Positions 1 through 64,000 of a stretch of DNA of 64,000 bases are shown one piece after another. Made by a program: the position numbers and the translations under genes. The notes beneath the pieces were generated by a model that saw only the letters and a list, made by a program, of their open reading frames with translations, was not told where the DNA came from and did not search any database. Position 1 is the first letter of the stretch. Each line of letters starts with the position of its first letter. This DNA comes from Rhodoferax sp. (GTDB lineage: Bacteria > Pseudomonadota > Gammaproteobacteria > Burkholderiales > Burkholderiaceae_C): positions 1-64,000 of the forward strand of contig JAUXOA010000011.1 in the NCBI GenBank assembly GCA_030682475.1, in the 5' to 3' direction.

Positions 1-137
1 AACAGCAGCCAGGGCAGGGCGGAAAAGGCGAAACGCAGCGTGGCGAACAGAAACGGCGGCAAGCCGTCCAGGCCCCAGCGAATCACCACGAAGTTGGTGC
101 CCCAGACAAAAACCACACACAGGGCCAGAAGAAGATG
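1..137 (-). CDS. EamA/DMT-family permease, N-terminal part only
   Basis: The reverse strand codes for the start of a drug/metabolite-transporter protein. It shows a hydrophobic first helix with the family-typical WGTNFVVIRWG stretch followed by LPPFLFATLRF. The rest lies beyond the left edge. The start is unresolved: this frame is open back to a TAG at about 187-189 but holds no ATG, GTG or TTG. A GTG at 167-169 with an AGGA-like ribosome site upstream is in another frame and would need a shift of frame within about a dozen codons. Either a CTG start or a real or sequencing frameshift is possible. The gene is divergent from the binding-protein gene at 228. Confidence 0.6.
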
Positions 138-227
138 CGAGCTTGCAGGCGCCGCGCTGCTGCAGTCACCGGGAGTCCTGATCGACTATGCTTGCACCCG
201 TTCGAACAAGCATGGGAGTGTCTTACT

Positions 228-2036
228 ATGAAAATTAAATGTTTGCGCGCTTTTTGCTACGTTTGCCTGCTTCTGCTGAGCCCGAGCAGCCTGCAGGCGA
301 AAAGCCCCTCCAACGAAAAGGTGCTGCGCTACGCGTTTCCCATCGCCGAGACCGGGTTTGATCCGGCGCAACTGTCGGACCTGTACTCGCGCATCGTCAC
401 CTCCAACATTTTTGATGCCTTGTATGGCTACGACTACCTGGCGCGTCCCATTAAGGTGCGACCCAATGTGGCGGTCGGCATGCCCGTCATCAGCGATGAT
501 TTTCGGACCTACACGGTCAAGATCAAGCCGGGCATTTACTTCGCCGATGACCCAGCGTTTGGCGGCAAGAAACGCGAGCTGACAGCGCAAGATTTCGTTT
601 ACAGTTACAAGCGCATTTTTGATCCCAAGACCAAGAGTCCGAGCTACGGTGATTTGGAGGCAGCCAAGCTGCTTGGGATGGACGAGCTTCGGCGCGCGGC
701 GGAAAAACCTGGCGCCAGTTTCAACTACGACAAAGAGGCCGAAGGCCTCCGCGCGCTTGACCGCTACACCCTCCAGTTCAAACTTCAGGAAACCCGACCT
801 AGGTTCATTTTCTTTCTCGCGGACGCCAGCGTTCGCGGGGCGCTGGCGCGCGAGGTGGTGGAGAAGTATGGCGACAAGATCATGGAGCATCCGGTGGGCA
901 CCGGGCCCTTCAAGCTGCACCAGTGGACGCGTTCGTCCAAGATGACGTTTGTCCGGAACCCGAACTTTCGTGAAGAATTCTACGATGCCGAACCCGCCGC
1001 TGACGATGACCACGCGCAAGCGATCTACCAGCAAATGAAAGGCAAACGCCTGCCGATGGTGGACCGGATTGAGATATCCATCATTGAAGAGAACCAGCCG
1101 CGCTGGCTCTCATTCCTGAACGGTGATCAGGACTTGCTGGAGCGCTTGCCAAATGCCTTCGCCTACCAGGCGATCCCTAACAACCGGCTGGCGCCCAATC
1201 TGGTCAAGAAGCAAATTTCCATGAAACGTGTACCGAGCCCGGATGTCACGTTGACCTACTTCAATATGGAGGACCCCATCGTCGGCGGTTACACACCCGA
1301 CAAGGTGGCACTGCGCCGTGCCATTGCCCTGGCCTACAACACGGATGAAGAAATCCGCTTGCCGCGCCGCAATCAGGCGATTCCGGCGCAGGGCCCGATT
1401 CAACCTGGCGCCTATGGTTATGACCCCAAGTTCAAAACCGAGATGAGCGACTTCGACCGTGCCCGGGCCGCTGCCTTGCTCGATATGTTTGGCTACATTG
1501 ACCGTGATGGCGATGGCTGGCGCGACCTGCCCGATGGCAAGCCCTTGCTGCTGAAGTACTCCACCACGCCTGATGCCGCCTCGCGCGAGCTCAATGAGGT
1601 CTGGAAGAAAAACATGGCTGCCGCCGGTATCAGGATTGAGTTCAAAATCGGCAAATGGCCGGAGCACCTCAAAGCTGCGCGCGCCGGCAAACTGATGATG
1701 TGGGGCCTGGGGCAGGGCGCAGATTACCCCGATGGAGCCGACGCCCTGGGCCAGGGCTATGGGCCCGAGAAAGGCGAAGGAAACTTGGCTCGTTTTGAGA
1801 ACGCCGAGTTCGACCAGCTCTACCAGAAGCAACTGTTGATGCCGGACGGCCCCGAGCGTCTGGCTACCATGCAGCAAGCGGTCAAGATCATGGTTGCTTA
1901 CATGCCCTACAAGTTTTCCACCCATCGCATCCTGACCGACATGACGCAGCCCAGGCTACTGGGCTACCGCCGCAATCAGTTCGCACGGGAGTTCTGGAAG
2001 TACGTGGACATTGACACCAGCAAGCTACCGCATTGA
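228..2036 (+). CDS. ABC transporter substrate-binding protein, oligopeptide type (SBP_bac_5)
   Basis: A 602-residue periplasmic binding protein of the OppA/DppA superfamily. A signal peptide is evident (MKIKCLRAFCYVCLLLLS, then a cleavage-like LQA-KS). The mature part shows the family landmarks: a YAFPIAETGFDPAQ start, the DFVYSYKR segment for the bound ligand lobe, and VGTGPFKLHQW. The frame is open back to 135, but the ATG at 228 directly precedes the signal peptide and is chosen. It sits 127 bp upstream of a second binding protein and the opp permease genes, so it probably serves the same transporter with another peptide range, or is a separately expressed paralogue. The actual substrate cannot be read from sequence. 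Confidence 0.85.
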   Translation: MKIKCLRAFCYVCLLLLSPSSLQAKSPSNEKVLRYAFPIAETGFDPAQLSDLYSRIVTSNIFDALYGYDYLARPIKVRPNVAVGMPVISDDFRTYTVKIKPGIYFADDPAFGGKKRELTAQDFVYSYKRIFDPKTKSPSYGDLEAAKLLGMDELRRAAEKPGASFNYDKEAEGLRALDRYTLQFKLQETRPRFIFFLADASVRGALAREVVEKYGDKIMEHPVGTGPFKLHQWTRSSKMTFVRNPNFREEFYDAEPAADDDHAQAIYQQMKGKRLPMVDRIEISIIEENQPRWLSFLNGDQDLLERLPNAFAYQAIPNNRLAPNLVKKQISMKRVPSPDVTLTYFNMEDPIVGGYTPDKVALRRAIALAYNTDEEIRLPRRNQAIPAQGPIQPGAYGYDPKFKTEMSDFDRARAAALLDMFGYIDRDGDGWRDLPDGKPLLLKYSTTPDAASRELNEVWKKNMAAAGIRIEFKIGKWPEHLKAARAGKLMMWGLGQGADYPDGADALGQGYGPEKGEGNLARFENAEFDQLYQKQLLMPDGPERLATMQQAVKIMVAYMPYKFSTHRILTDMTQPRLLGYRRNQFAREFWKYVDIDTSKLPH

Positions 2037-2163
2037 CCTGGTCAACTCCAAACTGACCGCTTGATCCCCGGGCCGCAGGCGTACGCCATAATCGGTTCAC
2101 CCAAAAACCCTGCGCAGCAAGCACTTACCGGTGCCGTAGCGCGCTATCAACAGGAAACAGGCC

Positions 2164-3777
2164 ATGAACCCAATTTTCAGGCAGACCGTCTCCGCCCTGG
2201 CGCTAGCCGCCGTCTTTGTCGTCGCCAGCCACGCAGCGATCGTCCCGCCGGGCGTGCAACTGCACCCGACCCAAACCCTGATCCGCAATAACGGCTCCGA
2301 GCCTGAAACGCTGGACCCGGCCTTGGCGGAATCGGTGGGCGCCAACAACATCACGCGCGATTTGTTTGAAGGACTGACGGCCAACGATTCGGCCGGCAAA
2401 ATCGTGCCCGGCGTGGCCGAAAGCTGGAAGCAGCTTGACAGCACCACCTGGGTCTTCAAGCTGCGAAAAAACGCCAAATGGTCGAACGGCGACCCGGTCA
2501 CCGCTGACGATTTTGTGTTTGGCATTCGTCGCTTTGTGGACCCCAAGACGGCGTCCACCTACGCCGCCACCTACGGGATTTTTTTGCTCAACGGCCCAGC
2601 CGTCGTCAAGGGCAGCAAGCCAAGCACCGAGATTGGCGTGAAGGCGCTCGACCCACATACGATCGAAGTCAAAACCGCCTTCCCGGTCACTTTCTTGCCC
2701 GAATTGATGAGCAATAACAACCTGGGGCCGGTGCACAAGGCATCGCTCGAAAAACACGGCAAGGACTGGACCAAGCCGGGCAAGCTGGTGAGCAACGGCG
2801 CCTATACGCTCAAGGAGTGGCAGGTCAACAACCGCATCGTCATTGAGAAGAACCCCCAGTACTGGGACGCTGCCAATGTGCAGCTTGCCAAGGTGACTTA
2901 TCTCCCGATTGAAGATGGCCATGCCGATGTCAAGATGTACGAGTCGGGTGAGAATGAGTGGGTCTACCAGTTGCCCCCTGGCACCTACGAGAAGTACAAG
3001 GCCCAGCTCCCCAAAGAGATTCGCAACGCGCCCATGCTGGGCCTGCGTTACTACTCGTACCAAACACAAGACCCGGCGTTCAAGGATGTGCGCGTGCGCA
3101 AAGCCCTGTCGATGGTAATCGACCGCGAGATACTGGCCCAGCGCGTGACCGCCGATGGTCAGACCCCCGCCTACAGCGTGATCGTAGCCGGCACGCTTGG
3201 CGCCGATGTGACCTCCTATGACTGGGCAACGTGGCCGATGGACAAGCGCGTGGCTGAAGCCAAAAGCCTGCTGGAAAAAGCCGGTGTAAAACCCGGTGCC
3301 AAATTTGTGTTCTCGTACAACACCAGCGAGTACCATAAAAAAATGGCCATCTTTGCCGCGTCCGAATGGAAGACCAAGCTGGGTCTGAACATAGAAACCG
3401 AGAGCATGGAATTCAAGGTGCTGCTGAAAAAGCGGCACGATGGCGCATTCCAGATGGCGCGCAATGGCTGGATCGCCGATTACAACGATGCCACCACCTT
3501 TTTGACCCTGGTGCGTTGCGACTCGGACCAGAACAACAACTTCAACTGCAACCGGCAGGCCGAAGAGCTGATCAACCAGGGCTCGCAAAGCACCGACCCC
3601 GCCAAGCGCCGCGCATTGCTGACCCAGGCTGCAAAAATGATCATGGACGACTACCCCATCATTCCCTTGCTGCAGTACTCGCTGCCGCGCCTGGTGAAAC
3701 CCTACGTCGGTGGCTATTCGCTGGAAAATGCGAAAGACCGCTTTCGCTCTAAAGACCTGTACATCATCAAGCACTGA
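2164..3777 (+). CDS. oppA: Oligopeptide ABC transporter, periplasmic binding protein (OppA-like)
   Basis: A 537-residue peptide-binding protein that should capture oligopeptides in the periplasm and deliver them to the OppBC channel. It has a signal peptide (MNPIFRQTVSALALAAVFVVASHA), then the typical opening with NNGSEPETLDPALAE, WVFKLRKNAKWSNGDPVTADDF and the SNGAYTLKEW segment. An AGGAAA-type ribosome site lies just upstream of the ATG. It is followed after 10 bp by the first permease gene, so it heads an oppABCDF operon. Assignment to Opp rather than Dpp rests on length and motifs; ligand preference is unknown. Confidence 0.88.
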   Translation: MNPIFRQTVSALALAAVFVVASHAAIVPPGVQLHPTQTLIRNNGSEPETLDPALAESVGANNITRDLFEGLTANDSAGKIVPGVAESWKQLDSTTWVFKLRKNAKWSNGDPVTADDFVFGIRRFVDPKTASTYAATYGIFLLNGPAVVKGSKPSTEIGVKALDPHTIEVKTAFPVTFLPELMSNNNLGPVHKASLEKHGKDWTKPGKLVSNGAYTLKEWQVNNRIVIEKNPQYWDAANVQLAKVTYLPIEDGHADVKMYESGENEWVYQLPPGTYEKYKAQLPKEIRNAPMLGLRYYSYQTQDPAFKDVRVRKALSMVIDREILAQRVTADGQTPAYSVIVAGTLGADVTSYDWATWPMDKRVAEAKSLLEKAGVKPGAKFVFSYNTSEYHKKMAIFAASEWKTKLGLNIETESMEFKVLLKKRHDGAFQMARNGWIADYNDATTFLTLVRCDSDQNNNFNCNRQAEELINQGSQSTDPAKRRALLTQAAKMIMDDYPIIPLLQYSLPRLVKPYVGGYSLENAKDRFRSKDLYIIKH

Positions 3778-3787
3778 GCCCTGAGCG

Positions 3788-4708
3788 ATGTGGTCCTACA
3801 CCCTGCGCCGGATTCTGGCCGCGATTCCGACGATGCTGGTGGTCATTACCGTTTGCTACCTTTTATTGCACGCCACGCCGGGCGGACCGTTTGATGGTGA
3901 ACGCAAAGTGTCGGCGGCGGTGCTGGCCAACCTGCAAGCCAAGTACCACCTGGATTTGCCGCTCTGGCAGCAGTACCTGCTGTACCTCAAGAGCTTGCTG
4001 CAAGGCGACCTGGGCGCGTCGTTTCGCTATGCCGATTGGTCGGTCAACGATCTGGTAGCGAACGCGCTGCCGGTCTCCCTGGTGATTGGTGGCGTCTCCT
4101 TGCTGCTGTCCCTCTTCATCGGCGTCACCCTGGGCATCGTGGCGGCCTTGCGGCAAAACAGCGCGGTGGATTACATGGTGATGCTGATTGGCAACGTGGG
4201 CAGCGCGGTGCCGAGCTTTGTGATGGGGCCGGTGCTGATCATCGTGTTTGCGATTTTGCTGAAATGGCTGCCAGCCGGTGGCTGGAACGATTTCGAGCTG
4301 CGCTTTATGGTGCTGCCGATGGCGCTGCTGACCTTCATCAACGTAGCCGTCATCGGGCGCGTGATGCGCGGCAGCCTGATCGAGGTGATGCACAGCAACT
4401 TCATCCGCACTGCGCGCGCCAAGGGTTTGCCCACCCGTGTGGTGGTGCTGCGCCATGCCCTCAAGCCAGCGCTGCTGCCGGTGGTGTCTTTGCTGGGTCC
4501 GCTGGCGATCTCCTCCATCACCTCGGCCCTGGTGACCGAGACCGTGTTTTCCCTGCCTGGCCTGGGCAAGCTGATCGTGAATGGCGCCGGCAACCGCGAC
4601 TACACCCTGGTACTGGGTCTGGTGGTGCTGATCACCGTGATGACCGTGACACTCAATCTGCTGGTCGATCTGGCCTACGCCTGGCTGGACCCGAAAATTC
4701 GATACTGA
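3788..4708 (+). CDS. oppB: Peptide ABC transporter permease (OppB-like)
   Basis: A 306-residue inner-membrane permease of the OppB/DppB family. It opens with the family-typical MWSYTLRRILAAIPTMLVV helix and has about six transmembrane segments. The cytoplasmic EAA loop is seen near NFIRTARAKGLPTRVVVLRHALKPALLP, which contacts the ATPases, and the C-terminus ends in a DLAYAWLDPKIRY motif. It follows oppA by 10 bp and precedes oppC by 9 bp. Together with OppC it should form the peptide translocation path. Confidence 0.9.
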   Translation: MWSYTLRRILAAIPTMLVVITVCYLLLHATPGGPFDGERKVSAAVLANLQAKYHLDLPLWQQYLLYLKSLLQGDLGASFRYADWSVNDLVANALPVSLVIGGVSLLLSLFIGVTLGIVAALRQNSAVDYMVMLIGNVGSAVPSFVMGPVLIIVFAILLKWLPAGGWNDFELRFMVLPMALLTFINVAVIGRVMRGSLIEVMHSNFIRTARAKGLPTRVVVLRHALKPALLPVVSLLGPLAISSITSALVTETVFSLPGLGKLIVNGAGNRDYTLVLGLVVLITVMTVTLNLLVDLAYAWLDPKIRY

Positions 4709-4717
4709 GCACACCCC

Positions 4718-5637
4718 ATGTTGACTCGAAAAAAAGACGATGGCCTGATGAGCACCCTGGCCGATGCGGTCTCGGTCGCCGACATGGTGGCCGGTCGCAG
4801 CCTGTGGAGCGATGCGCGCCGACGCTTCATGCGCAACAAGGCGGCACTTATCAGCCTGTGCCTCTTGATGCTGATTGCACTGGCCTGCATCGTCGGCCCC
4901 TGGTTGTTGCCGCACGCGTTTGACAGCGCTGACTGGGATGCCATGAGCCAGCCTCCAACCTGGAAGAATTTCCATCTATGGGGCACCGACGAAGCCGGGC
5001 GCGATCTGTTGGTCCGCAGCCTCATTGGTGGGCGGATCTCGCTCACGGTGGGTCTGCTGGCCACGCTGGCTTCCGTGTCGCTGGGCATTGTGTGGGGCGC
5101 CACGGCCGGCTTTCTGGGGGGCAAGGTCGATGCGCTGATGATGCGCATTGTTGACATGATGTACGCCATCCCCTATTTGCTGATTGCCATTTTGCTGGTG
5201 ACCATTCTGGGGCGCGAGTTTTACCTGGTGGTGCTCGTCATCACCGTCTTTTCCTGGATGGACATGGCGCGCGTGGTGCGCGGGCAAACCCTGTCGCTTC
5301 GGTCCATGGAGTATGTGGAGGCGGCGCGCGCCATGGGTGTCTCGACCACGCGCATCATCTTTGCGCACATCGTGCCCAATCTGCTGGGCGTTGTGGTGAT
5401 CTACACCACGGTGACAGTGCCTGGCGTCATCCTGACCGAATCGGTGCTGTCGTTCCTCGGCCTGGGCATCCAGGAGCCCATGACGAGCTGGGGCGTGCTG
5501 ATTCAGGATGGCGCCAAGGTGATGGAAGTCTCGCCCTGGATTCTGTTGTTCCCGGCCGGTCTGCTGTCGCTCACCCTGTACTGCTTTAACTTCATTGGCG
5601 ATGGCCTGCGTGATGCGCTCGACCCCAAGGAACGGTA

Positions 5638-5638
<1 letters not shown>
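4718..5638 (+). CDS. oppC: Peptide ABC transporter permease (OppC-like)
   Basis: A 306-residue permease of the OppC/DppC family. It has the N-terminal RRRFMRNKAALISLCLLMLI helix, a periplasmic stretch with HLWGTDEAGRDLL (a family hallmark), and the EAA loop around EYVEAARAMGVSTTRIIFAHI. It ends with DGLRDALDPKER. A second ATG at 4748 is possible, but the first one keeps the short spacing to oppB. Its last base is shared with the ATG of oppD (TAATG), which implies translational coupling. Confidence 0.9.
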
Positions 5639-6632
<994 letters not shown>

Positions 6633-6636
<4 letters not shown>

Positions 6637-7619
6637 GTTCGCAGCCCGCCTTGTTGTCAGTTCGTGATTTGAAGGTGCACTTCAAACTGGCCGGTGATTC
6701 ACTTTTGCCGTGGGCGCCGCCGCGCTTGCTCAAAGCCGTAGATGGCGTGTCGTTTGATATTTTTCCGGGCGAAACCCTGGGCGTAGTCGGTGAATCAGGT
6801 TGCGGCAAATCGACCCTGGCGCGCGCCATGCTGAACTTGATTCCGGCCACCGCCGGCAGCATTCTGTGGCAGGGCCAAGAGCTGCGTGGCGCCAGCGCTC
6901 AAACCTGGCAGACGGTACGCAAAAGCGTGCAAATGATTTTTCAGGATCCATTGGCTTCGCTTGATCCGCGCATGACCGTGGGCCGAATCATTGCCGAGCC
7001 GCTGCGCACCCATTTCCCGCAGATGGACAACCAGGAAGTGATGCAAAAGGTGCGCGCCATGATGGCCAAGGTGGGCTTGACTGAGCAGCAAATCAACCGC
7101 TATCCGCATGAGTTTTCAGGCGGTCAGTGCCAGCGCATCGGCATTGCCAGGGCCCTGGTGCTGGAGCCCAAGCTCATTATTTGCGATGAACCGGTGTCAG
7201 CGCTCGATGTCTCGATCCAGGCGCAGATCATCAACCTGCTCAAGGACTTGCAAGCCCAAATGGGGCTGGCGCTGGTGTTCATTGCCCATGATCTGGCGGT
7301 GGTCAAGCACATCAGCCAGCGCGTCATGGTGATGTACCTGGGGCGGACCATGGAACTCGCAGCCAAGCAGGCGATTTACCAGAACCCCGGCCATCCTTAC
7401 ACGCAAGCCCTGCTCAGTGCCATCCCGCTGCCGGATCCGCGGCGTGAACGCAACAAGACCTTGCAGCTCTTGCATGGCGATTTGCCCTCGCCGATCAATC
7501 CGCCCTCGGGCTGCAGCTTTCGCACCCGCTGCCCGAAGGCGCAGGCGCAGTGCGCACAGCAAACGCCGCAGTTGCGCGCACTCAACCCCCAAACGCAGGT
7601 GGCGTGCTGGCTGGCCTGA
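6633..7619 (+). CDS. oppF: Peptide ABC transporter ATP-binding protein (OppF-like)
   Basis: A 328-residue ABC ATPase, partner of OppD. Walker A is GESGCGKST (Lys59), the signature is SGGQCQRIGIARAL, Walker B is LIICDEPVSALDVSIQ, and the C-terminal cysteine-rich tail contains SFRTRCPKAQAQC. It starts in a 4-bp ATGA overlap with oppD. It is the last gene of the transporter proper; an MFS gene begins right after it. Confidence 0.92.
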
Positions 7620-7623
7620 AGCG

Positions 7624-8970
7624 GTGGAGCCAAGCCAACCCCCGGCTGACCCGCCGGCCAGCAGCCGAACCCGGCCCAGCGGCTTGCCCGTTGCGCAGCC
7701 CTCGCCTGGCTGGTTTACCTTGCCCAGCACCGACCTGTTGCGCGATCCGGTGTACCGGCGTTTGTGGTTATCGGTTCTGATCAGTACTTTTGGCCAGCAG
7801 GTAACCATGCTCGCGGTGCCGCTGACAGCAGCGCTGTTGCTGCACGCAACGCCGACTGAGATGGGCTTGCTGGTTGCCATGGAATTGGCGCCGTTTGTGC
7901 TGCTGTCCCTGCCCGTGGGTGTGTGGCTGGACCGGGTGCGCAAGTTGCCGGTGTACATCGCCGGCGAAATCACGGTCGCCCTGGTCCTGGCCAGCATTCC
8001 CGCTGCCTGGGCGCTGGGCTGGCTGAGCATGACGTATTTGTATGGCACCGGATTTGTGATGGGCTGCGTGTTTGTCTCCTCTGGCACGGCGGCCCAGATC
8101 GTGTTGACCCAGGTGGTGCCGCGCGAACGCCTGGTGGAGGCGCATGCAAAGAATGCACTGGCCAGCTCCGGCGCTGAAGTGCTCGGGCCCGGCCTGGCAG
8201 GGATCCTCATCAAGCTGGTTGGCGCGCCGCTGGCTTTGCTGGCCGATGCCGTTCTGCTGATGGTCAGTGTGTCTTTCTTGCGCGGCGTTCGGGTGCGCGA
8301 AACGCCGGTCGTCAGTGCCCAGCGGGCATTTGGGCGCGACCTCAAGCAGGGCCTGCGCTTTGTCTGGCAGCACCCGCTGCTGCCCAGCATGGCGCTGGTG
8401 GTCGGCATCTGGCAACTGTTCCATCATGCCGCCATGGTGGTGCAAATCCTGTTCGCCACACGCGAACTGGGCTTGACCGAACAACAGGTCGGGTTGAGCT
8501 ACGCTGCTATGGGGGTGGGAACGCTATTGGCGAGCATCCTTGGGCATCGCATTTCACACCGCATCGGGCCCGGACCGTGTTTGACTTTGGGGGTGGCGAT
8601 AACCGGCCTGGGCTGGCTGCAACTGGCCTTCGCACCGCGTGGTCCGCTGGGCGTGGCCGCCTACGTCTTGATGCTGGTGTGTTTTTCCATCGGCGCGGTG
8701 CTGCTGTTCATCAACTTTCTTGCGCTACGCCAGGCCGTCACCCCCGCGCCTCTGCTGGCCCGCATGACCAGTACCATGCGCTGGCTGATTCTGATTCCGG
8801 CTGCACCCGGGGCGTTGCTGGGAGGCTATCTGGGTGAACATCTGGGGCTGCGCCATGCGATGGGATTTGGCGGCGTGGGCGCACTGCTGCTGGCACTGGC
8901 GATCTGGCGTACCGCCGTGATTCAGTCCTTGCGTCGTTTACCCGATCGGGTTGAAGACACTGCCCCATGA
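7624..8970 (+). CDS. MFS transporter (enterobactin-exporter/multidrug-like)
   Basis: About 448 residues of a major-facilitator permease of the MFS_3 (EntS-like) type. After a proline-rich cytoplasmic lead it reads LLRDPVYRRLWLSVLISTFG, then regular hydrophobic helices. The loop-2 motif appears as LPVGVWLDRVRKLP and the central cytoplasmic loop lies around residues 215-235. Start choice is uncertain: the GTG at 7624, five bases after the oppF stop, fits an operon gene, but in-frame TTG codons at 7684 and 7720 are also possible and no strong ribosome site is seen. Substrate is unknown; it may be a drug or peptide-derived export pump. Confidence 0.75.
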   Translation: MEPSQPPADPPASSRTRPSGLPVAQPSPGWFTLPSTDLLRDPVYRRLWLSVLISTFGQQVTMLAVPLTAALLLHATPTEMGLLVAMELAPFVLLSLPVGVWLDRVRKLPVYIAGEITVALVLASIPAAWALGWLSMTYLYGTGFVMGCVFVSSGTAAQIVLTQVVPRERLVEAHAKNALASSGAEVLGPGLAGILIKLVGAPLALLADAVLLMVSVSFLRGVRVRETPVVSAQRAFGRDLKQGLRFVWQHPLLPSMALVVGIWQLFHHAAMVVQILFATRELGLTEQQVGLSYAAMGVGTLLASILGHRISHRIGPGPCLTLGVAITGLGWLQLAFAPRGPLGVAAYVLMLVCFSIGAVLLFINFLALRQAVTPAPLLARMTSTMRWLILIPAAPGALLGGYLGEHLGLRHAMGFGGVGALLLALAIWRTAVIQSLRRLPDRVEDTAP

Positions 8971-8983
8971 TTTGGAAATGGAA

Positions 8984-9958
8984 TCAGGTAGGTGGCTGCG
9001 GTGCCAGGGCACGCCAGGGTCGGGGCGAAAAGCGGAACACCTGCGGATCGGTCGTGTCCACCGTCGCCTTGATCCAGCCCATAAAAGGCGAGCCGAAGGT
9101 TTCCACGCGCGTGAAGTTTTTGATCACTTGCCGGCTCACCGAATCAAGCATTGGCTGGTTGATCTGGTGCTGGTGCGAATCGCCATGCACCAGCACCACG
9201 CGCCCGGCAAAGGCCAGCGTCTCGTCACGCAACTGCGTCAGGAAACCCTGGTAACCCGGCCGGATCTTGCCCGCGCTGAAGTCTTCAAATTCGGGATTGG
9301 CCTGAATCACGATCATGATGCCCGCCAGCTTGTTGGCACGCGCCTGGGCAAAAGCCTGCGCCAGCCAGACCCGGTTGGCCGCACTGCGCTCAATGAACTC
9401 TGGCACCGGGCCGGCGCTGCGGGTCGTGCCATGAAAATTGTTCTCGCTGCCGGGCAGGTTGAGGCCGACAAACAGGGCGCCACCCGCCACCCAGCGCACG
9501 TTTTCGCGGAAACTGGCGAAGGCCGGGTCACGGCTCTGGCGCTCAAGCAGCAGCGGGCGTTGTCCGAGCGCGCTGTCCCCGGCAAAAAACAGTTCGCGCA
9601 GCTTGCCCAGGCGCTCCAGCGGGTCGTAGCCGCCATTGCTGTGGCGATGGCAATCGGTCCACTCGTTGTCGCCCGGCACATAAATCAGCGGGTGTCTTGA
9701 GGCCTGGAAGACGCCCAGCATGTCACGCAGAACCTCGTCGCTGCACACGCTCGCACCGTTTTTGATGTCCCCGTCATGGACAACAAAGGCCAGCTCTTCA
9801 CGGTCCATTTCGGCCATCAACTCGGGCAGGCGTTCGCGCTCCCATTGGCTGTAGGGCGTGTCGCCAAAAAGTCCAAAGGAGATCGGCTGGGCACTGGCGA
9901 CACCGGCCAGCAGGACCAGCAGGCCGAAGAGTGAATGCAGGAATTTGGGTTTCATCAT
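8984..9958 (-). CDS. Secreted metallophosphoesterase
   Basis: A 324-residue calcineurin-like phosphoesterase with a signal peptide (MKPKFLHSLFGLLVLLAGVASA). The metal-site blocks appear in order: FGLFGDTPYS, VVHDGDIKNG, YVPGDNEWTDC and the late VLVHGDSHQHQ, which supply the Asp, Asn and His ligands of a dinuclear centre. The frame continues to a TTG at 9973, but the paired ATGs at 9953-9958 directly precede the signal peptide. It lies 24 bp downstream of the CoA-transferase gene and could be co-transcribed, though no functional link is obvious. The phosphoester substrate is unknown. It converges on the MFS gene. Confidence 0.82.
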   Translation of the reverse strand: MMKPKFLHSLFGLLVLLAGVASAQPISFGLFGDTPYSQWERERLPELMAEMDREELAFVVHDGDIKNGASVCSDEVLRDMLGVFQASRHPLIYVPGDNEWTDCHRHSNGGYDPLERLGKLRELFFAGDSALGQRPLLLERQSRDPAFASFRENVRWVAGGALFVGLNLPGSENNFHGTTRSAGPVPEFIERSAANRVWLAQAFAQARANKLAGIMIVIQANPEFEDFSAGKIRPGYQGFLTQLRDETLAFAGRVVLVHGDSHQHQINQPMLDSVSRQVIKNFTRVETFGSPFMGWIKATVDTTDPQVFRFSPRPWRALAPQPPT

Positions 9959-9982
9959 CAAGCCAGCGAACAAGGGCCTGAA

Positions 9983-11281
9983 TTACACCACTCCGGCCTG
10001 ACGCAGCGCGGCGATTTGCGCCGCATCCAGCCCCAGCCCGGCCAGCACTTCATCGGTATGCTCACCCAGGGCTGGCGGCGGCCGATTCAGCACCGGCGGC
10101 GTCGCCGTCAGGCGCAGCGGGCTGGCCACGCTGGCGATAGATTCGACCGCTGTCGGCGCCACAAGGCCGGGCTTGCAGGACTGACTGATTGCCAAACCGC
10201 GGGCCTTGACCTGAGCGTCGTCGAAGGCCTGGGCGATGTCGTTGATCGGGCCGCAGGGCACGGCCTGATCTTCCAGCAAGGCGACCCACTGCGCCGTGCT
10301 GCGCGTGCGGGTGAGCGCCTGCATGGCAGGGATCAGCACTTCGCGGTGTGTCACCCGCAGCGTGTTGCTGGCAAAACGGGGGTCGGCGCCCCACTCCGGG
10401 CGCTGCACCGCCTGGCAAAAACGGGCAAACTGGCCGTCGTTGCCAATCGCCAGCAGCATGGCGCCGTCCAGCGTCGGAAAATCCTGGTACGGCGCCAGGC
10501 TGGGGTGGCTGTTGCCCTGGCGCTGCGGCACCTGGCCGGTGTTCAAAAAGCCAGCCGCCTGGTTCGCCAGGATCGCCATGCCGACGTCAAGCAGGGCCAT
10601 GTCGATGTGCTGGCCCTCCCCGGTGCGGTTGCGCACTTCCAGTGCCGCCAGGATGGCGGTGGCGGCGTAAACCCCGGTGAACAAGTCGGTCAGGGCCACA
10701 CCCACACGCAGCGGGCCGCCGCCGCTCACCTCGTCGGGGCGGCCGGTGATGCTCATCATGCCGCTCATGGCCTGGATCATCAGGTCATAGCCCGCACGTT
10801 CGGCATAAGGTCCGTCCTGGCCAAAGCCGGTCACCGAGCAATAGATCAGGCGTGGATTGAGGGCTTTCAAGCTCTCAAAATCGAGCCCGTAGTTCGCCAG
10901 GCCGCCAACTTTGAAGTTTTCCACCATGATGTCGCTACTCAAGGCCATCTGGCGGATCAGCGCCTGACCTGCGGGCTTGGCCATGTCGATGGTGATGGAG
11001 CGTTTGTTGCGGTTGCAGGCGGTGAAGTAGGTGGCCTGATCGGTGTCTTTCCCCTGCGCATCTTGCAGAAACGGCGGGCCCCAGTGGCGCGTGTCGTCAC
11101 CGACGCCGGGGCGTTCCACCTTGACCACATCGGCGCCCAGGTCGGCCAGCATCTGGGTGCACCAGGGTCCGGCCAGCACGCGCGAGAGGTCGAGCACGCG
11201 CAGGTGGGCGAGGGCACTTTGCGGCGTCACAGCCTCGAGTTCGGTTGGTTCATGGCAATTCTTCAGGGAAATTGGCGTCAT
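9983..11281 (-). CDS. CaiB/BaiF-family CoA-transferase, probably succinyl-CoA:glutarate CoA-transferase
   Basis: A 432-residue class III CoA-transferase. It has the N-terminal LRVLDLSRVLAGPWCTQMLADLGADVVKVE block and the AGYDLMIQAMSG segment, whose Asp (about residue 166) corresponds in position to the catalytic Asp of formyl-CoA transferase. It also has the GRPDEVSGGGPLRVG segment. The gene is directly downstream of glutaryl-CoA dehydrogenase (39 bp). In Pseudomonas-type glutarate catabolism such a protein activates glutarate to glutaryl-CoA, which the dehydrogenase then oxidises. That specificity is inferred from context; the family also covers other carboxylic acids. Confidence 0.85.
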   Translation of the reverse strand: MTPISLKNCHEPTELEAVTPQSALAHLRVLDLSRVLAGPWCTQMLADLGADVVKVERPGVGDDTRHWGPPFLQDAQGKDTDQATYFTACNRNKRSITIDMAKPAGQALIRQMALSSDIMVENFKVGGLANYGLDFESLKALNPRLIYCSVTGFGQDGPYAERAGYDLMIQAMSGMMSITGRPDEVSGGGPLRVGVALTDLFTGVYAATAILAALEVRNRTGEGQHIDMALLDVGMAILANQAAGFLNTGQVPQRQGNSHPSLAPYQDFPTLDGAMLLAIGNDGQFARFCQAVQRPEWGADPRFASNTLRVTHREVLIPAMQALTRTRSTAQWVALLEDQAVPCGPINDIAQAFDDAQVKARGLAISQSCKPGLVAPTAVESIASVASPLRLTATPPVLNRPPPALGEHTDEVLAGLGLDAAQIAALRQAGVV

Positions 11282-11291
11282 CCCGGACGCA

Positions 11292-11319
11292 GAGGCACGG
11301 TGACAAGCTCCGGTGCCTC
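11292..11319. repeat. 7-bp stem-loop between gcdH and the CoA-transferase gene
   Basis: The short gap holds GAGGCAC (11292-11298) and its exact complement GTGCCTC (11313-11319) with a 14-base loop. It could be an mRNA-stabilising or attenuating hairpin between the two glutarate genes. There is no T-run after it on the reverse strand, so it is not a convincing terminator. Confidence 0.35.
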
Positions 11320-11320
11320 A

Positions 11321-12517
11321 TTAATTCGCAAACGCAGCAATCCCCGTCTGTGCCCGCCCCAGGATCAGCGCATGAATATCGTGCGTGCCTTCGTAGGTGT
11401 TCACCACTTCGAGGTTCACCAGATGGCGCGCCACGCCAAATTCGTCCGAGATGCCATTGCCGCCCATCATGTCGCGCGCCAGGCGGGCAATGTCGAGCGA
11501 CTTGCCGCAGGAGTTGCGCTTGAGCATGGAGGTGATCTCGACCGAGGCCGTGCCCTCGTCCTTCATACGCCCCAATCGCAGACAGCCTTGCAGGCCCAAT
11601 GCAATCTCGGTCTGCATGTCGGCCAGTTTTTTCTGGATCAACTGGTTGGCGGCCAGCGGTCGGCCAAATTGCTTGCGGTCCATGGTGTACTGGCGCGAAC
11701 GGAACCAGCAGTCTTCGGCCGCGCCCAGTGCGCCCCAGGCAATGCCGTAGCGCGCCGAATTCAGGCAGGTGAACGGGCCTTTGAGACCCTGCACCTCGGG
11801 GAAGGCGTTTTCTTCCGGGCAAAACACACCGTCCATCACGATCTCACCCGTGATGCTGGCGCGCAAGCCGACCTTGCCGTGGATGGCGGGGGCGCTCAAG
11901 CCCTTCATGCCTTTGTCCAGCACGAAGCCGCGAATCGGTCCGACTTGCCCCGACTCGCTCACCTCCTTGGCCCAAACCACAAACACATCGGCAATCGGGC
12001 TGTTGGAGATCCACATCTTGGCGCCGCTGAGCTTGTAGCCGCCAGCCACCTTGTGCGCGCGGCTGGCCATGGAACCGGGGTCGGAGCCGTGGTCGGGCTC
12101 GGTCAGGCCAAAGCAGCCAATCCACTCACCGGTCGCGAGTTTGGGCAAATACTTTTGCCTCTGCGCCTCGGTGCCAAATTCAAAAATGGGCACCATCACG
12201 AGAGAGCTCTGCACGCTCATCATGGAGCGGTAACCCGAGTCCACGCGCTCGACTTCGCGCGCAATCAGGCCGTAGGCCACGTAGTTCAGGCCCGGGCCGC
12301 CATAGGCTTCGGGAATGGTGGGCCCAAGCAGGCCGAGCGCCCCCATTTCACGGAAGATGGCGACATCAGACTGCTCCTTGCGAAAGGCCTCGATCACGCG
12401 CGGCTGCAGCTTGTCCTGGCAGTACGCGGCGGTGGCATCGCGCACCATGCGCTCATCGTCGCTGAGCTGTTGATCGAGCAGAAAGGGGTCTTGCCAGTTG
12501 AATGCGGCGTGGGCCAT
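11321..12517 (-). CDS. gcdH: Glutaryl-CoA dehydrogenase
   Basis: A 398-residue acyl-CoA dehydrogenase fold flavoprotein that oxidatively decarboxylates glutaryl-CoA to crotonyl-CoA in lysine/tryptophan/glutarate breakdown. It has the FAD/substrate blocks [17 protein letters not shown] and [19 protein letters not shown]. Near the C-terminus is [17 protein letters not shown], where the Glu of [10 protein letters not shown] is the catalytic base of this subfamily, and the Arg in [14 protein letters not shown] is also typical. The ATG at 12517 is preceded by a GGAG ribosome site; the frame continues upstream without support. It is divergent from a LysR regulator and followed by a CoA-transferase gene. 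Confidence 0.93.
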
Positions 12518-12620
12518 TGATGTCTCCAGTGATAGATTGGCCTCGATGGTAGCGCCGGGACGGACGGCATACAAGCGATGACTTCTCAACTAGGTATGAT
12601 AAAAAATCACTTGTTGCGAC

Positions 12621-12634
12621 TTATGAGGTCATAA
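12621..12634. promoter_or_regulatory. Perfect palindrome with T-N12-A form, candidate LysR-type operator
   Basis: TTATGAGGTCATAA lies in the 159-bp divergent gap, 43 bp before the LysR gene and about 105 bp upstream of gcdH. It is a perfect dyad (TTATGA/TCATAA around GG) of the T-N(11-12)-A kind bound by LysR-type regulators. Location and symmetry suggest control of both directions; binding is inferred. Confidence 0.5.
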
Positions 12635-12676
12635 ACTTCTGGATTTACCGCTTAAGTTGTGTACATTTGACACATC

Positions 12677-13582
12677 ATGCGCAGAAAAATCCCTTCCCTG
12701 CAAGCGCTGGCCTGCTTCGAAGCCGCCGCCCGCCACGAGAGCTACACCCGCGCCGCGCAAGAACTGGCGCTGACGCAAAGCGCAGTGTCGCGGCAAATCA
12801 CGGCGCTGGAAGAGTTTTTGGGCGTTGCCCTGTTTCGCCGAACACGGCACGGCGTGGCGCTGACCGAACGCGGCGCCGACTACGCAACCCAAGTGGCGCC
12901 GCGCTTGCAGGCTCTGGAGCAAGATACCTTGGACGTGATGTCCACACAAGGCCGTGGCGGCACCCTGCACCTGGCGGCGGTGCCCACGTTTGCGACGCGC
13001 TGGCTGATACCACGCCTGCCCGATCTGAAAGCGCTGCACCCCGAGATCACGGTCCACATCGAGACCCGAACCCGCCCCTTCATGTTTGCCGACACGGCGT
13101 TTGACGCGGCGCTCTACGCCGGCACGGCCGAGCAGGTCAGCAACTGGGCCGGCACCCAGGCCGTGCGGCTGCTGGCGGAAGACGTGGTGCCGGTCTGCAG
13201 CCCCAAATTACGGGGCTCTCAGACCACGCTGACGCCCGAGGCCATCGCGCAGCTCCCGCTGTTGCAGCAAAGCACCCGGCCCGACGGCTGGCGGCGCTGG
13301 TTTGAGGCCATGGGCGTAGCCGCCCCACAAGCCTTGGCTGGCCCACGCTTCGAGCTGTTCTCCATGACCGCCGCTGCTGCTGCTTGCGGCCTGGGACTGG
13401 CACTGGTGCCACGCCTGCTGATAGAAGCCGAGCTGGCGCGCGGTGAATTGGTGGTGGCGTGCAAGCAGCCCCTGCAAGGCGAGCGGGCTTACTACCTGGT
13501 CACGCCGGAGCGCAGCGAGGAGCGGCCCGTCATGAAAAGCTTTCTGGCCTGGCTACAGCAAGCGGCCAGGCCAACGGCGTAG
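12677..13582 (+). CDS. LysR-family regulator of the glutarate genes
   Basis: A 301-residue LysR-type regulator. The winged helix is at residues 1-65 (ALACFEAAARHESYTRAAQELALTQSAVSRQI, LFRRTRHGVALTERG), followed by a periplasmic-binding-like effector domain of the GcvA/AmpR type (LHLAAVPTFATRWLIPRLP). It is divergent from gcdH, the classical arrangement for an activator that senses a pathway intermediate such as glutarate or glutaryl-CoA. Effector identity is inference from position (GcdR-like). Confidence 0.85.
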   Translation: MRRKIPSLQALACFEAAARHESYTRAAQELALTQSAVSRQITALEEFLGVALFRRTRHGVALTERGADYATQVAPRLQALEQDTLDVMSTQGRGGTLHLAAVPTFATRWLIPRLPDLKALHPEITVHIETRTRPFMFADTAFDAALYAGTAEQVSNWAGTQAVRLLAEDVVPVCSPKLRGSQTTLTPEAIAQLPLLQQSTRPDGWRRWFEAMGVAAPQALAGPRFELFSMTAAAAACGLGLALVPRLLIEAELARGELVVACKQPLQGERAYYLVTPERSEERPVMKSFLAWLQQAARPTA

Positions 13583-13600
13583 CCGCCGCTGGGTCAGGCC

Positions 13601-13623
13601 GGCTATTGCTGCTATAGCAAGCC
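13601..13623. terminator. Imperfect dyad between convergent lysR and M3 peptidase genes
   Basis: GGCTATTGCT and AGCAAGCC can pair around a short loop, overlapping the stop codon of the peptidase gene. It stands exactly between two convergent genes, so a bidirectional stop is plausible. The stem is imperfect and the T-tract weak (CGTTTTC on one side only). Confidence 0.3.
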
Positions 13624-15660
13624 GCGTTTTCTGAGCATCGGCTCCACTTTGGGATCCCGTCCCCGGAACGCACGGTAGGCCGCTGCGGGCTCCTGCGTGT
13701 TGCCAGCGCTGTAGACATGGCGCAGCAGGCGTGCCGCCGTGGCAGCGTCGAACGGGTTGCCGGTTTCGGTGAAGGCGTCATAGCCGTCGGCCTCCAGCAC
13801 CTCGGCCCACATGTAGACGTAGTAGCCCGCCGCATAGCCGGGCCCGGAAAACAGATGTTTGAAGTGCGACAGGTAGTGGCGCTGGCCAATGTCCGGCGGC
13901 ACACCCAGCAATTGACACTGCTCGGCTTCAAACGCGGCAATGTCAACCGGCGTGCCGTTGGGCAAGGAATGCAGCGCCATGTCGATCAGCGCCGGGCCGA
14001 CATACTGCACGGTGGCCCAGGCCTGGTTGAACTGGCTGGCCTGCCTGAGCTTGGCCAGCAAGGTCGCGGGAATGCCTTCGCCGGTCTCAAAGTGGCGGGC
14101 GTGGCGCGCCAGCACCTCTTCTTCTTCGGCCCAGTTCTCAAACAACTGCGACGGCAGTTCGACGTAGTCGCGCAAGACGCTGGTGCCCGCCAGCCGTTCG
14201 TAGCTGGCCTGGGACAAGAGGCCGTGCAGACCGTGGCCAAATTCGTGAAACAAGGTGCGAACGTCCTCAAAGCTCAAGAGCGTGGGCGTGGCCTTGGCGA
14301 AGTTGTTGTTGTTGATCACGATTGGCAAAGTGCCGCCGTTGTGGCCCGACTGGCTGCGAAATACGCTCATCCAGGCCCCGCTGCGCTTGCTGGCGCGGGC
14401 AAAATTGTCGCCAATGAAAATGCCCACCAGCTCCCCCTGGCGTGCACGCACTTCCCACAGGCGCGCATCCGGGTGGTGCAAGACTTGGCCCTGTTGTTCT
14501 ACAAACGTGATGCCAAACAGGCGATTGGCGCAGTCGAACATGGCGTTAATCATGTTGTCCAGCGCGAAGTAGGGCTTGACCTGCGCGTCGTCGAGCTGGA
14601 AGCGCTGCTGGCGCACTTTTTCTGCCAGGTAACGCCAGTCCCAGGCGGCCACGTCCAGCGGCTCGCCCAGCGATCTGGCCATGGCCACCAGCGCGACACG
14701 GTCCGCACTGGCTTTTTCCTTGGCCGGCTCCCAGGCCTTGGTCAGGAGCGCCGTCACGGCGCCGGTGTTGCCCGCCATGCGGTCCACCAACTCATAGTCC
14801 GCGTAGCTGGCATAACCATGCAGAGCCGCCTGCTCCTGGCGCAGGGCCATGATTCTTGCCGCAATCGGGCGGTTGTCATGGCGGCCTTCTTGCGCGCCGC
14901 GCGCAACGCGGGCACGCCAGACGGTCTCGCGCAGATCACGACGGGCGGAAAAAGTCAGGAACGGCTCGGCCACCGATGGCGAGAGCGTAATCACATGGCT
15001 GCCCGCTGGCAAACCAAGCTGTAGCGCCGCCGATTGGGCCGAGGCCAGCAGAAATGGCGGCAACCCGGCCAGATCGGCCTGGTCCTTGAGCGCCAGCGCA
15101 AAGCCGGCCTCGTCGGCCAGCACATTTTGTCCAAACTGGGCACACAGGCTGGCCAGCTCTTCCATCACGGCAGCGTAACGTTGGCGCGCGGCTTGCGGCA
15201 GCTTGGCGCCGCAGCGCACAAAGTCCAGATGCACACGCTCCAGCAGGCGCAACTGCTGCGCGTTCAGCCCCAACGCACTGCGAAGCGCATAGAGTGCATC
15301 GATGCGCTGGAACAGGTCGGCATTCATGTAGATTGCGTTGTCATGCGCCGCCTGGCGCGGCGCCATCTCGCGTTCCACCGCTTGCAGCGCGGGCGAAGTT
15401 TCGCTGGCGCACAGGTTGTGAAACAGGAGTTCGATGCGCGTGCCCAGACGGCCGCTCTCGTCAAACGCCGGTAGCGTGTTGGCAAAGGTGGCGGGCTCCG
15501 GGTTGCGCGCAATGGCATCGAGCTCGGCCAGATGGGCGGGCAGGGCGGCCTCAAATGCGGGCAAGAAATCAGAGGCCTGCACGCTGCCAAAAGGCGGCAG
15601 GCCATAGGCGCCGCTCCAGTCATGCAAAAGAGGGTTGATGGCGAGGGAGTCGCGGTTCAT
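13612..15660 (-). CDS. prlC: M3-family metallopeptidase, oligopeptidase A
   Basis: A 682-residue cytosolic zinc oligopeptidase of the thimet/PrlC family. It degrades short peptides, such as signal-peptide remnants and proteolysis products. The zinc motif HEFGH is at residues 472-476 (LFHEFGHGLHGLL), with the third ligand expected in the downstream helix. The DFLPAFEAALPAHLAELD opening and the AGYYVYMWAEVLEADGYDAF segment near the end are typical. The ATG at 15658-15660 begins MNRDSLAINPLL. The stop codon of the upstream TldE-like gene is 29 bp away, so these peptidase genes may be one unit. Confidence 0.9.
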   Translation of the reverse strand: MNRDSLAINPLLHDWSGAYGLPPFGSVQASDFLPAFEAALPAHLAELDAIARNPEPATFANTLPAFDESGRLGTRIELLFHNLCASETSPALQAVEREMAPRQAAHDNAIYMNADLFQRIDALYALRSALGLNAQQLRLLERVHLDFVRCGAKLPQAARQRYAAVMEELASLCAQFGQNVLADEAGFALALKDQADLAGLPPFLLASAQSAALQLGLPAGSHVITLSPSVAEPFLTFSARRDLRETVWRARVARGAQEGRHDNRPIAARIMALRQEQAALHGYASYADYELVDRMAGNTGAVTALLTKAWEPAKEKASADRVALVAMARSLGEPLDVAAWDWRYLAEKVRQQRFQLDDAQVKPYFALDNMINAMFDCANRLFGITFVEQQGQVLHHPDARLWEVRARQGELVGIFIGDNFARASKRSGAWMSVFRSQSGHNGGTLPIVINNNNFAKATPTLLSFEDVRTLFHEFGHGLHGLLSQASYERLAGTSVLRDYVELPSQLFENWAEEEEVLARHARHFETGEGIPATLLAKLRQASQFNQAWATVQYVGPALIDMALHSLPNGTPVDIAAFEAEQCQLLGVPPDIGQRHYLSHFKHLFSGPGYAAGYYVYMWAEVLEADGYDAFTETGNPFDAATAARLLRHVYSAGNTQEPAAAYRAFRGRDPKVEPMLRKRGLL

Positions 15661-15688
15661 GACTTGGGCTTTCGATGGTGATGCAGGC

Positions 15689-17035
15689 TCATAGCGTAAA
15701 CGTAAAGCCCTCAATCAAGGCCCCCGGCGTTCGCGATCCGCCCAATGCGCGATGAAAATACGTTTCAACTGCGGGGTCGATCTCGGCCTGGGTCGTGAGC
15801 GCGATCAATTTGGAGCCCAGTGCATCGTACAGACTCTCATCCCAGCGCAGGTCATTGATGGGGCCAACAATCTCCCCGTCTTCCACCCAGAAGCAGGCAT
15901 AACGCGTCATGCCGGTGACACGGGCAGAAACGAGGTCACTCCAGTTCAGGTAATGCAGGTTGGAGAGATAAAGACCGGTGCCCAGTGCTTTCAGAATGTC
16001 TTTTTCTTCCAGCGTGCCCGGTTTGACGTCCAGCGCGCGTGGTGCTTCTGATTCGGAGGCGGCGTTGGCTTGCATGCCGTACTCTTTGGCCGTGCGCGAA
16101 TTAACCAGCAATTCCTTGAGTTCACCCGCCTCGATCAGCGCCAAGGTGGTGGCAGATACCTCGCCCAGGCTGTTGAAGCGCGGCGCCAGGCCCATGCCAA
16201 AATTCTCGTCAACGTTCAACAGGGGTGACAGACGTGCCTCTTTTTCCGCCAGTTTCTTGAGCGGGCTGCGGCCTTGCTTCCAGGCCGATGCTGAGAGCGC
16301 ATGCCAGCCCAGCATGCCCATCAGATCGGAAAAAGCGCGTGGCACCAGGTAGGTGCGGTATTTTCCAGGCGGGACGTTCTGGGTCGGTTTGTCGAGCATG
16401 TCGAGCAAGCGCCGGGTGCGACCCAGATTGGCCGCCCACTCATCTGCGTTCCAGCGCGCGCCGGCGTAACTTCCCTTGGCCGCTTTAGGGCCGTTATAAA
16501 GCGAGTAATCGAGGAAAAAAGACTCGGTCGCAAACCAGTGCTGCTGGCCTTTGGAATTTCGATTGCCGCGAATGACCACGCCGCCCGCATAGAGCCCAGC
16601 CAAATCGCAGGCTTCTGCCGGGCCCACAACGGCACTGACGATGTCTTGCGGCGCCAACAAAGCGCCCCGGAATTCCTCGTCGCTTGCGCCATTGTTTTGC
16701 ATCGGCACCTGATGCGGATCGGGTGGCAGCACCGCTACTTCCTGGCGGCAGTTCTCCAATAGCCGCGCCATGGCGGCACGGTCAACGTCCGGATTGCCGG
16801 ACAAGGTGCGCGATTGCTCCACCGTGCGGCCATTGCTTTGCAGCCGCAAGGCCATAACGATTTGTTCCACATCGGTATTTTGGCGAACACGATTGGCGTT
16901 GAAGCGCACGAACAGGGTTTCTTCTGCCGTGATATTGAGGGCAGCCTCTTCGCCGACCTCAAGCCGGCCCAGAATGTCGGCCGACACCAGCTCAAAATGC
17001 TGGTGTACCTGGCTGATGAAATCGGGCTGATTCAT
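15689..17035 (-). CDS. TldD/PmbA-family protein, TldE-like partner subunit
   Basis: A 448-residue member of the TldD/PmbA metalloprotease family lacking the HExxxH zinc motif. That matches the catalytically silent TldE/PmbA partner of a heterodimer. Family features seen include the N-terminal LNITAEETLFVRFNANRVRQ strand region, a middle FATESFFLDYSLYNGPKAAKGSY block and the C-terminal YLSNLHYLNWSDLVSARVTGMTRYACFW region. Its ATG overlaps the stop of the upstream TldD-like gene by 4 bp, which implies stoichiometric co-translation. It is related to, but not clearly, the canonical TldE that processes microcin B17 and other peptides. The substrate is unknown. Confidence 0.82.
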   Translation of the reverse strand: MNQPDFISQVHQHFELVSADILGRLEVGEEAALNITAEETLFVRFNANRVRQNTDVEQIVMALRLQSNGRTVEQSRTLSGNPDVDRAAMARLLENCRQEVAVLPPDPHQVPMQNNGASDEEFRGALLAPQDIVSAVVGPAEACDLAGLYAGGVVIRGNRNSKGQQHWFATESFFLDYSLYNGPKAAKGSYAGARWNADEWAANLGRTRRLLDMLDKPTQNVPPGKYRTYLVPRAFSDLMGMLGWHALSASAWKQGRSPLKKLAEKEARLSPLLNVDENFGMGLAPRFNSLGEVSATTLALIEAGELKELLVNSRTAKEYGMQANAASESEAPRALDVKPGTLEEKDILKALGTGLYLSNLHYLNWSDLVSARVTGMTRYACFWVEDGEIVGPINDLRWDESLYDALGSKLIALTTQAEIDPAVETYFHRALGGSRTPGALIEGFTFTL

Positions 17036-18462
17036 GACTGACCTCCGAACACTTCCACGTTGCGAAACAGGCAGGCCGGGGAAGAGTGCCCGACGCGAAT
17101 CACCTGGTTGGGCTCGCCCTTGCCACAAAAGGGCGTACCGTGCGTGGCCTCTTCGCGGCCGACACCGGCCAGACGATTCCAGAAGTCCACCGTGACACCC
17201 CTGTAATTAGGGTTGCGCACGACTTTGCCGAGCTTGCCGTTTTCGATCAATTGCCCATGCTCGCAGCCAAACTGGAACTTGTTGCGGTAGTCGTCGATAG
17301 ACCAGGACCGGTTAGTGCGCATGAGGACGCCGTTTTCGACCTGTCCGATTAATTCGTCCAGGCTTGAGGCGCCAGGCTCCAGATTGATGTTGGCCATGCG
17401 ATCAATCGGCGCCCGATTCCAGGAGGCCGAGCGGAAATTTGCCACGCCGGGCAAGCTTGAGCGTTGCTGCGATTCGAGCGCGCCCAAACCTCTTTTCAAC
17501 ACGCCGTTTTCGATCAGCAATTCACGCGTGGCGGGATGGCCGCCATCGTCGAACGCATAGCTCGCCAATGAATTGGCCTTGTCCGGATCGAAGCTCACGT
17601 TCATCAAGGCGGAGCCGTATTGCAGGCAACCGAAATCGGCCGGTTTCACAAAGCTCCAGCCGGCGTAGTTTCGCTCGTCGCCCAGGATGCGATCGAGTTC
17701 AAGCGGGTGCCCAATCGACTCATGAATCTGCAACATCATCTGGTCCGGCATCAGGATCAGGTCCATTCGTCCGGATGGACAGTTGGGCGCATTCAACAAC
17801 AGAAGCGCCTCCCGTGCCGTGCGCTCGGCGTGCTCGGCGAACGTCAAGCGCTCGAATACTTCGCCACCGAACTGGCCGGTATGCGACCAACTGCGGCTCT
17901 GGGATTGGAGCCCTTCGACGGCCGTTGCGGTCAGCGCGATGTCCACCATGTCAAAGCACTGACGCGTGTCACTGCCATTTGAAGAAAAGAAATCAATCTG
18001 CGTCTGGATCGTCATGGCACGCGCGCACCGATTCACCACTGAAGCGGACAGGTTCATGGCCCGGGAGCCCGCCAACAGACAGTCGGTCATCTCGGCCAGT
18101 GCGGTAGCGTCCAGCGTTTTCTGGTGCGGGCTCTGGTAGTGCCCTTGCGCACGGGGGCGCTCGCTGGCGGCGAAAGAATGCACCTTATGACGGCTGGTGG
18201 CGCGGGTGGTGGCGAGGGCGCGGTCGAAGGCACGCTTCAAACCTTCATCGCTGACATCGGCGGTAGCAGCATAACCAAAGTGACCGTCTACCAGAACCTC
18301 GCACATCGCGCCCTCATCGATGGTGCTCTCGTTTTTTTCCGGCCGGTCATTGCGCACCACACGTTGCCGGGTGGTCTCGCGGGAATAGCGCAGCCCCGCC
18401 CAATCGGCGGCTTGTCGGGCGTGTTTCAAGGCGGCTTCGGTCGTCGGGGTCGGGTTTGGCAT
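17032..18462 (-). CDS. TldD-like metalloprotease subunit
   Basis: A 476-residue TldD-family protein. The zinc-binding HExxxH motif is present as IHESIGHPLELDR, so this is the active subunit of the pair with the downstream TldE-like protein. The N-terminal AADWAGLRYSRETTRQRVVRNDR and DGHFGYAATADVS blocks are typical. It starts at an ATG 191 bp from the divergent M16 protease gene. TldD/TldE complexes degrade unfolded or modified peptides through an internal chamber; this pair looks like a paralogous branch, since the N-terminal sequence departs from E. coli TldD. Confidence 0.83.
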   Translation of the reverse strand: MPNPTPTTEAALKHARQAADWAGLRYSRETTRQRVVRNDRPEKNESTIDEGAMCEVLVDGHFGYAATADVSDEGLKRAFDRALATTRATSRHKVHSFAASERPRAQGHYQSPHQKTLDATALAEMTDCLLAGSRAMNLSASVVNRCARAMTIQTQIDFFSSNGSDTRQCFDMVDIALTATAVEGLQSQSRSWSHTGQFGGEVFERLTFAEHAERTAREALLLLNAPNCPSGRMDLILMPDQMMLQIHESIGHPLELDRILGDERNYAGWSFVKPADFGCLQYGSALMNVSFDPDKANSLASYAFDDGGHPATRELLIENGVLKRGLGALESQQRSSLPGVANFRSASWNRAPIDRMANINLEPGASSLDELIGQVENGVLMRTNRSWSIDDYRNKFQFGCEHGQLIENGKLGKVVRNPNYRGVTVDFWNRLAGVGREEATHGTPFCGKGEPNQVIRVGHSSPACLFRNVEVFGGQS

Positions 18463-18653
18463 GGCTTGGTTTTGACGCTGGCACAGCGCTCGCTAAATGT
18501 GAGTGGACAAGGGCCGGGAATTTACCATGCGATGGCGATCGGTGCTGAATCTGCTGGACGCCGGCCCTCCTGTTGGGTGGAGCGCGCGGATGCGCAGCCA
18601 TCTCCTTGCGCTAGTATCTGCGCTTTCAGGCCTTCTCCCAAGGAGTGATTTAG

Positions 18654-21386
18654 ATGCGCTTTTCGTTCCGCTTATTCGCCGCAGCACTGACCCTCAGTCT
18701 GGCCGCCGGGGCACCGTCTTTGGCTATCGGCCAGTCTTTGCCTGCCGGCATGAGCCGGATGACTTCGGTGGAAGGCATTGATGAGTACAAACTCGCCAAT
18801 GGCTTGCAGGTGCTGCTGATTCAGGACGACAGCAAGCCCACCACCACCGTCAACGTGACCTACCGGGTGGGCAGCAAACACGAGAACTATGGCGAAACCG
18901 GCATGGCGCACTTGCTGGAGCACCTGTTGTTCAAAGGCTCCCCCAAACACAGCACGGTGTGGGCCGAGTTCAGCAAACGCGGTCTGCGCGCCAATGGCAG
19001 CACCTCGCTGGACCGCACCAACTACTTCGCCAGCTTCTCCGCCAATGAGGAAAGCCTGCAGTGGTACCTGGGCTGGCAGGCCGACGCCATGCTCAACAGC
19101 TTCATCGCCCGCAAGGACCTGGACACCGAAATGACCGTGGTGCGCAACGAGATGGAGAGCGGCGAAAACAACACCGGGCGCATCCTGTTCCAGCGTGTGA
19201 TGAGCACCGCCTACCAGTGGCACAACTACGGCAAGAGCACGATTGGTGCGCGCACCGACGTCGAAGGCGTCAACATTGAGCGCCTGCAACACTTCTACCG
19301 CAGCTACTACCGCCCCGCCAATGCGACCGTGATCGTGGCCGGCAAGTTCGACCCAGTCAAGGTGCGTCAATGGATTGGCGAGTATTTCGGCCCGCTGCAA
19401 AACCCCGCGACGGCGCTGCCAGCGCTCTACACATTGGACCCGGCGCAGGATGGCGAGAAGAGCATCACCGTGCGACGCGTCGGCGGCTCACCCAGCCTGT
19501 ACGCCCTGTACCACGTGCCGCCCGGCGCGCACCCGGACTACGCCGCGATTTCTGCCTTGACCCTGATTCTGGGCGACACGCCTTCGGGTCGCCTGCATAC
19601 GCGCATCGTGGACAAGCAATTGGCCGCAGCCGCCTTCAGCTTCTCGCAGGGTTTGCAGGACCCCGGTTTCACCCTGATGGGCTTGTCGCTGGCGCCGGGG
19701 CAGGACATCGACAAGGCACGACTGGCAATGCTGGAAACCATCGAGTCAATCGCCACCGAGCCCGTGACGCAAGCCGAACTCGACCGCGCCAAGCTCAAAT
19801 ACCAGACGAGCTGGGAGTTGCGATTCACCAACCCGGAGCAGGTCGGTGAGGCCTTGTCCGAATCGATTGCGCAGGGCGACTGGCGCCTGTTCTTCCTGAG
19901 CCGCGACAAGGTGCGCGACCTCACGCTGGCCGATGTCAACCGTGTCGCCAGCAGCTACCTGCTGCGCGACAACCGCACCCTGGGCACCTACATACCGACT
20001 GAAAAACCGCTGCGCGCACCGGCACCGGCGATGGTCGAGGTGGCCGCCCTGGTGAAGGACTACAAGGGCGACGCAGCGGCGGCCAAGACCGAAACCTTCG
20101 ACGCCTCTCCCGCCAACATCGACAAACGCACCGAAACCAGCACCCTGGCCAACGGCATGAAGCTCAGCGTACTGGCCAAGGGCGCACGCGGCAACGCGGT
20201 CAGCGGGAACATCCGTCTGCATTTTGGCGACGAGAAGAGCCTGTTTGATCAGGATGCCATCGGTGCGGCCACGGCGGCCATGCTGAACAAGGGAACCAGC
20301 AGCCTGACGCGCCAGCAGATTCAGGACAAGTTCGACCAGCTCAAGGCCCGGGTCGGCTTTGGCGGCGGCGCCACCGGTGCCGGTGTCGGCATCAAGACCA
20401 CGCGCGACAAGCTGCCAGCGGTGATTGCCGTGGTGGCAGATGTGCTGCGCAATGCCAGCTTCCCGGCCACTGCGTTGGAAGAATACAAACGCCAGGTGCT
20501 TGGTTCCATCGAAGAGCAGCGCAAGGATCCCGAGGCCATCGTCGAGAACGAACTGGGCCGCTATGGCAACCCCTACCCCAGGGGCGATGTGCGCTACGCC
20601 GCCAGCTTTGATGAGATGGTGGAGAGCACCAAGGGCTTGACGGTGGAGAAGCTGCAGGCCTTTCACCGCAAGTTCTACGGCGCCCAGTTTGCACAGGCCG
20701 CGTTTGTCGGTGACCTCGATGTGGCGCAGGTCAAGACCGCCGTCAGCAGCGCGTTTGGCGACTGGAACTCGGCCTCCAGCTACACCCGCGTGCCCAACCC
20801 CCTGGTGACGGTCAAACCGGCGCGCTTTGTGTTCAAGACGCCGGACAAGCAAAACGCCTTCATGCAGGTGGAGCAGGCGCTCGCCGTGAGCGACAACGAC
20901 CCCGACTACGCAGCTCTGATGCTGGCCAACTTCATGCTGGGGCAAGGCGGCAGTTCGCGGCTGTGGGTTCGCATTCGGGAACAAGGCGGGCTGAGCTACG
21001 ACGTGCGCAGCGCTGTTGACTGGAACAATTACGAGCAAAACAGCGCCTGGAAAGCGACTGCCATCTTTGCACCGCAAAACAGCGCCCGGGTTGAGAGCGC
21101 CTTGCGGGAAGAGTTGGACCGCGTGCTGAAAGACGGGTTTGACGAGAAGGAGCTGGCCGACGCCAGGCAAAGTTTGCTCGGTTTTCGCCGCCTGTCGCGC
21201 GCCCAGGACGCCAACCTGGCCAGCGGCATCGCCACCAACCTGAGGCTTGCGCGCAGCTTTGCCATTTCGCAAAAGGTGGATCACCAAATTGCGGCTTCCT
21301 CGCTGGAACAAGTCAACGCCGCCCTGCGCAAACACCTCAAGCCGGACTCCTTCGTATTCGGTTTTGGCGGTGATTTCAAGGAGTAG
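18654..21386 (+). CDS. Periplasmic M16-family zinc protease (two-domain, pitrilysin-like)
   Basis: A 910-residue M16 peptidase with a signal peptide (MRFSFRLFAAALTLSLAAG). The inverted zinc motif HLLEH is at residues 86-90, and the downstream ligand glutamate lies in the VVRNEMESGENN block. Two M16 halves are joined in one chain: residues about 45-460 are catalytic, and about 490-905 form a second M16 half without HxxEH, which usually closes the clam-shell. An AGGAGTG ribosome site precedes the ATG. It is divergent from the TldD-like gene. It probably degrades peptides in the cell envelope. Confidence 0.9.
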   Translation: MRFSFRLFAAALTLSLAAGAPSLAIGQSLPAGMSRMTSVEGIDEYKLANGLQVLLIQDDSKPTTTVNVTYRVGSKHENYGETGMAHLLEHLLFKGSPKHSTVWAEFSKRGLRANGSTSLDRTNYFASFSANEESLQWYLGWQADAMLNSFIARKDLDTEMTVVRNEMESGENNTGRILFQRVMSTAYQWHNYGKSTIGARTDVEGVNIERLQHFYRSYYRPANATVIVAGKFDPVKVRQWIGEYFGPLQNPATALPALYTLDPAQDGEKSITVRRVGGSPSLYALYHVPPGAHPDYAAISALTLILGDTPSGRLHTRIVDKQLAAAAFSFSQGLQDPGFTLMGLSLAPGQDIDKARLAMLETIESIATEPVTQAELDRAKLKYQTSWELRFTNPEQVGEALSESIAQGDWRLFFLSRDKVRDLTLADVNRVASSYLLRDNRTLGTYIPTEKPLRAPAPAMVEVAALVKDYKGDAAAAKTETFDASPANIDKRTETSTLANGMKLSVLAKGARGNAVSGNIRLHFGDEKSLFDQDAIGAATAAMLNKGTSSLTRQQIQDKFDQLKARVGFGGGATGAGVGIKTTRDKLPAVIAVVADVLRNASFPATALEEYKRQVLGSIEEQRKDPEAIVENELGRYGNPYPRGDVRYAASFDEMVESTKGLTVEKLQAFHRKFYGAQFAQAAFVGDLDVAQVKTAVSSAFGDWNSASSYTRVPNPLVTVKPARFVFKTPDKQNAFMQVEQALAVSDNDPDYAALMLANFMLGQGGSSRLWVRIREQGGLSYDVRSAVDWNNYEQNSAWKATAIFAPQNSARVESALREELDRVLKDGFDEKELADARQSLLGFRRLSRAQDANLASGIATNLRLARSFAISQKVDHQIAASSLEQVNAALRKHLKPDSFVFGFGGDFKE

Positions 21387-21649
21387 TCAAGCGAACGGCC
21401 AGTAGACTGACAGCTCAATCCCCCGGTGTCCGGCCGAACGTGGTCAGGCCAGCCAGGATATATCCTTTGGCTGCACCTGGCTCTGCCTGACCGTTGACCA
21501 CGGCACGCTTTTCAACAACAACGCCGCGCCCCGGTGAACCAGTGTGCAAACACCCCGTCGGAGTAGCACCGAGGGGGAGGGGGAGGGGCAGAGGCGGGCC
21601 ATGCGCGTTTGTACCCCTTGACTCGGAGCATCATGGGGTTGCGCATGGG

Positions 21650-22903
21650 TCAAGCCTGGAACACGGACTCCATGCGACGGATTTCCACTGCAGGCAGGCC
21701 CAGCTTGCAGGCGTCTTCACGCCACGACGCCAATGCTTTGCGAACGTCTGTGAGGACTGCTTCAGCCGTTTGAGCGGTGAGGCGGTACAGGTCGGCCGTG
21801 CCCATCGCTGCCTCGACGCTAGGCGCAGCGTTGGCGCCATTTAGAGTTAACGCGTGGTCGGCTTTTGCCAAGCTCGGGTTCATATCGAATGCTGGTGAAA
21901 GTCGCCATCCGGTAGGTTCCCGGATGAAGCCGTGATTGCGCAGATGGTCGTCGCGATTACCCACGAGGACATTGAAAATCATGCGTCGAAACAACTGTGC
22001 GAGATCCTCATCGATATGGCCTTTAGCGCCATCATCGGAGATGAATTCGGCCAAATCCAGATAGCTTGCCCCCGGTTCTCCGTCCTGGCGCTCAAGCAGA
22101 GTCATCGCCGATGCATACATACGTCGGCCCTGGCCCGTTCTGTCAAACCGCGCCGCACAAAACGTACCGTAGCGCTCCGATAGCTGCTCAAGCCTTGAGT
22201 CCGGCACCCAAATGCCCGCACGTGCTGCAAGGCGGTGAACCAGGTATTCCCAACCACCCACGTCGTGGCGGTCGTTGTGAGCTGGAAACTTTGCAATCCA
22301 GAGGCGGTTGTCCGTATCGTTGAAGTTTGCCTTCGGACGAGCGCCCCCCAACGATGTGCCCGGCGCCACGAGCATGGCTAGCCAGCGTTCGTATTCCGGT
22401 AGGGCTTCGACTCCCGGTTCTTCGACGCGTCGGCTGATGTAGGCCAACTCCTTCAGGTCCGTGACTGGGGGCGTGGCGTACTTGCTGGCGTCGAGAAAGG
22501 GGCCATTGGCGCGTCGAAAACGCAGACCGCCCATGCGGGTGTTGTCGTAGACGCCAAGCAAGAAGTCGACTTCCTGGAACGTGCGGATCTTGCGTTTTTC
22601 GCGTTCTGCAACCGCAGCTTCTCTACGCTCCATCAGCAAGCGGCCCCATCGGTCCGGAGCCGAGTCCATAAAGATGCCAAAGGCGGGCGCCTTGACCGCC
22701 GGGTGCTGCTCACCAACCCACAAATCCAGTCGTGGGTCCAGCATGAAAACTCGCTGGCTGCTCAGCCAGTGGGCGTCGTATTCGAATGATGCAGCCAAGT
22801 CCGAGCGGACGTCGTGGCGATACATCGTACCCACAAGCTGGCTGACGCCGAGTTCGCTGGCGTCCAGATGGACTTCGTAAGCATCGCGGCTATTCTTGGC
22901 CAT
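21650..22903 (-). CDS. hipA: HipA-family serine/threonine kinase toxin
   Basis: A 417-residue HipA-like kinase. Seen are the N-terminal DRWGRLLMERRE block, the glycine-rich ATP loop GTSLGGARPK (about residues 182-191), the catalytic loop NRDDHLRNH (about 316-324) and the metal-binding Asp in LSPAFDMNP (about 340). In E. coli, HipA phosphorylates GltX and induces persistence. The gene lies 9 bp downstream of a HipB-like antitoxin, the usual order. All key kinase residues seem present, so the toxin should be active. It is convergent to the M16 protease gene across a 263-bp gap in which I see nothing recognisable. Confidence 0.88.
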   Translation of the reverse strand: MAKNSRDAYEVHLDASELGVSQLVGTMYRHDVRSDLAASFEYDAHWLSSQRVFMLDPRLDLWVGEQHPAVKAPAFGIFMDSAPDRWGRLLMERREAAVAEREKRKIRTFQEVDFLLGVYDNTRMGGLRFRRANGPFLDASKYATPPVTDLKELAYISRRVEEPGVEALPEYERWLAMLVAPGTSLGGARPKANFNDTDNRLWIAKFPAHNDRHDVGGWEYLVHRLAARAGIWVPDSRLEQLSERYGTFCAARFDRTGQGRRMYASAMTLLERQDGEPGASYLDLAEFISDDGAKGHIDEDLAQLFRRMIFNVLVGNRDDHLRNHGFIREPTGWRLSPAFDMNPSLAKADHALTLNGANAAPSVEAAMGTADLYRLTAQTAEAVLTDVRKALASWREDACKLGLPAVEIRRMESVFQA

Positions 22904-22912
22904 GGGTTGCCC

Positions 22913-23233
22913 CTACTTGGTGCTCTGTGTCCCGCGCGCGCGAGGTCGAGGCAGCCCCAGGTCTTGGAGCTTGCGGCCGAGCTCGTCGTCACGGGCCAAG
23001 ACATCTATTTCGCGGTCCAGGCCGAGGACCCGAAGCGCAGACATGTAGGTGCCAATCGCAATGGTCGGGTCGCCTTTTTCCAGTCGACGCAGCGTCTCTC
23101 GTGAGACACCCAGCCGCTCGGCAAACAACACGGTCAGCAGCTTTCGACGCTTGCGAGCCAGGCGCAGGCGCTCTCCGAAGGCCGCCAGTTGCTTCGTGAC
23201 GGAGGGAAAGGAGGGGTGAGCTATTTTTGGCAT
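22913..23233 (-). CDS. hipB: HipB-like XRE-family antitoxin
   Basis: A 106-residue helix-turn-helix protein (GERLRLARKRRKLLTVLFAERLGVSRETLRRLEKGD, residues about 20-56). It would neutralise HipA and repress its own operon. The C-terminal tail is basic (LGLPRPRARGTQSTK). Its start codon adjoins an 8-bp inverted repeat (23224-23257), a likely autoregulatory operator. It is followed by hipA. Confidence 0.85.
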   Translation of the reverse strand: MPKIAHPSFPSVTKQLAAFGERLRLARKRRKLLTVLFAERLGVSRETLRRLEKGDPTIAIGTYMSALRVLGLDREIDVLARDDELGRKLQDLGLPRPRARGTQSTK

Positions 23234-23257
23234 TATGAATTATATTTTAGCCAAAAA
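23224..23257. promoter_or_regulatory. Inverted repeat overlapping the hipB start, candidate HipB operator
   Basis: TTTTTGGC (23224-23231) and GCCAAAAA (23250-23257) are exact complements separated by 18 A+T-rich bases. One arm overlaps the first codons of hipB. The position suits autorepression by the XRE protein. Binding is inferred. Confidence 0.45.
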
Positions 23258-23571
23258 ACTATTTTGTGTCAACTTAATGAGGCATATAAAAAGTATCAAC
23301 GGGAACTACCTCACTCAAAGAGATGCCATCTATGTGGGTCAGAATTATGCGGGGTTCCTCACAAAATTGACTATCAAGGAATACTGACATTGTCATTTCA
23401 TTAGTTGTGTCAATGACTCTGTTCGACAGGTACGCCAACAGGCGTCAACAAACTGGGATAAACCCCTAGTTACAGCATGGCACATGTATTGCTAGTATTT
23501 GCCTGCCAAGTTGACCAAACGGTCAGTTTCCAGGTTTGAATTTTTAGTTCACCCCAACCGGAGTTGCCAGC
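23234..23571. other. A+T-rich intergenic region between hipB and preT
   Basis: This 338-bp gap separates two divergent transcription units. On the left it holds the right arm of the hipB inverted repeat. Near the right end it holds a RutR-like palindrome (23511-23526) and the ribosome region of preT (CCGGAG). A 71-codon forward frame across 23189-23404 starts inside hipB and has no recognisable features, so it is not called. The base composition is much richer in A+T than the surroundings, which may mark the edge of the acquired hipBA pair. Confidence 0.6.
23511..23526. promoter_or_regulatory. RutR-like operator upstream of preT
   Basis: TTGACCAAACGGTCAG matches the known RutR palindrome TTGACCAnnTGGTCAA at 12 of 14 defined positions. 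It ends 46 bp before the preT start codon. A near-identical site (57024-57039) precedes the ABC operon that contains a RutR-like regulator gene. Control by that regulator in response to uracil is an inference from this match. Confidence 0.65.
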
Positions 23572-24993
23572 GTGTCTATCTCATCCTCGCCCGATGTTCG
23601 CCCTGGCCGTCTGAGCGCCATTGAATACGCCCGGCATTTTGCCGATGCCACCCCCCGCCTGACCCAGGCGCAAGCCGTGCTGGCAGCCGAGCGCTGCCTG
23701 TACTGCGCTTACGCACCCTGTATCACGGCTTGCCCCACCGGCATTGATGTGCCCTCATTTATCAAGCGCATCTCGGATGGCAACCTGCGCGGTTCCGCCC
23801 GCGCCATTCTGGAGGCCAACCCGCTGGGCGGCATGTGCGCGCGGGTATGCCCAACCGAGAACCTGTGTGAGGGGGCCTGCGTGCGCACGACGCAACAGGG
23901 CAAGCCGGTCGCCATTGGCCGCCTGCAACGCCATGCGGTGGACGCGCTGATGGAGAGCGCCCGCCCCCAGCTCTTCACACGCACCGCTGCCACTGGCAGA
24001 CGAGTGGCGGTAGTGGGTGCCGGTCCAGCCGGTCTGGCCTGCGCCCACACGCTGGCGCGCCTGGGCCATGAGGTTGTCATTTTTGATGCGCGGCCCAAAG
24101 CCGGTGGCCTCAATGAATATGGCCTGGCCAGCTACAAGACACCGGACAACTTTGCCCAACGTGAGGTGCAATGGCTGCTGGACATCGGCGGCATCGAGAT
24201 CCGCACCGGCTGGAAGCTGGAAACTTCTGAACAGCTCGATGCACTACGCAAAGACTATGACGCCTTGTTTTTGGGCATGGGCCTGGTCGGCACGCACCGG
24301 CTTGGGGTGCCGGGCGAGGACTTGGGCAACGTGCAGGATGCGGTGGACTTCATTTCCACACTGCGCCAGACAGAAGATCTCTCTACCTTGCCGATCGGTC
24401 GGCGCGTGGTGGTGATTGGTGGCGGCATGACGGCGGTGGACGCGGCCGTGCAATCCCGGCTGTTGGGTGCCCAAAGCGTGCACATGGTGTACCGGCGCGG
24501 GCCGGAAGCGATGTCGGCGTCGACGGCCGAGCAGGAATGGGCGCAAACCAACGGCGTCACGATTCACCACTGGCTGGCCCCCCAGGAAATTCTGGGCACC
24601 GGTGGTCAAGCCAGCGGCGTGTGTTTTGCCCGCCAGCAATCGGTCAACGGCAAGCTCACAGCAACCGGCGAGTTGGAGGTGATCGAAGCCGACATGGTGT
24701 TCAAGGCCATTGGCCAGCATCTGGGCAATTGCAGCCCCGTCGATAGCAAGCTGAAGCTTGAAGCGGGACGGGGCAGGTTTCACCCCTCGCGCGGCTGGTA
24801 TCGCGTGCTGGCCGACACCGGCTTGACGCTCGAAGGCGGACGCATTGCCACCGACGCCGTGGGCCTGACCAGCTTGCCCGGCGTCTGGGCCGGTGGCGAC
24901 TGCCGCGCCGGTGGGCTGGACCTGACCGTGGAGGCGGTGGAGCACGGCAAGCAATCTGCGCGGGCCATCCACGCCCAGCTCACAGCCGTTTGA
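23572..24993 (+). CDS. preT: NAD-dependent dihydropyrimidine dehydrogenase, PreT subunit
   Basis: A 473-residue flavoprotein/iron-sulfur subunit. The N-terminal cysteines CLYCAYAPCITACPTGID and CARVCPTENLCEGAC should bind two 4Fe-4S clusters. They are followed by an FAD dinucleotide fold (VVGAGPAGLACA) and an NAD(P) fold (VIGGGMTAVDAA). It passes electrons from NADH to PreA, which reduces uracil and thymine to the dihydro forms. The start is GTG. It heads a run of pyrimidine genes and is preceded by a RutR-like operator. Confidence 0.93.
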   Translation: MSISSSPDVRPGRLSAIEYARHFADATPRLTQAQAVLAAERCLYCAYAPCITACPTGIDVPSFIKRISDGNLRGSARAILEANPLGGMCARVCPTENLCEGACVRTTQQGKPVAIGRLQRHAVDALMESARPQLFTRTAATGRRVAVVGAGPAGLACAHTLARLGHEVVIFDARPKAGGLNEYGLASYKTPDNFAQREVQWLLDIGGIEIRTGWKLETSEQLDALRKDYDALFLGMGLVGTHRLGVPGEDLGNVQDAVDFISTLRQTEDLSTLPIGRRVVVIGGGMTAVDAAVQSRLLGAQSVHMVYRRGPEAMSASTAEQEWAQTNGVTIHHWLAPQEILGTGGQASGVCFARQQSVNGKLTATGELEVIEADMVFKAIGQHLGNCSPVDSKLKLEAGRGRFHPSRGWYRVLADTGLTLEGGRIATDAVGLTSLPGVWAGGDCRAGGLDLTVEAVEHGKQSARAIHAQLTAV

Positions 24994-25033
24994 ACCCGCT
25001 CCCCAACAAACACCGAAGATTCGGAGAACACCC

Positions 25034-27840
<2,807 letters not shown>

Positions 27841-27851
27841 GCCTCATTCAC

Positions 27852-27925
27852 CCGTTCACCCTGAGCCTGTCGAAGGGCCCTTCGTCCTGGCTCAGGACAG
27901 GCTTCGACAGGCTCAGCCCGAACGG
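27852..27925. repeat. Long inverted repeat (about 24-bp arms) between hydA and the amidohydrolase gene
   Basis: Arms at 27852-27875 and 27902-27925 pair over 24 bases with a 3-base mismatch (ACC against GGG). The inner 15 bases, from CTGAGCCTGTCGAAG, are an exact complement. A nested GTCCTG/CAGGAC hairpin sits inside the loop. It nearly fills the 110-bp gap. Sequences of this GAGCCTGTCGAAG type are, to my knowledge, dispersed repeats in beta-proteobacterial genomes. Confidence 0.75.
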
Positions 27926-27950
27926 TTTTACCACCTGTCTGGAGAACACC

Positions 27951-29207
27951 ATGAGCACTGCAACCCTGACCGACATCGACACCTTGCGCATCAACGGCGA
28001 GCGCCTGTGGACCTCGCTGATGGAGCTGGCGAAAATTGGCGCCACGCCCAAGGGCGGCGTCTGCCGCCTGACCCTGACCGACCTCGACAAACAGGGGCGC
28101 GACCTGGTCCTCAAGTGGGCCAGGGAGGCCGGCCTGGCGGTCACCATCGACAAAATCGGCAACGGCTTCATGCGCCGCGCCGGGCGCAACAACAACCTGC
28201 CCCCGATCGTGACCGGCAGCCACATCGACACCCAGCCCACCGGCGGCAAGTTCGACGGCAACTACGGCGTGCTGGCGGGGCTGGAAGTGGTGCGCACACT
28301 CAATGACCACGGCATCGAGACCGAAGCGCCGATTGAAGTCGCTTTCTGGACCAATGAGGAAGGCTCGCGCTTTGTGCCGGTGATGATGGGCTCGGGCGTC
28401 TTCGCCAAGGCTTTCACGCTGGAGCACGCCTATGCGGCCAGAGACACCGAAGGCAAGTCGGTGGGGGAAGAATTGGCCCGCATTGGCTACATCGGCGAGC
28501 AGGAGCCGGGCGCGCATCCGATTGGCGCGTATTTCGAGACCCACATCGAACAAGGCCCGGTGCTGGAAGACCACGACGTCACCATTGGCGTGGTGCAGGG
28601 CGTGCTGGGCATTCGCTGGTTTGACTGCACCGTGACCGGCATGGAAGCGCACGCCGGCCCGACCCCGATGGCGCTGCGCAAGGACGCGATGCAGGTGGCC
28701 ACCCATTTGATGCAGGAAGTGGTGGCGGCAGCGCTGCGCCACACACCGCATGGGCGCGGCACCGTGGGCATGGTGCAGGTGCACCCGAACAGCCGCAACG
28801 TGATTCCGGGCCGGGTCAAGTTCAGCATCGACCTGCGCAACGCCACCGACGCGCTGGTGGACAGAATGGCCGACGAGGTCAAGGCCTTTGCCGCGCAGCT
28901 CAGCCAGAAGACCGGGCTGGGCATAGCGATTGAGCAAGTGTCGAGCTACCCGGCGCAGGCCTTCCACGCCGACTGCATCGACGCCGTAGCGCGCGCCGCG
29001 AAGAAATTGGGCTACTCCAACATGCCCGCCGTCTCCGGTGCCGGGCATGACGCGGTCTACATGGCGCGGCTGGCGCCCAGCGGCATGATCTTCATTCCGT
29101 GCAAGGACGGCATCAGCCACAACGAGATTGAAGACGCCCAGCCCGAGCACATCACGGCCGGCTGCAACGTGTTGCTGCATGCGATGCTGGAACGGGCTGG
29201 CACGTAA
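27951..29207 (+). CDS. M20-family amidase: beta-ureidopropionase / N-carbamoyl amino acid hydrolase
   Basis: A 418-residue zinc amidohydrolase of the HyuC/allantoate amidohydrolase group. It should hydrolyse N-carbamoyl-beta-alanine to beta-alanine, CO2 and ammonia, the last step of reductive uracil catabolism. Metal ligands are seen as H91 in GSHIDTQPTGG, D102 in KFDGNYG, E136/E137 in WTNEEGSRF, and the ETHIEQGPVLE block. The start follows a CTGGAGA ribosome site. It lies behind hydA across the inverted repeat at 27852-27925. Allantoate or hydantoin-derived substrates are the main alternative. Confidence 0.9.
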   Translation: MSTATLTDIDTLRINGERLWTSLMELAKIGATPKGGVCRLTLTDLDKQGRDLVLKWAREAGLAVTIDKIGNGFMRRAGRNNNLPPIVTGSHIDTQPTGGKFDGNYGVLAGLEVVRTLNDHGIETEAPIEVAFWTNEEGSRFVPVMMGSGVFAKAFTLEHAYAARDTEGKSVGEELARIGYIGEQEPGAHPIGAYFETHIEQGPVLEDHDVTIGVVQGVLGIRWFDCTVTGMEAHAGPTPMALRKDAMQVATHLMQEVVAAALRHTPHGRGTVGMVQVHPNSRNVIPGRVKFSIDLRNATDALVDRMADEVKAFAAQLSQKTGLGIAIEQVSSYPAQAFHADCIDAVARAAKKLGYSNMPAVSGAGHDAVYMARLAPSGMIFIPCKDGISHNEIEDAQPEHITAGCNVLLHAMLERAGT

Positions 29208-29307
29208 AGTGCATTATCTTTTGAACAAAATGGGGCGTCCGCTCCCGTGTTGTAAGCGTAGGAAACTGTTATTTTTGTAGTGTTTTTGTCATCAACCTGG
29301 AGTAACT

Positions 29308-30309
29308 ATGTCAATGAAACTTCTCAGCCGCCGTCACGCGGTCATTCTGGTCGCCGCCATGGCGGCCCTGGCCCCCAGCCTGGTGTTGGCGCAAGCCAAG
29401 CCCAAAGTAGCGGGGATTTACACCGTGCCGTTCGAGCAGCAATGGGCCGGCCGACTGCACACCGCCCTCAAAGCCGCCGAAGCGCGCGGTGAGATTGAGT
29501 ACAAGGCGAGCGAGAACGTCTCTAACGCCGACTACGAACGCGTCATGCGCGAGTACGCCACGGCGGGCAACACCCTGATCGTGGGCGAAGCTTTTGCGGT
29601 AGAAGCCGCTGCCCGCAAGGTGGCCAAAGATTTCCCCAAAGTCTCGTTTTTGATGGGCTCTAGCGGCAAACCTGCCGCGCCCAACTTCAGCGTGTTTGAC
29701 AATTACATTCAGGAGCCCGCTTATCTCTCGGGCATGGTGGCTGGTGGCATGACCAAGAGCAACAAAATCGGCATGGTCGGCGGCTTTCCCATCCCCGAGG
29801 TCAATCGCCTGATGAATGCCTTCATGGCGGGCGCCAAAGAAACCAACCCCAAGGTCGAGTTCAGCGTCAGCTTTATCAACAGTTGGTTTGACCCACCCAA
29901 GGCCAAGGAAGCCGCGTTCGCCATGATCGACAAAGGCGCTGACGTGCTGTATGCCGAACGCTTTGGCGTGTCGGATGCCGCCAAGGAAAAAGGCAAGCTG
30001 GCGATTGGCAACGTGATCAATACCCAGGCGCAGTACCCCGACACCGTGGTGGCCTCGGCCATGTGGCATTTCGAGCCCTCGGCTGACCGCGCCATCAAAC
30101 TCGTCAAAGAAGGCAAGTTCAGCGCAGAAGACTACGGCCCTTATTCCATGATGAAGCACAAAGGCTCGTCTCTGGCGCCGCTGGGTACCTTCGAGAAAAA
30201 AATCCCGGCCGATGTGGTGACCAAAATGCGCGCCAAGGAAAAGGCCATTCTGGACGGGAAATTCAGCGTCAAAGTAGACGACAGCCAGCCCAAGGCGACC
30301 GCCAAGTAA
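29308..30309 (+). CDS. BMP-family nucleoside/nucleobase ABC transporter binding protein
   Basis: A 333-residue periplasmic basic-membrane-protein (PnrA-like) binding protein with a signal peptide (MKLLSRRHAVILVAAMAALAP). It has the family blocks VAGIYTVPFEQQWAGRLH, FDNYIQEPAYLSGMVAGGMTKS and IGMVGGFPIPEVNRLMNAF. PnrA-type proteins bind nucleosides or nucleobases. Placement right after the pyrimidine catabolic genes suggests pyrimidine (or mixed) uptake. A GGAGTAA ribosome site precedes the start, and the 100-bp gap upstream has only a small GGGGCG/GCTCCC hairpin. Confidence 0.88.
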   Translation: MSMKLLSRRHAVILVAAMAALAPSLVLAQAKPKVAGIYTVPFEQQWAGRLHTALKAAEARGEIEYKASENVSNADYERVMREYATAGNTLIVGEAFAVEAAARKVAKDFPKVSFLMGSSGKPAAPNFSVFDNYIQEPAYLSGMVAGGMTKSNKIGMVGGFPIPEVNRLMNAFMAGAKETNPKVEFSVSFINSWFDPPKAKEAAFAMIDKGADVLYAERFGVSDAAKEKGKLAIGNVINTQAQYPDTVVASAMWHFEPSADRAIKLVKEGKFSAEDYGPYSMMKHKGSSLAPLGTFEKKIPADVVTKMRAKEKAILDGKFSVKVDDSQPKATAK

Positions 30310-30312
30310 TGA

Positions 30313-30384
30313 GCCCCCACGCTTGCCACTGCGTGTGCTGCGCTGCCCCCCAAAGGGGCTGTGCTTGCTTGGGGCGGCCCGGCG
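30313..30384. repeat. Dispersed GC-rich repeat, copy A (between binding protein and ATPase genes)
   Basis: About 72 bp running from GCCCCCACGCTTGCCACTGC to CTTGGGGCGGCCCGGCG. The same element occurs twice inside the acetoacetyl-CoA synthetase gene (57854-57927 and 57936-58008), in the same orientation. It begins 3 bp after the BMP gene stop and ends 25 bp before the ATPase start. The centre can form a CCCCC/GGGG hairpin. Confidence 0.85.
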
Positions 30385-30409
30385 CGGCGCACGGCGCCCC
30401 CCACACAGC

Positions 30410-31981
30410 GTGAGCGACCCGGTCCTCATCTTGTCCCACATCACCAAGCGCTTTGGCGCTTTGGTTGCCAACGACGACATCTCTTTGCAACTCAAAGCGG
30501 GTGAAGTATTGGCCTTGTTGGGCGAGAACGGGGCCGGTAAATCCACGCTGGTGTCGATACTTTTCGGGCATTACACCGCTGATGCGGGGCAGATTGAGGT
30601 CTTTGGCAAGCCGCTGCAAGCAGGCGACCCCAAGGCCGCGCTGGCGGCGGGTATTGGCATGGTGCACCAGCACTTCACGCTGGCCGACAACCTGAGCGTG
30701 CTCGACAACGTGATGATGGGGTCGGAGCCGCTGTGGCAACCGTTTACCCGGCGCCGCGCGGCACGCGCCAAACTGATGGGCGTAGCGCAGCGCTTTGGCC
30801 TGGGCATTGACAGCGCCGCCAAAGTGGGCAGCCTGTCGGTCGGCGAGCGCCAGCGCGTCGAGATTCTCAAAGCTCTGTACCGGGGTGCGCGCATTTTGAT
30901 TCTGGACGAACCGACCGCAGTGCTGACGCCGCAGGAGAGCGAAGCCTTGTTTGAGGTGCTGGCGCAGATGGTGGCGCAGGGGCTGTCCATCATCTTCATC
31001 AGCCACAAGCTCGGTGAGGTGCTGCGCGTGTCGCACCGCATTGCGGTGCTGCGCGCGGGCAAGCTGGTGGCGCAGGCCGACGCCAAAGACACCACGCAGG
31101 CGCAACTGGCGCAGTGGATGGTGGGCCACGCTATTGCAGCGCCGCAGCGCCACCCGGCGCAACAGGTAGGCGCGCTCGTCTGCGAGCTGCATCAGGTCAG
31201 TACCGGCAGCGGGCGTGAGCGGCTCAATAAAGTGTCGCTCACGCTGCACAGTGGCGAGATCGTCGCCATTGCCGGCGTCTCCGGCAACGGGCAAGTCGCG
31301 CTGGCGGAACTGCTCAGTGGCACGCGCCACGCCAGCGCTGGCCGTGTCGAGTTCTTGGGTAAAGCGCTGCCGGCGCAGCCGGCGCAATTGGTCGCACTCG
31401 GTGTGGCGCGCATTCCCGAAGACCGCCACGCTGTCGGTGTCGTCGGTGATTTGCCGGTGTGGGAAAACGCCGTCTCGGAGCGCTTGCGCAGCCCTGCTTT
31501 TTCCCGTTTTTCATGGGTGCGGCGCCGTGCGGCACACGCCTATGCGCAGCGCGTGATGGAGGCCTTCGACGTGCGCGGTGCTGGCGCAGCCGCCCCGGCC
31601 CGCTCGCTGTCGGGTGGCAACATGCAAAAGCTGATTCTGGGACGCGCCCTGTTGCACCCTGACAGCAAGGCCGGCAACCAGGCCAGCACCACGCCCCAAC
31701 TCATCATTGCCCACCAGCCGACCTGGGGCCTGGACATTGGTGCGGTGGCCTCTGTGCAGGCGCAGTTGATTGCCGCACGCGATGCGGGCGCGGCGGTGTT
31801 GCTCATTTCCGATGACCTGGACGAGGTGCTGACTCTGGGCGACCGCGTGGCGGTGATGCATGGCGGCAACTTGAGCGAGGCCCGGCCGGCACTGGACTGG
31901 GGCCGTGAAGCGATTGGTCTGGCGATGGCTGGCAGCGCTGGCGATCATGACGAACACGTACCCCAAGAGATGCCGGCATGA
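30410..31981 (+). CDS. Nucleoside ABC transporter, fused double ATP-binding protein
   Basis: A 523-residue protein with two ABC domains, as in sugar- and nucleoside-type importers. The first half has Walker A LGENGAGKSTL and signature LSVGERQRVEILKAL. The second has a looser GVSGNGQVALAELLSG and signature LSGGNMQKLILGRAL. The Walker B of the first half is ILILDEPTAVLTPQE. The start is taken as GTG 30410 (MSDPVLILSHITKRFG); the frame runs further upstream, but only through the repeat at 30313-30384. The end overlaps the permease gene (ATGA). Confidence 0.9.
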   Translation: MSDPVLILSHITKRFGALVANDDISLQLKAGEVLALLGENGAGKSTLVSILFGHYTADAGQIEVFGKPLQAGDPKAALAAGIGMVHQHFTLADNLSVLDNVMMGSEPLWQPFTRRRAARAKLMGVAQRFGLGIDSAAKVGSLSVGERQRVEILKALYRGARILILDEPTAVLTPQESEALFEVLAQMVAQGLSIIFISHKLGEVLRVSHRIAVLRAGKLVAQADAKDTTQAQLAQWMVGHAIAAPQRHPAQQVGALVCELHQVSTGSGRERLNKVSLTLHSGEIVAIAGVSGNGQVALAELLSGTRHASAGRVEFLGKALPAQPAQLVALGVARIPEDRHAVGVVGDLPVWENAVSERLRSPAFSRFSWVRRRAAHAYAQRVMEAFDVRGAGAAAPARSLSGGNMQKLILGRALLHPDSKAGNQASTTPQLIIAHQPTWGLDIGAVASVQAQLIAARDAGAAVLLISDDLDEVLTLGDRVAVMHGGNLSEARPALDWGREAIGLAMAGSAGDHDEHVPQEMPA

Positions 31982-33039
31982 GACTCGAAAAACGCAGCCA
32001 AAGTTCAACCCTGGCCCTGCTGCTGGCGCCCCTGGGTGCCGTGCTGTTCACCCTGCTGGTCAGCGCCTTGCTGGTGCTGTGGGCCGGTGCCCCGGTGGGC
32101 CAGACCTATGGCCTGCTGCTGCAAGGCGGCTTTGGATCGGTCTTCGCTTTGAGTGAAACCCTGACCCGCGCCATCCCGCTGATGCTCACCGGTCTGGCCG
32201 CCACGGTGGCTTTCAAGGCCCGTCTCTTCAACATTGGCGCCGAGGGCCAGCTCTATGTCGGCGCGATGGCTGCGGTTGCCGTCGGCGGGCTGCATGGCGG
32301 CACCGGCTTGGCACTGCCATCCTATGCCTTGTTTCCCCTCATGCTGCTGGCCGCCGCGCTGGCCGGCGCCCTGCTGCTGCTGGGCCCGGCGCTGATGAAG
32401 GCCAGGCTGGGCGTGGATGAAGTCGTTACCACTTTGCTGCTGAATTTCATTGTGTTGCTGCTGGTGTCGCTCATGCTCGACGGCCCCATGAAAGATCCGA
32501 GCGCCATGGGCTGGCCGCAAAGCGTGGCCTTAGGCGGTGAACTCGAACTCTCCAAACTGATTCCCCAAACCCGCGTCCACACCGGCCTGCTGTGGGCCTG
32601 CACTTTGTCCGTGGGGCTGTGGCTGCTGATGAAATACACGGTGCTGGGTTTTGACATCCGCGCTGTCGGCGCCAACGCGCGCGCTGCTGCTTTTGCCGGT
32701 GTGCCGGTGACGCGCACCGTGGTGCTGGTGGCTCTGCTGTCAGGCGGTCTGGCCGGCTTGGCTGGGGCCATCGAGGTGGCCGGGCGCACCGGCTACCTGA
32801 CGCTGGACATGTCGCCCGGCTACGGCTACTCGGGCATTGTGATCGCCATGCTGGCTGCCCTGCACCCGCTGGGCGTGATTGCCGCCAGTGTGTTTGTGGC
32901 AGGCGTGCTGGTGGGGGCCGACAGCATGAGCCGCGCTGTGGGCGTACCGACTTTTATTGCCGATGTGATCGTCGCCGCGTCGCTGCTCTCCGTGCTGGTG
33001 GCCACGCTGCTGACGCAATACCGGGTGAAGTGGCGATGA
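31978..33039 (+). CDS. Nucleoside ABC transporter permease 1
   Basis: A 353-residue membrane protein of the BPD_transp_2 (branched-chain/ribose-like) family. It has about ten hydrophobic segments and the conserved FNIGAEGQLYVGA and VDEVVTTLLLNFIVLLL blocks found in nucleoside transporter permeases. It overlaps the ATPase gene by 4 bp upstream and the second permease by 4 bp downstream, so it is tightly coupled. Confidence 0.9.
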   Translation: MRLEKRSQSSTLALLLAPLGAVLFTLLVSALLVLWAGAPVGQTYGLLLQGGFGSVFALSETLTRAIPLMLTGLAATVAFKARLFNIGAEGQLYVGAMAAVAVGGLHGGTGLALPSYALFPLMLLAAALAGALLLLGPALMKARLGVDEVVTTLLLNFIVLLLVSLMLDGPMKDPSAMGWPQSVALGGELELSKLIPQTRVHTGLLWACTLSVGLWLLMKYTVLGFDIRAVGANARAAAFAGVPVTRTVVLVALLSGGLAGLAGAIEVAGRTGYLTLDMSPGYGYSGIVIAMLAALHPLGVIAASVFVAGVLVGADSMSRAVGVPTFIADVIVAASLLSVLVATLLTQYRVKWR

Positions 33040-33959
33040 TGGAGCTGTTCGACATCCTGGCCAACCCGTCCTTCTGGGAGGCGGTGCTGCGCATTGCGAC
33101 GCCGCTGATTCTGGGCACATTGGGGGTGCTGCTGTGCGAGCGCGCTGGCGTGCTGAACCTGGGCATTGAAGGCATCATGGTCGCCGGGGCTTTTACCGGC
33201 TGGCTGGCGGTCTACGCCGGTGCGCCGCTGTGGTTGGGCGTGGCGGTGGCGGCGCTCACGGGTGCCGTATTGGGTTTGCTGCACGCCTTTTTGACCGTCG
33301 GACTGGCGCTGTCGCAGCATGTGTCGGGGCTGGGCATCACCCTGCTGGCGACGGCCTTGAGTTATTACGGCTACCGCGTGAGCTTTCCCAAAGTCGATAC
33401 ACCACCGACCATCACCCCGTTTGCCGGAATGGACTGGCTGGGCCTGCCGATTCTGGCGCAGCAAACCCCGCTCACGCTGCTGGCCTTGCTGCTGGTGCCG
33501 CTGATCGGCTACACGCTGTACCGCACGCCCATCGGTCTGGCGCTGCGCATGGTGGGCGAGAATCCGCAGGCCGCCGAAAGCCAGGGCGTGTCGGTGGCGG
33601 CCATGCGCACTGGCGCGATTGTGGCGGGCTCGGCGCTGATGGGCGTGGCGGGTTCTTTCCTCACCCTGTCGGCCTTCAACGCCTTCTTTTTCAACATGGT
33701 CAACGGGCGCGGCTGGATCTGCGTCGCGCTGGTGGTGTTTGCCTCGTGGCGACCCGGCAAAGCGCTGCTGGGTGCCTTGCTGTTTGCATTTTTTGACGCC
33801 TTGCAACTGCGCCTGCAACAATCGGGCTCCGCCGTGCTGCCCTACCAGTTGTACCTGATGCTGCCTTATGTGCTGTCGATCGTGGCGCTGGTGCTGGTGG
33901 CGCGCAAAGCCAGCTACCCGCAGGCGCTGATGAAACCGTACCGCAAAGGTGAACGCTGA
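33036..33959 (+). CDS. Nucleoside ABC transporter permease 2
   Basis: A 307-residue permease, partner of the preceding one. It has LGVLLCERAGVLNLGIEGIMVAGAF, the family block of the second subunit, and the characteristic VGENPQAAESQGVSVAAMRTGAI near the cytoplasmic loop. The start is the ATG of the ATGA overlap; a second ATG follows immediately. It is the last importer gene; a 188-bp gap and then the type I restriction operon follow, with the cytosine deaminase gene only after that. Confidence 0.9.
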   Translation: MMELFDILANPSFWEAVLRIATPLILGTLGVLLCERAGVLNLGIEGIMVAGAFTGWLAVYAGAPLWLGVAVAALTGAVLGLLHAFLTVGLALSQHVSGLGITLLATALSYYGYRVSFPKVDTPPTITPFAGMDWLGLPILAQQTPLTLLALLLVPLIGYTLYRTPIGLALRMVGENPQAAESQGVSVAAMRTGAIVAGSALMGVAGSFLTLSAFNAFFFNMVNGRGWICVALVVFASWRPGKALLGALLFAFFDALQLRLQQSGSAVLPYQLYLMLPYVLSIVALVLVARKASYPQALMKPYRKGER

Positions 33960-34147
33960 GACTGCGGGACTGGACGCCGCAAGCGGCTAGTCCCAGTGAG
34001 CGAAGCGAACGACTCGAAGATGGATTGACACCGGCGCCTGGGAAAGGGTGGCGGTCGTTTTGGCCCCAGACGCCCGACCCGTCAAGGGCATAATCATCTG
34101 CGGCACCCGGGAGAGGCGCCATTGCACCGACAACAATAAATGACTCA

Positions 34148-36283
34148 ATGACCGCTAACGCTTTCCACAACATTTCCCAAATCGAATCCAGCCTGTGGGA
34201 AGCTGCGGACCAGCTTCGCGCCAACTCCAAGCTGACCAGCAGCGAATACTGCATGCCGGTGCTGGGCGTCATCTTCTTGCGCCACGCCACCAACCGCTAC
34301 CAGTCGGCGCTGAAGGCGATTGAAGCTGACCAGCTTGACGGCAAGATGCCCAAACGTCCCCTGGGCAAGGCCGATTTCATCAAGCGCCGCGCGTTGATGC
34401 TCCCCGTTGCGGCCCGTTACGACACCCTGCTCAAGCTGCCCTCCGGTGCCAATCTGGGTACGGCACTGGTCGAGGCCATGAACGCCATTGAGGCTGACTT
34501 CCCGCCACTGGCTGGCCAGTTGCCCAAGGACTACGACCGGTTTGAAAACAAGTTGCTGGAAGACCTGCTGCGCAGCTTTGATTCCGAAGCCCTGCGCCAT
34601 GCCACTGGCGACGTGTTTGGCCGCATCTATGAATATTTCCTGATGAAGTTCGCCATGCAGGGCGCGCAGGATAACGGCGAATTCTTCACCCCACCGTCGC
34701 TGGTGCAGACCCTGGTCAACGTGATTGAGCCTGACCACGGCGTGGTCGCCGATTTGGCCTGCGGTTCCGGCGGCATGTTCGTCCAAAGCAGTCACTTCAT
34801 CGAGCATGAAGGGCTGGACACCATGAAACGGGTCACCTTCTACGGGCAAGAAAAGACCGCCACCACCATCCGTCTGGCCAAGATGAACCTGGCCGTGCAT
34901 GGGTTGGAAGGCGACATTCTGGAAGCCAACACCTTCTATGACGACCTGCACCGCCTGCAGGATGGCCGCTCGCTGTGGGGCAATGTTGACTTCATGATGG
35001 CCAACCCACCGTTCAACGTGGACATGGTCGATGCCGAGCGCGTCAAGGATGACCGCCGCCTGCCGTTTGGCCTGCCCGGCGTCAACAAGGACAAGCGCGT
35101 CTCCAACGGCAATTACCTGTGGATTTCGTACTTTCACAGCTACCTCTCAAGTACGGGCCGGGCCGGCTTTGTCATGTCGTCCCAAGCCAGCAGCGCCGGC
35201 CATGGTGAAAAAGAAGTCCGGCGCAAACTGATTCAAACCGGCGATGTCGATGTGATGGTCGCCATCCGCTCCAACTTCTTCTACACCCGCACGGTGCCGT
35301 GTGAGCTGTGGCACTTTGACCGTTCCAAGCCGGCCGAGCGCAAAGACCAGGTCTTGATGCTCGATGCGCGGGCCGTTTACCGCAAGGTCACGCGCAAGAT
35401 TTACGACTTTTCACCCGAGCAACAGGCCAATCTGGCGGCCATCATCTGTCTCTATCGTGGCCAGCAAAAACGCTTTCTCCATCTGGTGCAGGACTACGTG
35501 GCACGGCTTGCCATTGAGGCGGCGGCCATTGCGCCCGCACTCACCCAGTTCGAGACGACGCTGACGACCTGCCACACACCGCTGGCCGCCTTCATTGACA
35601 GCGTGCGCACGTTGGATGCGCTGCCCCCGGATAAGCGCCAGTCCGTCGCCGAGGCTTTGGCTGAGTGGATGAGCGCGGCCACAGCCTATGCCACCGACCG
35701 CGCCACGTTGGTGAGCGGACTGGCCGCATTCTGCAAGCCACTGGCCAAAGTGCCGCCACAGACCAACGACGCCCAGCACAAAGCCCGGCAAGCGTTCGAT
35801 CCGCTGGCGGAATCCGCACGCGGATTGATCAAGCAGATCGACCTGCTCTACAAGCTCGCGGCTCGCACGGCACAACTGGCGCAGGAACTGGCCACGGTTG
35901 ACGCTGCTGCCGAGTTCTTCGACCGCCGCGCCACCAGCAAACTCATCAAGCAACTCGACGAAGAGCGCAAGGCCGCTGTCGAACAGCTCAGGGCCGCTGC
36001 CTACTTGCACCGCCAGATCGCCTGGCTGCAAGACCGCTTCCCCCAGGCCGTTATGCAGGACGTGCCGGGCCTGTGCAAGGTTGTCACCCGCGCCGAGATC
36101 GAAGCAGCAGACTGGAGCCTGACCCCAGGCCGCTTTGTGGGCGTCGCCCCGGCGGAGGTGGATGAGGACTTCGACTTCGAGCAGACCCTGCGCGACATTC
36201 ATGTGGAGCTGGCCGACCTGAACCGCGAGGCCGTGGATTTGGCAGCGAAGATTCAGGAGAACTTTGAGGAGTTGGGGGTATGA
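34148..36283 (+). CDS. hsdM: Type I restriction-modification system, DNA methylase subunit
   Basis: A 711-residue N6-adenine methylase. The helical N-terminal domain (SSLWEAADQLRANSKLTSSEY) is followed by an AdoMet-binding core with motif I DLACGSGG at residues 202-209 and the catalytic NPPF at 286-289. Beyond about residue 430 it carries an extra, charged, probably coiled-coil C-terminal part, longer than the usual 500-550 residues of HsdM. It acts with HsdS for methylation and with HsdR for cleavage. Its stop overlaps a 49-codon frame. Confidence 0.93.
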   Translation: MTANAFHNISQIESSLWEAADQLRANSKLTSSEYCMPVLGVIFLRHATNRYQSALKAIEADQLDGKMPKRPLGKADFIKRRALMLPVAARYDTLLKLPSGANLGTALVEAMNAIEADFPPLAGQLPKDYDRFENKLLEDLLRSFDSEALRHATGDVFGRIYEYFLMKFAMQGAQDNGEFFTPPSLVQTLVNVIEPDHGVVADLACGSGGMFVQSSHFIEHEGLDTMKRVTFYGQEKTATTIRLAKMNLAVHGLEGDILEANTFYDDLHRLQDGRSLWGNVDFMMANPPFNVDMVDAERVKDDRRLPFGLPGVNKDKRVSNGNYLWISYFHSYLSSTGRAGFVMSSQASSAGHGEKEVRRKLIQTGDVDVMVAIRSNFFYTRTVPCELWHFDRSKPAERKDQVLMLDARAVYRKVTRKIYDFSPEQQANLAAIICLYRGQQKRFLHLVQDYVARLAIEAAAIAPALTQFETTLTTCHTPLAAFIDSVRTLDALPPDKRQSVAEALAEWMSAATAYATDRATLVSGLAAFCKPLAKVPPQTNDAQHKARQAFDPLAESARGLIKQIDLLYKLAARTAQLAQELATVDAAAEFFDRRATSKLIKQLDEERKAAVEQLRAAAYLHRQIAWLQDRFPQAVMQDVPGLCKVVTRAEIEAADWSLTPGRFVGVAPAEVDEDFDFEQTLRDIHVELADLNREAVDLAAKIQENFEELGV

Positions 36284-36429
36284 GCGTCGCAAATTGCTGT
36301 GCTTTGTGTAGCTACCTGCGCACGCTCCACGAGGGCTGCGGAAGTCTTTCATGTCGAATCAGTTCACACAATGAATCACGCTTAGTCGAATTGCAATTTG
36401 CCTTGAAGGCGGCGGAGTTTGCGGAATGA
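36280..36429 (+). CDS. Small coupled frame between hsdM and hsdS (hypothetical, 49 aa)
   Basis: An uninterrupted 49-codon frame starts with the ATG of an ATGA overlap on the hsdM stop. It ends with the TGA of a second ATGA overlap on the hsdS start. The product would be cysteine-rich at its N-terminus (MSVANCCALCSYLRTLHEGC) and end in LQFALKAAEFAE. I recognise no family. The exact 4-bp overlaps at both ends are what a translated, coupled operon gene would show; a chance frame that carries ribosomes to hsdS is the alternative. Confidence 0.4.
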   Translation: MSVANCCALCSYLRTLHEGCGSLSCRISSHNESRLVELQFALKAAEFAE

Positions 36430-37631
36430 CAACTTGGGACTCTGTGGCCTTGGGCGATCTATGCTCGCTTATCACTGATGGCAAGCATGGTGACTGCACC
36501 GACGAACAAGACTCAGGCTATTACTTCGTCAGCGCCAAAGATGTTCGAGACGGGCATATTTATTACAAGAATGCACGACAGATCCGGGAAGCAGACTTTG
36601 CAGAAACCCACCGCCGCACTGATTTGCGGGCCGGGGACGTGCTGATAACAAACAGCGGCACGATCGGGCGGCTAGCGGTCGCAAGCAATGACGATGTGAC
36701 CAGTAAGACGACTTTTCAAAAAAGCGTCGCCATTCTCAAGCCGCACATTGACAGAGTAACTTCTAGATTCTTGTATTACTCCCTGGCCGCCAATGCTGAG
36801 GTTTTGACGAATGCTGCTGGAGGGGCTGCACAAAAGAATCTACTTTTGGGGGATTTACGACGCATTGCGATTCCAGTTCCCAAATTGATCATCCAGTACC
36901 AAATTGCGAACTTCCTCTCTACCTACGACGATCTGATCGAAAACAACCGCCGCCGCATGGCCCTGCTGGAAGATTCCGCCCGGTTTCTCTACCGCGAATG
37001 GTTTGTCCGCCTGCGCTTCCCCGGTTATGAACACACCCCTATCGTTGATGGCGTGCCGCAGGGTTGGGAGCGGAAAACGCTGGGCGAGGTTGCGCGCATC
37101 AACCAAACCAGCCTTGGCGGCACATTCGACGGCGAAATTGAGTACATCGATATCGCCTCGGTCTCCCCGAACTCGATCAATGAAACTACCCGGCATCAGT
37201 TCCGTGATGCGCCTGGCCGAGCCCGACGAGTCGTTCGACACGGCGACATAATTTGGTCCTGTGTCCGCCCGAATCGGCGTTCACATGCGGTGATCTGGCA
37301 ACCTTCCGAGAACCTCATCGCCTCGACGGGTTTCGTCGTAATTTCTCCGGTTTCGTTACCCGCATCATTTTTTTATCAAACCGTCACCACGGATTTGTTC
37401 GTCGGGTATTTGGAGACCCATGCCAAAGGCGCTGCTTACCCGGCTGTGGTCGCTGGCGATTTCGAACGGACCGATCTTCTTGTACCTCCGTCTGCGTTGC
37501 TAACGGCGTTCAATGAGTTTGCAGAACCCCTGCTGTCCCAAGCTCATAACCTACGCATGCAAAACCAAAAACTCCGCACCGCTCGCGACCTGCTGCTGCC
37601 ACGCCTGATGAGCGGAGAACTCGCCGTATGA
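36426..37631 (+). CDS. hsdS: Type I restriction-modification system, specificity subunit
   Basis: A 401-residue specificity protein with two target-recognition domains (about 1-165 and 215-365). Each is followed by a conserved helical spacer: YDDLIENNRRRMALLEDSARFLYREWF and NLRMQNQKLRTARDLLLPRLMSGEL. The two domains read the halves of a bipartite DNA site; the site itself cannot be predicted here. The first recognition domain region is A+T-richer than its surroundings, as common for these swapped modules. Its end overlaps the next gene (ATGA). Confidence 0.92.
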   Translation: MTTWDSVALGDLCSLITDGKHGDCTDEQDSGYYFVSAKDVRDGHIYYKNARQIREADFAETHRRTDLRAGDVLITNSGTIGRLAVASNDDVTSKTTFQKSVAILKPHIDRVTSRFLYYSLAANAEVLTNAAGGAAQKNLLLGDLRRIAIPVPKLIIQYQIANFLSTYDDLIENNRRRMALLEDSARFLYREWFVRLRFPGYEHTPIVDGVPQGWERKTLGEVARINQTSLGGTFDGEIEYIDIASVSPNSINETTRHQFRDAPGRARRVVRHGDIIWSCVRPNRRSHAVIWQPSENLIASTGFVVISPVSLPASFFYQTVTTDLFVGYLETHAKGAAYPAVVAGDFERTDLLVPPSALLTAFNEFAEPLLSQAHNLRMQNQKLRTARDLLLPRLMSGELAV

Positions 37632-39268
37632 CCCTCGAAGACCAGTACACCGACCTCAAATCCCTGCGCACCGTCACCGGCAAGACGGCCGATTGGGAAG
37701 CGCTGGCGAAAGACTGCGTGTGTTTTGCCAATGGGGCCGGTGGCCGCTTGTTGATCGGCATGGAAGACGGGGTCGCATTGCCGCCTGCCGGTCAGGTGGT
37801 GCCGCCGGAATTGCTGGATCGGCTGCGCAAACGCATCGGTGAATTGACGGTGAATGTGCAGGCACTGCCGAGCTTGCTGCGCGCGGCCAATGGCGGCGAG
37901 TTCATCGAGCTCGTCATTGAGCGCGCACCCGGCGTGGCATCCACCCGCGATGGACGCTATTTCCTGCGGGTGGGTGACAGTTGTCAGCCGGTGCTGGGTG
38001 ACGATGTGCTGCGTCTGGCCAACGAGCGGCCGGGGTGCCCCTGGGAAGTCATGGACAGCGGCGTGTCGCGTATCGCTGCGGACGCTGAAAAGTTCGCTCA
38101 CTTTGTTCAAGGCATACGGGCCTCCGGCCGGGTCAAGGATTCCGTCAAAGAAAAGAGTGCCGATGAGCTGATAACGCATTACGGTCTGGCACAAGGCGGC
38201 ACGCTGACCCGCTTGGGCGTGCTGCTGCTGGGCACCACCGCTGACCGTCGCGCATTGGGCACTGCGCCGCTGGTGCAGGCGATCAAATACGACGAGCAGG
38301 GCCAAAAAATCAACAAGTGGGTTTGGGACGACTGCGCGCTGTCGCCGGTCGAACTGGTCGATTCCATCTGGCGCGAGGTGCCGGATTTTCGGGAGAGCTA
38401 CGAGGTGGCCGAAGGTTTGTACCGGCGCAGCGTACCGGCCTATGACGAGAAGGTGGTGCGCGAGTTGCTGGTCAATGCGCTGGTCCATCGCCCATACACG
38501 CAACAAGGCGACATCTACCTCAATCTGCACCCGGAACGGCTTGAAGTCGTCAACCCTGGACGCCTGCCGCTGGGGGTGACGCCCCGCAATATGCTGCACG
38601 CCAGCCGCCGCCGCAATGAAGGCTTGGCACGGGTGTTTCACGATCTGGGTCTGATGGAGCGTGAAGGCAGCGGTTTCGATTTGATTTACGACCGTCTGCT
38701 GTCGCAAGGTCGCCCGGCACCCGTGCCGGAAGAAGGCGCTGACTGGGTCAAGGTGACGATCCAGCGGCGCATCGTCAAGCCGGAAGTCATGCGGCTATTG
38801 ACGGAAGCCGACGAACGCTTTCAACTGACCCAACGCGAGCGCATCACGCTCGGAGCCCTGGCGCAAACCGAAGGCATGACAGCCCGTGAGTTGGGCTCCG
38901 TGCTGGAGACCCATGGCGCGGATGAACTGGCTGGCTGGTTGGGGCGCTTGCAGGCGCTGGCTTTGGTGCAAAGTACGGGTCGTACCCAGGGCACCCGCTA
39001 CTTCGTCGATCCGACTTTGCTGCGTGGTGCCGAGCTAAAAATTCCAACCACCCTGCTTCGCATCGAGCCGCACCGGTTGATGGAACTCATCCGTGAAGAC
39101 TTGCGGCGTTACCCGCGCTCGAAAATTGGCGAGATTGGCGGCCGCATTGGTCCGGAGCTGAATCGGTCGCAACTCAAGCGGGCACTGGCGGAGTTGGTCG
39201 GGCTTTCTGTTGTGGTCATGGAGGGCGCGCGCAACGGTGCGCGCTATCGGCTGGCGGATGAAAGATGA
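37628..39268 (+). CDS. AlbA_2/Schlafen-type ATP-binding protein within the hsd operon
   Basis: A 546-residue protein. The N-terminal AlbA_2 (Schlafen-AlbA) domain, residues about 10-130, includes WEALAKDCVCFANGAGGRLLIGMEDG. A GHKL-type ATPase segment follows around residues 275-330 (VRELLVNALVHRPYTQQGDIYL and VVNPGRLPLGVTPRN), and the C-terminal region looks winged-helix (RERITLGALAQTEGMTARELGS). Such proteins are often labelled RecG-like or transcriptional regulators and recur in type I restriction operons; their role is not settled. It starts in an ATGA overlap with hsdS and is followed by the repeat cluster before hsdR. Confidence 0.8.
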   Translation: MTLEDQYTDLKSLRTVTGKTADWEALAKDCVCFANGAGGRLLIGMEDGVALPPAGQVVPPELLDRLRKRIGELTVNVQALPSLLRAANGGEFIELVIERAPGVASTRDGRYFLRVGDSCQPVLGDDVLRLANERPGCPWEVMDSGVSRIAADAEKFAHFVQGIRASGRVKDSVKEKSADELITHYGLAQGGTLTRLGVLLLGTTADRRALGTAPLVQAIKYDEQGQKINKWVWDDCALSPVELVDSIWREVPDFRESYEVAEGLYRRSVPAYDEKVVRELLVNALVHRPYTQQGDIYLNLHPERLEVVNPGRLPLGVTPRNMLHASRRRNEGLARVFHDLGLMEREGSGFDLIYDRLLSQGRPAPVPEEGADWVKVTIQRRIVKPEVMRLLTEADERFQLTQRERITLGALAQTEGMTARELGSVLETHGADELAGWLGRLQALALVQSTGRTQGTRYFVDPTLLRGAELKIPTTLLRIEPHRLMELIREDLRRYPRSKIGEIGGRIGPELNRSQLKRALAELVGLSVVVMEGARNGARYRLADER

Positions 39269-39277
39269 CGCGTTTCC

Positions 39278-39407
39278 ATTTGGCTCAAATGGCCTCCAAT
39301 CGAGCCAAATTTTTGGTCGCGCCGAGCCAAATAGCCGGGCCATGCATGGCCAAGTCGTTGTTTTTACGGCTATTTTTGGTTTTTCGTACGTGCCAAATGA
39401 GCCAAAT
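39278..39407. repeat. Cluster of GAGCCAAAT repeats upstream of hsdR
   Basis: Direct copies of GAGCCAAAT are at 39302-39310, 39324-39332 and 39399-39407. A variant GTGCCAAAT abuts the last one (39390-39398), and an inverted copy ATTTGGCTC is at 39278-39286. All fall within 130 bp in the gap before hsdR, apart from none inside coding sequence. The first two direct copies are 22 bp apart, about two helical turns. This looks like a multi-site operator, or iteron-like binding array. Confidence 0.7.
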
Positions 39408-39434
39408 CCAGGCCAATAGGTGAGCTAATAACAC

Positions 39435-42400
39435 ATGGCCTATACCGACATCAACAGCGAAGACCGTTTGGTACAGGCCACCTTTGCAGCCCATCTGGAA
39501 CACGTTCTGGGCTGGGATAGCGTCTACGCCTGGAATCAGGAAACCTTTGGCCCCGACGGTACGCTGGGCCGCACCAGCGAGCGTGATGTGGTTTTGGTGC
39601 GCGATCTGCGCATGGCGCTGGTCAAACTCAATCCCCAACTGCCGCCCGCTGCCATTGAAGAGGCCATCACCAAGCTGACGCACCACAACTTTTCTCGCAC
39701 GCTGCTGCAACACAATCAAGCCTTTTACAAGCTGATCCGCGACGGGGTGGCGGTGAGTTACCACGACACTCAAGGACAGCTTCGGCATGCCCAGGCCGCC
39801 GTTATCGACTTCCGCACCCCCGGCAACAACCGCTTTCTGGCGGTACGCGAACTCAAACTGACCGGGCTGCGCACGCCCAACTACAACCGCCGCGCCGATC
39901 TGGTCTGCTTCGTCAACGGCCTGCCCCTGGTGTTCATCGAACTCAAGGCGGTCTACAAGAACATCCGTGCCGGCTTTGACGGCAACCTGCGTGACTATCT
40001 CGACGAGAACGTCGTCGCCCACGCTTTCCACCACAACGCCTTTGTCATCGTCAGCAATGGCGACAACGCCCGCTTTGGCTCCATCACCAGCGCCTGGGAG
40101 CACTTTGGTGAATGGAAGCGCCTGGATGAGCGCGACAAGGGCAGCATGGCAGCCGAGGTGTTGCTCAATGGCATGCTGGCCAAGGATCGCCTGCTGGACA
40201 TCGTCGAAAACTTCATCCTGTTCGATGCCAGCAAGGCCGGTGCCGTGCGCAAGGTGGTGGCCCGCAACCACCAGTTGCTGGGCGTCAATCAGGCGGTGGC
40301 AGCGGTGGTGCGGCAAGAAGCACTCAAACGCCAGTTCCCCGCCGGTGAGCGCCTCAAACATCGCACGGTAGAGTTGCCCTTGCAAAGCTATGACCGGGCC
40401 GCCAATGAACCCTTGACTGCGTACCCCCTGGCCGCCGAACCCACAGCGCAATACATTCAAATTGTCGAGCGTGCCCATCCCGATCTGGGCCGTCTTGGTG
40501 TCGTCTGGCACACGCAAGGCAGTGGCAAGTCGTATTCCATGGCTTTTTTCGCCGAAAAGGTGCGCCGCACCGTGGAGGGCAACTTCACCTTTGTGCTGAT
40601 GACCGACCGCGATGATCTGGACAGCCAGATCTACAAGACCTTTGTCGGCTGCGGTGTGGCGGATGACCAAACGCCGCGCGCAGGCTCGGGCAAGGACCTG
40701 GAGCAACTGCTCAAGCAAAACAACCGCTATGTGTTCAGTCTGATCCACAAGTTCAATCAGGATGTGACGCCGGACAAGCCCTACAGCGACCGTGACGACA
40801 TCATCGTGATTTCGGACGAGGCGCACCGCACCCAATCCGGCAAGCTGGCGCGCAACATGCGTTTGGCCCTGCCCAATGCCGCCTTCATCGGCTTCACCGG
40901 CACGCCGCTGTTCAAACATGACGAGCTGACCAAACGCATTTTTGGCGGCTACATCTCGCGCTACGACTTCAAGCGCAGCGAGGAAGATGGCGCCACGGTC
41001 AAGCTGGTCTACGAAAACAGGGGCGAGAAGTTGGGCCTGGCCCGCCTCGATTTGAACGACAAAATCGCGGCTGCCGTCGATACCGCCGACCTCGACCCCG
41101 ACCAAACCGCCCTGCTGGAGAAATTGCTGGGCAAGGACTATGAGGTCATCACCGCCGACGAACGCTTGCTGAAAGTCGCGGCGGATTTTGTGACGCATTG
41201 CAGCACGCGCTGGGAAGCGGGCAAGACCATGCTGGTCTGCATCGACAAGGTCACCTGCGCCCGCATGCTGATGCTGATCGAGCCGCTGTGGAACGCAAAA
41301 GCCGCATCGGTTCGTCTGCAAGCGCAAGCCAAGCGCCAGGAGATCGCTGCTGCATCGGACGATGAAACCCGGCAAGTTCTGCACGCCCAGCGCGATCGTT
41401 TGCTGGCCAAGGCCGACTGGCTGGACGACACCATTGTCGAAATCATCATCAGCGAAGCCCAAAACGAAGTGGCCGACTTCAAGCAGTGGGGCTTTGACAT
41501 CATCCCGCACCGCGCCCGCATGAAGCTGGGGTTTGAAGCGCCGGATGGCAAGCGCGTTGATGTGGAATCGGCGTTCAAGAATCCCAAGCACCCCTTTCGC
41601 GTTGCGATCGTGTGCGCCATGTGGCTCACCGGCTTCGATGTTGAATGCCTGTCCACGCTGTACATCGACAAGCCAATGCGCGCCCACACCCTGATGCAGG
41701 CGATTGCCCGTGCCAACCGGCGTTATCCGGGCAAGGACTTCGGCCTGATCGTGGACTACAACGGCATGCTCAAAAGCCTGCGCGAAGCCCTGGCCCAATA
41801 TGCGCTGGGTGACGATGGTGGCGATGATGAAATCGTGGCGCCGCTGGAAGAACGCGTGGCGGCGCTGGCCAATGCCATTGAAGTTACCGAAGCGCATTTG
41901 ATTGGCTTGGGATTCGACCCGGTCAGTTTGATTGGTGCCAAGGGGTTTACCCGCCTGACCGGTTTGGCAGCGGCGGTCAACGCGGTCTATACCAACGACG
42001 AATCCAAGCGACGCTATGAGATATTTTGTCGGGTGGTGTTTGCCAGGTTCAAGGCCTTGTTGGTTGAGCCGTCCGCGCTGACCTACGCTGAACGGCATGA
42101 CAACATCGAGGCGATCTACAAGAAGCTGAGTGAACGCCGTGACACCGCCGACGTGAGCGCCCTGCTCCAGGTGCTGCACCGCATCGTCAATCAGGCCATT
42201 GCCACGCAGTCGCCCGGAGGGGACCAAGCCAACGCACTGACGGTTGATCTGTCTCAGATCAACATGGAAAAGCTACGCGATGAATTTGGCAAAAAGGTCA
42301 AGAACAAAGCCACCGTGATCGAGGACATTCGGAAAATCGTGGAAGACAAGTTGGCGCAGATGCTGGCCCGCAATCCGCTGCGCATGAACTACGAGAAGAA

Positions 42401-42875
42401 GTACCAGGAGATCATTGCCGCCTACAACCAGGACAAGGACCGGGCCACGGTCGAGGACACGTTCGCCAAGTTGATGGATGTGGCCAGCAGTTTGGATACC
42501 GAGCAGCGGCGCGCGGTGGAAGAAGGCCTGGACGAAGACCAGTTGGCCCTGTTCGATTTACTGCAACGCAGTGATCTGTCCAAGGTGGATAGGGAGCGCA
42601 TCAAGCAAGCAAGCCGCGAGTTACTGGCCGGCGTGTTGGCTGTGATCGCTCCCCTGGATCGCTGGACCGAGAAGGAACAAACGCAGGCTGAGGTGGAAAC
42701 CTTCATTCTGGACCACGTCTATCAGGCCCTGCCGGAACCGCCCTACACGCCGGCCGACAAGCAGCAGGTGGCCGAACTGGTGTATCGGCATATCTGGCAG
42801 CAGAGTGTGAGCGCGCACCCGAAAGCGGCTACCATTTCCAAAGTCCAATCAAACCCTGGTCACACCCATGCTTGA
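39435..42875 (+). CDS. hsdR: Type I restriction-modification system, endonuclease/translocase subunit
   Basis: A 1146-residue HsdR. The nuclease domain has D155 and E169-L-K171 (RADLVCF, VFIELKA), the PD-(D/E)XK triad. The helicase motor has Walker A QGSGKS at about 361-366 and the DEAH box at about 461-464 (SDEAHRTQSGK), with the GFTGTPLF motif shortly after. The C-terminal helical part should dock on the methylase. Its last 8 bp overlap the start of the cytosine deaminase gene. The final residues (SVSAHPKAATISKVQSNPGHTHA region) look like read-through rather than folded domain. Confidence 0.93.
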   Translation: MAYTDINSEDRLVQATFAAHLEHVLGWDSVYAWNQETFGPDGTLGRTSERDVVLVRDLRMALVKLNPQLPPAAIEEAITKLTHHNFSRTLLQHNQAFYKLIRDGVAVSYHDTQGQLRHAQAAVIDFRTPGNNRFLAVRELKLTGLRTPNYNRRADLVCFVNGLPLVFIELKAVYKNIRAGFDGNLRDYLDENVVAHAFHHNAFVIVSNGDNARFGSITSAWEHFGEWKRLDERDKGSMAAEVLLNGMLAKDRLLDIVENFILFDASKAGAVRKVVARNHQLLGVNQAVAAVVRQEALKRQFPAGERLKHRTVELPLQSYDRAANEPLTAYPLAAEPTAQYIQIVERAHPDLGRLGVVWHTQGSGKSYSMAFFAEKVRRTVEGNFTFVLMTDRDDLDSQIYKTFVGCGVADDQTPRAGSGKDLEQLLKQNNRYVFSLIHKFNQDVTPDKPYSDRDDIIVISDEAHRTQSGKLARNMRLALPNAAFIGFTGTPLFKHDELTKRIFGGYISRYDFKRSEEDGATVKLVYENRGEKLGLARLDLNDKIAAAVDTADLDPDQTALLEKLLGKDYEVITADERLLKVAADFVTHCSTRWEAGKTMLVCIDKVTCARMLMLIEPLWNAKAASVRLQAQAKRQEIAAASDDETRQVLHAQRDRLLAKADWLDDTIVEIIISEAQNEVADFKQWGFDIIPHRARMKLGFEAPDGKRVDVESAFKNPKHPFRVAIVCAMWLTGFDVECLSTLYIDKPMRAHTLMQAIARANRRYPGKDFGLIVDYNGMLKSLREALAQYALGDDGGDDEIVAPLEERVAALANAIEVTEAHLIGLGFDPVSLIGAKGFTRLTGLAAAVNAVYTNDESKRRYEIFCRVVFARFKALLVEPSALTYAERHDNIEAIYKKLSERRDTADVSALLQVLHRIVNQAIATQSPGGDQANALTVDLSQINMEKLRDEFGKKVKNKATVIEDIRKIVEDKLAQMLARNPLRMNYEKKYQEIIAAYNQDKDRATVEDTFAKLMDVASSLDTEQRRAVEEGLDEDQLALFDLLQRSDLSKVDRERIKQASRELLAGVLAVIAPLDRWTEKEQTQAEVETFILDHVYQALPEPPYTPADKQQVAELVYRHIWQQSVSAHPKAATISKVQSNPGHTHA

Positions 42876-44142
42876 TCTGCTGATTCAAAACGCCAGCCTG
42901 CCCGACGGGCGAACGGGTATGTCCGTCGCCGTGCGCGGCGGAAAGATTGTGGAGATCAGCGCGGGCCTCCATGCCCCGGCCCATGAAATACTGGACGCCG
43001 GCGGCTACCTGCTGAGCCCGCATTTTGTCGACCCGCATTTCCACATGGATGCCACCCTGAGCTACGGCCTGCCGCGCGTCAATCAGTCCGGCACGCTGCT
43101 CGAAGGCATTGCGCTATGGGGCGAGCTCAAACCCCTGCTCACCGCCGACGCGCTGATCGAGCGCGCCCTGACCTACTGCGACTGGGCCGTGGCCAAGGGC
43201 CTGCTGGCCATCCGCAGCCATGTGGACACCAGCGACCCCAGCCTGCTGGCTGTGGACGCGCTGCTGGCGGTAAAGAAACAGGTCGCGCCCTACATAACCC
43301 TGCAACTGGTGGCCTTCCCGCAAGACGGTGTGCTGCGCAGCCCGGGCGGCGTGGAGAACCTCAAGCGCGCGCTGGACAAGGGTGTGGATGTGGTCGGCGG
43401 CATTCCGCACTTTGAGCGCACCATGCTGGAGGGCGCCGCCAGCGTCAAACTGCTGTGCGAGATCGCGGCCGAGCGCGGTCTGCTGGTGGACATGCATTGC
43501 GACGAATCCGACGACCCGCTGTCGCGCCACATCGAGACGCTGGCCTTCGAAGCCCAGCGCTTAGGGCTGCAGGGCCGCGTGACCGGCTCGCACTGCACCT
43601 CCATGCACAGCATGGACAACTACTACGTGAGCAAGTTGATTCCACTCATCGCCGAATCACAAGTCAGCGTGATCGCCAACCCGCTGATCAACATCACGCT
43701 GCAGGGCCGCCACGACAGCTACCCCAAGCGCCGCGGCATGACGCGCGTGCCCGAGCTGATGGCCGCCGGCGTCAACGTCGCCTTCGGCCACGACTGCGTG
43801 ATGGACCCCTGGTACGGCATGGGCAGCGGCGACATGCTGGAGGTGGCACACATGGGCCTGCACGTGGCGCAGATGACCAGCCAGAACGGCATCCGCCAAT
43901 GCTTCGACGCGGTGACGACCAACGCGGCGAAGGTGATGCACTTGCAAGGCTATGGGCTGGAGGTAGGCTGCGATGCGAGCTTTGTGCTGCTGCAGGCGCG
44001 GGATGCGGTGGAGGCGATCCGGCTGCGGGCGAACCGGCTCAAGGTGTGGCGGAAGGGAAAGCTGCTGGCGGAGACGGCGGAGGTGGTGGCGCGGTTGCAT
44101 GTGGAGGGGCAGTTTAACGAGGTTAGTTTTTCTCGGACCTGA
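42868..44142 (+). CDS. codA: Cytosine deaminase (CodA-like amidohydrolase)
   Basis: A 424-residue amidohydrolase. Metal motif DPHFHMDAT is early. VAFPQDG corresponds to the Gln that contacts cytosine in E. coli CodA, and SHCTSMHSM carries metal/proton-shuttle histidines. FGHDCVMDPWYGMGSGDM holds the catalytic Asp. It should convert cytosine to uracil, feeding PreTA. It begins 8 bp inside hsdR (ATGCTTGA overlap), an unexpected coupling. Its logical partners, the nucleoside importer genes, lie on the other side of the restriction operon. Confidence 0.9.
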   Translation: MLDLLIQNASLPDGRTGMSVAVRGGKIVEISAGLHAPAHEILDAGGYLLSPHFVDPHFHMDATLSYGLPRVNQSGTLLEGIALWGELKPLLTADALIERALTYCDWAVAKGLLAIRSHVDTSDPSLLAVDALLAVKKQVAPYITLQLVAFPQDGVLRSPGGVENLKRALDKGVDVVGGIPHFERTMLEGAASVKLLCEIAAERGLLVDMHCDESDDPLSRHIETLAFEAQRLGLQGRVTGSHCTSMHSMDNYYVSKLIPLIAESQVSVIANPLINITLQGRHDSYPKRRGMTRVPELMAAGVNVAFGHDCVMDPWYGMGSGDMLEVAHMGLHVAQMTSQNGIRQCFDAVTTNAAKVMHLQGYGLEVGCDASFVLLQARDAVEAIRLRANRLKVWRKGKLLAETAEVVARLHVEGQFNEVSFSRT

Positions 44143-44180
44143 GGTCACTTCGCGGGTGTAGCTTTTGCCGGACAGTCGTC

Positions 44181-44199
44181 GTTACCGCCTGCTGGTAAC
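44181..44199. repeat. Small perfect inverted repeat before the MerR-like gene
   Basis: GTTACC (44181-44186) and GGTAAC (44194-44199) flank a 7-base spacer in the gap after codA. It may be a weak terminator for codA or an extra regulator site. There is no T-run directly after it. Confidence 0.35.
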
Positions 44200-44231
44200 A
44201 GTGGGGTAAAAAGCAGAATTTGAGCGATACA

Positions 44232-44264
44232 CGCACTTCTGCGCCAAATTGACGCAGAAGTGCG
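44232..44264. promoter_or_regulatory. 12-bp perfect inverted repeat, likely operator of the methylase cassette
   Basis: CGCACTTCTGCG (44232-44243) and CGCAGAAGTGCG (44253-44264) are exact complements with a 9-base spacer. They stand 14 bp upstream of the start codon of a MerR-like regulator that heads the cassette. Position and perfection point to autoregulation, as control proteins of restriction-modification systems do. No experiment supports it yet. Confidence 0.65.
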
Positions 44265-44278
44265 TTACCATCCGTTTT

Positions 44279-44806
44279 ATGACACCCCGTCGTATTACAT
44301 CTGTAGACTTGGTCGAGGTGACTGGCTTTTCTCGTCACCGTCTTCGCAGCTTTTTGAAAGACTTGCCTGGATACTCGGAAAAGCAAGGCACTGAGAGAGT
44401 TGCACGAGAGTACAGCCGTCAGGATCTGACAGTTATCGCCGTTTGCTGCGAGTTGGAAGACCGTTATCGGATGCGCCGTGACGCTATCGTTCAACTGGTT
44501 CTCGAAGTTCGTAAAGCTCTCAGCGAGCCGCGCTCAGTCACAACAGACGCACTTCTTATTGTGATTCCTAACCCGCCCAGCGCCCGATATGTCGATGGCG
44601 CATCAGATGTACGAGATGGAACCGTCTTGCCCTTGAGCAATATCCTGAATAGGGTTGATAGTTACCTGCTGGGGGATCAGTTAGTGGAGACAGGTGGTCA
44701 GCGAAATCTCGACTTGGGTCCTGTGCCCATTTTGACGACCCGTCTGTCGAAGGTGACAAACAACAATCATCAACGCAGAACTGGTTCTAAAAATGCAGCC
44801 GGTTGA
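44279..44806 (+). CDS. MerR-like helix-turn-helix regulator of the methylase cassette
   Basis: A 175-residue protein with a MerR-type winged helix at the N-terminus: RRITSVDLVEVTGFSRHRLRSF, followed by the YSRQDLTVIAVCCELED helix region that in MerR proteins fixes the wing. The C-terminal half has no recognisable ligand motif. The ATG at 44279 is chosen over an upstream TTG at 44249, because the 12-bp inverted repeat lies between them. The stop overlaps the methylase start (44793). Most likely it regulates the cassette. Confidence 0.75.
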   Translation: MTPRRITSVDLVEVTGFSRHRLRSFLKDLPGYSEKQGTERVAREYSRQDLTVIAVCCELEDRYRMRRDAIVQLVLEVRKALSEPRSVTTDALLIVIPNPPSARYVDGASDVRDGTVLPLSNILNRVDSYLLGDQLVETGGQRNLDLGPVPILTTRLSKVTNNNHQRRTGSKNAAG

Positions 44807-47800
44807 CCTTTACGAAGAGCTACACGCAGCAGGTGTACTGCGGGATAGCATTGTTCGGCTCGACGAGGCGGCGACGCCCAGGCATATCCGCTACCTTGAC
44901 CTACTTGGCATGAGCGATCAGTACGGCGCAGTGCTTCCTGATGCCGTGATCGAATCGTCGGGGCAACCCTATCTCTACGTGGTGCGTCGCGACCGCCTTG
45001 GAGACCCGGGAAATAATCAACGTCCATTAGCCGAATTAATCCGGATTCTTGCCTGTCGCTCAGACGCCCGGTTCCTCGCGGTGGTAAGACCCGGTTCTAT
45101 AGATGTTTATCCTGTAGGGCTCTTTGAGGGAGTACCGGATGCCATGTTGCCGAGTCCAAGTGACAGCAATAGCGCCGACTTGCGGGGTCTTCTTAGCGGC
45201 GCAATGTTTGGATCGCATACTGCGACATCCGGTAGTTCCAAATTTGCAAAGCAGTGGCTTGAAGCACTACTGTTCCGATTGTTGACTGACGCAGCGAAAG
45301 GCATCAGGCTTGCTGCCCCACAGTTGTCGGAACAGCAAGTGATCGCTTTGGTTGGGCGCGCTTTGTTTTTCCGCTTTCTTGCTGACCGTGGCATCGTAGT
45401 CAAGGCAGACGCCCCCACCATTGCGAATGGTGCCAATGGACTGGAGGAAATGTTCTCAACGCCGGCCCACCTCACACAGGTGTGCCGTTGGATGGACTGC
45501 ACATTCAACGGCGACTTGCTATCTATTGGTGGCAAAGATTACGAAACGCTGTTGGTAGGCATCGGCGCTGGATTGCCCGAGGTATGTCGGCATTTGACCA
45601 ATATCCAATATCGCGCCGTTGGTGGGCAGTTACCGCTGAATTGGGGCGGTATCGAGTTCCGCCATGTACCTGTCGACATGCTGAGCCAAGTCTACGAGGA
45701 CTTCGCTCATGAATTCGTTCCCGAATTGGCACAGGCTACAAGCATCCATTTCACGCCGAGACGGCTGGCAGAAATAGTGCTTGACGGAGCATTTAGCGCA
45801 GTGCAGTCGGCACCACCGCATGCTGCAAAGGTTCTTGACCCAGCCGTTGGTGGTGGGGTATTTCTCGTACTCGCATTTCGTCGACTTGTTGCAGAACGTT
45901 GGCGAGAAGATGGAGTTCGGCCTACACGGACGGTGATTCGCAAAATACTCAAGAAGCAACTCACAGGCTTTGACATCAATCGGGATGCGCTGAACATCAC
46001 TGCGCTCAGCTTGTATTTGGCGGCACTTGAACTGGACCCAACTCCGAGCCCTCTGACTGATCTGAAATTTGAAAAGCTGATCGGTACAGTGCTGCACGCG
46101 GTCGACCAGCAAGGGCTGGGTAGAAATGACGAAGATGCATTGCTCGGCAGTCTGTCTTCAACTGTGCTGAATGGCTACCGGAATCGATTTGACATTGTCA
46201 TAGGGAATCCCCCCTGGACGGGCTTCAACGGCATGAGCAAAACAGCCCTGAACAAGACGCTCGGCAATTTAATGATGGCGACCAATATCGAGGGCGACCG
46301 AGACCATATAAACGTAACTGTGCGAGCACGTTATGGATCGCCAGACATTCCGTTCTTGCTTGCTGCTACTCGATGGGCCAAACCTAAAGGCGCACTCGGC
46401 TTCGCATTACATGCGCGCTTTATCTTCCAACCCGAGGCGTTTGAGTTGCGCAAACACGTTTTCAAGTCAATGCGCGTCACGGGGATCATGAACTTTTCGG
46501 CACTTCGCCAGGACCCGCAGTTGTGGCCAACCAATGACGCACCATTCGTACTGCTGGTTGCCCGCAATGCACCCGCGCAGCACGATGACAGTTTTTACTT
46601 CATCAGTCCCAAGTACGAATTTCAATTGTCAAAAGTAGGGCAGTACCGAATAGACCCAAATGCAGCAACTCCCATTTTGCAGACTGCAGTACAAGAAGAG
46701 GCATATGCACTCAGAGCCCTCTATAAGGGAGGAGCACTGGGCATGGAGTTGCTAAAGCGTATTCAAACCGGTCATGTAATTCCATTGGGCGAATATCTTT
46801 CGCAAGGTTACGGCATGAAGTTGTTCAATGGATACAAACTCGGAAAACCTGAGGAGCGTATCCACGAGGCAAGTCACTTGTTGGGTCTTCCAATTGTGAC
46901 AACTGATATGTCACCTTTTGGAATATCTATAAGTAGTGCGAGCCCCTTTTTGCACTCAAAGGCTCAACGACCACGCAGTGCCCATATTTTCAAGGGTCCG
47001 CTACTACTTTTCCGTGCGTCGCCAAAGCAGGATAGACAACTGCGTGGCGCATTGTTCTTTGAAACTGATGTCGCGTATACCAATGTCTTTTCTAGTCTTC
47101 CAATTGCAGGGCATGAAGAGTTGCGGCCACTTGCCCATATGCTGCATGTACTGTCCTATAGTGATCTGCTGCTTTACTACCAACTGCTGACGAGTCCAAA
47201 ATTTGGCGTAGAGAGGGATTCTGGTCTACAGGCTGATCTTGAGGGCTTCCCACTTGTAACACTAGATTCGCTTACCCCTGCGCAAAAAGCAGAGGTTCAT
47301 GTAATTTCTGACCTCTTGCAAACAGGAGCACCTTGCTGGTCTCGGGTCGATAAACTCGTATCAGAACTCTACGGCCTTTCGTCATGGGACCGCCAATTAA
47401 TTCAGGACACGTTGGAATTTGAGCTTCCATTCAGCGACAACATTCAACGATCAGGAATCCCAACGACACCTGAGGATCGTGCAGCGTTTGCGGATACGTT
47501 CAACAACCTTGTCGAACCATTCGCCGAGGATGATAAAAAGCCGACTCGCATCGTTAACGTGAATAACGCAGTGCTCGATGGATGGCGACACCTTCACATT
47601 GGACGAGTTGGAGAAACTGGCTCAGATGCTGCAAATATCCCCAGTACCGATTCGCACCAAATCGCCGCCCTGGCTGAAAGCTACTGGGCCTCGCGCCTCA
47701 CTTTGCGGCTGCCTGATGGCAACGCGGTCGTCGGTTATCTCGATCAACGACGGTATTGGAGCAAGACTCAGGCACGCTTGTTAGCGCTGGAGTGGCTGCA

Positions 47801-47822
47801 GGGCGACAACTCGCTCAGTTAA
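44793..47822 (+). CDS. Large Eco57I-like N6-adenine DNA methylase
   Basis: A 1009-residue protein. Motif IHFTPRRLAEIV precedes AdoMet motif I LDPAVGGGVFL (about residues 348-358), which departs from the usual DPACGSG. The catalytic NPPW is at about 472-475 (IVIGNPPWTG). The N-terminal 330 residues have no obvious nuclease triad, and the C-terminal 450 probably hold target recognition. The size and order resemble the Eco57I, PglX (BREX) and DrmMI (DISARM) groups of methylases, but none of the other BREX or DISARM genes is present. The base composition is visibly A+T-richer than the flanks. The start overlaps the regulator gene, and a putative nuclease follows. Confidence 0.8.
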   Translation: MQPVDLYEELHAAGVLRDSIVRLDEAATPRHIRYLDLLGMSDQYGAVLPDAVIESSGQPYLYVVRRDRLGDPGNNQRPLAELIRILACRSDARFLAVVRPGSIDVYPVGLFEGVPDAMLPSPSDSNSADLRGLLSGAMFGSHTATSGSSKFAKQWLEALLFRLLTDAAKGIRLAAPQLSEQQVIALVGRALFFRFLADRGIVVKADAPTIANGANGLEEMFSTPAHLTQVCRWMDCTFNGDLLSIGGKDYETLLVGIGAGLPEVCRHLTNIQYRAVGGQLPLNWGGIEFRHVPVDMLSQVYEDFAHEFVPELAQATSIHFTPRRLAEIVLDGAFSAVQSAPPHAAKVLDPAVGGGVFLVLAFRRLVAERWREDGVRPTRTVIRKILKKQLTGFDINRDALNITALSLYLAALELDPTPSPLTDLKFEKLIGTVLHAVDQQGLGRNDEDALLGSLSSTVLNGYRNRFDIVIGNPPWTGFNGMSKTALNKTLGNLMMATNIEGDRDHINVTVRARYGSPDIPFLLAATRWAKPKGALGFALHARFIFQPEAFELRKHVFKSMRVTGIMNFSALRQDPQLWPTNDAPFVLLVARNAPAQHDDSFYFISPKYEFQLSKVGQYRIDPNAATPILQTAVQEEAYALRALYKGGALGMELLKRIQTGHVIPLGEYLSQGYGMKLFNGYKLGKPEERIHEASHLLGLPIVTTDMSPFGISISSASPFLHSKAQRPRSAHIFKGPLLLFRASPKQDRQLRGALFFETDVAYTNVFSSLPIAGHEELRPLAHMLHVLSYSDLLLYYQLLTSPKFGVERDSGLQADLEGFPLVTLDSLTPAQKAEVHVISDLLQTGAPCWSRVDKLVSELYGLSSWDRQLIQDTLEFELPFSDNIQRSGIPTTPEDRAAFADTFNNLVEPFAEDDKKPTRIVNVNNAVLDGWRHLHIGRVGETGSDAANIPSTDSHQIAALAESYWASRLTLRLPDGNAVVGYLDQRRYWSKTQARLLALEWLQGDNSLS

Positions 47823-47836
47823 TTGATTTGATAAAC

Positions 47837-48574
47837 GTGTCGTTCTCAAACATTGGCGTTCCGCCCTTATCACTGCCCACTTATCGTCCATGGGGAAAAT
47901 CGCTAATTAAGGTAGTGGAGCAGGCTTTAACCGAGGCATGGCTGCACCTCATTCGCGATCATTCCACGCTGGTTTCTGGGGGCAATGAGGATGCCATCAC
48001 TGATGAATTGATGAATGCACTCGTCGCCTTGCGAGGTAGCAAATATCCACCTGGATTTCACGCGGGGTTCTTCGGTATGCCCGTGCGCGACGGAAAATTG
48101 CCCAGTTGGGATGGTAAATCGATAGATCAGATGCCAGACATAACCATCTACCCTGCAATACCTCGTCAAAGTATCGCGAATCATCGACATGACGCATTGT
48201 TCTTTGAGTGCAAGGTTCTGGATAAAACTCGCGGCATGGATTTATACCGATCGCAAGGCATAGAACGTTTCACACAAGGACGATATGCTTGGTGCATGCC
48301 GCACGCTGGGATGGTGGCATATGTGCTCGAAAAGTCTGAGCGCTCGCCCACTACAGCCCTTACTGATTATTTTGCACGTGTCGACCAAGCGGGCAACACA
48401 ATAGGCGGCCAACTTGGGGCATCAACCCCTCCAACCTTGGCAGCGAAAGCCAAAAACGCGTATGTGTCCGACATTGCGGAAAGTAAGCACCTTCGAAGCG
48501 CTCCCGTAGTGGATGGCAGGAAGAGCGTGATCACACTTAGGCACTTGTGGCTAACTTCCTCTCCCACCCTATAG
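47837..48574 (+). CDS. Putative PD-(D/E)XK restriction endonuclease paired with the methylase
   Basis: About 245 residues, no family recognised by eye. D101 in MPDITIYPAI, E124 and K126 in FFECKVLDK make a PD-(D/E)XK arrangement of the kind found in restriction enzymes; E. g. a glutamate within TDELMNALVAL upstream may complete it. The start is uncertain: GTG 47837 just after the methylase stop is chosen, but TTG 47828 or a TTG at 47756 overlapping the methylase are possible. No good ribosome site is seen, so coupling to the methylase is likely. Order and context argue for the cleaving half of the cassette. Confidence 0.6.
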   Translation: MSFSNIGVPPLSLPTYRPWGKSLIKVVEQALTEAWLHLIRDHSTLVSGGNEDAITDELMNALVALRGSKYPPGFHAGFFGMPVRDGKLPSWDGKSIDQMPDITIYPAIPRQSIANHRHDALFFECKVLDKTRGMDLYRSQGIERFTQGRYAWCMPHAGMVAYVLEKSERSPTTALTDYFARVDQAGNTIGGQLGASTPPTLAAKAKNAYVSDIAESKHLRSAPVVDGRKSVITLRHLWLTSSPTL

Positions 48575-48617
48575 CTTTGGCGTCCACACAACCGTACCAG
48601 CGCGCCGCCCAAAGCTA
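48572..48617 (+). terminator. Inverted repeat with T-rich tail after the methylase/nuclease cassette
   Basis: TAGCTTTGG (48572-48580) and CCAAAGCTA (48609-48617) are exact complements around a 28-base loop, followed by GCTTTTCTTTGCCTT. It begins at the stop codon of the nuclease gene. The long loop is unusual for a simple terminator but the placement fits. Confidence 0.4.
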
Positions 48618-48685
48618 GCTTTTCTTTGCCTTAATCGTCCTCTACGCCTAACTCCTTCTCAACATTGCGCGACAAGGCAAACCCC

Positions 48686-48916
<231 letters not shown>

Positions 48917-48921
48917 ATTGA

Positions 48922-48965
48922 AATAATGATCCTATTATTGAATAATTCTTAATATTTGTTAAACT
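48922..48965 (+). promoter_or_regulatory. A+T-rich promoter/operator of the second hipBA pair
   Basis: AATAATGATCCTATTATT (48922-48939) is an inverted repeat (AATAAT/ATTATT). It overlaps a -35-like TTGAAT (48938-48943), which is 16 bp from a -10-like TAAACT (48960-48965). Transcription would begin at about the hipB ATG (48973), so the mRNA may be leaderless. This is inference from pattern only. Confidence 0.4.
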
Positions 48966-48972
48966 ATGCGTT

Positions 48973-49311
48973 ATGCCTCAAGTAGCCTCAGCCCTGGAAG
49001 CCTTGCCCCCCGCCGCCGTAGCCGCGCTGCGCAAGCTTGGCGCCGACTTGGTCACCGCTCGCAAGCGGCGCAAGCAGTCGTTGCGCGCATGGGCTGTGCG
49101 GCTGGATGTGTCGGTTCCCACCTTGATGAAGATGGAAAAGGGCGACGCTGCGGTTTCGATAGGCGTGTACGCCACCGCGCTTTGGATCATTGGCCGCCAT
49201 GCAGCCCTGGGGGCTGTCGCTGAGCCGAAAGAGGATGTGGCTGCGCTCGAAAACGAGATCAGTGCAGCGGGGCAGCGGCAGCGCCGGGGTGGTGGAGCGC
49301 GCCATGGCTGA
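48973..49311 (+). CDS. HipB-like XRE-family antitoxin (second pair)
   Basis: A 112-residue XRE-type protein: helix-turn-helix from about residue 24 to 60 (DLVTARKRRKQSLRAWAVRLDVSVPTLMKMEKGDAAVS). The tail is rich in Gln, Arg and Gly. It overlaps the hipA-type gene by 8 bp, so translation is coupled. It is clearly related in layout to the first hipB but not a recent copy of it. A short, decayed piece of a similar gene occurs at 51549-51620. Confidence 0.82.
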   Translation: MPQVASALEALPPAAVAALRKLGADLVTARKRRKQSLRAWAVRLDVSVPTLMKMEKGDAAVSIGVYATALWIIGRHAALGAVAEPKEDVAALENEISAAGQRQRRGGGARHG

Positions 49312-50560
49312 CAAGATGACTGACAAATACGTTCCGCAAGATCGCCTGTTTCTCTGGTGGCTGGGAGACCCTGCCCAGCCTCGCCTGGTGGGTGAACTGG
49401 GCCAGGCCGCCGGGGGCCGGGCGGTGTCGTTGCGCTACGCGCCGGGCTGGCTGCAAGCGGGCTTCGCCCTGAGTGAAGACCTGCCGCTTGTTGACGAGCT
49501 GTTTGTGCCGCGTGAGAAAGATTGCGCAGTCGGCGCCGTTGACGATGCCCGTCCTGACCGCTGGGGCGAGCGGATCATCCGCAAGTTCGAGGCTTCGCCG
49601 CGGCTGTCGATTCTTGAGTTTCTGCTTTTTGCGGGCGACGACCGTTATGGCGCGCTGGGCGTCAGCCAGGGCGGCGATACCTACGCGCCGTGGCGCCGCG
49701 GCCCCATGCCCACGCTTGACAGTTTGCAGGAGATGGCTGCAGTCGTGCGCAAGGTTTTGGCCAACGAGGCGGTGCCCGAGCTGCAAAGGCGTCTGGTGCG
49801 GCCAGGCGCCTCACTGGGTGGCGCGCGCCCGAAGTCGCTGCTAGACATTGACGGCGAGCCCTGGCTGGTCAAGTTCTCCGAAGGCGAAGACATCGATACG
49901 CCGCTGATTGAGCACGCCACCATGACGCTGGCCCGGTCGTGCGGGGTGGAGGTGGCACAGACGCAGGCCTTGCCGGTTGGGGCTGGGCACGCCGTCGCGG
50001 TGCGCAGGTTTGACCGGGTCGGCCAGGCGCGGCTGCACGCCGTGTCGGCGCATGTCGCCTTGCGCGCCGCCGGGGAAGCGCTGGGTTACCCGCAACTGGC
50101 ACAGTTACTGCGCCGGGTGGCACCTGCCGATGCGATCCGCAGCCAGCAGGAGCAACTGTTCAGGCGCATGGTCTTCAACATCCTCATGGACAACACAGAC
50201 GATCATGAGAAGAACCATGCCCTGCTGCGGCAGGCCGACGGCCACTACCGGCTGTCGCCAGCGTTTGATGTGGTGCCCAGCGCCCAGGGCCTGGGCTACC
50301 AGGCGATAGGGGTGGGGAACGAGGGAACGGAGTCCACACTGGTCAACGCGCTGTCGCAGGCGCGCCAGTTCGGTCTGAAGACGGATGCGGCCCGCGCCAT
50401 CATCCAGAAGATCGCCAGCCGCGTTAGCGGCTGGAAAAAGCACTTCAAGGCCAAGGGGGTCGCTGGACAAGACATAGCCCTGCTGGCGCAGTACATCGAT
50501 GGTGACAAGCTGCGCCATCAGCGCGACGAGTTCGCAGCCCGCCATGCAGGCGGCGCTTAG
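49304..50560 (+). CDS. HipA-family kinase toxin (second pair)
   Basis: A 418-residue HipA-like kinase. It has DDARPDRWGERIIRK, the ATP loop GASLGGARPK (about residues 168-177), the catalytic NTDDHEKNH (about 297-305) and the metal Asp in LSPAFDVVPS (about 322). The ATG at 49304 overlaps the antitoxin gene and is preferred to the open frame further upstream. All motifs look intact. Its 3' end overlaps the converging PanE-like gene by 4 bp, so it may have been placed by insertion directly next to that gene. Confidence 0.85.
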   Translation: MADKMTDKYVPQDRLFLWWLGDPAQPRLVGELGQAAGGRAVSLRYAPGWLQAGFALSEDLPLVDELFVPREKDCAVGAVDDARPDRWGERIIRKFEASPRLSILEFLLFAGDDRYGALGVSQGGDTYAPWRRGPMPTLDSLQEMAAVVRKVLANEAVPELQRRLVRPGASLGGARPKSLLDIDGEPWLVKFSEGEDIDTPLIEHATMTLARSCGVEVAQTQALPVGAGHAVAVRRFDRVGQARLHAVSAHVALRAAGEALGYPQLAQLLRRVAPADAIRSQQEQLFRRMVFNILMDNTDDHEKNHALLRQADGHYRLSPAFDVVPSAQGLGYQAIGVGNEGTESTLVNALSQARQFGLKTDAARAIIQKIASRVSGWKKHFKAKGVAGQDIALLAQYIDGDKLRHQRDEFAARHAGGA

Positions 50561-51495
50561 GGCTTCCCCTCCATCAACTTCACCAACGCCCACAACACCC
50601 GATTGGCCGGCGTCGCAACGCCCAGCGCTTCGCCGCGCTGCACGATCAGGCCGTTGAGGTAGTCGATCTCGCTGCGCTTGCCACGCGCCAGGTCTTGCGC
50701 GGTCGATGAATACTGGCTGGGCATGGTCTCGGCGATCTTGCGGATGGCGGCATCCACGTCGCCCGTCACTTGCACGCCCTCGGCCTGGGCCACGGCCAGG
50801 CATTCGGCCACCACGTCGCGCATCACGTCCTTGATGCCCGCACCCGCCACCGTCTTGCCATAGGGCAACTGGGCGATGGCCGAGACGGCGTTGTAAGCGC
50901 AGTTGAGGATCAGCTTGGCCCACAGCGCACCGCGCACGTTGCTTGAGATTTCGGTGGGCACGCCAGCGGCGATCAGGGCTTGCGCCACCACTTCGCTGGC
51001 GCGGGAGGGCTCAATCACCAGCTCGCCGCGGCCGTGGTGCCTGACGTGGCCGGGGCCGCCCATTTCGGTGGCGACGTAAACCACGGCGGCGGCCACCGCA
51101 GTTCCGGTGAGCACGGTGCGCAGCCGGTCGGCGTTGTCCACGCCGTTTTGCAGGCACAGCACCAGCGCATCGGGCGCCAGGTGCGCTTGGATCTGGGCGC
51201 CGGCCGATTCGGTGTCGGTGGACTTGACGCAGAAGAGGACGAGGTTGGCGCCCTGTACCGCGCCAGGCTCGCTGCTGGCAGCCAGGCGCACGTGCTCGTC
51301 GAAGCTTGTGGTCTCCATGCGCAGGCCGTCTTTAGCTATGGCCTCCACATGCTGCGGCCGCGCGATCAGCACCACCTCATGCCCGGCGCGCGCCAGCATG
51401 CCGCCGTAGTAGCAGCCAACGGCACCCGCGCCCATCACGGCGACCTTGATGCCCTTTTTTGCTGCGTGTGGTTCGGTGAGCGGGACGTCGGCCAT
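50557..51495 (-). CDS. panE: 2-dehydropantoate 2-reductase family protein
   Basis: A 312-residue NADPH-dependent ketopantoate reductase-type enzyme. The Rossmann motif is AVMGAGAVGCYYGGMLARAGHEV. The conserved catalytic Lys lies in WAKLILNCAYNAVSAI, and the substrate block in SSTAQDLARGKRSEIDYLNG. It would make pantoate for coenzyme A synthesis. Several paralogues of this family act on other 2-keto acids, so the symbol is tentative. It converges with hipA. Confidence 0.82.
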   Translation of the reverse strand: MADVPLTEPHAAKKGIKVAVMGAGAVGCYYGGMLARAGHEVVLIARPQHVEAIAKDGLRMETTSFDEHVRLAASSEPGAVQGANLVLFCVKSTDTESAGAQIQAHLAPDALVLCLQNGVDNADRLRTVLTGTAVAAAVVYVATEMGGPGHVRHHGRGELVIEPSRASEVVAQALIAAGVPTEISSNVRGALWAKLILNCAYNAVSAIAQLPYGKTVAGAGIKDVMRDVVAECLAVAQAEGVQVTGDVDAAIRKIAETMPSQYSSTAQDLARGKRSEIDYLNGLIVQRGEALGVATPANRVLWALVKLMEGKP

Positions 51496-51548
51496 GGTGG
51501 AACTCTCATGTGTGGAACAGGTAACCGTATTCTAGGGATGGCCTCATT

Positions 51549-51620
51549 GCCGCGCCCAGCATCGCCGCTGCGTTGCGCAAGCCTGGCGCTGACTTGGCCA
51601 CGGCTCGCAAGCACCATACC
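51549..51620 (+). pseudogene. Decayed fragment of a hipB-like antitoxin gene
   Basis: In one frame this stretch reads AALRKPGADLATARKHH, nearly the same as AALRKLGADLVTARKRR in the antitoxin at 48973-49311. The similarity breaks off on both sides and there is no open gene around it. It lies in the 260-bp gap between panE and the tusE-like gene. This suggests an older hipBA copy, or the source of a duplication around panE. Confidence 0.6.
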
Positions 51621-51755
51621 CTCCCTGTGGCAGGGCTACTTGGGCTGCCAGCGGGTTGAATTTTGTATCCGTATTACAGTTGGCCTTGACAACACCATCA
51701 CGTCAAACGATAGTGCGGCTGGGGTGTGGATGAATAATTTCAAATTCAGAACGGA

Positions 51756-52058
51756 ATGACCAATATGAATCTTCCAGAGCGCGACGGCGACGGTTATCTC
51801 ACCGACATGAGTGTGTGGACCGAGGAGATTGGCTTGGCCATGGCGCAAGCCGACGACTATGCGCTTGATGATGCCAAATGGGCCCAAATCATGAAAGCCC
51901 GTGACTATTACGAAGAGTTCGGCAGCGTGCCCCCGATTCGCAAGTTCGCCAAATACCTGAACGAAGAACAAAACACCGTATTCAAGCTCTGGATGACCGG
52001 CCCGATGAAGCCGATCACCAAGTACGGCGGTATGCCCAAGCCGACCGGCTGCGTTTAA
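51756..52058 (+). CDS. tusE: TusE/DsrC-family sulfur relay protein
   Basis: A 100-residue protein of the DsrC/TusE family. It has DGYLTDMSVWTEEIGLAMA, then WAQIMKARDYYEEFGSVPPIRKF and the C-terminal arm MPKPTGCV. The penultimate Cys that carries persulfide is present, but no second Cys stands 11 residues before it, so it is TusE-like rather than a dissimilatory DsrC. TusE passes sulfur to MnmA for tRNA 2-thiouridine. No tusBCD genes are close. It converges with, and overlaps by 4 bp, the thioredoxin-like gene. Confidence 0.85.
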   Translation: MTNMNLPERDGDGYLTDMSVWTEEIGLAMAQADDYALDDAKWAQIMKARDYYEEFGSVPPIRKFAKYLNEEQNTVFKLWMTGPMKPITKYGGMPKPTGCV

Positions 52059-52420
52059 TTCAATTTGGCCCGAATCCTGGCGAGCAGGTCCGCCACCGGG
52101 CGACTGGCGAGCACGGGCGCGCCAGCGTCCTGGGTCTGGGCGCGGATCAGTCGCTCCAGCGTCTCAAGCTGGGGCGTCACCGGGCCAAAAAAGCGGGGCG
52201 CGTCGCCCACGGCCAGCAGCAGGGTCGGAAAGTCCTCCACGTCCAGCGGGTGCAGCAGGTCGGCATCGTCTTCCACGTCAATCCAGAGAAATCGCGCCTG
52301 CGGAAAGTGGGACTGCACCTGTAAGAAGCGACTGCGGTAATCGCCACAGACACCACACCACTCGGCGCACAGGCAGACAACGAGAACAGCGCTTGGCAGT
52401 GTCGGGTTTTCAGGGTTCAT
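52055..52420 (-). CDS. Thioredoxin-like protein
   Basis: A 121-residue thioredoxin-fold protein with the active-site motif AEWCGVCGDY near residue 22, DVEDDADLLHPLDVEDFPTLLL (the conserved cis-proline region) and no signal peptide. It should be a cytosolic thiol-disulfide protein. The ATG at 52418-52420 gives a normal thioredoxin length; the longer open frame is unsupported. It faces the TusE-like gene, so a shared sulfur role is possible but not shown. Confidence 0.78.
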   Translation of the reverse strand: MNPENPTLPSAVLVVCLCAEWCGVCGDYRSRFLQVQSHFPQARFLWIDVEDDADLLHPLDVEDFPTLLLAVGDAPRFFGPVTPQLETLERLIRAQTQDAGAPVLASRPVADLLARIRAKLN

Positions 52421-52550
52421 GGGATGCTGATGGTAAAAATCGTTATTCACATTTTGCGATAAAAACCCGCTCGACGGCATATACCACGGCAACCGTCTGG
52501 TTCGTGTCGGGACTGCCACCGACATGCATGTTTGCATCACTTTGCAGGCG

Positions 52551-53210
52551 TCAAACGGATAAGCCACAGCCCCGCAAAATCAGCGCCACCACATGCTCGG
52601 TGGCACGGGCATGGTCTGGCGCGCTCAGCTCCTGGAGCCCCAGCACGGCACGCACTTGCACATCAAAGTCGGCATAGGTCTGGGTCGCAGCCCAGATGGT
52701 AAAGAACAGGTGCACCGGGTCCACCGGCGCCATACGCCCGGCGGCAATCCAGCCGTCGATCACAGCGGCCTTGGCTAGCACCATCTCGCGCAACTCGGTC
52801 GCCAGCAGGGCTTTGACAATCGGTGCGCCATGCAGGAGCTCGTTGGCGAATACCTTGGAGGCGTGCGGCCGCTGTTCTGAGAGGGCCATTTTGTCGCGGA
52901 TATAACGTTCAATCGCCGCTCTCGGGTCGGCCTGGGGGGTGATGCCATGGGTCGGCAGCAGCCAGTCTTTCAGGGTGCGCGCCAGCACGGTGCGGTAGAG
53001 CTCCTGCTTGTTGCCGAAGTAGTAGTGCAGATTGGCCTTGGGCAGGCCCGCGGCTTCGGCGATCGCCGCCATGGTGGTGCCACCAAAGCCGGCACCGGCA
53101 AACACGCGCTCGGCGGCAGCCAGTATCAAGGCCTCGTTGGCCTGGCGAATGGCGCCTTTGGACGCTTCGTCGCTCGCGTCAGAAGGCGTGCTGCGGGAAA
53201 GTGGCGTCAT
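52551..53210 (-). CDS. rutR: RutR-like TetR-family regulator of pyrimidine use
   Basis: A 219-residue TetR regulator. The DNA-binding region is AAERVFAGAGFGGTTMAAIAEAAGLPKANLHYYFGNK. The C-terminal domain follows E. coli RutR closely in order and wording: IERYIRDKMALSEQRPHASK, FANELLHGAPIV, VIDGWIAAGRMAPVDPVHLFF, IWAATQTYADF. RutR senses uracil and controls pyrimidine breakdown genes. It is the last gene of the ABC operon (64 bp after the binding protein gene). RutR-like palindromes precede that operon and preT. Confidence 0.85.
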   Translation of the reverse strand: MTPLSRSTPSDASDEASKGAIRQANEALILAAAERVFAGAGFGGTTMAAIAEAAGLPKANLHYYFGNKQELYRTVLARTLKDWLLPTHGITPQADPRAAIERYIRDKMALSEQRPHASKVFANELLHGAPIVKALLATELREMVLAKAAVIDGWIAAGRMAPVDPVHLFFTIWAATQTYADFDVQVRAVLGLQELSAPDHARATEHVVALILRGCGLSV

Positions 53211-53274
53211 CGTGTGCAGGAAAAAAGGGGCCGTACCCGTTCGGATAAGACCCCTGCTTGCAGAAAACAGCAAT

Positions 53275-54288
53275 TTACTTGGTGGCAGCTTCCCACACCA
53301 CATGCGAGTAAGCCGCTTTGCCCGGATCTTTCTTGATCACCGGTGAGCTGCCCGCGGCCAGCAGCACCTTGACGGTGCGCTCATAAGCGGTCGGCTCCAG
53401 GTAGCCCATTTTTTTGGTGCCTGCCGTGGTGATGAGTTTGGCCACATTGTCCATCTGGCGCTTTTGCACCTTCTCGGACGCGCTGCCGGAGGTGTCCGCC
53501 GCCACCACGATCTTGGCCGCTTCAGCCGGGTTCTTCACGGCGTCGTTCCAGCCCTTGAAGGTGGCTTTGAGGAACTTGCCCATGCGCGCCACAAAGGCCG
53601 GGTCTTTCAGCTTGGACTCCAGCACATAGAGGCCGTCTTCGAGCGAGGCAACGCCTTCTTTTTCATAGAAGAAAGTCACCAGGTCGCTCTCCTTGACGCC
53701 GGCGTCCACCACTTGCCAGTACTCGTTGTAAATCATGGTGGAAATGCACGCCGCCTGGTTCTGCAACAGCGGGTCAACGTTGAAGCCCTGCTTGAGAATC
53801 TTGATGTCGGAGTCCTTGTAGCCCAGCTTGGCCATCCAGTTCAGGAACGGGTACTCGTTGCCGCCGTACCAGACGCCCAGGGTTTTGCCCTTGAAATCTT
53901 TCGGGCTGGTCACACCACTGGATTTTTTGCAGGTCAGCATCAGGCCCGACTGGTTGAACACCTGGGCGATATTGACCAGCGGTACACCGGCTTCGCGCGC
54001 GGCGAGGGCGTCGGGCATCCAGTTCACCACCACGTCGGCGCCATTGCCGGCAATCACTTGCACCGGTGAAATGTCGGGGCCACCGGGTTTGATCGTCACG
54101 TCCAGACCTTCGGCCTTGTAATAGCCTTTGGCCTGGGCCACGTAGTAACCGGCGAACTGCGCTTGCGGCAGCCACTTGAGCTGGACGGTGACCTTGTCAG
54201 CCGCGCTGGCATTGACGCCGACGGTCGCACCGCAGACGGCCAGCACCGCCGCCAGCAGGCTGCTGGTGACTTTGGAAGAACGAATCAT
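53275..54288 (-). CDS. NMT1/ThiY-type ABC transporter binding protein, possible pyrimidine ligand
   Basis: A 337-residue periplasmic protein with a signal peptide (MIRSSKVTSSLLAAVLAVCG, cleavage near ASA-AD). It is of the NMT1/SsuA/ThiY type: VQLKWLPQAQFAGYYVAQAKG, GGPDISPVQVIAGNGADVVV. The ATG has a clear AAGGAG site. It is co-oriented with two permeases, an ATPase and the rutR-like gene. Classical ligands of the family are HMP-pyrimidines, nitrate, sulfonates or taurine; the RutR-like control suggests a pyrimidine or breakdown product. Confidence 0.86.
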   Translation of the reverse strand: MIRSSKVTSSLLAAVLAVCGATVGVNASAADKVTVQLKWLPQAQFAGYYVAQAKGYYKAEGLDVTIKPGGPDISPVQVIAGNGADVVVNWMPDALAAREAGVPLVNIAQVFNQSGLMLTCKKSSGVTSPKDFKGKTLGVWYGGNEYPFLNWMAKLGYKDSDIKILKQGFNVDPLLQNQAACISTMIYNEYWQVVDAGVKESDLVTFFYEKEGVASLEDGLYVLESKLKDPAFVARMGKFLKATFKGWNDAVKNPAEAAKIVVAADTSGSASEKVQKRQMDNVAKLITTAGTKKMGYLEPTAYERTVKVLLAAGSSPVIKKDPGKAAYSHVVWEAATK

Positions 54289-54316
54289 GGAAAGCTCCTT
54301 GGGTTGGGGGGAAAAA

Positions 54317-55264
54317 TTAACCTTCACGCACCGACGGGTGCCAGAATGCGGCACGCCGTTCAAGTTGCACCAGCAAAGCATACGCTACTGAACCGGTCAC
54401 AGCGGCCACCACAATGGCGCCCCAGACCAGCGGCATGTTCATGCGCGCGGCTTCGGTCGAAATACGAAAACCCAGCCCCGTCGTGGGCGAGCCAAAAAAC
54501 TCGGCCACAATGCCACCGATCAGGGCCAGCGTGGCATTGACCTTGAGCGCGCCAAACATGAAGGGCAGCGCGGCCGGCAAGCGCAGGGCCAGCAGGGTGC
54601 GGCTGTAGCTGGCGGCGTAGCTGACCATCAGCTCACGCTCCAGTTTGCCGGCCGCCTTGAGCCCGGCCAGCGTGGATACCAGCATCGGGAAAAACGTCAT
54701 CAGCACCACCACCGCCGCTTTGGACTGCCACTCAAAACCAAACCACATCACGGCAATCGGTGCCACCGCCACCAGCGGGATGGCGCTGGTCAAGGACGCA
54801 ATGGGCAACAAGCCGCGCTGCAAAAAAGGCAGACGGTCAATCGCCACCGCCACGGCAAAACCCAGGCCCGAGCCCAGCGCCCAGCCAATCAGCACCGCCT
54901 TGAGCACGGTTTGCACAAAGTCGCCCCACAGGGTGGGCCCATGGCTGGCAATCGATTGCAGGATCAGACTCGGCGGCGGCAACAGGACTTTGGGCACCTC
55001 AAACGCCAGCACCAGCAGTTGCCAGAAATAGACCACCCACAAGCCAAACAGGGCCGCTGTCAGCATGCCGTAAATGCGGCCGCCGTCGAGTGCCGCCAGG
55101 CGCCGGATGGACTGCACGGCCAGCAGCGCCAGCATGATGGTGGCCAGCCAGAACAGCGGCGTCGGTGCCGCAGCACCGGTGGCAGCGGGCAACTGCAGCA
55201 GCAGCGCAGCGCCCGCCAGGCAGGCCAGCACAAACAGCGCGGTGAATCGGGTGGACTGCTTCAT
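54317..55264 (-). CDS. ABC transporter permease (SsuC/ThiX type), second
   Basis: A 315-residue permease with about seven hydrophobic segments. The first part (to about residue 65) is an extra pair of helices not needed for the family core. The BPD_transp_1 block appears as SYAASYSRTLLALRLPAALPFMFGALK, the ATPase-facing EAA loop. It overlaps the other permease by 4 bp upstream and precedes the binding protein by 28 bp. Confidence 0.88.
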   Translation of the reverse strand: MKQSTRFTALFVLACLAGAALLLQLPAATGAAAPTPLFWLATIMLALLAVQSIRRLAALDGGRIYGMLTAALFGLWVVYFWQLLVLAFEVPKVLLPPPSLILQSIASHGPTLWGDFVQTVLKAVLIGWALGSGLGFAVAVAIDRLPFLQRGLLPIASLTSAIPLVAVAPIAVMWFGFEWQSKAAVVVLMTFFPMLVSTLAGLKAAGKLERELMVSYAASYSRTLLALRLPAALPFMFGALKVNATLALIGGIVAEFFGSPTTGLGFRISTEAARMNMPLVWGAIVVAAVTGSVAYALLVQLERRAAFWHPSVREG

Positions 55265-56160
55265 GGCTGATGCCGGTGCCGCAGCACCAGCCGTTCGACA
55301 AAGGCCACCACGCTAGTAAGCGCCAACCCCAACAGGGCCGACATGACCAGCGCCGACCAGATTTGCACCGTGTTGCCGTAATAAGAGCCGGTCAGCAGGC
55401 GCGCGCCCAGTCCGGCTTGTGCGCCGGTGGGCAGTTCGGCCACCATGGCGCCCACCAGGCCAGCCGCAATGCCGACCCGCAGGGCCGGAAACAAAAAGGG
55501 CAAGGCGGCAGGCAAGCGCAACAGCCACAGAGCCTGCCAGCGGCTGGCGGCATAGGTGTGCAACATCTCGGTCTCGATGCGCTGCGGTGAGCGCAAGCCC
55601 TGCACCATGGCGACCGTGACCGGGAAAAAGCACAGGTACATGGCGATCACCGCTTTGGGCGCGACCCCGGCAAACCCGAGACTGCCCAGAATTACCAGCA
55701 CGATGGGCGCAATCGCCAGCACTGGCACCGTTTGCGAGGCCACGATCCAGGGCAGCAAGGCGCGGTCCAGCGTGCGCGAATGAACAATGCACACCGACAG
55801 GAACAAACCCAGCAGGGTGCCCATCACAAAACCCCAGAGCGTAGACTCGGCCGTGACGGCCACGTGGAACAACAGGTTGCGCGGCGAGTCCAGCGGCCAG
55901 TCCAGCAGGCTGGACCAGAGATCGAGCGCCACCTGATGCGGCGCCGGCAGCACCGGGCGCTGCATCGCCATGGTGGCGCTCAGCAGGTCTTGCCAGCCCC
56001 ACGCCCCAGCCTCGGGCAGCACGCGCTCTATCGCGCCGGGCGCATTGAGCACCCAGGCGCCGCCGTACCAGGCCAGCAGCAGCGCCAGCAACAGCACCGT
56101 CACCGGCAACCCCTGTAGCCTGAAGCGCGCCATGACAGCTTTGAAAACGGGCTCAGTCAT
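55261..56160 (-). CDS. ABC transporter permease (SsuC/ThiX type), first
   Basis: A 299-residue permease. EAA loop HTYAASRWQALWLLRLPAALPFLFPALRV and LVGAMVAELPTGAQAGLGARLL are typical of the nitrate/taurine/thiamine-precursor importers. Start ATG 56160 overlaps the ATPase gene by 8 bp. Two dissimilar permeases indicate a heterodimeric channel. Confidence 0.88.
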   Translation of the reverse strand: MTEPVFKAVMARFRLQGLPVTVLLLALLLAWYGGAWVLNAPGAIERVLPEAGAWGWQDLLSATMAMQRPVLPAPHQVALDLWSSLLDWPLDSPRNLLFHVAVTAESTLWGFVMGTLLGLFLSVCIVHSRTLDRALLPWIVASQTVPVLAIAPIVLVILGSLGFAGVAPKAVIAMYLCFFPVTVAMVQGLRSPQRIETEMLHTYAASRWQALWLLRLPAALPFLFPALRVGIAAGLVGAMVAELPTGAQAGLGARLLTGSYYGNTVQIWSALVMSALLGLALTSVVAFVERLVLRHRHQP

Positions 56161-56980
56161 GGTGGCCCTCGGCCAGCGCCTCGCGCACCGCGTGCGCCAC
56201 TTCAATAAAGGCCGTGCTGTCGCGCAAACCCAGGTGCCGCTCATCCGGCAGCGGTGAGTCGATCACCCGGACAATGCGCCCCGGACGCGGCGACATCACC
56301 ACGATGCGGGTGGCCAGGTAGACCGCCTCGGCAATCGAGTGCGTGACAAACAGCACGGTGCGGCGTTCGCGCTGCCAAAGCTGCTGCAGTTGCTCGTTGA
56401 GCCGGTCACGCGTGATCTCATCGAGTGCACCAAAGGGTTCGTCCATCATCAAAATCTTCGGCTCGAACGACAAGGCGCGCGCAATCGACACCCGCTGCTG
56501 CATCCCGCCGGAAAGTTGCCAGGGGTACTTTTGCTCAAAGCCGGTCAGCCCGACACGGGCCAGTTGCTCCAGTGCGATGGCCTTGCTGTCGGCGCGGGAG
56601 CGGCCCTGAATTTGCAGCGGCAAGGTGACGTTGGCCAGCACCGTGCGCCACGGAAACAGCGCCGGTGACTGAAACACATAGCCGTAAGCGCGTGCCAGCC
56701 GCGCTTCGTGCGCAGTGACGCCATTGACCAGCACCTGCCCGGCGCTGATTTTTTCCAGATCGGCAATCACGCGCATCAAGGTGGTCTTGCCGCAACCCGA
56801 GGGGCCAATCAACGCGACGAACTCGCCTTCGCGGATGTCAAGGTCAATGTCCTCAAGCGCGTGCACCGGTGCATCGCTCGCCTGGTAGATGACGCTGGCG
56901 TTGCGGACTTCAACCGCCAGTCGCGTGCTGACCAAAGGGGCGGTAGCCGGCGACCTTGACGGCACTTCAGGATTGTTCAT
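56153..56980 (-). CDS. ABC transporter ATP-binding protein (SsuB/ThiZ type)
   Basis: A 275-residue ATPase. Walker A GPSGCGKTT (Lys65), signature LSGGMQQRVSIARAL, Walker B ILMMDEPFGALDEITR, and H-loop LFVTHSIAEAVYLA. It is the first gene of the operon ATPase-permease-permease-binding protein-rutR. A RutR-like palindrome lies 44 bp upstream, consistent with autoregulation of the entire unit. Confidence 0.9.
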   Translation of the reverse strand: MNNPEVPSRSPATAPLVSTRLAVEVRNASVIYQASDAPVHALEDIDLDIREGEFVALIGPSGCGKTTLMRVIADLEKISAGQVLVNGVTAHEARLARAYGYVFQSPALFPWRTVLANVTLPLQIQGRSRADSKAIALEQLARVGLTGFEQKYPWQLSGGMQQRVSIARALSFEPKILMMDEPFGALDEITRDRLNEQLQQLWQRERRTVLFVTHSIAEAVYLATRIVVMSPRPGRIVRVIDSPLPDERHLGLRDSTAFIEVAHAVREALAEGHHD

Positions 56981-57023
56981 TGACACGCGAAAAAGTAGAG
57001 GGGACTGCACCACAAAAAAGAAA

Positions 57024-57039
57024 CTAACCGATTGGTCAA
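57024..57039. promoter_or_regulatory. RutR-like operator upstream of the ABC operon
   Basis: Read on the reverse strand it is TTGACCAATCGGTTAG, matching the site before preT at 14 of 16 positions and one half of the RutR palindrome exactly. It lies 44 bp before the ATPase start, the same distance as at preT. Control by the RutR-like protein of this operon is inferred. Confidence 0.6.
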
Positions 57040-57100
57040 CTTATTCTAGCGATGCAAGCCAGTTTCGTGCCATAAATATCATCAGGGTTTGTACTGGCCC

Positions 57101-59344
57101 TCAAGCCTGCAACTGTCGCGCCCGCGCCAGCGCCAGCGCCACATACCAGTCCAGACAGCCCGGATTGGCCATCGCCTCGCGGTTGAGCACCTTGTCCAGC
57201 GGCTGGCCCAGCAGCAGCTTCTTGATCGGCAGCTCCTGCTTTTTGCCCGAGAGAGTGCGCGGAATCTCCGCCACCTGAAAGATCTCGTTGGGAACGAAGC
57301 GCGGCGATAGCGCGGTTTTGATGGCCTCCACTATTTTGGTGCGTACCGCGTCATCCAGCGTCACGCCCTCGCGCAGCACCACAAACAGCGGCATGTAGCT
57401 CTCGCGCCCCAGGTATTCGAGATCGACCACCATCGAGTCCAGCACTTCGGGCAAGGCTTCCACCGCGCTGTAGAGCTCACTGGTGCCCATGCGCAGGCCG
57501 TGGCGGTTGATGGTGGCGTCACTGCGGCCGTAGATGATGCAGCCGCCCGCGGGCGTGACCTTGAGCCAGTCGCCATGGCGCCAGACGCCGGGGTACATGT
57601 CGAAGTAGCTCGACAGGTAGCGTTGCTTGCCCGCATCGCCCCAGAAATACAAAGGCATGCTGGGGATCGGCTGGCGGCACACCAGCTCGCCCACTTCGTC
57701 AATCACCGGCTGGCCCTGCTCGTTCCAGGCCTCCACCGCACAGCCCAGCAGGCGGCACTGCATTTCGCCGGCGACCTGGGGCAGCTCCCGGTTGCCGCCG
57801 ATAAAGGCGCCACAGAAGTCGGTGCCGCCCGAGATATTGCACCACCAGATGTCGCCCCCACGCTCGTCCACTGCGTGTGGCTCGCTGCCCCCCGAGGGGG
57901 CTAACTTCCCTTGGGGCGGCCCGGCGGTGACGATTGCCCCCACGCTTGTCGCTTCGCGTACTGCGCTGCCCCCCGCGGGGGCTAATTTTCCTTGGGGCGG
58001 CCCGGCGGAAAATTGGTCGACCCCATCGGTGCCCGCGACTTGCAGCTTGCGGAACTGCTCGGTCCCCCAGCGCTGCGATGCTTCGCTCAACGGTGAACCG
58101 GTCGTGCCGAGTGCCCTGATCTTTGTCAGATCACCGCAGCTCGAAAGATCGATGCCAGTCTTCATGCAGTTGGCAAAAAACGCTGCGCCGGCGCCAAAAA
58201 AGGTGACGCCCAGTTCGGCCGCAAAACGCCACAGCGTGGTCCAGTCGGGCGCCACTTTGTGGCCGGCCGCGTCCACCGTGGCACCCCCCGGATTGCCGTC
58301 AAAAATGCAGCAGGTGGTGCCGCTGAGCAGGCCGCCGAGCTGCGCATTCCACATCACCCAGCCGGTGGAGCTGTACCAGTGGTAGCGCTCGCCCAGCGAG
58401 TTGGGGGCATAGCTACAGCCGACATCGTTGTGCAGGCACTTGAGCGCCAGCGCCACCAGCACCGTGCCGCCGTGACCGTGCACGATCGGCTTGGGCAAGC
58501 CGGTGGTACCGCTGGAATAGACAATCCACAGCGGGTGGTCAAACGGCAACCAGAGCGGCTCAAACGCTGAAGTTTTAGCATTATCCTGGGCTGTAGCTGC
58601 CGTGAAATCTTCGCAGTTGGCTATGGTTTGAATGACATTGGTAGCCAGCCCCAGCGTGTGCTGCAGGATCACATGCCGCACCGATGGCAGTGCCGCACAC
58701 AGCTCGGCCAGCACGCCGGTGCGGTCAATGTCGCGCCCGCCATAGCTCACCCCGTCGCAGGCGATCAGCACCTTGGGCTCGATTTGCTGGAAGCGGTCGA
58801 GCACCGCGTTGGTCCCCATGTCAGGGGCGCAAATGCTCCACACGCCGCCGATGCTCACCGTCGCCAGAAACGCCACCATCGCCTCAGGCGTGTTGGGCAG
58901 GTAGGCGGCCACCCGGTCGCCGGGCTGCACACCCTGGGCCTGCAGGTGCAAGGCCAACGAGGCCACCTGGCGGCGCAGCTCGGGCCAGCTTAAGTGCCGG
59001 GCGGGCGCCGCGCCCAGGCTTTTTTCGTTATGGCTGATGATCGCCGAGAGACCTGCGGCGTCGGCCGCCTCGACATGCCGGAACACCTGCTGCGCATAGT
59101 TGAGCTTTGCCCCGACAAACCAGCGGGTAGCTGGCATCGGCGCGCCGTCACACACCACGCTGTGGGGGGTGGGTGACTGCAAGTCGAAGTAGTCCCAGAT
59201 GCTTTGCCAGTACGCGCCCGGATCGGAGGTGGACCAGCGCCACAGCGCGTCATACGAATCAAACGACAGCCCGCGTTGCGCCTGCAGCCAGTTTTGGTAG
59301 AGGCGAATCTGGGGAAGGTAGGGCGGCGTTATGGATTGAGTCAT
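57101..59344 (-). CDS. Acetoacetyl-CoA synthetase with an in-frame repeat insertion
   Basis: A 747-residue AMP-forming ligase. Adenylation motif YSSGTTGLPKPIVHGHGG (about residues 272-290) and ISGGTDFCGAFIGGNREL with GRSDATINRHGLRMGTSELY are typical of acetoacetyl-CoA synthetases; the C-terminal lysine block is LSGKKQELPIKKLLLG. It would make acetoacetyl-CoA from acetoacetate and ATP. The family is about 650 residues; here roughly 50 extra residues including AGPPQGKLAPAGGS and AGPPQGKLAPSGGS are inserted between RKLQ and DIWWCNISGGT. They are two copies of a dispersed DNA repeat. The start is 25 bp after the adenosyltransferase gene. Confidence 0.88.
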   Translation of the reverse strand: MTQSITPPYLPQIRLYQNWLQAQRGLSFDSYDALWRWSTSDPGAYWQSIWDYFDLQSPTPHSVVCDGAPMPATRWFVGAKLNYAQQVFRHVEAADAAGLSAIISHNEKSLGAAPARHLSWPELRRQVASLALHLQAQGVQPGDRVAAYLPNTPEAMVAFLATVSIGGVWSICAPDMGTNAVLDRFQQIEPKVLIACDGVSYGGRDIDRTGVLAELCAALPSVRHVILQHTLGLATNVIQTIANCEDFTAATAQDNAKTSAFEPLWLPFDHPLWIVYSSGTTGLPKPIVHGHGGTVLVALALKCLHNDVGCSYAPNSLGERYHWYSSTGWVMWNAQLGGLLSGTTCCIFDGNPGGATVDAAGHKVAPDWTTLWRFAAELGVTFFGAGAAFFANCMKTGIDLSSCGDLTKIRALGTTGSPLSEASQRWGTEQFRKLQVAGTDGVDQFSAGPPQGKLAPAGGSAVREATSVGAIVTAGPPQGKLAPSGGSEPHAVDERGGDIWWCNISGGTDFCGAFIGGNRELPQVAGEMQCRLLGCAVEAWNEQGQPVIDEVGELVCRQPIPSMPLYFWGDAGKQRYLSSYFDMYPGVWRHGDWLKVTPAGGCIIYGRSDATINRHGLRMGTSELYSAVEALPEVLDSMVVDLEYLGRESYMPLFVVLREGVTLDDAVRTKIVEAIKTALSPRFVPNEIFQVAEIPRTLSGKKQELPIKKLLLGQPLDKVLNREAMANPGCLDWYVALALARARQLQA
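57854..57927. repeat. Dispersed GC-rich repeat, copy B (inside the synthetase gene)
   Basis: Runs from GCCCCCACGCTCGTCCACTG to CTTGGGGCGGCCCGGCGG on the forward strand and is read by the gene on the reverse strand as AGPPQGKLAPSGGS. The end is 81 bp from the end of copy C, so frame is kept. It is closely related to copy A at 30313-30384. Confidence 0.85.
57936..58008. repeat. Dispersed GC-rich repeat, copy C (inside the synthetase gene)
   Basis: Same element as copies A and B (GCCCCCACGCTTGTCGCTTC to CTTGGGGCGGCCCGGCGG), coding AGPPQGKLAPAGGS on the reverse strand. It lies 8 bp from copy B, in direct orientation. The CCCCCCGCGGGGG core is a strong potential hairpin. Confidence 0.85.
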
Positions 59345-59369
59345 GGGCCAAGGGTCGCGTGTCTCGGCA

Positions 59370-59963
59370 CTACCGTGCAAGCGCCTGCGCGGCAGTTGAC
59401 AGCGCCAGCCGCTCGCTCTTCCAGTACACGTCATCACCCACCGTGCCATCGCTGCGGTAACGATTCAGCACACGGGCCAGCACAAACAGCAAATCACTCA
59501 GGCGATTCAGGTACTGGCGCGGCGTGTCTTTCAAAGTCTCCTGGCCTTCCAGCGCCACCACCGCGCGCTCGGCACGACGCGCCACGGTACGGCAGACGTG
59601 CGCCAGTGACGCGCCGCGGCTGCCGGCCGGCAGGATGAACTCCTGCAGGCGTGGCAGTGCCTCGTTGTGTTCGGCCAGTGCGGCGTCCAACGCCAGCACG
59701 GCCTCTGGCTTGAGCAACTCAAAGCCTGGGATCGACAGCTCGCCGCCCAAGTTGAAGAGCTGGTGCTGAATTTCCACCAAAAGTAAGCGCACGCTCTCCG
59801 GTATGTCTTCACACAGCAGCACACCGATGTGGGAATTGAGTTCATCGACGTCGCCCATGGCATGCACGCGCAGGCTGCTTTTGGAGACGCGGGTGTTGTC
59901 ACCCAGCCCGGTGCTGCCGTTGTCCCCGGTGCGGGTGGCGATTTGTGTCAGTCGTTGTCCCAT
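59370..59963 (-). CDS. Cob(I)yrinic acid a,c-diamide adenosyltransferase, PduO type
   Basis: A 197-residue ATP:cob(I)alamin adenosyltransferase. It has the N-terminal ATP loop ATRTGDNGSTGLGDNTRVSK, then DVDELNSHIG, and the helix IFPAGSRGAS-like region LPAGSRGASLAHVCRTVARRAER, which carries the conserved RTVARRAER motif. It makes adenosylcobalamin, cofactor for B12 mutases. No mutase lies in the window. It is 11 bp plus a promoter-sized gap from the divergent FAD oxidase and runs into the synthetase gene. Confidence 0.9.
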   Translation of the reverse strand: MGQRLTQIATRTGDNGSTGLGDNTRVSKSSLRVHAMGDVDELNSHIGVLLCEDIPESVRLLLVEIQHQLFNLGGELSIPGFELLKPEAVLALDAALAEHNEALPRLQEFILPAGSRGASLAHVCRTVARRAERAVVALEGQETLKDTPRQYLNRLSDLLFVLARVLNRYRSDGTVGDDVYWKSERLALSTAAQALAR

Positions 59964-60010
59964 GAAAGATCTCCTTGATCCGTGCTATTGTTGCAGCAAA
60001 ATATATTCTC

Positions 60011-61435
60011 ATGAACGCACCCATCCCAACATCCCACCTGGTCCCTGACATCCACCCGCGCGAGGTGCCCGTGGCGCTGATGGAGGCGCTTAAAAAACGC
60101 TTCGCCGAGCGTTGCTCGACGGCCCTGGTGGTGCGCGAACAGCACGGGCGCGATGAGTCGTCTTTTGAAGCGCCGCCGCCGGCCGCCGTGGTGTTTGCCG
60201 AAAGCACGGCCGACGTGGCTGACGCCGTGAAACTGGCCGGTGATTACAGCGTGCCGGTGATTCCCTTTGGTGTTGGAACCTCGCTCGAAGGCCATCTGCT
60301 CGCCGTGCAGGGTGGCATCAGCATCGACGTCAGCCGCATGAACCAGGTGCTCTCCATCAATGCCGAAGACCTGACGGTGACGGTGCAGCCCGGTGTCACG
60401 CGCAAGCAACTCAACGAGGCGGTCAAGTCCACTGGCCTGTTCTTCCCGATCGACCCCGGCGCCGACGCCACCCTGGGCGGCATGAGTGCCACCCGCGCCA
60501 GCGGCACCAACGCCGTGCGCTACGGCACCATGCGCGAGAACGTGCTGGCGCTGCAAGTGGTAACGGCCAGCGGCGACATCATCCGCACCGGCACCCGCGC
60601 CAAAAAATCCGCTGCTGGCTACGACTTGACGCGCTTGATGGTGGGCTCTGAGGGCACGCTGGGCGTGATCACCGAAGTCACCGTCAGGCTTTACCCGCTG
60701 CCGGAGGCGATCTCAGCGGCGATCTGCTCATTCCCGAGCATCGAGGCGGCGGTACGCACCACCATCCAGATCATCCAGATGGGGATTCCGATTGCGCGCG
60801 TGGAACTGATTGACCGCAACACGGTGCGCATGGTCAACGCCTACGCCCACTTAAGCCTGCGGGAAGAGCCTTTGCTGCTGATGGAGTTTCACGGCTCGCC
60901 CGCCGGTGTCAAAGAGCAGGCCGAATTGGTGCAGGAGATTGCCAGCGAGTTTGGCGGCAATGCCTTTGAGTGGGCCACCACACCGGAAGAGCGCACCCGC
61001 TTGTGGACCGCCAGGCACAACGCCTACTTTGCAGCGATCCAGTCCAAGCCCGGTTGCCGTGCCATTTCAACCGACACCTGCGTGCCGATCTCACGTCTGG
61101 CCGACTGCCTGCTGGACTCGGTCGCCGAGGCCGATGCCAGCGGCATCCCCTACTTCCTGGTCGGCCACGTCGGTGACGGCAACTTTCACTTTGGTTATCT
61201 GATCGATCCCAGCAAACCCTCCGAGCGCGAGATTGCCGAACAGCTCAACCACGCTTTGGTGACGCGCGCCCTGCGCCTGGAAGGTACCTGCACCGGTGAG
61301 CATGGCGTGGGCCTGCACAAAATGGGTTTTCTGGTGACCGAGACCGGCGCCGGCGCAGTCGACATGATGCGCAGCATCAAGCGCGCGCTGGACCCGAAAA
61401 ACATCATGAATCCGGGCAAGATTTTTTCGCTATAG
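60011..61435 (+). CDS. FAD-linked oxidase, D-lactate dehydrogenase (cytochrome) type
   Basis: A 474-residue FAD-binding-4 oxidoreductase of the D-lactate dehydrogenase/GlcD group. PPAAVVFAESTADVADAV, the FAD loop VIPFGVGTSLEGHLL and DPGADATLGGMSATRASGTN are in the N-terminal half. HVGDGNFHFG and GTCTGEHGVGLHK are in the C-terminal half and form the active site. The ATG at 60011 starts a soluble chain without signal. It should oxidise D-lactate or another 2-hydroxy acid and pass electrons to a cytochrome or quinone. It is divergent from the adenosyltransferase and converges on parB. Confidence 0.87.
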   Translation: MNAPIPTSHLVPDIHPREVPVALMEALKKRFAERCSTALVVREQHGRDESSFEAPPPAAVVFAESTADVADAVKLAGDYSVPVIPFGVGTSLEGHLLAVQGGISIDVSRMNQVLSINAEDLTVTVQPGVTRKQLNEAVKSTGLFFPIDPGADATLGGMSATRASGTNAVRYGTMRENVLALQVVTASGDIIRTGTRAKKSAAGYDLTRLMVGSEGTLGVITEVTVRLYPLPEAISAAICSFPSIEAAVRTTIQIIQMGIPIARVELIDRNTVRMVNAYAHLSLREEPLLLMEFHGSPAGVKEQAELVQEIASEFGGNAFEWATTPEERTRLWTARHNAYFAAIQSKPGCRAISTDTCVPISRLADCLLDSVAEADASGIPYFLVGHVGDGNFHFGYLIDPSKPSEREIAEQLNHALVTRALRLEGTCTGEHGVGLHKMGFLVTETGAGAVDMMRSIKRALDPKNIMNPGKIFSL

Positions 61436-61474
61436 CAGGGCCGTCGGGCGCGCATGCGCTTGCAGCCGCAGGTT

Positions 61475-61500
61475 CTTCAGCGTGTAGCGCCGCGCTGAAG
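61475..61500. terminator. Inverted repeat between convergent FAD-oxidase and parB genes
   Basis: CTTCAGCG (61475-61482) and CGCTGAAG (61493-61500) are exact complements around a 10-base loop overlapping the parB stop codon. It may terminate one or both transcripts; there is no clear T-run. Confidence 0.4.
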
Positions 61501-62418
61501 CTTGTCGATCAAGCCATTGAGCTCATCGAGCGAGCCAAACTGGATACTGATCTCGCCCATTTCCTCCAGGCGACCAGCCCGCTTGACGCGCTTTTTCACG
61601 CGCACCTCAACCTCGGCGGCGAGCAGGTCTGACAGCTCTTCTTCAACCCGCTTCATATCACGCGACTTTTCTTTTTTGGGCTTGATCGAGGTCAACGTGA
61701 ACTCGGCACTGAGCTTTTTCACCAGGCTCTCGGCCTCGCGCACCGACATTTTCCGCGCTGCAATCTGACTCGCCGCCGTGATCTGGGTCGCCCGGTCCAG
61801 CGCCAGCAGGGCCCGCGCATGGCCCATGTCGAGGTCGCCCGCCATCAGCATGGTTTGCACCGGCTCGGCCAGATTGAGCAGACGCAGCAGGTTGCTGGTG
61901 GCGCTGCGCGAACGCCCCACCGCCTGCGCCGCCTGTTCGTGAGTGAGCCCAAACTCCTTGATGAGGCGTTGCAGGCCTTGGGCTTCTTCCAACGGGTTGA
62001 GGTCTTCGCGCTGAATGTTCTCGATCAGCGACATGGCCGCAGCGGCCTCGTTGGGCACGTCGCGCACCAGCACTGGCACGCTGTCCAGCCCGGCCAGTTT
62101 GGCAGCCCGAAAGCGCCGCTCCCCGGCAATGATCTCGTACTGGCCCTGGTTCGCGCCGTCCTTGAGCTGTCGCACCAGAATCGGCTGCAAAATGCCCTGC
62201 GCCTTGATCGATTCAGCCAGCTCGTACAGCGCGCCCTCGTCCATGCGGGTGCGCGGTTGGTACTGGCCGGCGACCATGTCGGTCAGCCGCAACGAAGCCG
62301 GCCGGCCCGGGCTGGTGGCGCTGCTGTTGGACGCGTCAGACAATGCTGCGTCATTCACTCTGGGCCCGAGCAGGGCTTCGAGTCCACGGCCCAGGCCTTT
62401 TGGTTTTTTGGTAACCAT
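61477..62418 (-). CDS. parB: Chromosome-partitioning protein ParB
   Basis: A 313-residue chromosomal ParB. N-terminal KKPKGLGRGLEALLG, the CTP-binding box with IIAGERRFRAAKLAGL, NIQREDLNPLEEAQGLQRL, and the helix-turn-helix THEQAAQAVGRSRSATSNLLRL for parS. The C-terminal dimerisation helix is intact. It binds parS, loads and slides as a CTP-dependent clamp, and works with ParA in origin segregation. It begins directly after the hydrolase stop codon. Confidence 0.95.
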   Translation of the reverse strand: MVTKKPKGLGRGLEALLGPRVNDAALSDASNSSATSPGRPASLRLTDMVAGQYQPRTRMDEGALYELAESIKAQGILQPILVRQLKDGANQGQYEIIAGERRFRAAKLAGLDSVPVLVRDVPNEAAAAMSLIENIQREDLNPLEEAQGLQRLIKEFGLTHEQAAQAVGRSRSATSNLLRLLNLAEPVQTMLMAGDLDMGHARALLALDRATQITAASQIAARKMSVREAESLVKKLSAEFTLTSIKPKKEKSRDMKRVEEELSDLLAAEVEVRVKKRVKRAGRLEEMGEISIQFGSLDELNGLIDKLQRGATR

Positions 62419-62961
62419 TCAGTTATCCCTCAATAATTGCGTCAAAATTTGATGCCCTTGCGGCCAGTCACCCAGTCCCGTCTCGGCATTGATATGGCCC
62501 GCGTTGCCCTGGTCGATGAAGTCGGCCCCCCAGGCGTCGGCGAACTGCCGGGACCGCTCCAAACTGCAATACGGGTCGTTGCGGCTGCCCACCAGAATGC
62601 TTTTGAACGGCAGCTTCTTTAAGGGAATAGGCGACCAACTGGTGAGGGTCGGGCGCAATTCTTCGCGCTCGGCGTCACCCGGCGCCACCAGCAGCGCGGC
62701 GCCAACCAGATGGGTGTTGCGCGAGTGCGCGGCCCACGCCGCCACCAGCAGACAGCCCAGGCTGTGCGCCACCAGTACCGCCGGCTCATCGCGCTGCAAC
62801 AACACGTCTTCCAGCCGGGCGATCCAGTCACCACGCAAGGGGCGCAGCCAGTCGTGCTGCTCTACACGCAAATAGCCGTGCGCGGCCTGCCACCGGCTTT
62901 GCCAGTGATCGGGGCCGGAATTTTGCCAGCCGGGCAGGATGAGGACGTGGGACGTGTTCAT
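62419..62961 (-). CDS. Small alpha/beta hydrolase (RBBP9/YdeN family) between parA and parB
   Basis: A 180-residue serine hydrolase. The nucleophile elbow is AHSLGCLLVAAW, with the late Asp in GSRNDPYC and the His in NAGHINAETG completing a catalytic triad; VLILPGWQNSGPDHWQ is the family opening. It is 4 bp from parA and abuts parB, so all three are co-transcribed. Substrate unknown. I know of no role in chromosome segregation. Confidence 0.85.
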   Translation of the reverse strand: MNTSHVLILPGWQNSGPDHWQSRWQAAHGYLRVEQHDWLRPLRGDWIARLEDVLLQRDEPAVLVAHSLGCLLVAAWAAHSRNTHLVGAALLVAPGDAEREELRPTLTSWSPIPLKKLPFKSILVGSRNDPYCSLERSRQFADAWGADFIDQGNAGHINAETGLGDWPQGHQILTQLLRDN

Positions 62962-62965
62962 TTGC

Positions 62966-63751
62966 TTACATTTTTTCGATGCGCTCGACCATCTCCTGGG
63001 CAAAGGCCACATAAGCCTGCGCACCCTTGCTTGAGGGGTCAAACACCACCCCCGGAACACCGTAGCTAGGGGCTTCGGCCAGGCGCACATTGCGTGGAAT
63101 CACGGTATTGAAAACCTTGCTGCCAAAATGCGCCTTGAGCTGCTCGCTGACCTGCTGCTGCAAGGTGATGCGCGGGTCAAACATGACACGCAGCAGGCCG
63201 ATGACGAGCAGCTCCTTGTTCAGGTTGGCGTGCACCTGCTTGATGGTGTTAACCAGGTCGGTCAGGCCCTCTAACGCAAAATACTCACATTGCATCGGCA
63301 CGATCACGCCATGCGCGCTGCACAGGCCATTGAGCGTCAACATCGACAAGCTGGGGGGGCAATCGATCAGGATGAAGTCGTAGTCCTGCGCCACCTCAGC
63401 CAGCGCCTGTTTCAGGCGTTTTTCACGGCGCTCAAGGTCCACCAGTTCGACCTCGGCACCGGACAGTTCACGGTTCGCACCCAGGATGTCGTAGCTACAG
63501 CCAGCTTCGATCAGCTTGTCGTTTTTTACCCGCGCTTCCGCCACCGAGGCCGATTCGAGCAGCACGTCATAAATCGTGAGTTCGAGCTTGCGCTTGTCCA
63601 CGCCCGATCCCATGGTGGCATTGCCCTGAGGATCGAGGTCAACCATCAGTACGCGCTGCCCCACCTTGGCCAGACCGGCCGCCAGATTGACCGTGGTGGT
63701 GGTCTTGCCGACACCGCCCTTTTGGTTGGCGACACAGAAAATTTTGGCCAT
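62966..63751 (-). CDS. parA: Chromosome-partitioning ATPase ParA
   Basis: A 261-residue ParA/Soj-type ATPase. The deviant Walker A is KGGVGKTT (residues 11-18, with Lys11 and Lys16), the A' block is VDLDPQGNAT, and the Walker B is FILIDCPPSLSMLTLNG. It binds DNA nonspecifically in the ATP form and moves ParB-parS complexes. A near-consensus parS lies about 45 bp upstream of the start. It heads the parA-hydrolase-parB unit. Confidence 0.95.
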   Translation of the reverse strand: MAKIFCVANQKGGVGKTTTTVNLAAGLAKVGQRVLMVDLDPQGNATMGSGVDKRKLELTIYDVLLESASVAEARVKNDKLIEAGCSYDILGANRELSGAEVELVDLERREKRLKQALAEVAQDYDFILIDCPPSLSMLTLNGLCSAHGVIVPMQCEYFALEGLTDLVNTIKQVHANLNKELLVIGLLRVMFDPRITLQQQVSEQLKAHFGSKVFNTVIPRNVRLAEAPSYGVPGVVFDPSSKGAQAYVAFAQEMVERIEKM

Positions 63752-63796
63752 GGAATTGCTTACCTGAGGTGGGGATGAAACAGAATGAGTAATCAG

Positions 63797-63812
63797 TGTT
63801 TCACGTGAAACC
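63797..63812. other. parS centromere site
   Basis: TGTTTCACGTGAAACC equals the bacterial parS consensus TGTTTCACGTGAAACA at 15 of 16 positions. It stands between parA and the LysE-type gene. It is the ParB-binding site and marks the origin-proximal region. Confidence 0.92.
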
Positions 63813-63828
63813 GCCTGCCAGTGCCCGC

Positions 63829-64000
63829 TTAGCGCGACAGCGCCAGCTTGATGCCAAAGCCAATCAGGAACAGGCCCGCCAGCCTCTCCAGCGAGCGCGC
63901 AATGACCGGGTTGGCGCGCAGGCGCTCGGCCAGAAAATGGGTCAACAACACCACCGTCAAGCCATAGGCAAAGGTCAGCGCGGCAATGGTCAGCGCCATG
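63829..64000 (-). CDS. LysE-family exporter, C-terminal part only
   Basis: The reverse strand ends with a membrane-protein tail, including RLAGLFLIGFGIKLALSR and a TAA at 63829-63831, typical of LysE/RhtB amino acid exporters. The remainder is beyond the right edge. It points towards parA in the same direction, about 78 bp upstream of it. Confidence 0.72.
   Translation of the reverse strand, partial: MALTIAALTFAYGLTVVLLTHFLAERLRANPVIARSLERLAGLFLIGFGIKLALSR

Follow-up and report, generated by a model that had tools for sequence, protein, structure and literature searches.

A candidate Type II-like restriction-modification cassette in Rhodoferax sp. combining a Type IIG-like methylase with a predicted nuclease encoded by a separate gene

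Examination of a 64,000-nucleotide stretch of Rhodoferax sp. DNA (referred to here as the window) revealed a cassette of three plus-strand genes at positions 44279-48574, encoding a small MerR-like helix-turn-helix (HTH) protein, a 1009-aa methylase and a 245-aa third protein. These genes likely comprise a Type II-like restriction-modification (R-M) system of probable Type IIG origin, in which the nuclease is encoded by a separate gene and the operon is under the control of an HTH protein. The cassette is probably a system that marks self and cuts foreign DNA using a nuclease family unrecognised by the protein databases searched. The initial annotation of this region had described a candidate undescribed restriction or defence system, a description supported by the present analysis, in which none of the results that would have spoken against it appeared.

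The three genes were found to overlap or nearly abut, as originally reported. The regulator gene (44279..44806, plus strand; 175 aa) is overlapped by the methylase gene (44793..47822, plus strand) by 14 nt, while the third ORF begins with a TTG at position 47756. The GTG at position 47837 is likely to be the start of the third gene, since the relative found at locus L003 begins at that position; the gene (47837..48574, plus strand) therefore encodes 245 residues and follows the methylase stop after a gap of 14 nt. With this start, the numbering previously given for the putative active-site residues, namely, D101, E124 and K126, is exact. The trio is, moreover, A+T-richer than its surroundings, as had been noted, with a G+C content of 51.9%, as compared to a mean of 62.0% and a minimum of 58.4% across 512 overlapping segments of the same length outside the trio. 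The placement of the trio between two defence modules was roughly right. A Type I R-M set (34148-42875) is indeed found upstream, but a cytosine-deaminase gene (42868-44142) intervenes, and the region 3' of the trio contains a truncated EVE ORF and a HipA-like gene. A scan of promoters and terminators returned fewer matches than the mean obtained with shuffled sequence.

The third protein is predicted to be a PD-(D/E)XK nuclease, on the basis of conserved residues and a structural model. In an alignment of 27 sequences, corresponding to the window protein and those from 26 loci (with L054 being left out), residues D101, E124, K126, Y137, M159, H218 and H236 are invariant (27/27), and E51 is found in 26 of the 27. 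The aspartate and the E-x-K sequence thus appear in the order seen in PD-(D/E)XK proteins, together with a glutamate in an upstream helix. Structure prediction, as the initial annotation had recommended, was performed with AlphaFold using 14 sequences and yielded a confident model (mean pLDDT 84.9; pTM 0.86), with the aspartate, glutamate and lysine being positioned in a confident alpha/beta core. The predicted elements include a helix (51-68) that begins at E51, a strand (102-104) that follows D101, a strand (121-128) bearing E124-x-K126, a second helix (134-146) and a further strand (156-163), an order that we take to be that of the PD-(D/E)XK core. Because Foldseek returned no significant match to this model (best E 0.5 in the PDB and 0.096 in BFVD), assignment of the fold rests on the motif and the predicted topology. 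For the window protein, Pfam, PADLOC and NCBIfam returned no family match, and so none of a non-nuclease nature, while its relatives gave only stray weak family matches, the best being to TfoX_C (E 0.005) in one of 14. PDB sequence searches with the nuclease and with profiles gave nothing better than E 0.4. In the plasmid records examined, the protein is named 'hypothetical protein' and, once, 'Fis family transcriptional regulator'. Annotation tools therefore recognise no more than a solitary methylase, overlooking the predicted cutting half.

The search for recurrence that had likewise been proposed revealed the gene set in other genomes. Relatives of the nuclease were detected in Aromatoleum, Pseudomonas and Alcanivorax genomes in a scan for close relatives, in two further genomes among 298 relatives searched, in three plasmids of 72,556 and, apart from the window's own genome, in six of 398 genomes from the phylum and not one of 369 from the class. 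Given these sparse counts, the family is considered to be rare but scattered. According to the taxonomy lines of the records, the system recurs in alpha-, beta- and gammaproteobacteria. No methylase or nuclease relative was found in phage records at E 1e-5, no methylase relative was found in viral contigs scanned for close relatives only, and E. coli genomes searched at near identity yielded nothing.

Linkage of the nuclease and methylase genes was considered from both directions. At each of the 14 loci found by the nuclease alone, excluding the window (L001-L003, L007-L009, L025, L026 and L039-L044), a methylase gene lies directly upstream, as expected of a Type II R-M system; that of L009 is split over two ORFs. 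Of the 15 methylase-anchored loci with examined neighbours (L027-L031 and L045-L054), 12 have a gene clearly belonging to the nuclease family downstream, one contains a very distant member and two contain none. The very distant member, at L031, is a weak match that initially fell below the family threshold (E 0.017 among 2121 ORFs, with the next non-member at 0.49). The two loci at which no family member was found among ORFs of at least 60 aa, L052 (Natronorubrum) and L053 (Thermus), encode more distant methylases. Nine sequences went into the initial family profile; in the first 26 loci, 25 clear members were recovered with it at E 0.0053 or better, eight of these being in the profile itself. 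Methylase matches were checked for a nuclease gene in six of 16 genomes besides the window's own, with the 10 weaker ones (best E 3e-8 to 5e-4) being left out, and in 13 of 41 plasmid records, the remaining 28 being left out. The spacing between the methylase and nuclease genes, as measured by longest ORF at 11 loci, ranges from -79 to +12 nt. Pairwise identities of the nuclease are correlated with those of the methylase core (r = 0.88; 276 pairs). When 13 plasmid neighbourhoods were inspected by eye, defence-type neighbours (AbiEii, DarT, SIR2 and Fic) were seen in four, with none of these being seen in the other nine.

The 1009-aa protein is a gamma-class N6-adenine DNA methyltransferase by its Pfam matches (N6_Mtase, 2e-11; Eco57I, 4e-11) and contains NPPW at residues 472-475, corresponding to the gamma-class m6A domain of Type IIG enzymes. 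The size, the NPPW sequence and the resemblance to Eco57I were all as first described, but motif I (DPAVGGGVF), considered unusual at that time, is only a mild variant, with many relatives containing DPACGSGVFL or DPAAGAGVFL. The best PADLOC model for the methylase is that of a Type IIG enzyme, with the best stretch covering residues 165-477. An AlphaFold model of moderate quality (mean pLDDT 74.1) was used as query in Foldseek, where BpuSI ranked first (E 3e-13; TM-score 0.32), BrxX third, M.BseCI fourth and DrdV eighth. These matches are significant, but among the 50 matches listed, TM-scores by query are 0.22-0.40, and overall likeness is therefore loose.

In the methylase model, the N-terminal 110 residues form a helix, two strands, a helix and two strands. 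In a weak alignment, this region aligns with the N-termini of the L053 and L052 methylases, which contain D...E-D-K and D...E-A-K, respectively; the window protein presents V-R-R at this place. The window enzyme accordingly has no E-x-K at the position equivalent to that of an intact N-terminal PD-(D/E)XK domain. Inspection by eye of 25 in-family methylases revealed (D/E)-x-K at the aligned place in one only (L050), whereas a clear N-terminal D...E-x-K is present in three of nine more distant methylases (L020, L052 and L053), with the other six containing only scattered matches. Such motif scanning is noisy, as a match was seen somewhere in 10 of 28 in-family methylases. As judged from sequence, the N-terminal domain looks like a degenerate version of the nuclease-like domain of Type IIG enzymes. 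The C-terminal region would hold the target recognition domain.

The first gene of the cassette encodes the MerR-like HTH protein predicted initially, with its match to Pfam MerR_1 (E 5e-4; 20.5 bits) falling just under the cut-off (21.6 bits). Homologues are encoded directly 5' of the methylase gene at L001, L002, L003, L007, L009, L025 and L031. The first gene is, however, not constant between loci. At L042, it scores above the MerR_1 cut-off (23.8 bits), and at L043 it is MerR-like but under the cut-off; elsewhere it is annotated as XRE (L008 and L045) or is LexA-like (L026), of the HTH_11 type (L039) or weakly HTH_31-like (L048). No HTH gene was identified at seven loci (L028-L030, L041, L046, L050 and L051). 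A 35-bp near-perfect palindrome (44231..44265) with 17-nt arms, a 1-nt centre and 94% complementarity ends 13 nt before the regulator ATG. This element, detected in a repeat search, scored 14, as compared to a maximum of 10 when that upstream stretch was subjected to 300 simple shuffles. Its core, TCTGC-N11/12-GCAGA, recurs just 5' of the homologous regulator gene in five of eight loci (the window, L001, L002, L009 and, twice, L031), the exact core being absent at L003, L007 and L025. The pattern is also found at unrelated places in several loci, and window-wide it was seen once, with 1.2 occurrences being expected by chance, such that only its position before homologous regulator genes counts. 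Operator DNA was aligned poorly by MAFFT, and no result rests on that alignment. The palindrome is likely to be the operator of the MerR-like regulator.

In the favoured explanation, the 1009-aa protein would methylate adenine within a site recognised through its own C-terminal region, and its N-terminal domain would be a vestige, no longer catalytic, of the nuclease typical of Type IIG enzymes. The separate 245-aa PD-(D/E)XK protein, encoded in the same operon, would cut DNA unmethylated at a site common to both enzymes, and would serve in defence. The HTH protein would bind the palindrome that precedes the regulator gene and modulate the operon, a role played in other Type II systems by C proteins.

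Two alternatives lie within this explanation and concern how the nuclease would find its site. In the first, an ordinary Type IIP-like pair, the 245-aa protein would recognise and cut its own site as a homodimer, independently of the methylase, with the latter being no more than a large gamma-class enzyme. This is given close to an even chance. Some 245 residues are enough for a self-sufficient restriction enzyme. In addition, the nuclease has diverged at a rate about equal to or somewhat faster than that of the methylase. Among the window, L001, L002 and L003, nuclease identities are 42-47% and methylase identities 51-53%, with the exception of L001 and L002, at 83% and 81%, respectively. Against this alternative, Y137, M159, H218 and H236, all outside the putative active site, are invariant despite the divergent C-terminal halves of the methylases, which would be unusual were specificities to differ.

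In the second alternative, the nuclease would be an obligate cleavage subunit docked on the methylase, with the latter providing sequence specificity, in effect a Type IIG enzyme acting in trans. This is possible, if rather less probable. It is favoured by the Type IIG-like methylase with its seemingly dead nuclease-like N-terminal domain, by the conservation of non-catalytic residues of the nuclease and by the unfailing company of the methylase (14/14 loci), although strict linkage would also be predicted for a toxic restriction enzyme and the enzyme that protects against it. Also against this alternative, among the 35 closest pairs, no swap of recognition domain with a constant nuclease was seen. 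Comparison of identity along the methylase with nuclease identity did not discriminate between cutting guided by the nuclease itself and cutting guided by the methylase. A more detailed version of docking, offered tentatively and judged less likely than not, is a Type IIG enzyme with an outsourced nuclease. The dead N-terminal domain would have become the dock, and a small protein from a new PD-(D/E)XK family would be recruited in trans, cutting DNA where the methylase recognition domain binds. That L052 and L053, which lack a separate nuclease, keep the N-terminal motif fits this prediction, with two loci being few and the alignment weak.

Lastly, kinship to BREX PglX or another methylation-linked defence system, with the nuclease as an accessory and phage being blocked other than by cutting, is highly improbable: PglX is among the weak PADLOC and NCBIfam matches of the methylase and BrxX ranks third in Foldseek, in partial agreement with the PglX/DrmMI likeness first proposed, but the Type IIG enzyme BpuSI ranks ahead of it, PglX models reach 27-37 bits against cut-offs of 400-900, and the window's own genome (~94% complete) contains no match to PglZ (PF08665), the absence of which had been noted earlier. 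Nor was a match to MZB/DUF1998 (PF09369) found in this genome. BREX membership was rejected on the basis of the missing PglZ and the low PglX scores.

Returning to the Type II-like R-M reading, a recurring proteobacterial system with a small nuclease family of its own would extend the range of known restriction nucleases. Should the methylase provide the nuclease with specificity, the cassette would illustrate a way in which Type IIG enzymes can be split, and should the outsourced-nuclease version be true, methylases of many different specificities would share a single nuclease family.

No description of this gene set was recognised among 5.39 million open papers searched, although putative REBASE entries may exist; the DefensePredictor paper presents predicted systems with an REase and an MTase in figures (PMC13092281). 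The claim that the layout is non-standard holds in that no known subtype was found in PADLOC, NCBIfam or literature listings, but the cassette is also a variant of the ordinary Type II order of regulator, methylase and nuclease. As compared to BREX PglX/BrxX, the methylase fold is related, whereas PglZ is missing from the window's own genome and the PglX models remain far below cut-off. Like Type II systems controlled by C proteins, as presented in part of a review (PMC3874152), the cassette begins with a small HTH gene preceded by a palindrome; unlike these, the window regulator is MerR-like, with XRE-, LexA- and HTH_11-type genes at other loci, and 'MerR' is not mentioned in that review. AhdI (Type IIH), HincII and DrdI are described, in the sections of PMC4081073 relied upon, as Type II systems with a gamma-class methylase and a separate restriction enzyme. 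The cassette similarly separates the nuclease from the m6A methylase, yet differs in that a single 1009-aa chain contains the methylase, the presumed specificity and an additional N-terminal domain, and in employing a nuclease family without a Pfam, PADLOC or NCBIfam match. Type IIG enzymes, presented in parts of PMC3874165 and PMC4081073 as methylases of the gamma class bearing a PD-(D/E)XK domain at the N-terminus and including BpuSI, DrdV and Eco57I, resemble the cassette methylase in combining a gamma-class methylase, an N-terminal domain, a connector and a C-terminal specificity region in one chain. In the cassette, by contrast, the methylase appears to have lost the N-terminal nuclease motif, and the predicted nuclease is encoded by a gene of its own.

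Directly downstream of the A+T-rich trio of genes encoding the MerR-like regulator, the methylase and the predicted nuclease lies an 83-residue EVE-domain ORF (48665-48916). Because the profile match covers only positions 1-58 of 145, this ORF looks truncated. Beyond it, an HTH ORF and an overlapping HipA-like gene were found (48973-50560). The latter was matched partially by PRK09775, under the cut-off of that model, and by PDC-M03A, again partially; together, the two genes possibly constitute a toxin-antitoxin pair.

On the other side, a cytosine-deaminase gene (42868-44142; PRK07572 match, 799 bits), the start of which overlaps the 3' end of hsdR by 8 bp, separates the trio from the Type I restriction-modification genes. 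Within the Type I operon, a gene encoding a 546-residue protein (37628-39268) is flanked by hsdS on one side and hsdR on the other; PADLOC returned two matches for this gene, both of them partial and both to SIR2-PNTD proteins (Aga families), scoring 36 and 33 bits.

Examination of relatives at other loci revealed that, in Thermus aquaticus (region L053:3531-7818), a related methylase retains an intact N-terminal D...E-D-K motif, and that the next gene, which overlaps the 3' end of the methylase gene, is annotated as 'thermonuclease family protein'. For the nuclease homolog of Paracoccus (L047:8547-9257), the recorded label 'Fis family transcriptional regulator' is probably erroneous. Upstream of the regulator in L047, as in two further loci containing relatives of the methylase and the nuclease (L027 and L043), is the palindrome GGGTA-N-TACCC, present in two copies each in L047 and L027. 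This palindrome precedes another group of MerR-like regulators and differs in type from that of the window.
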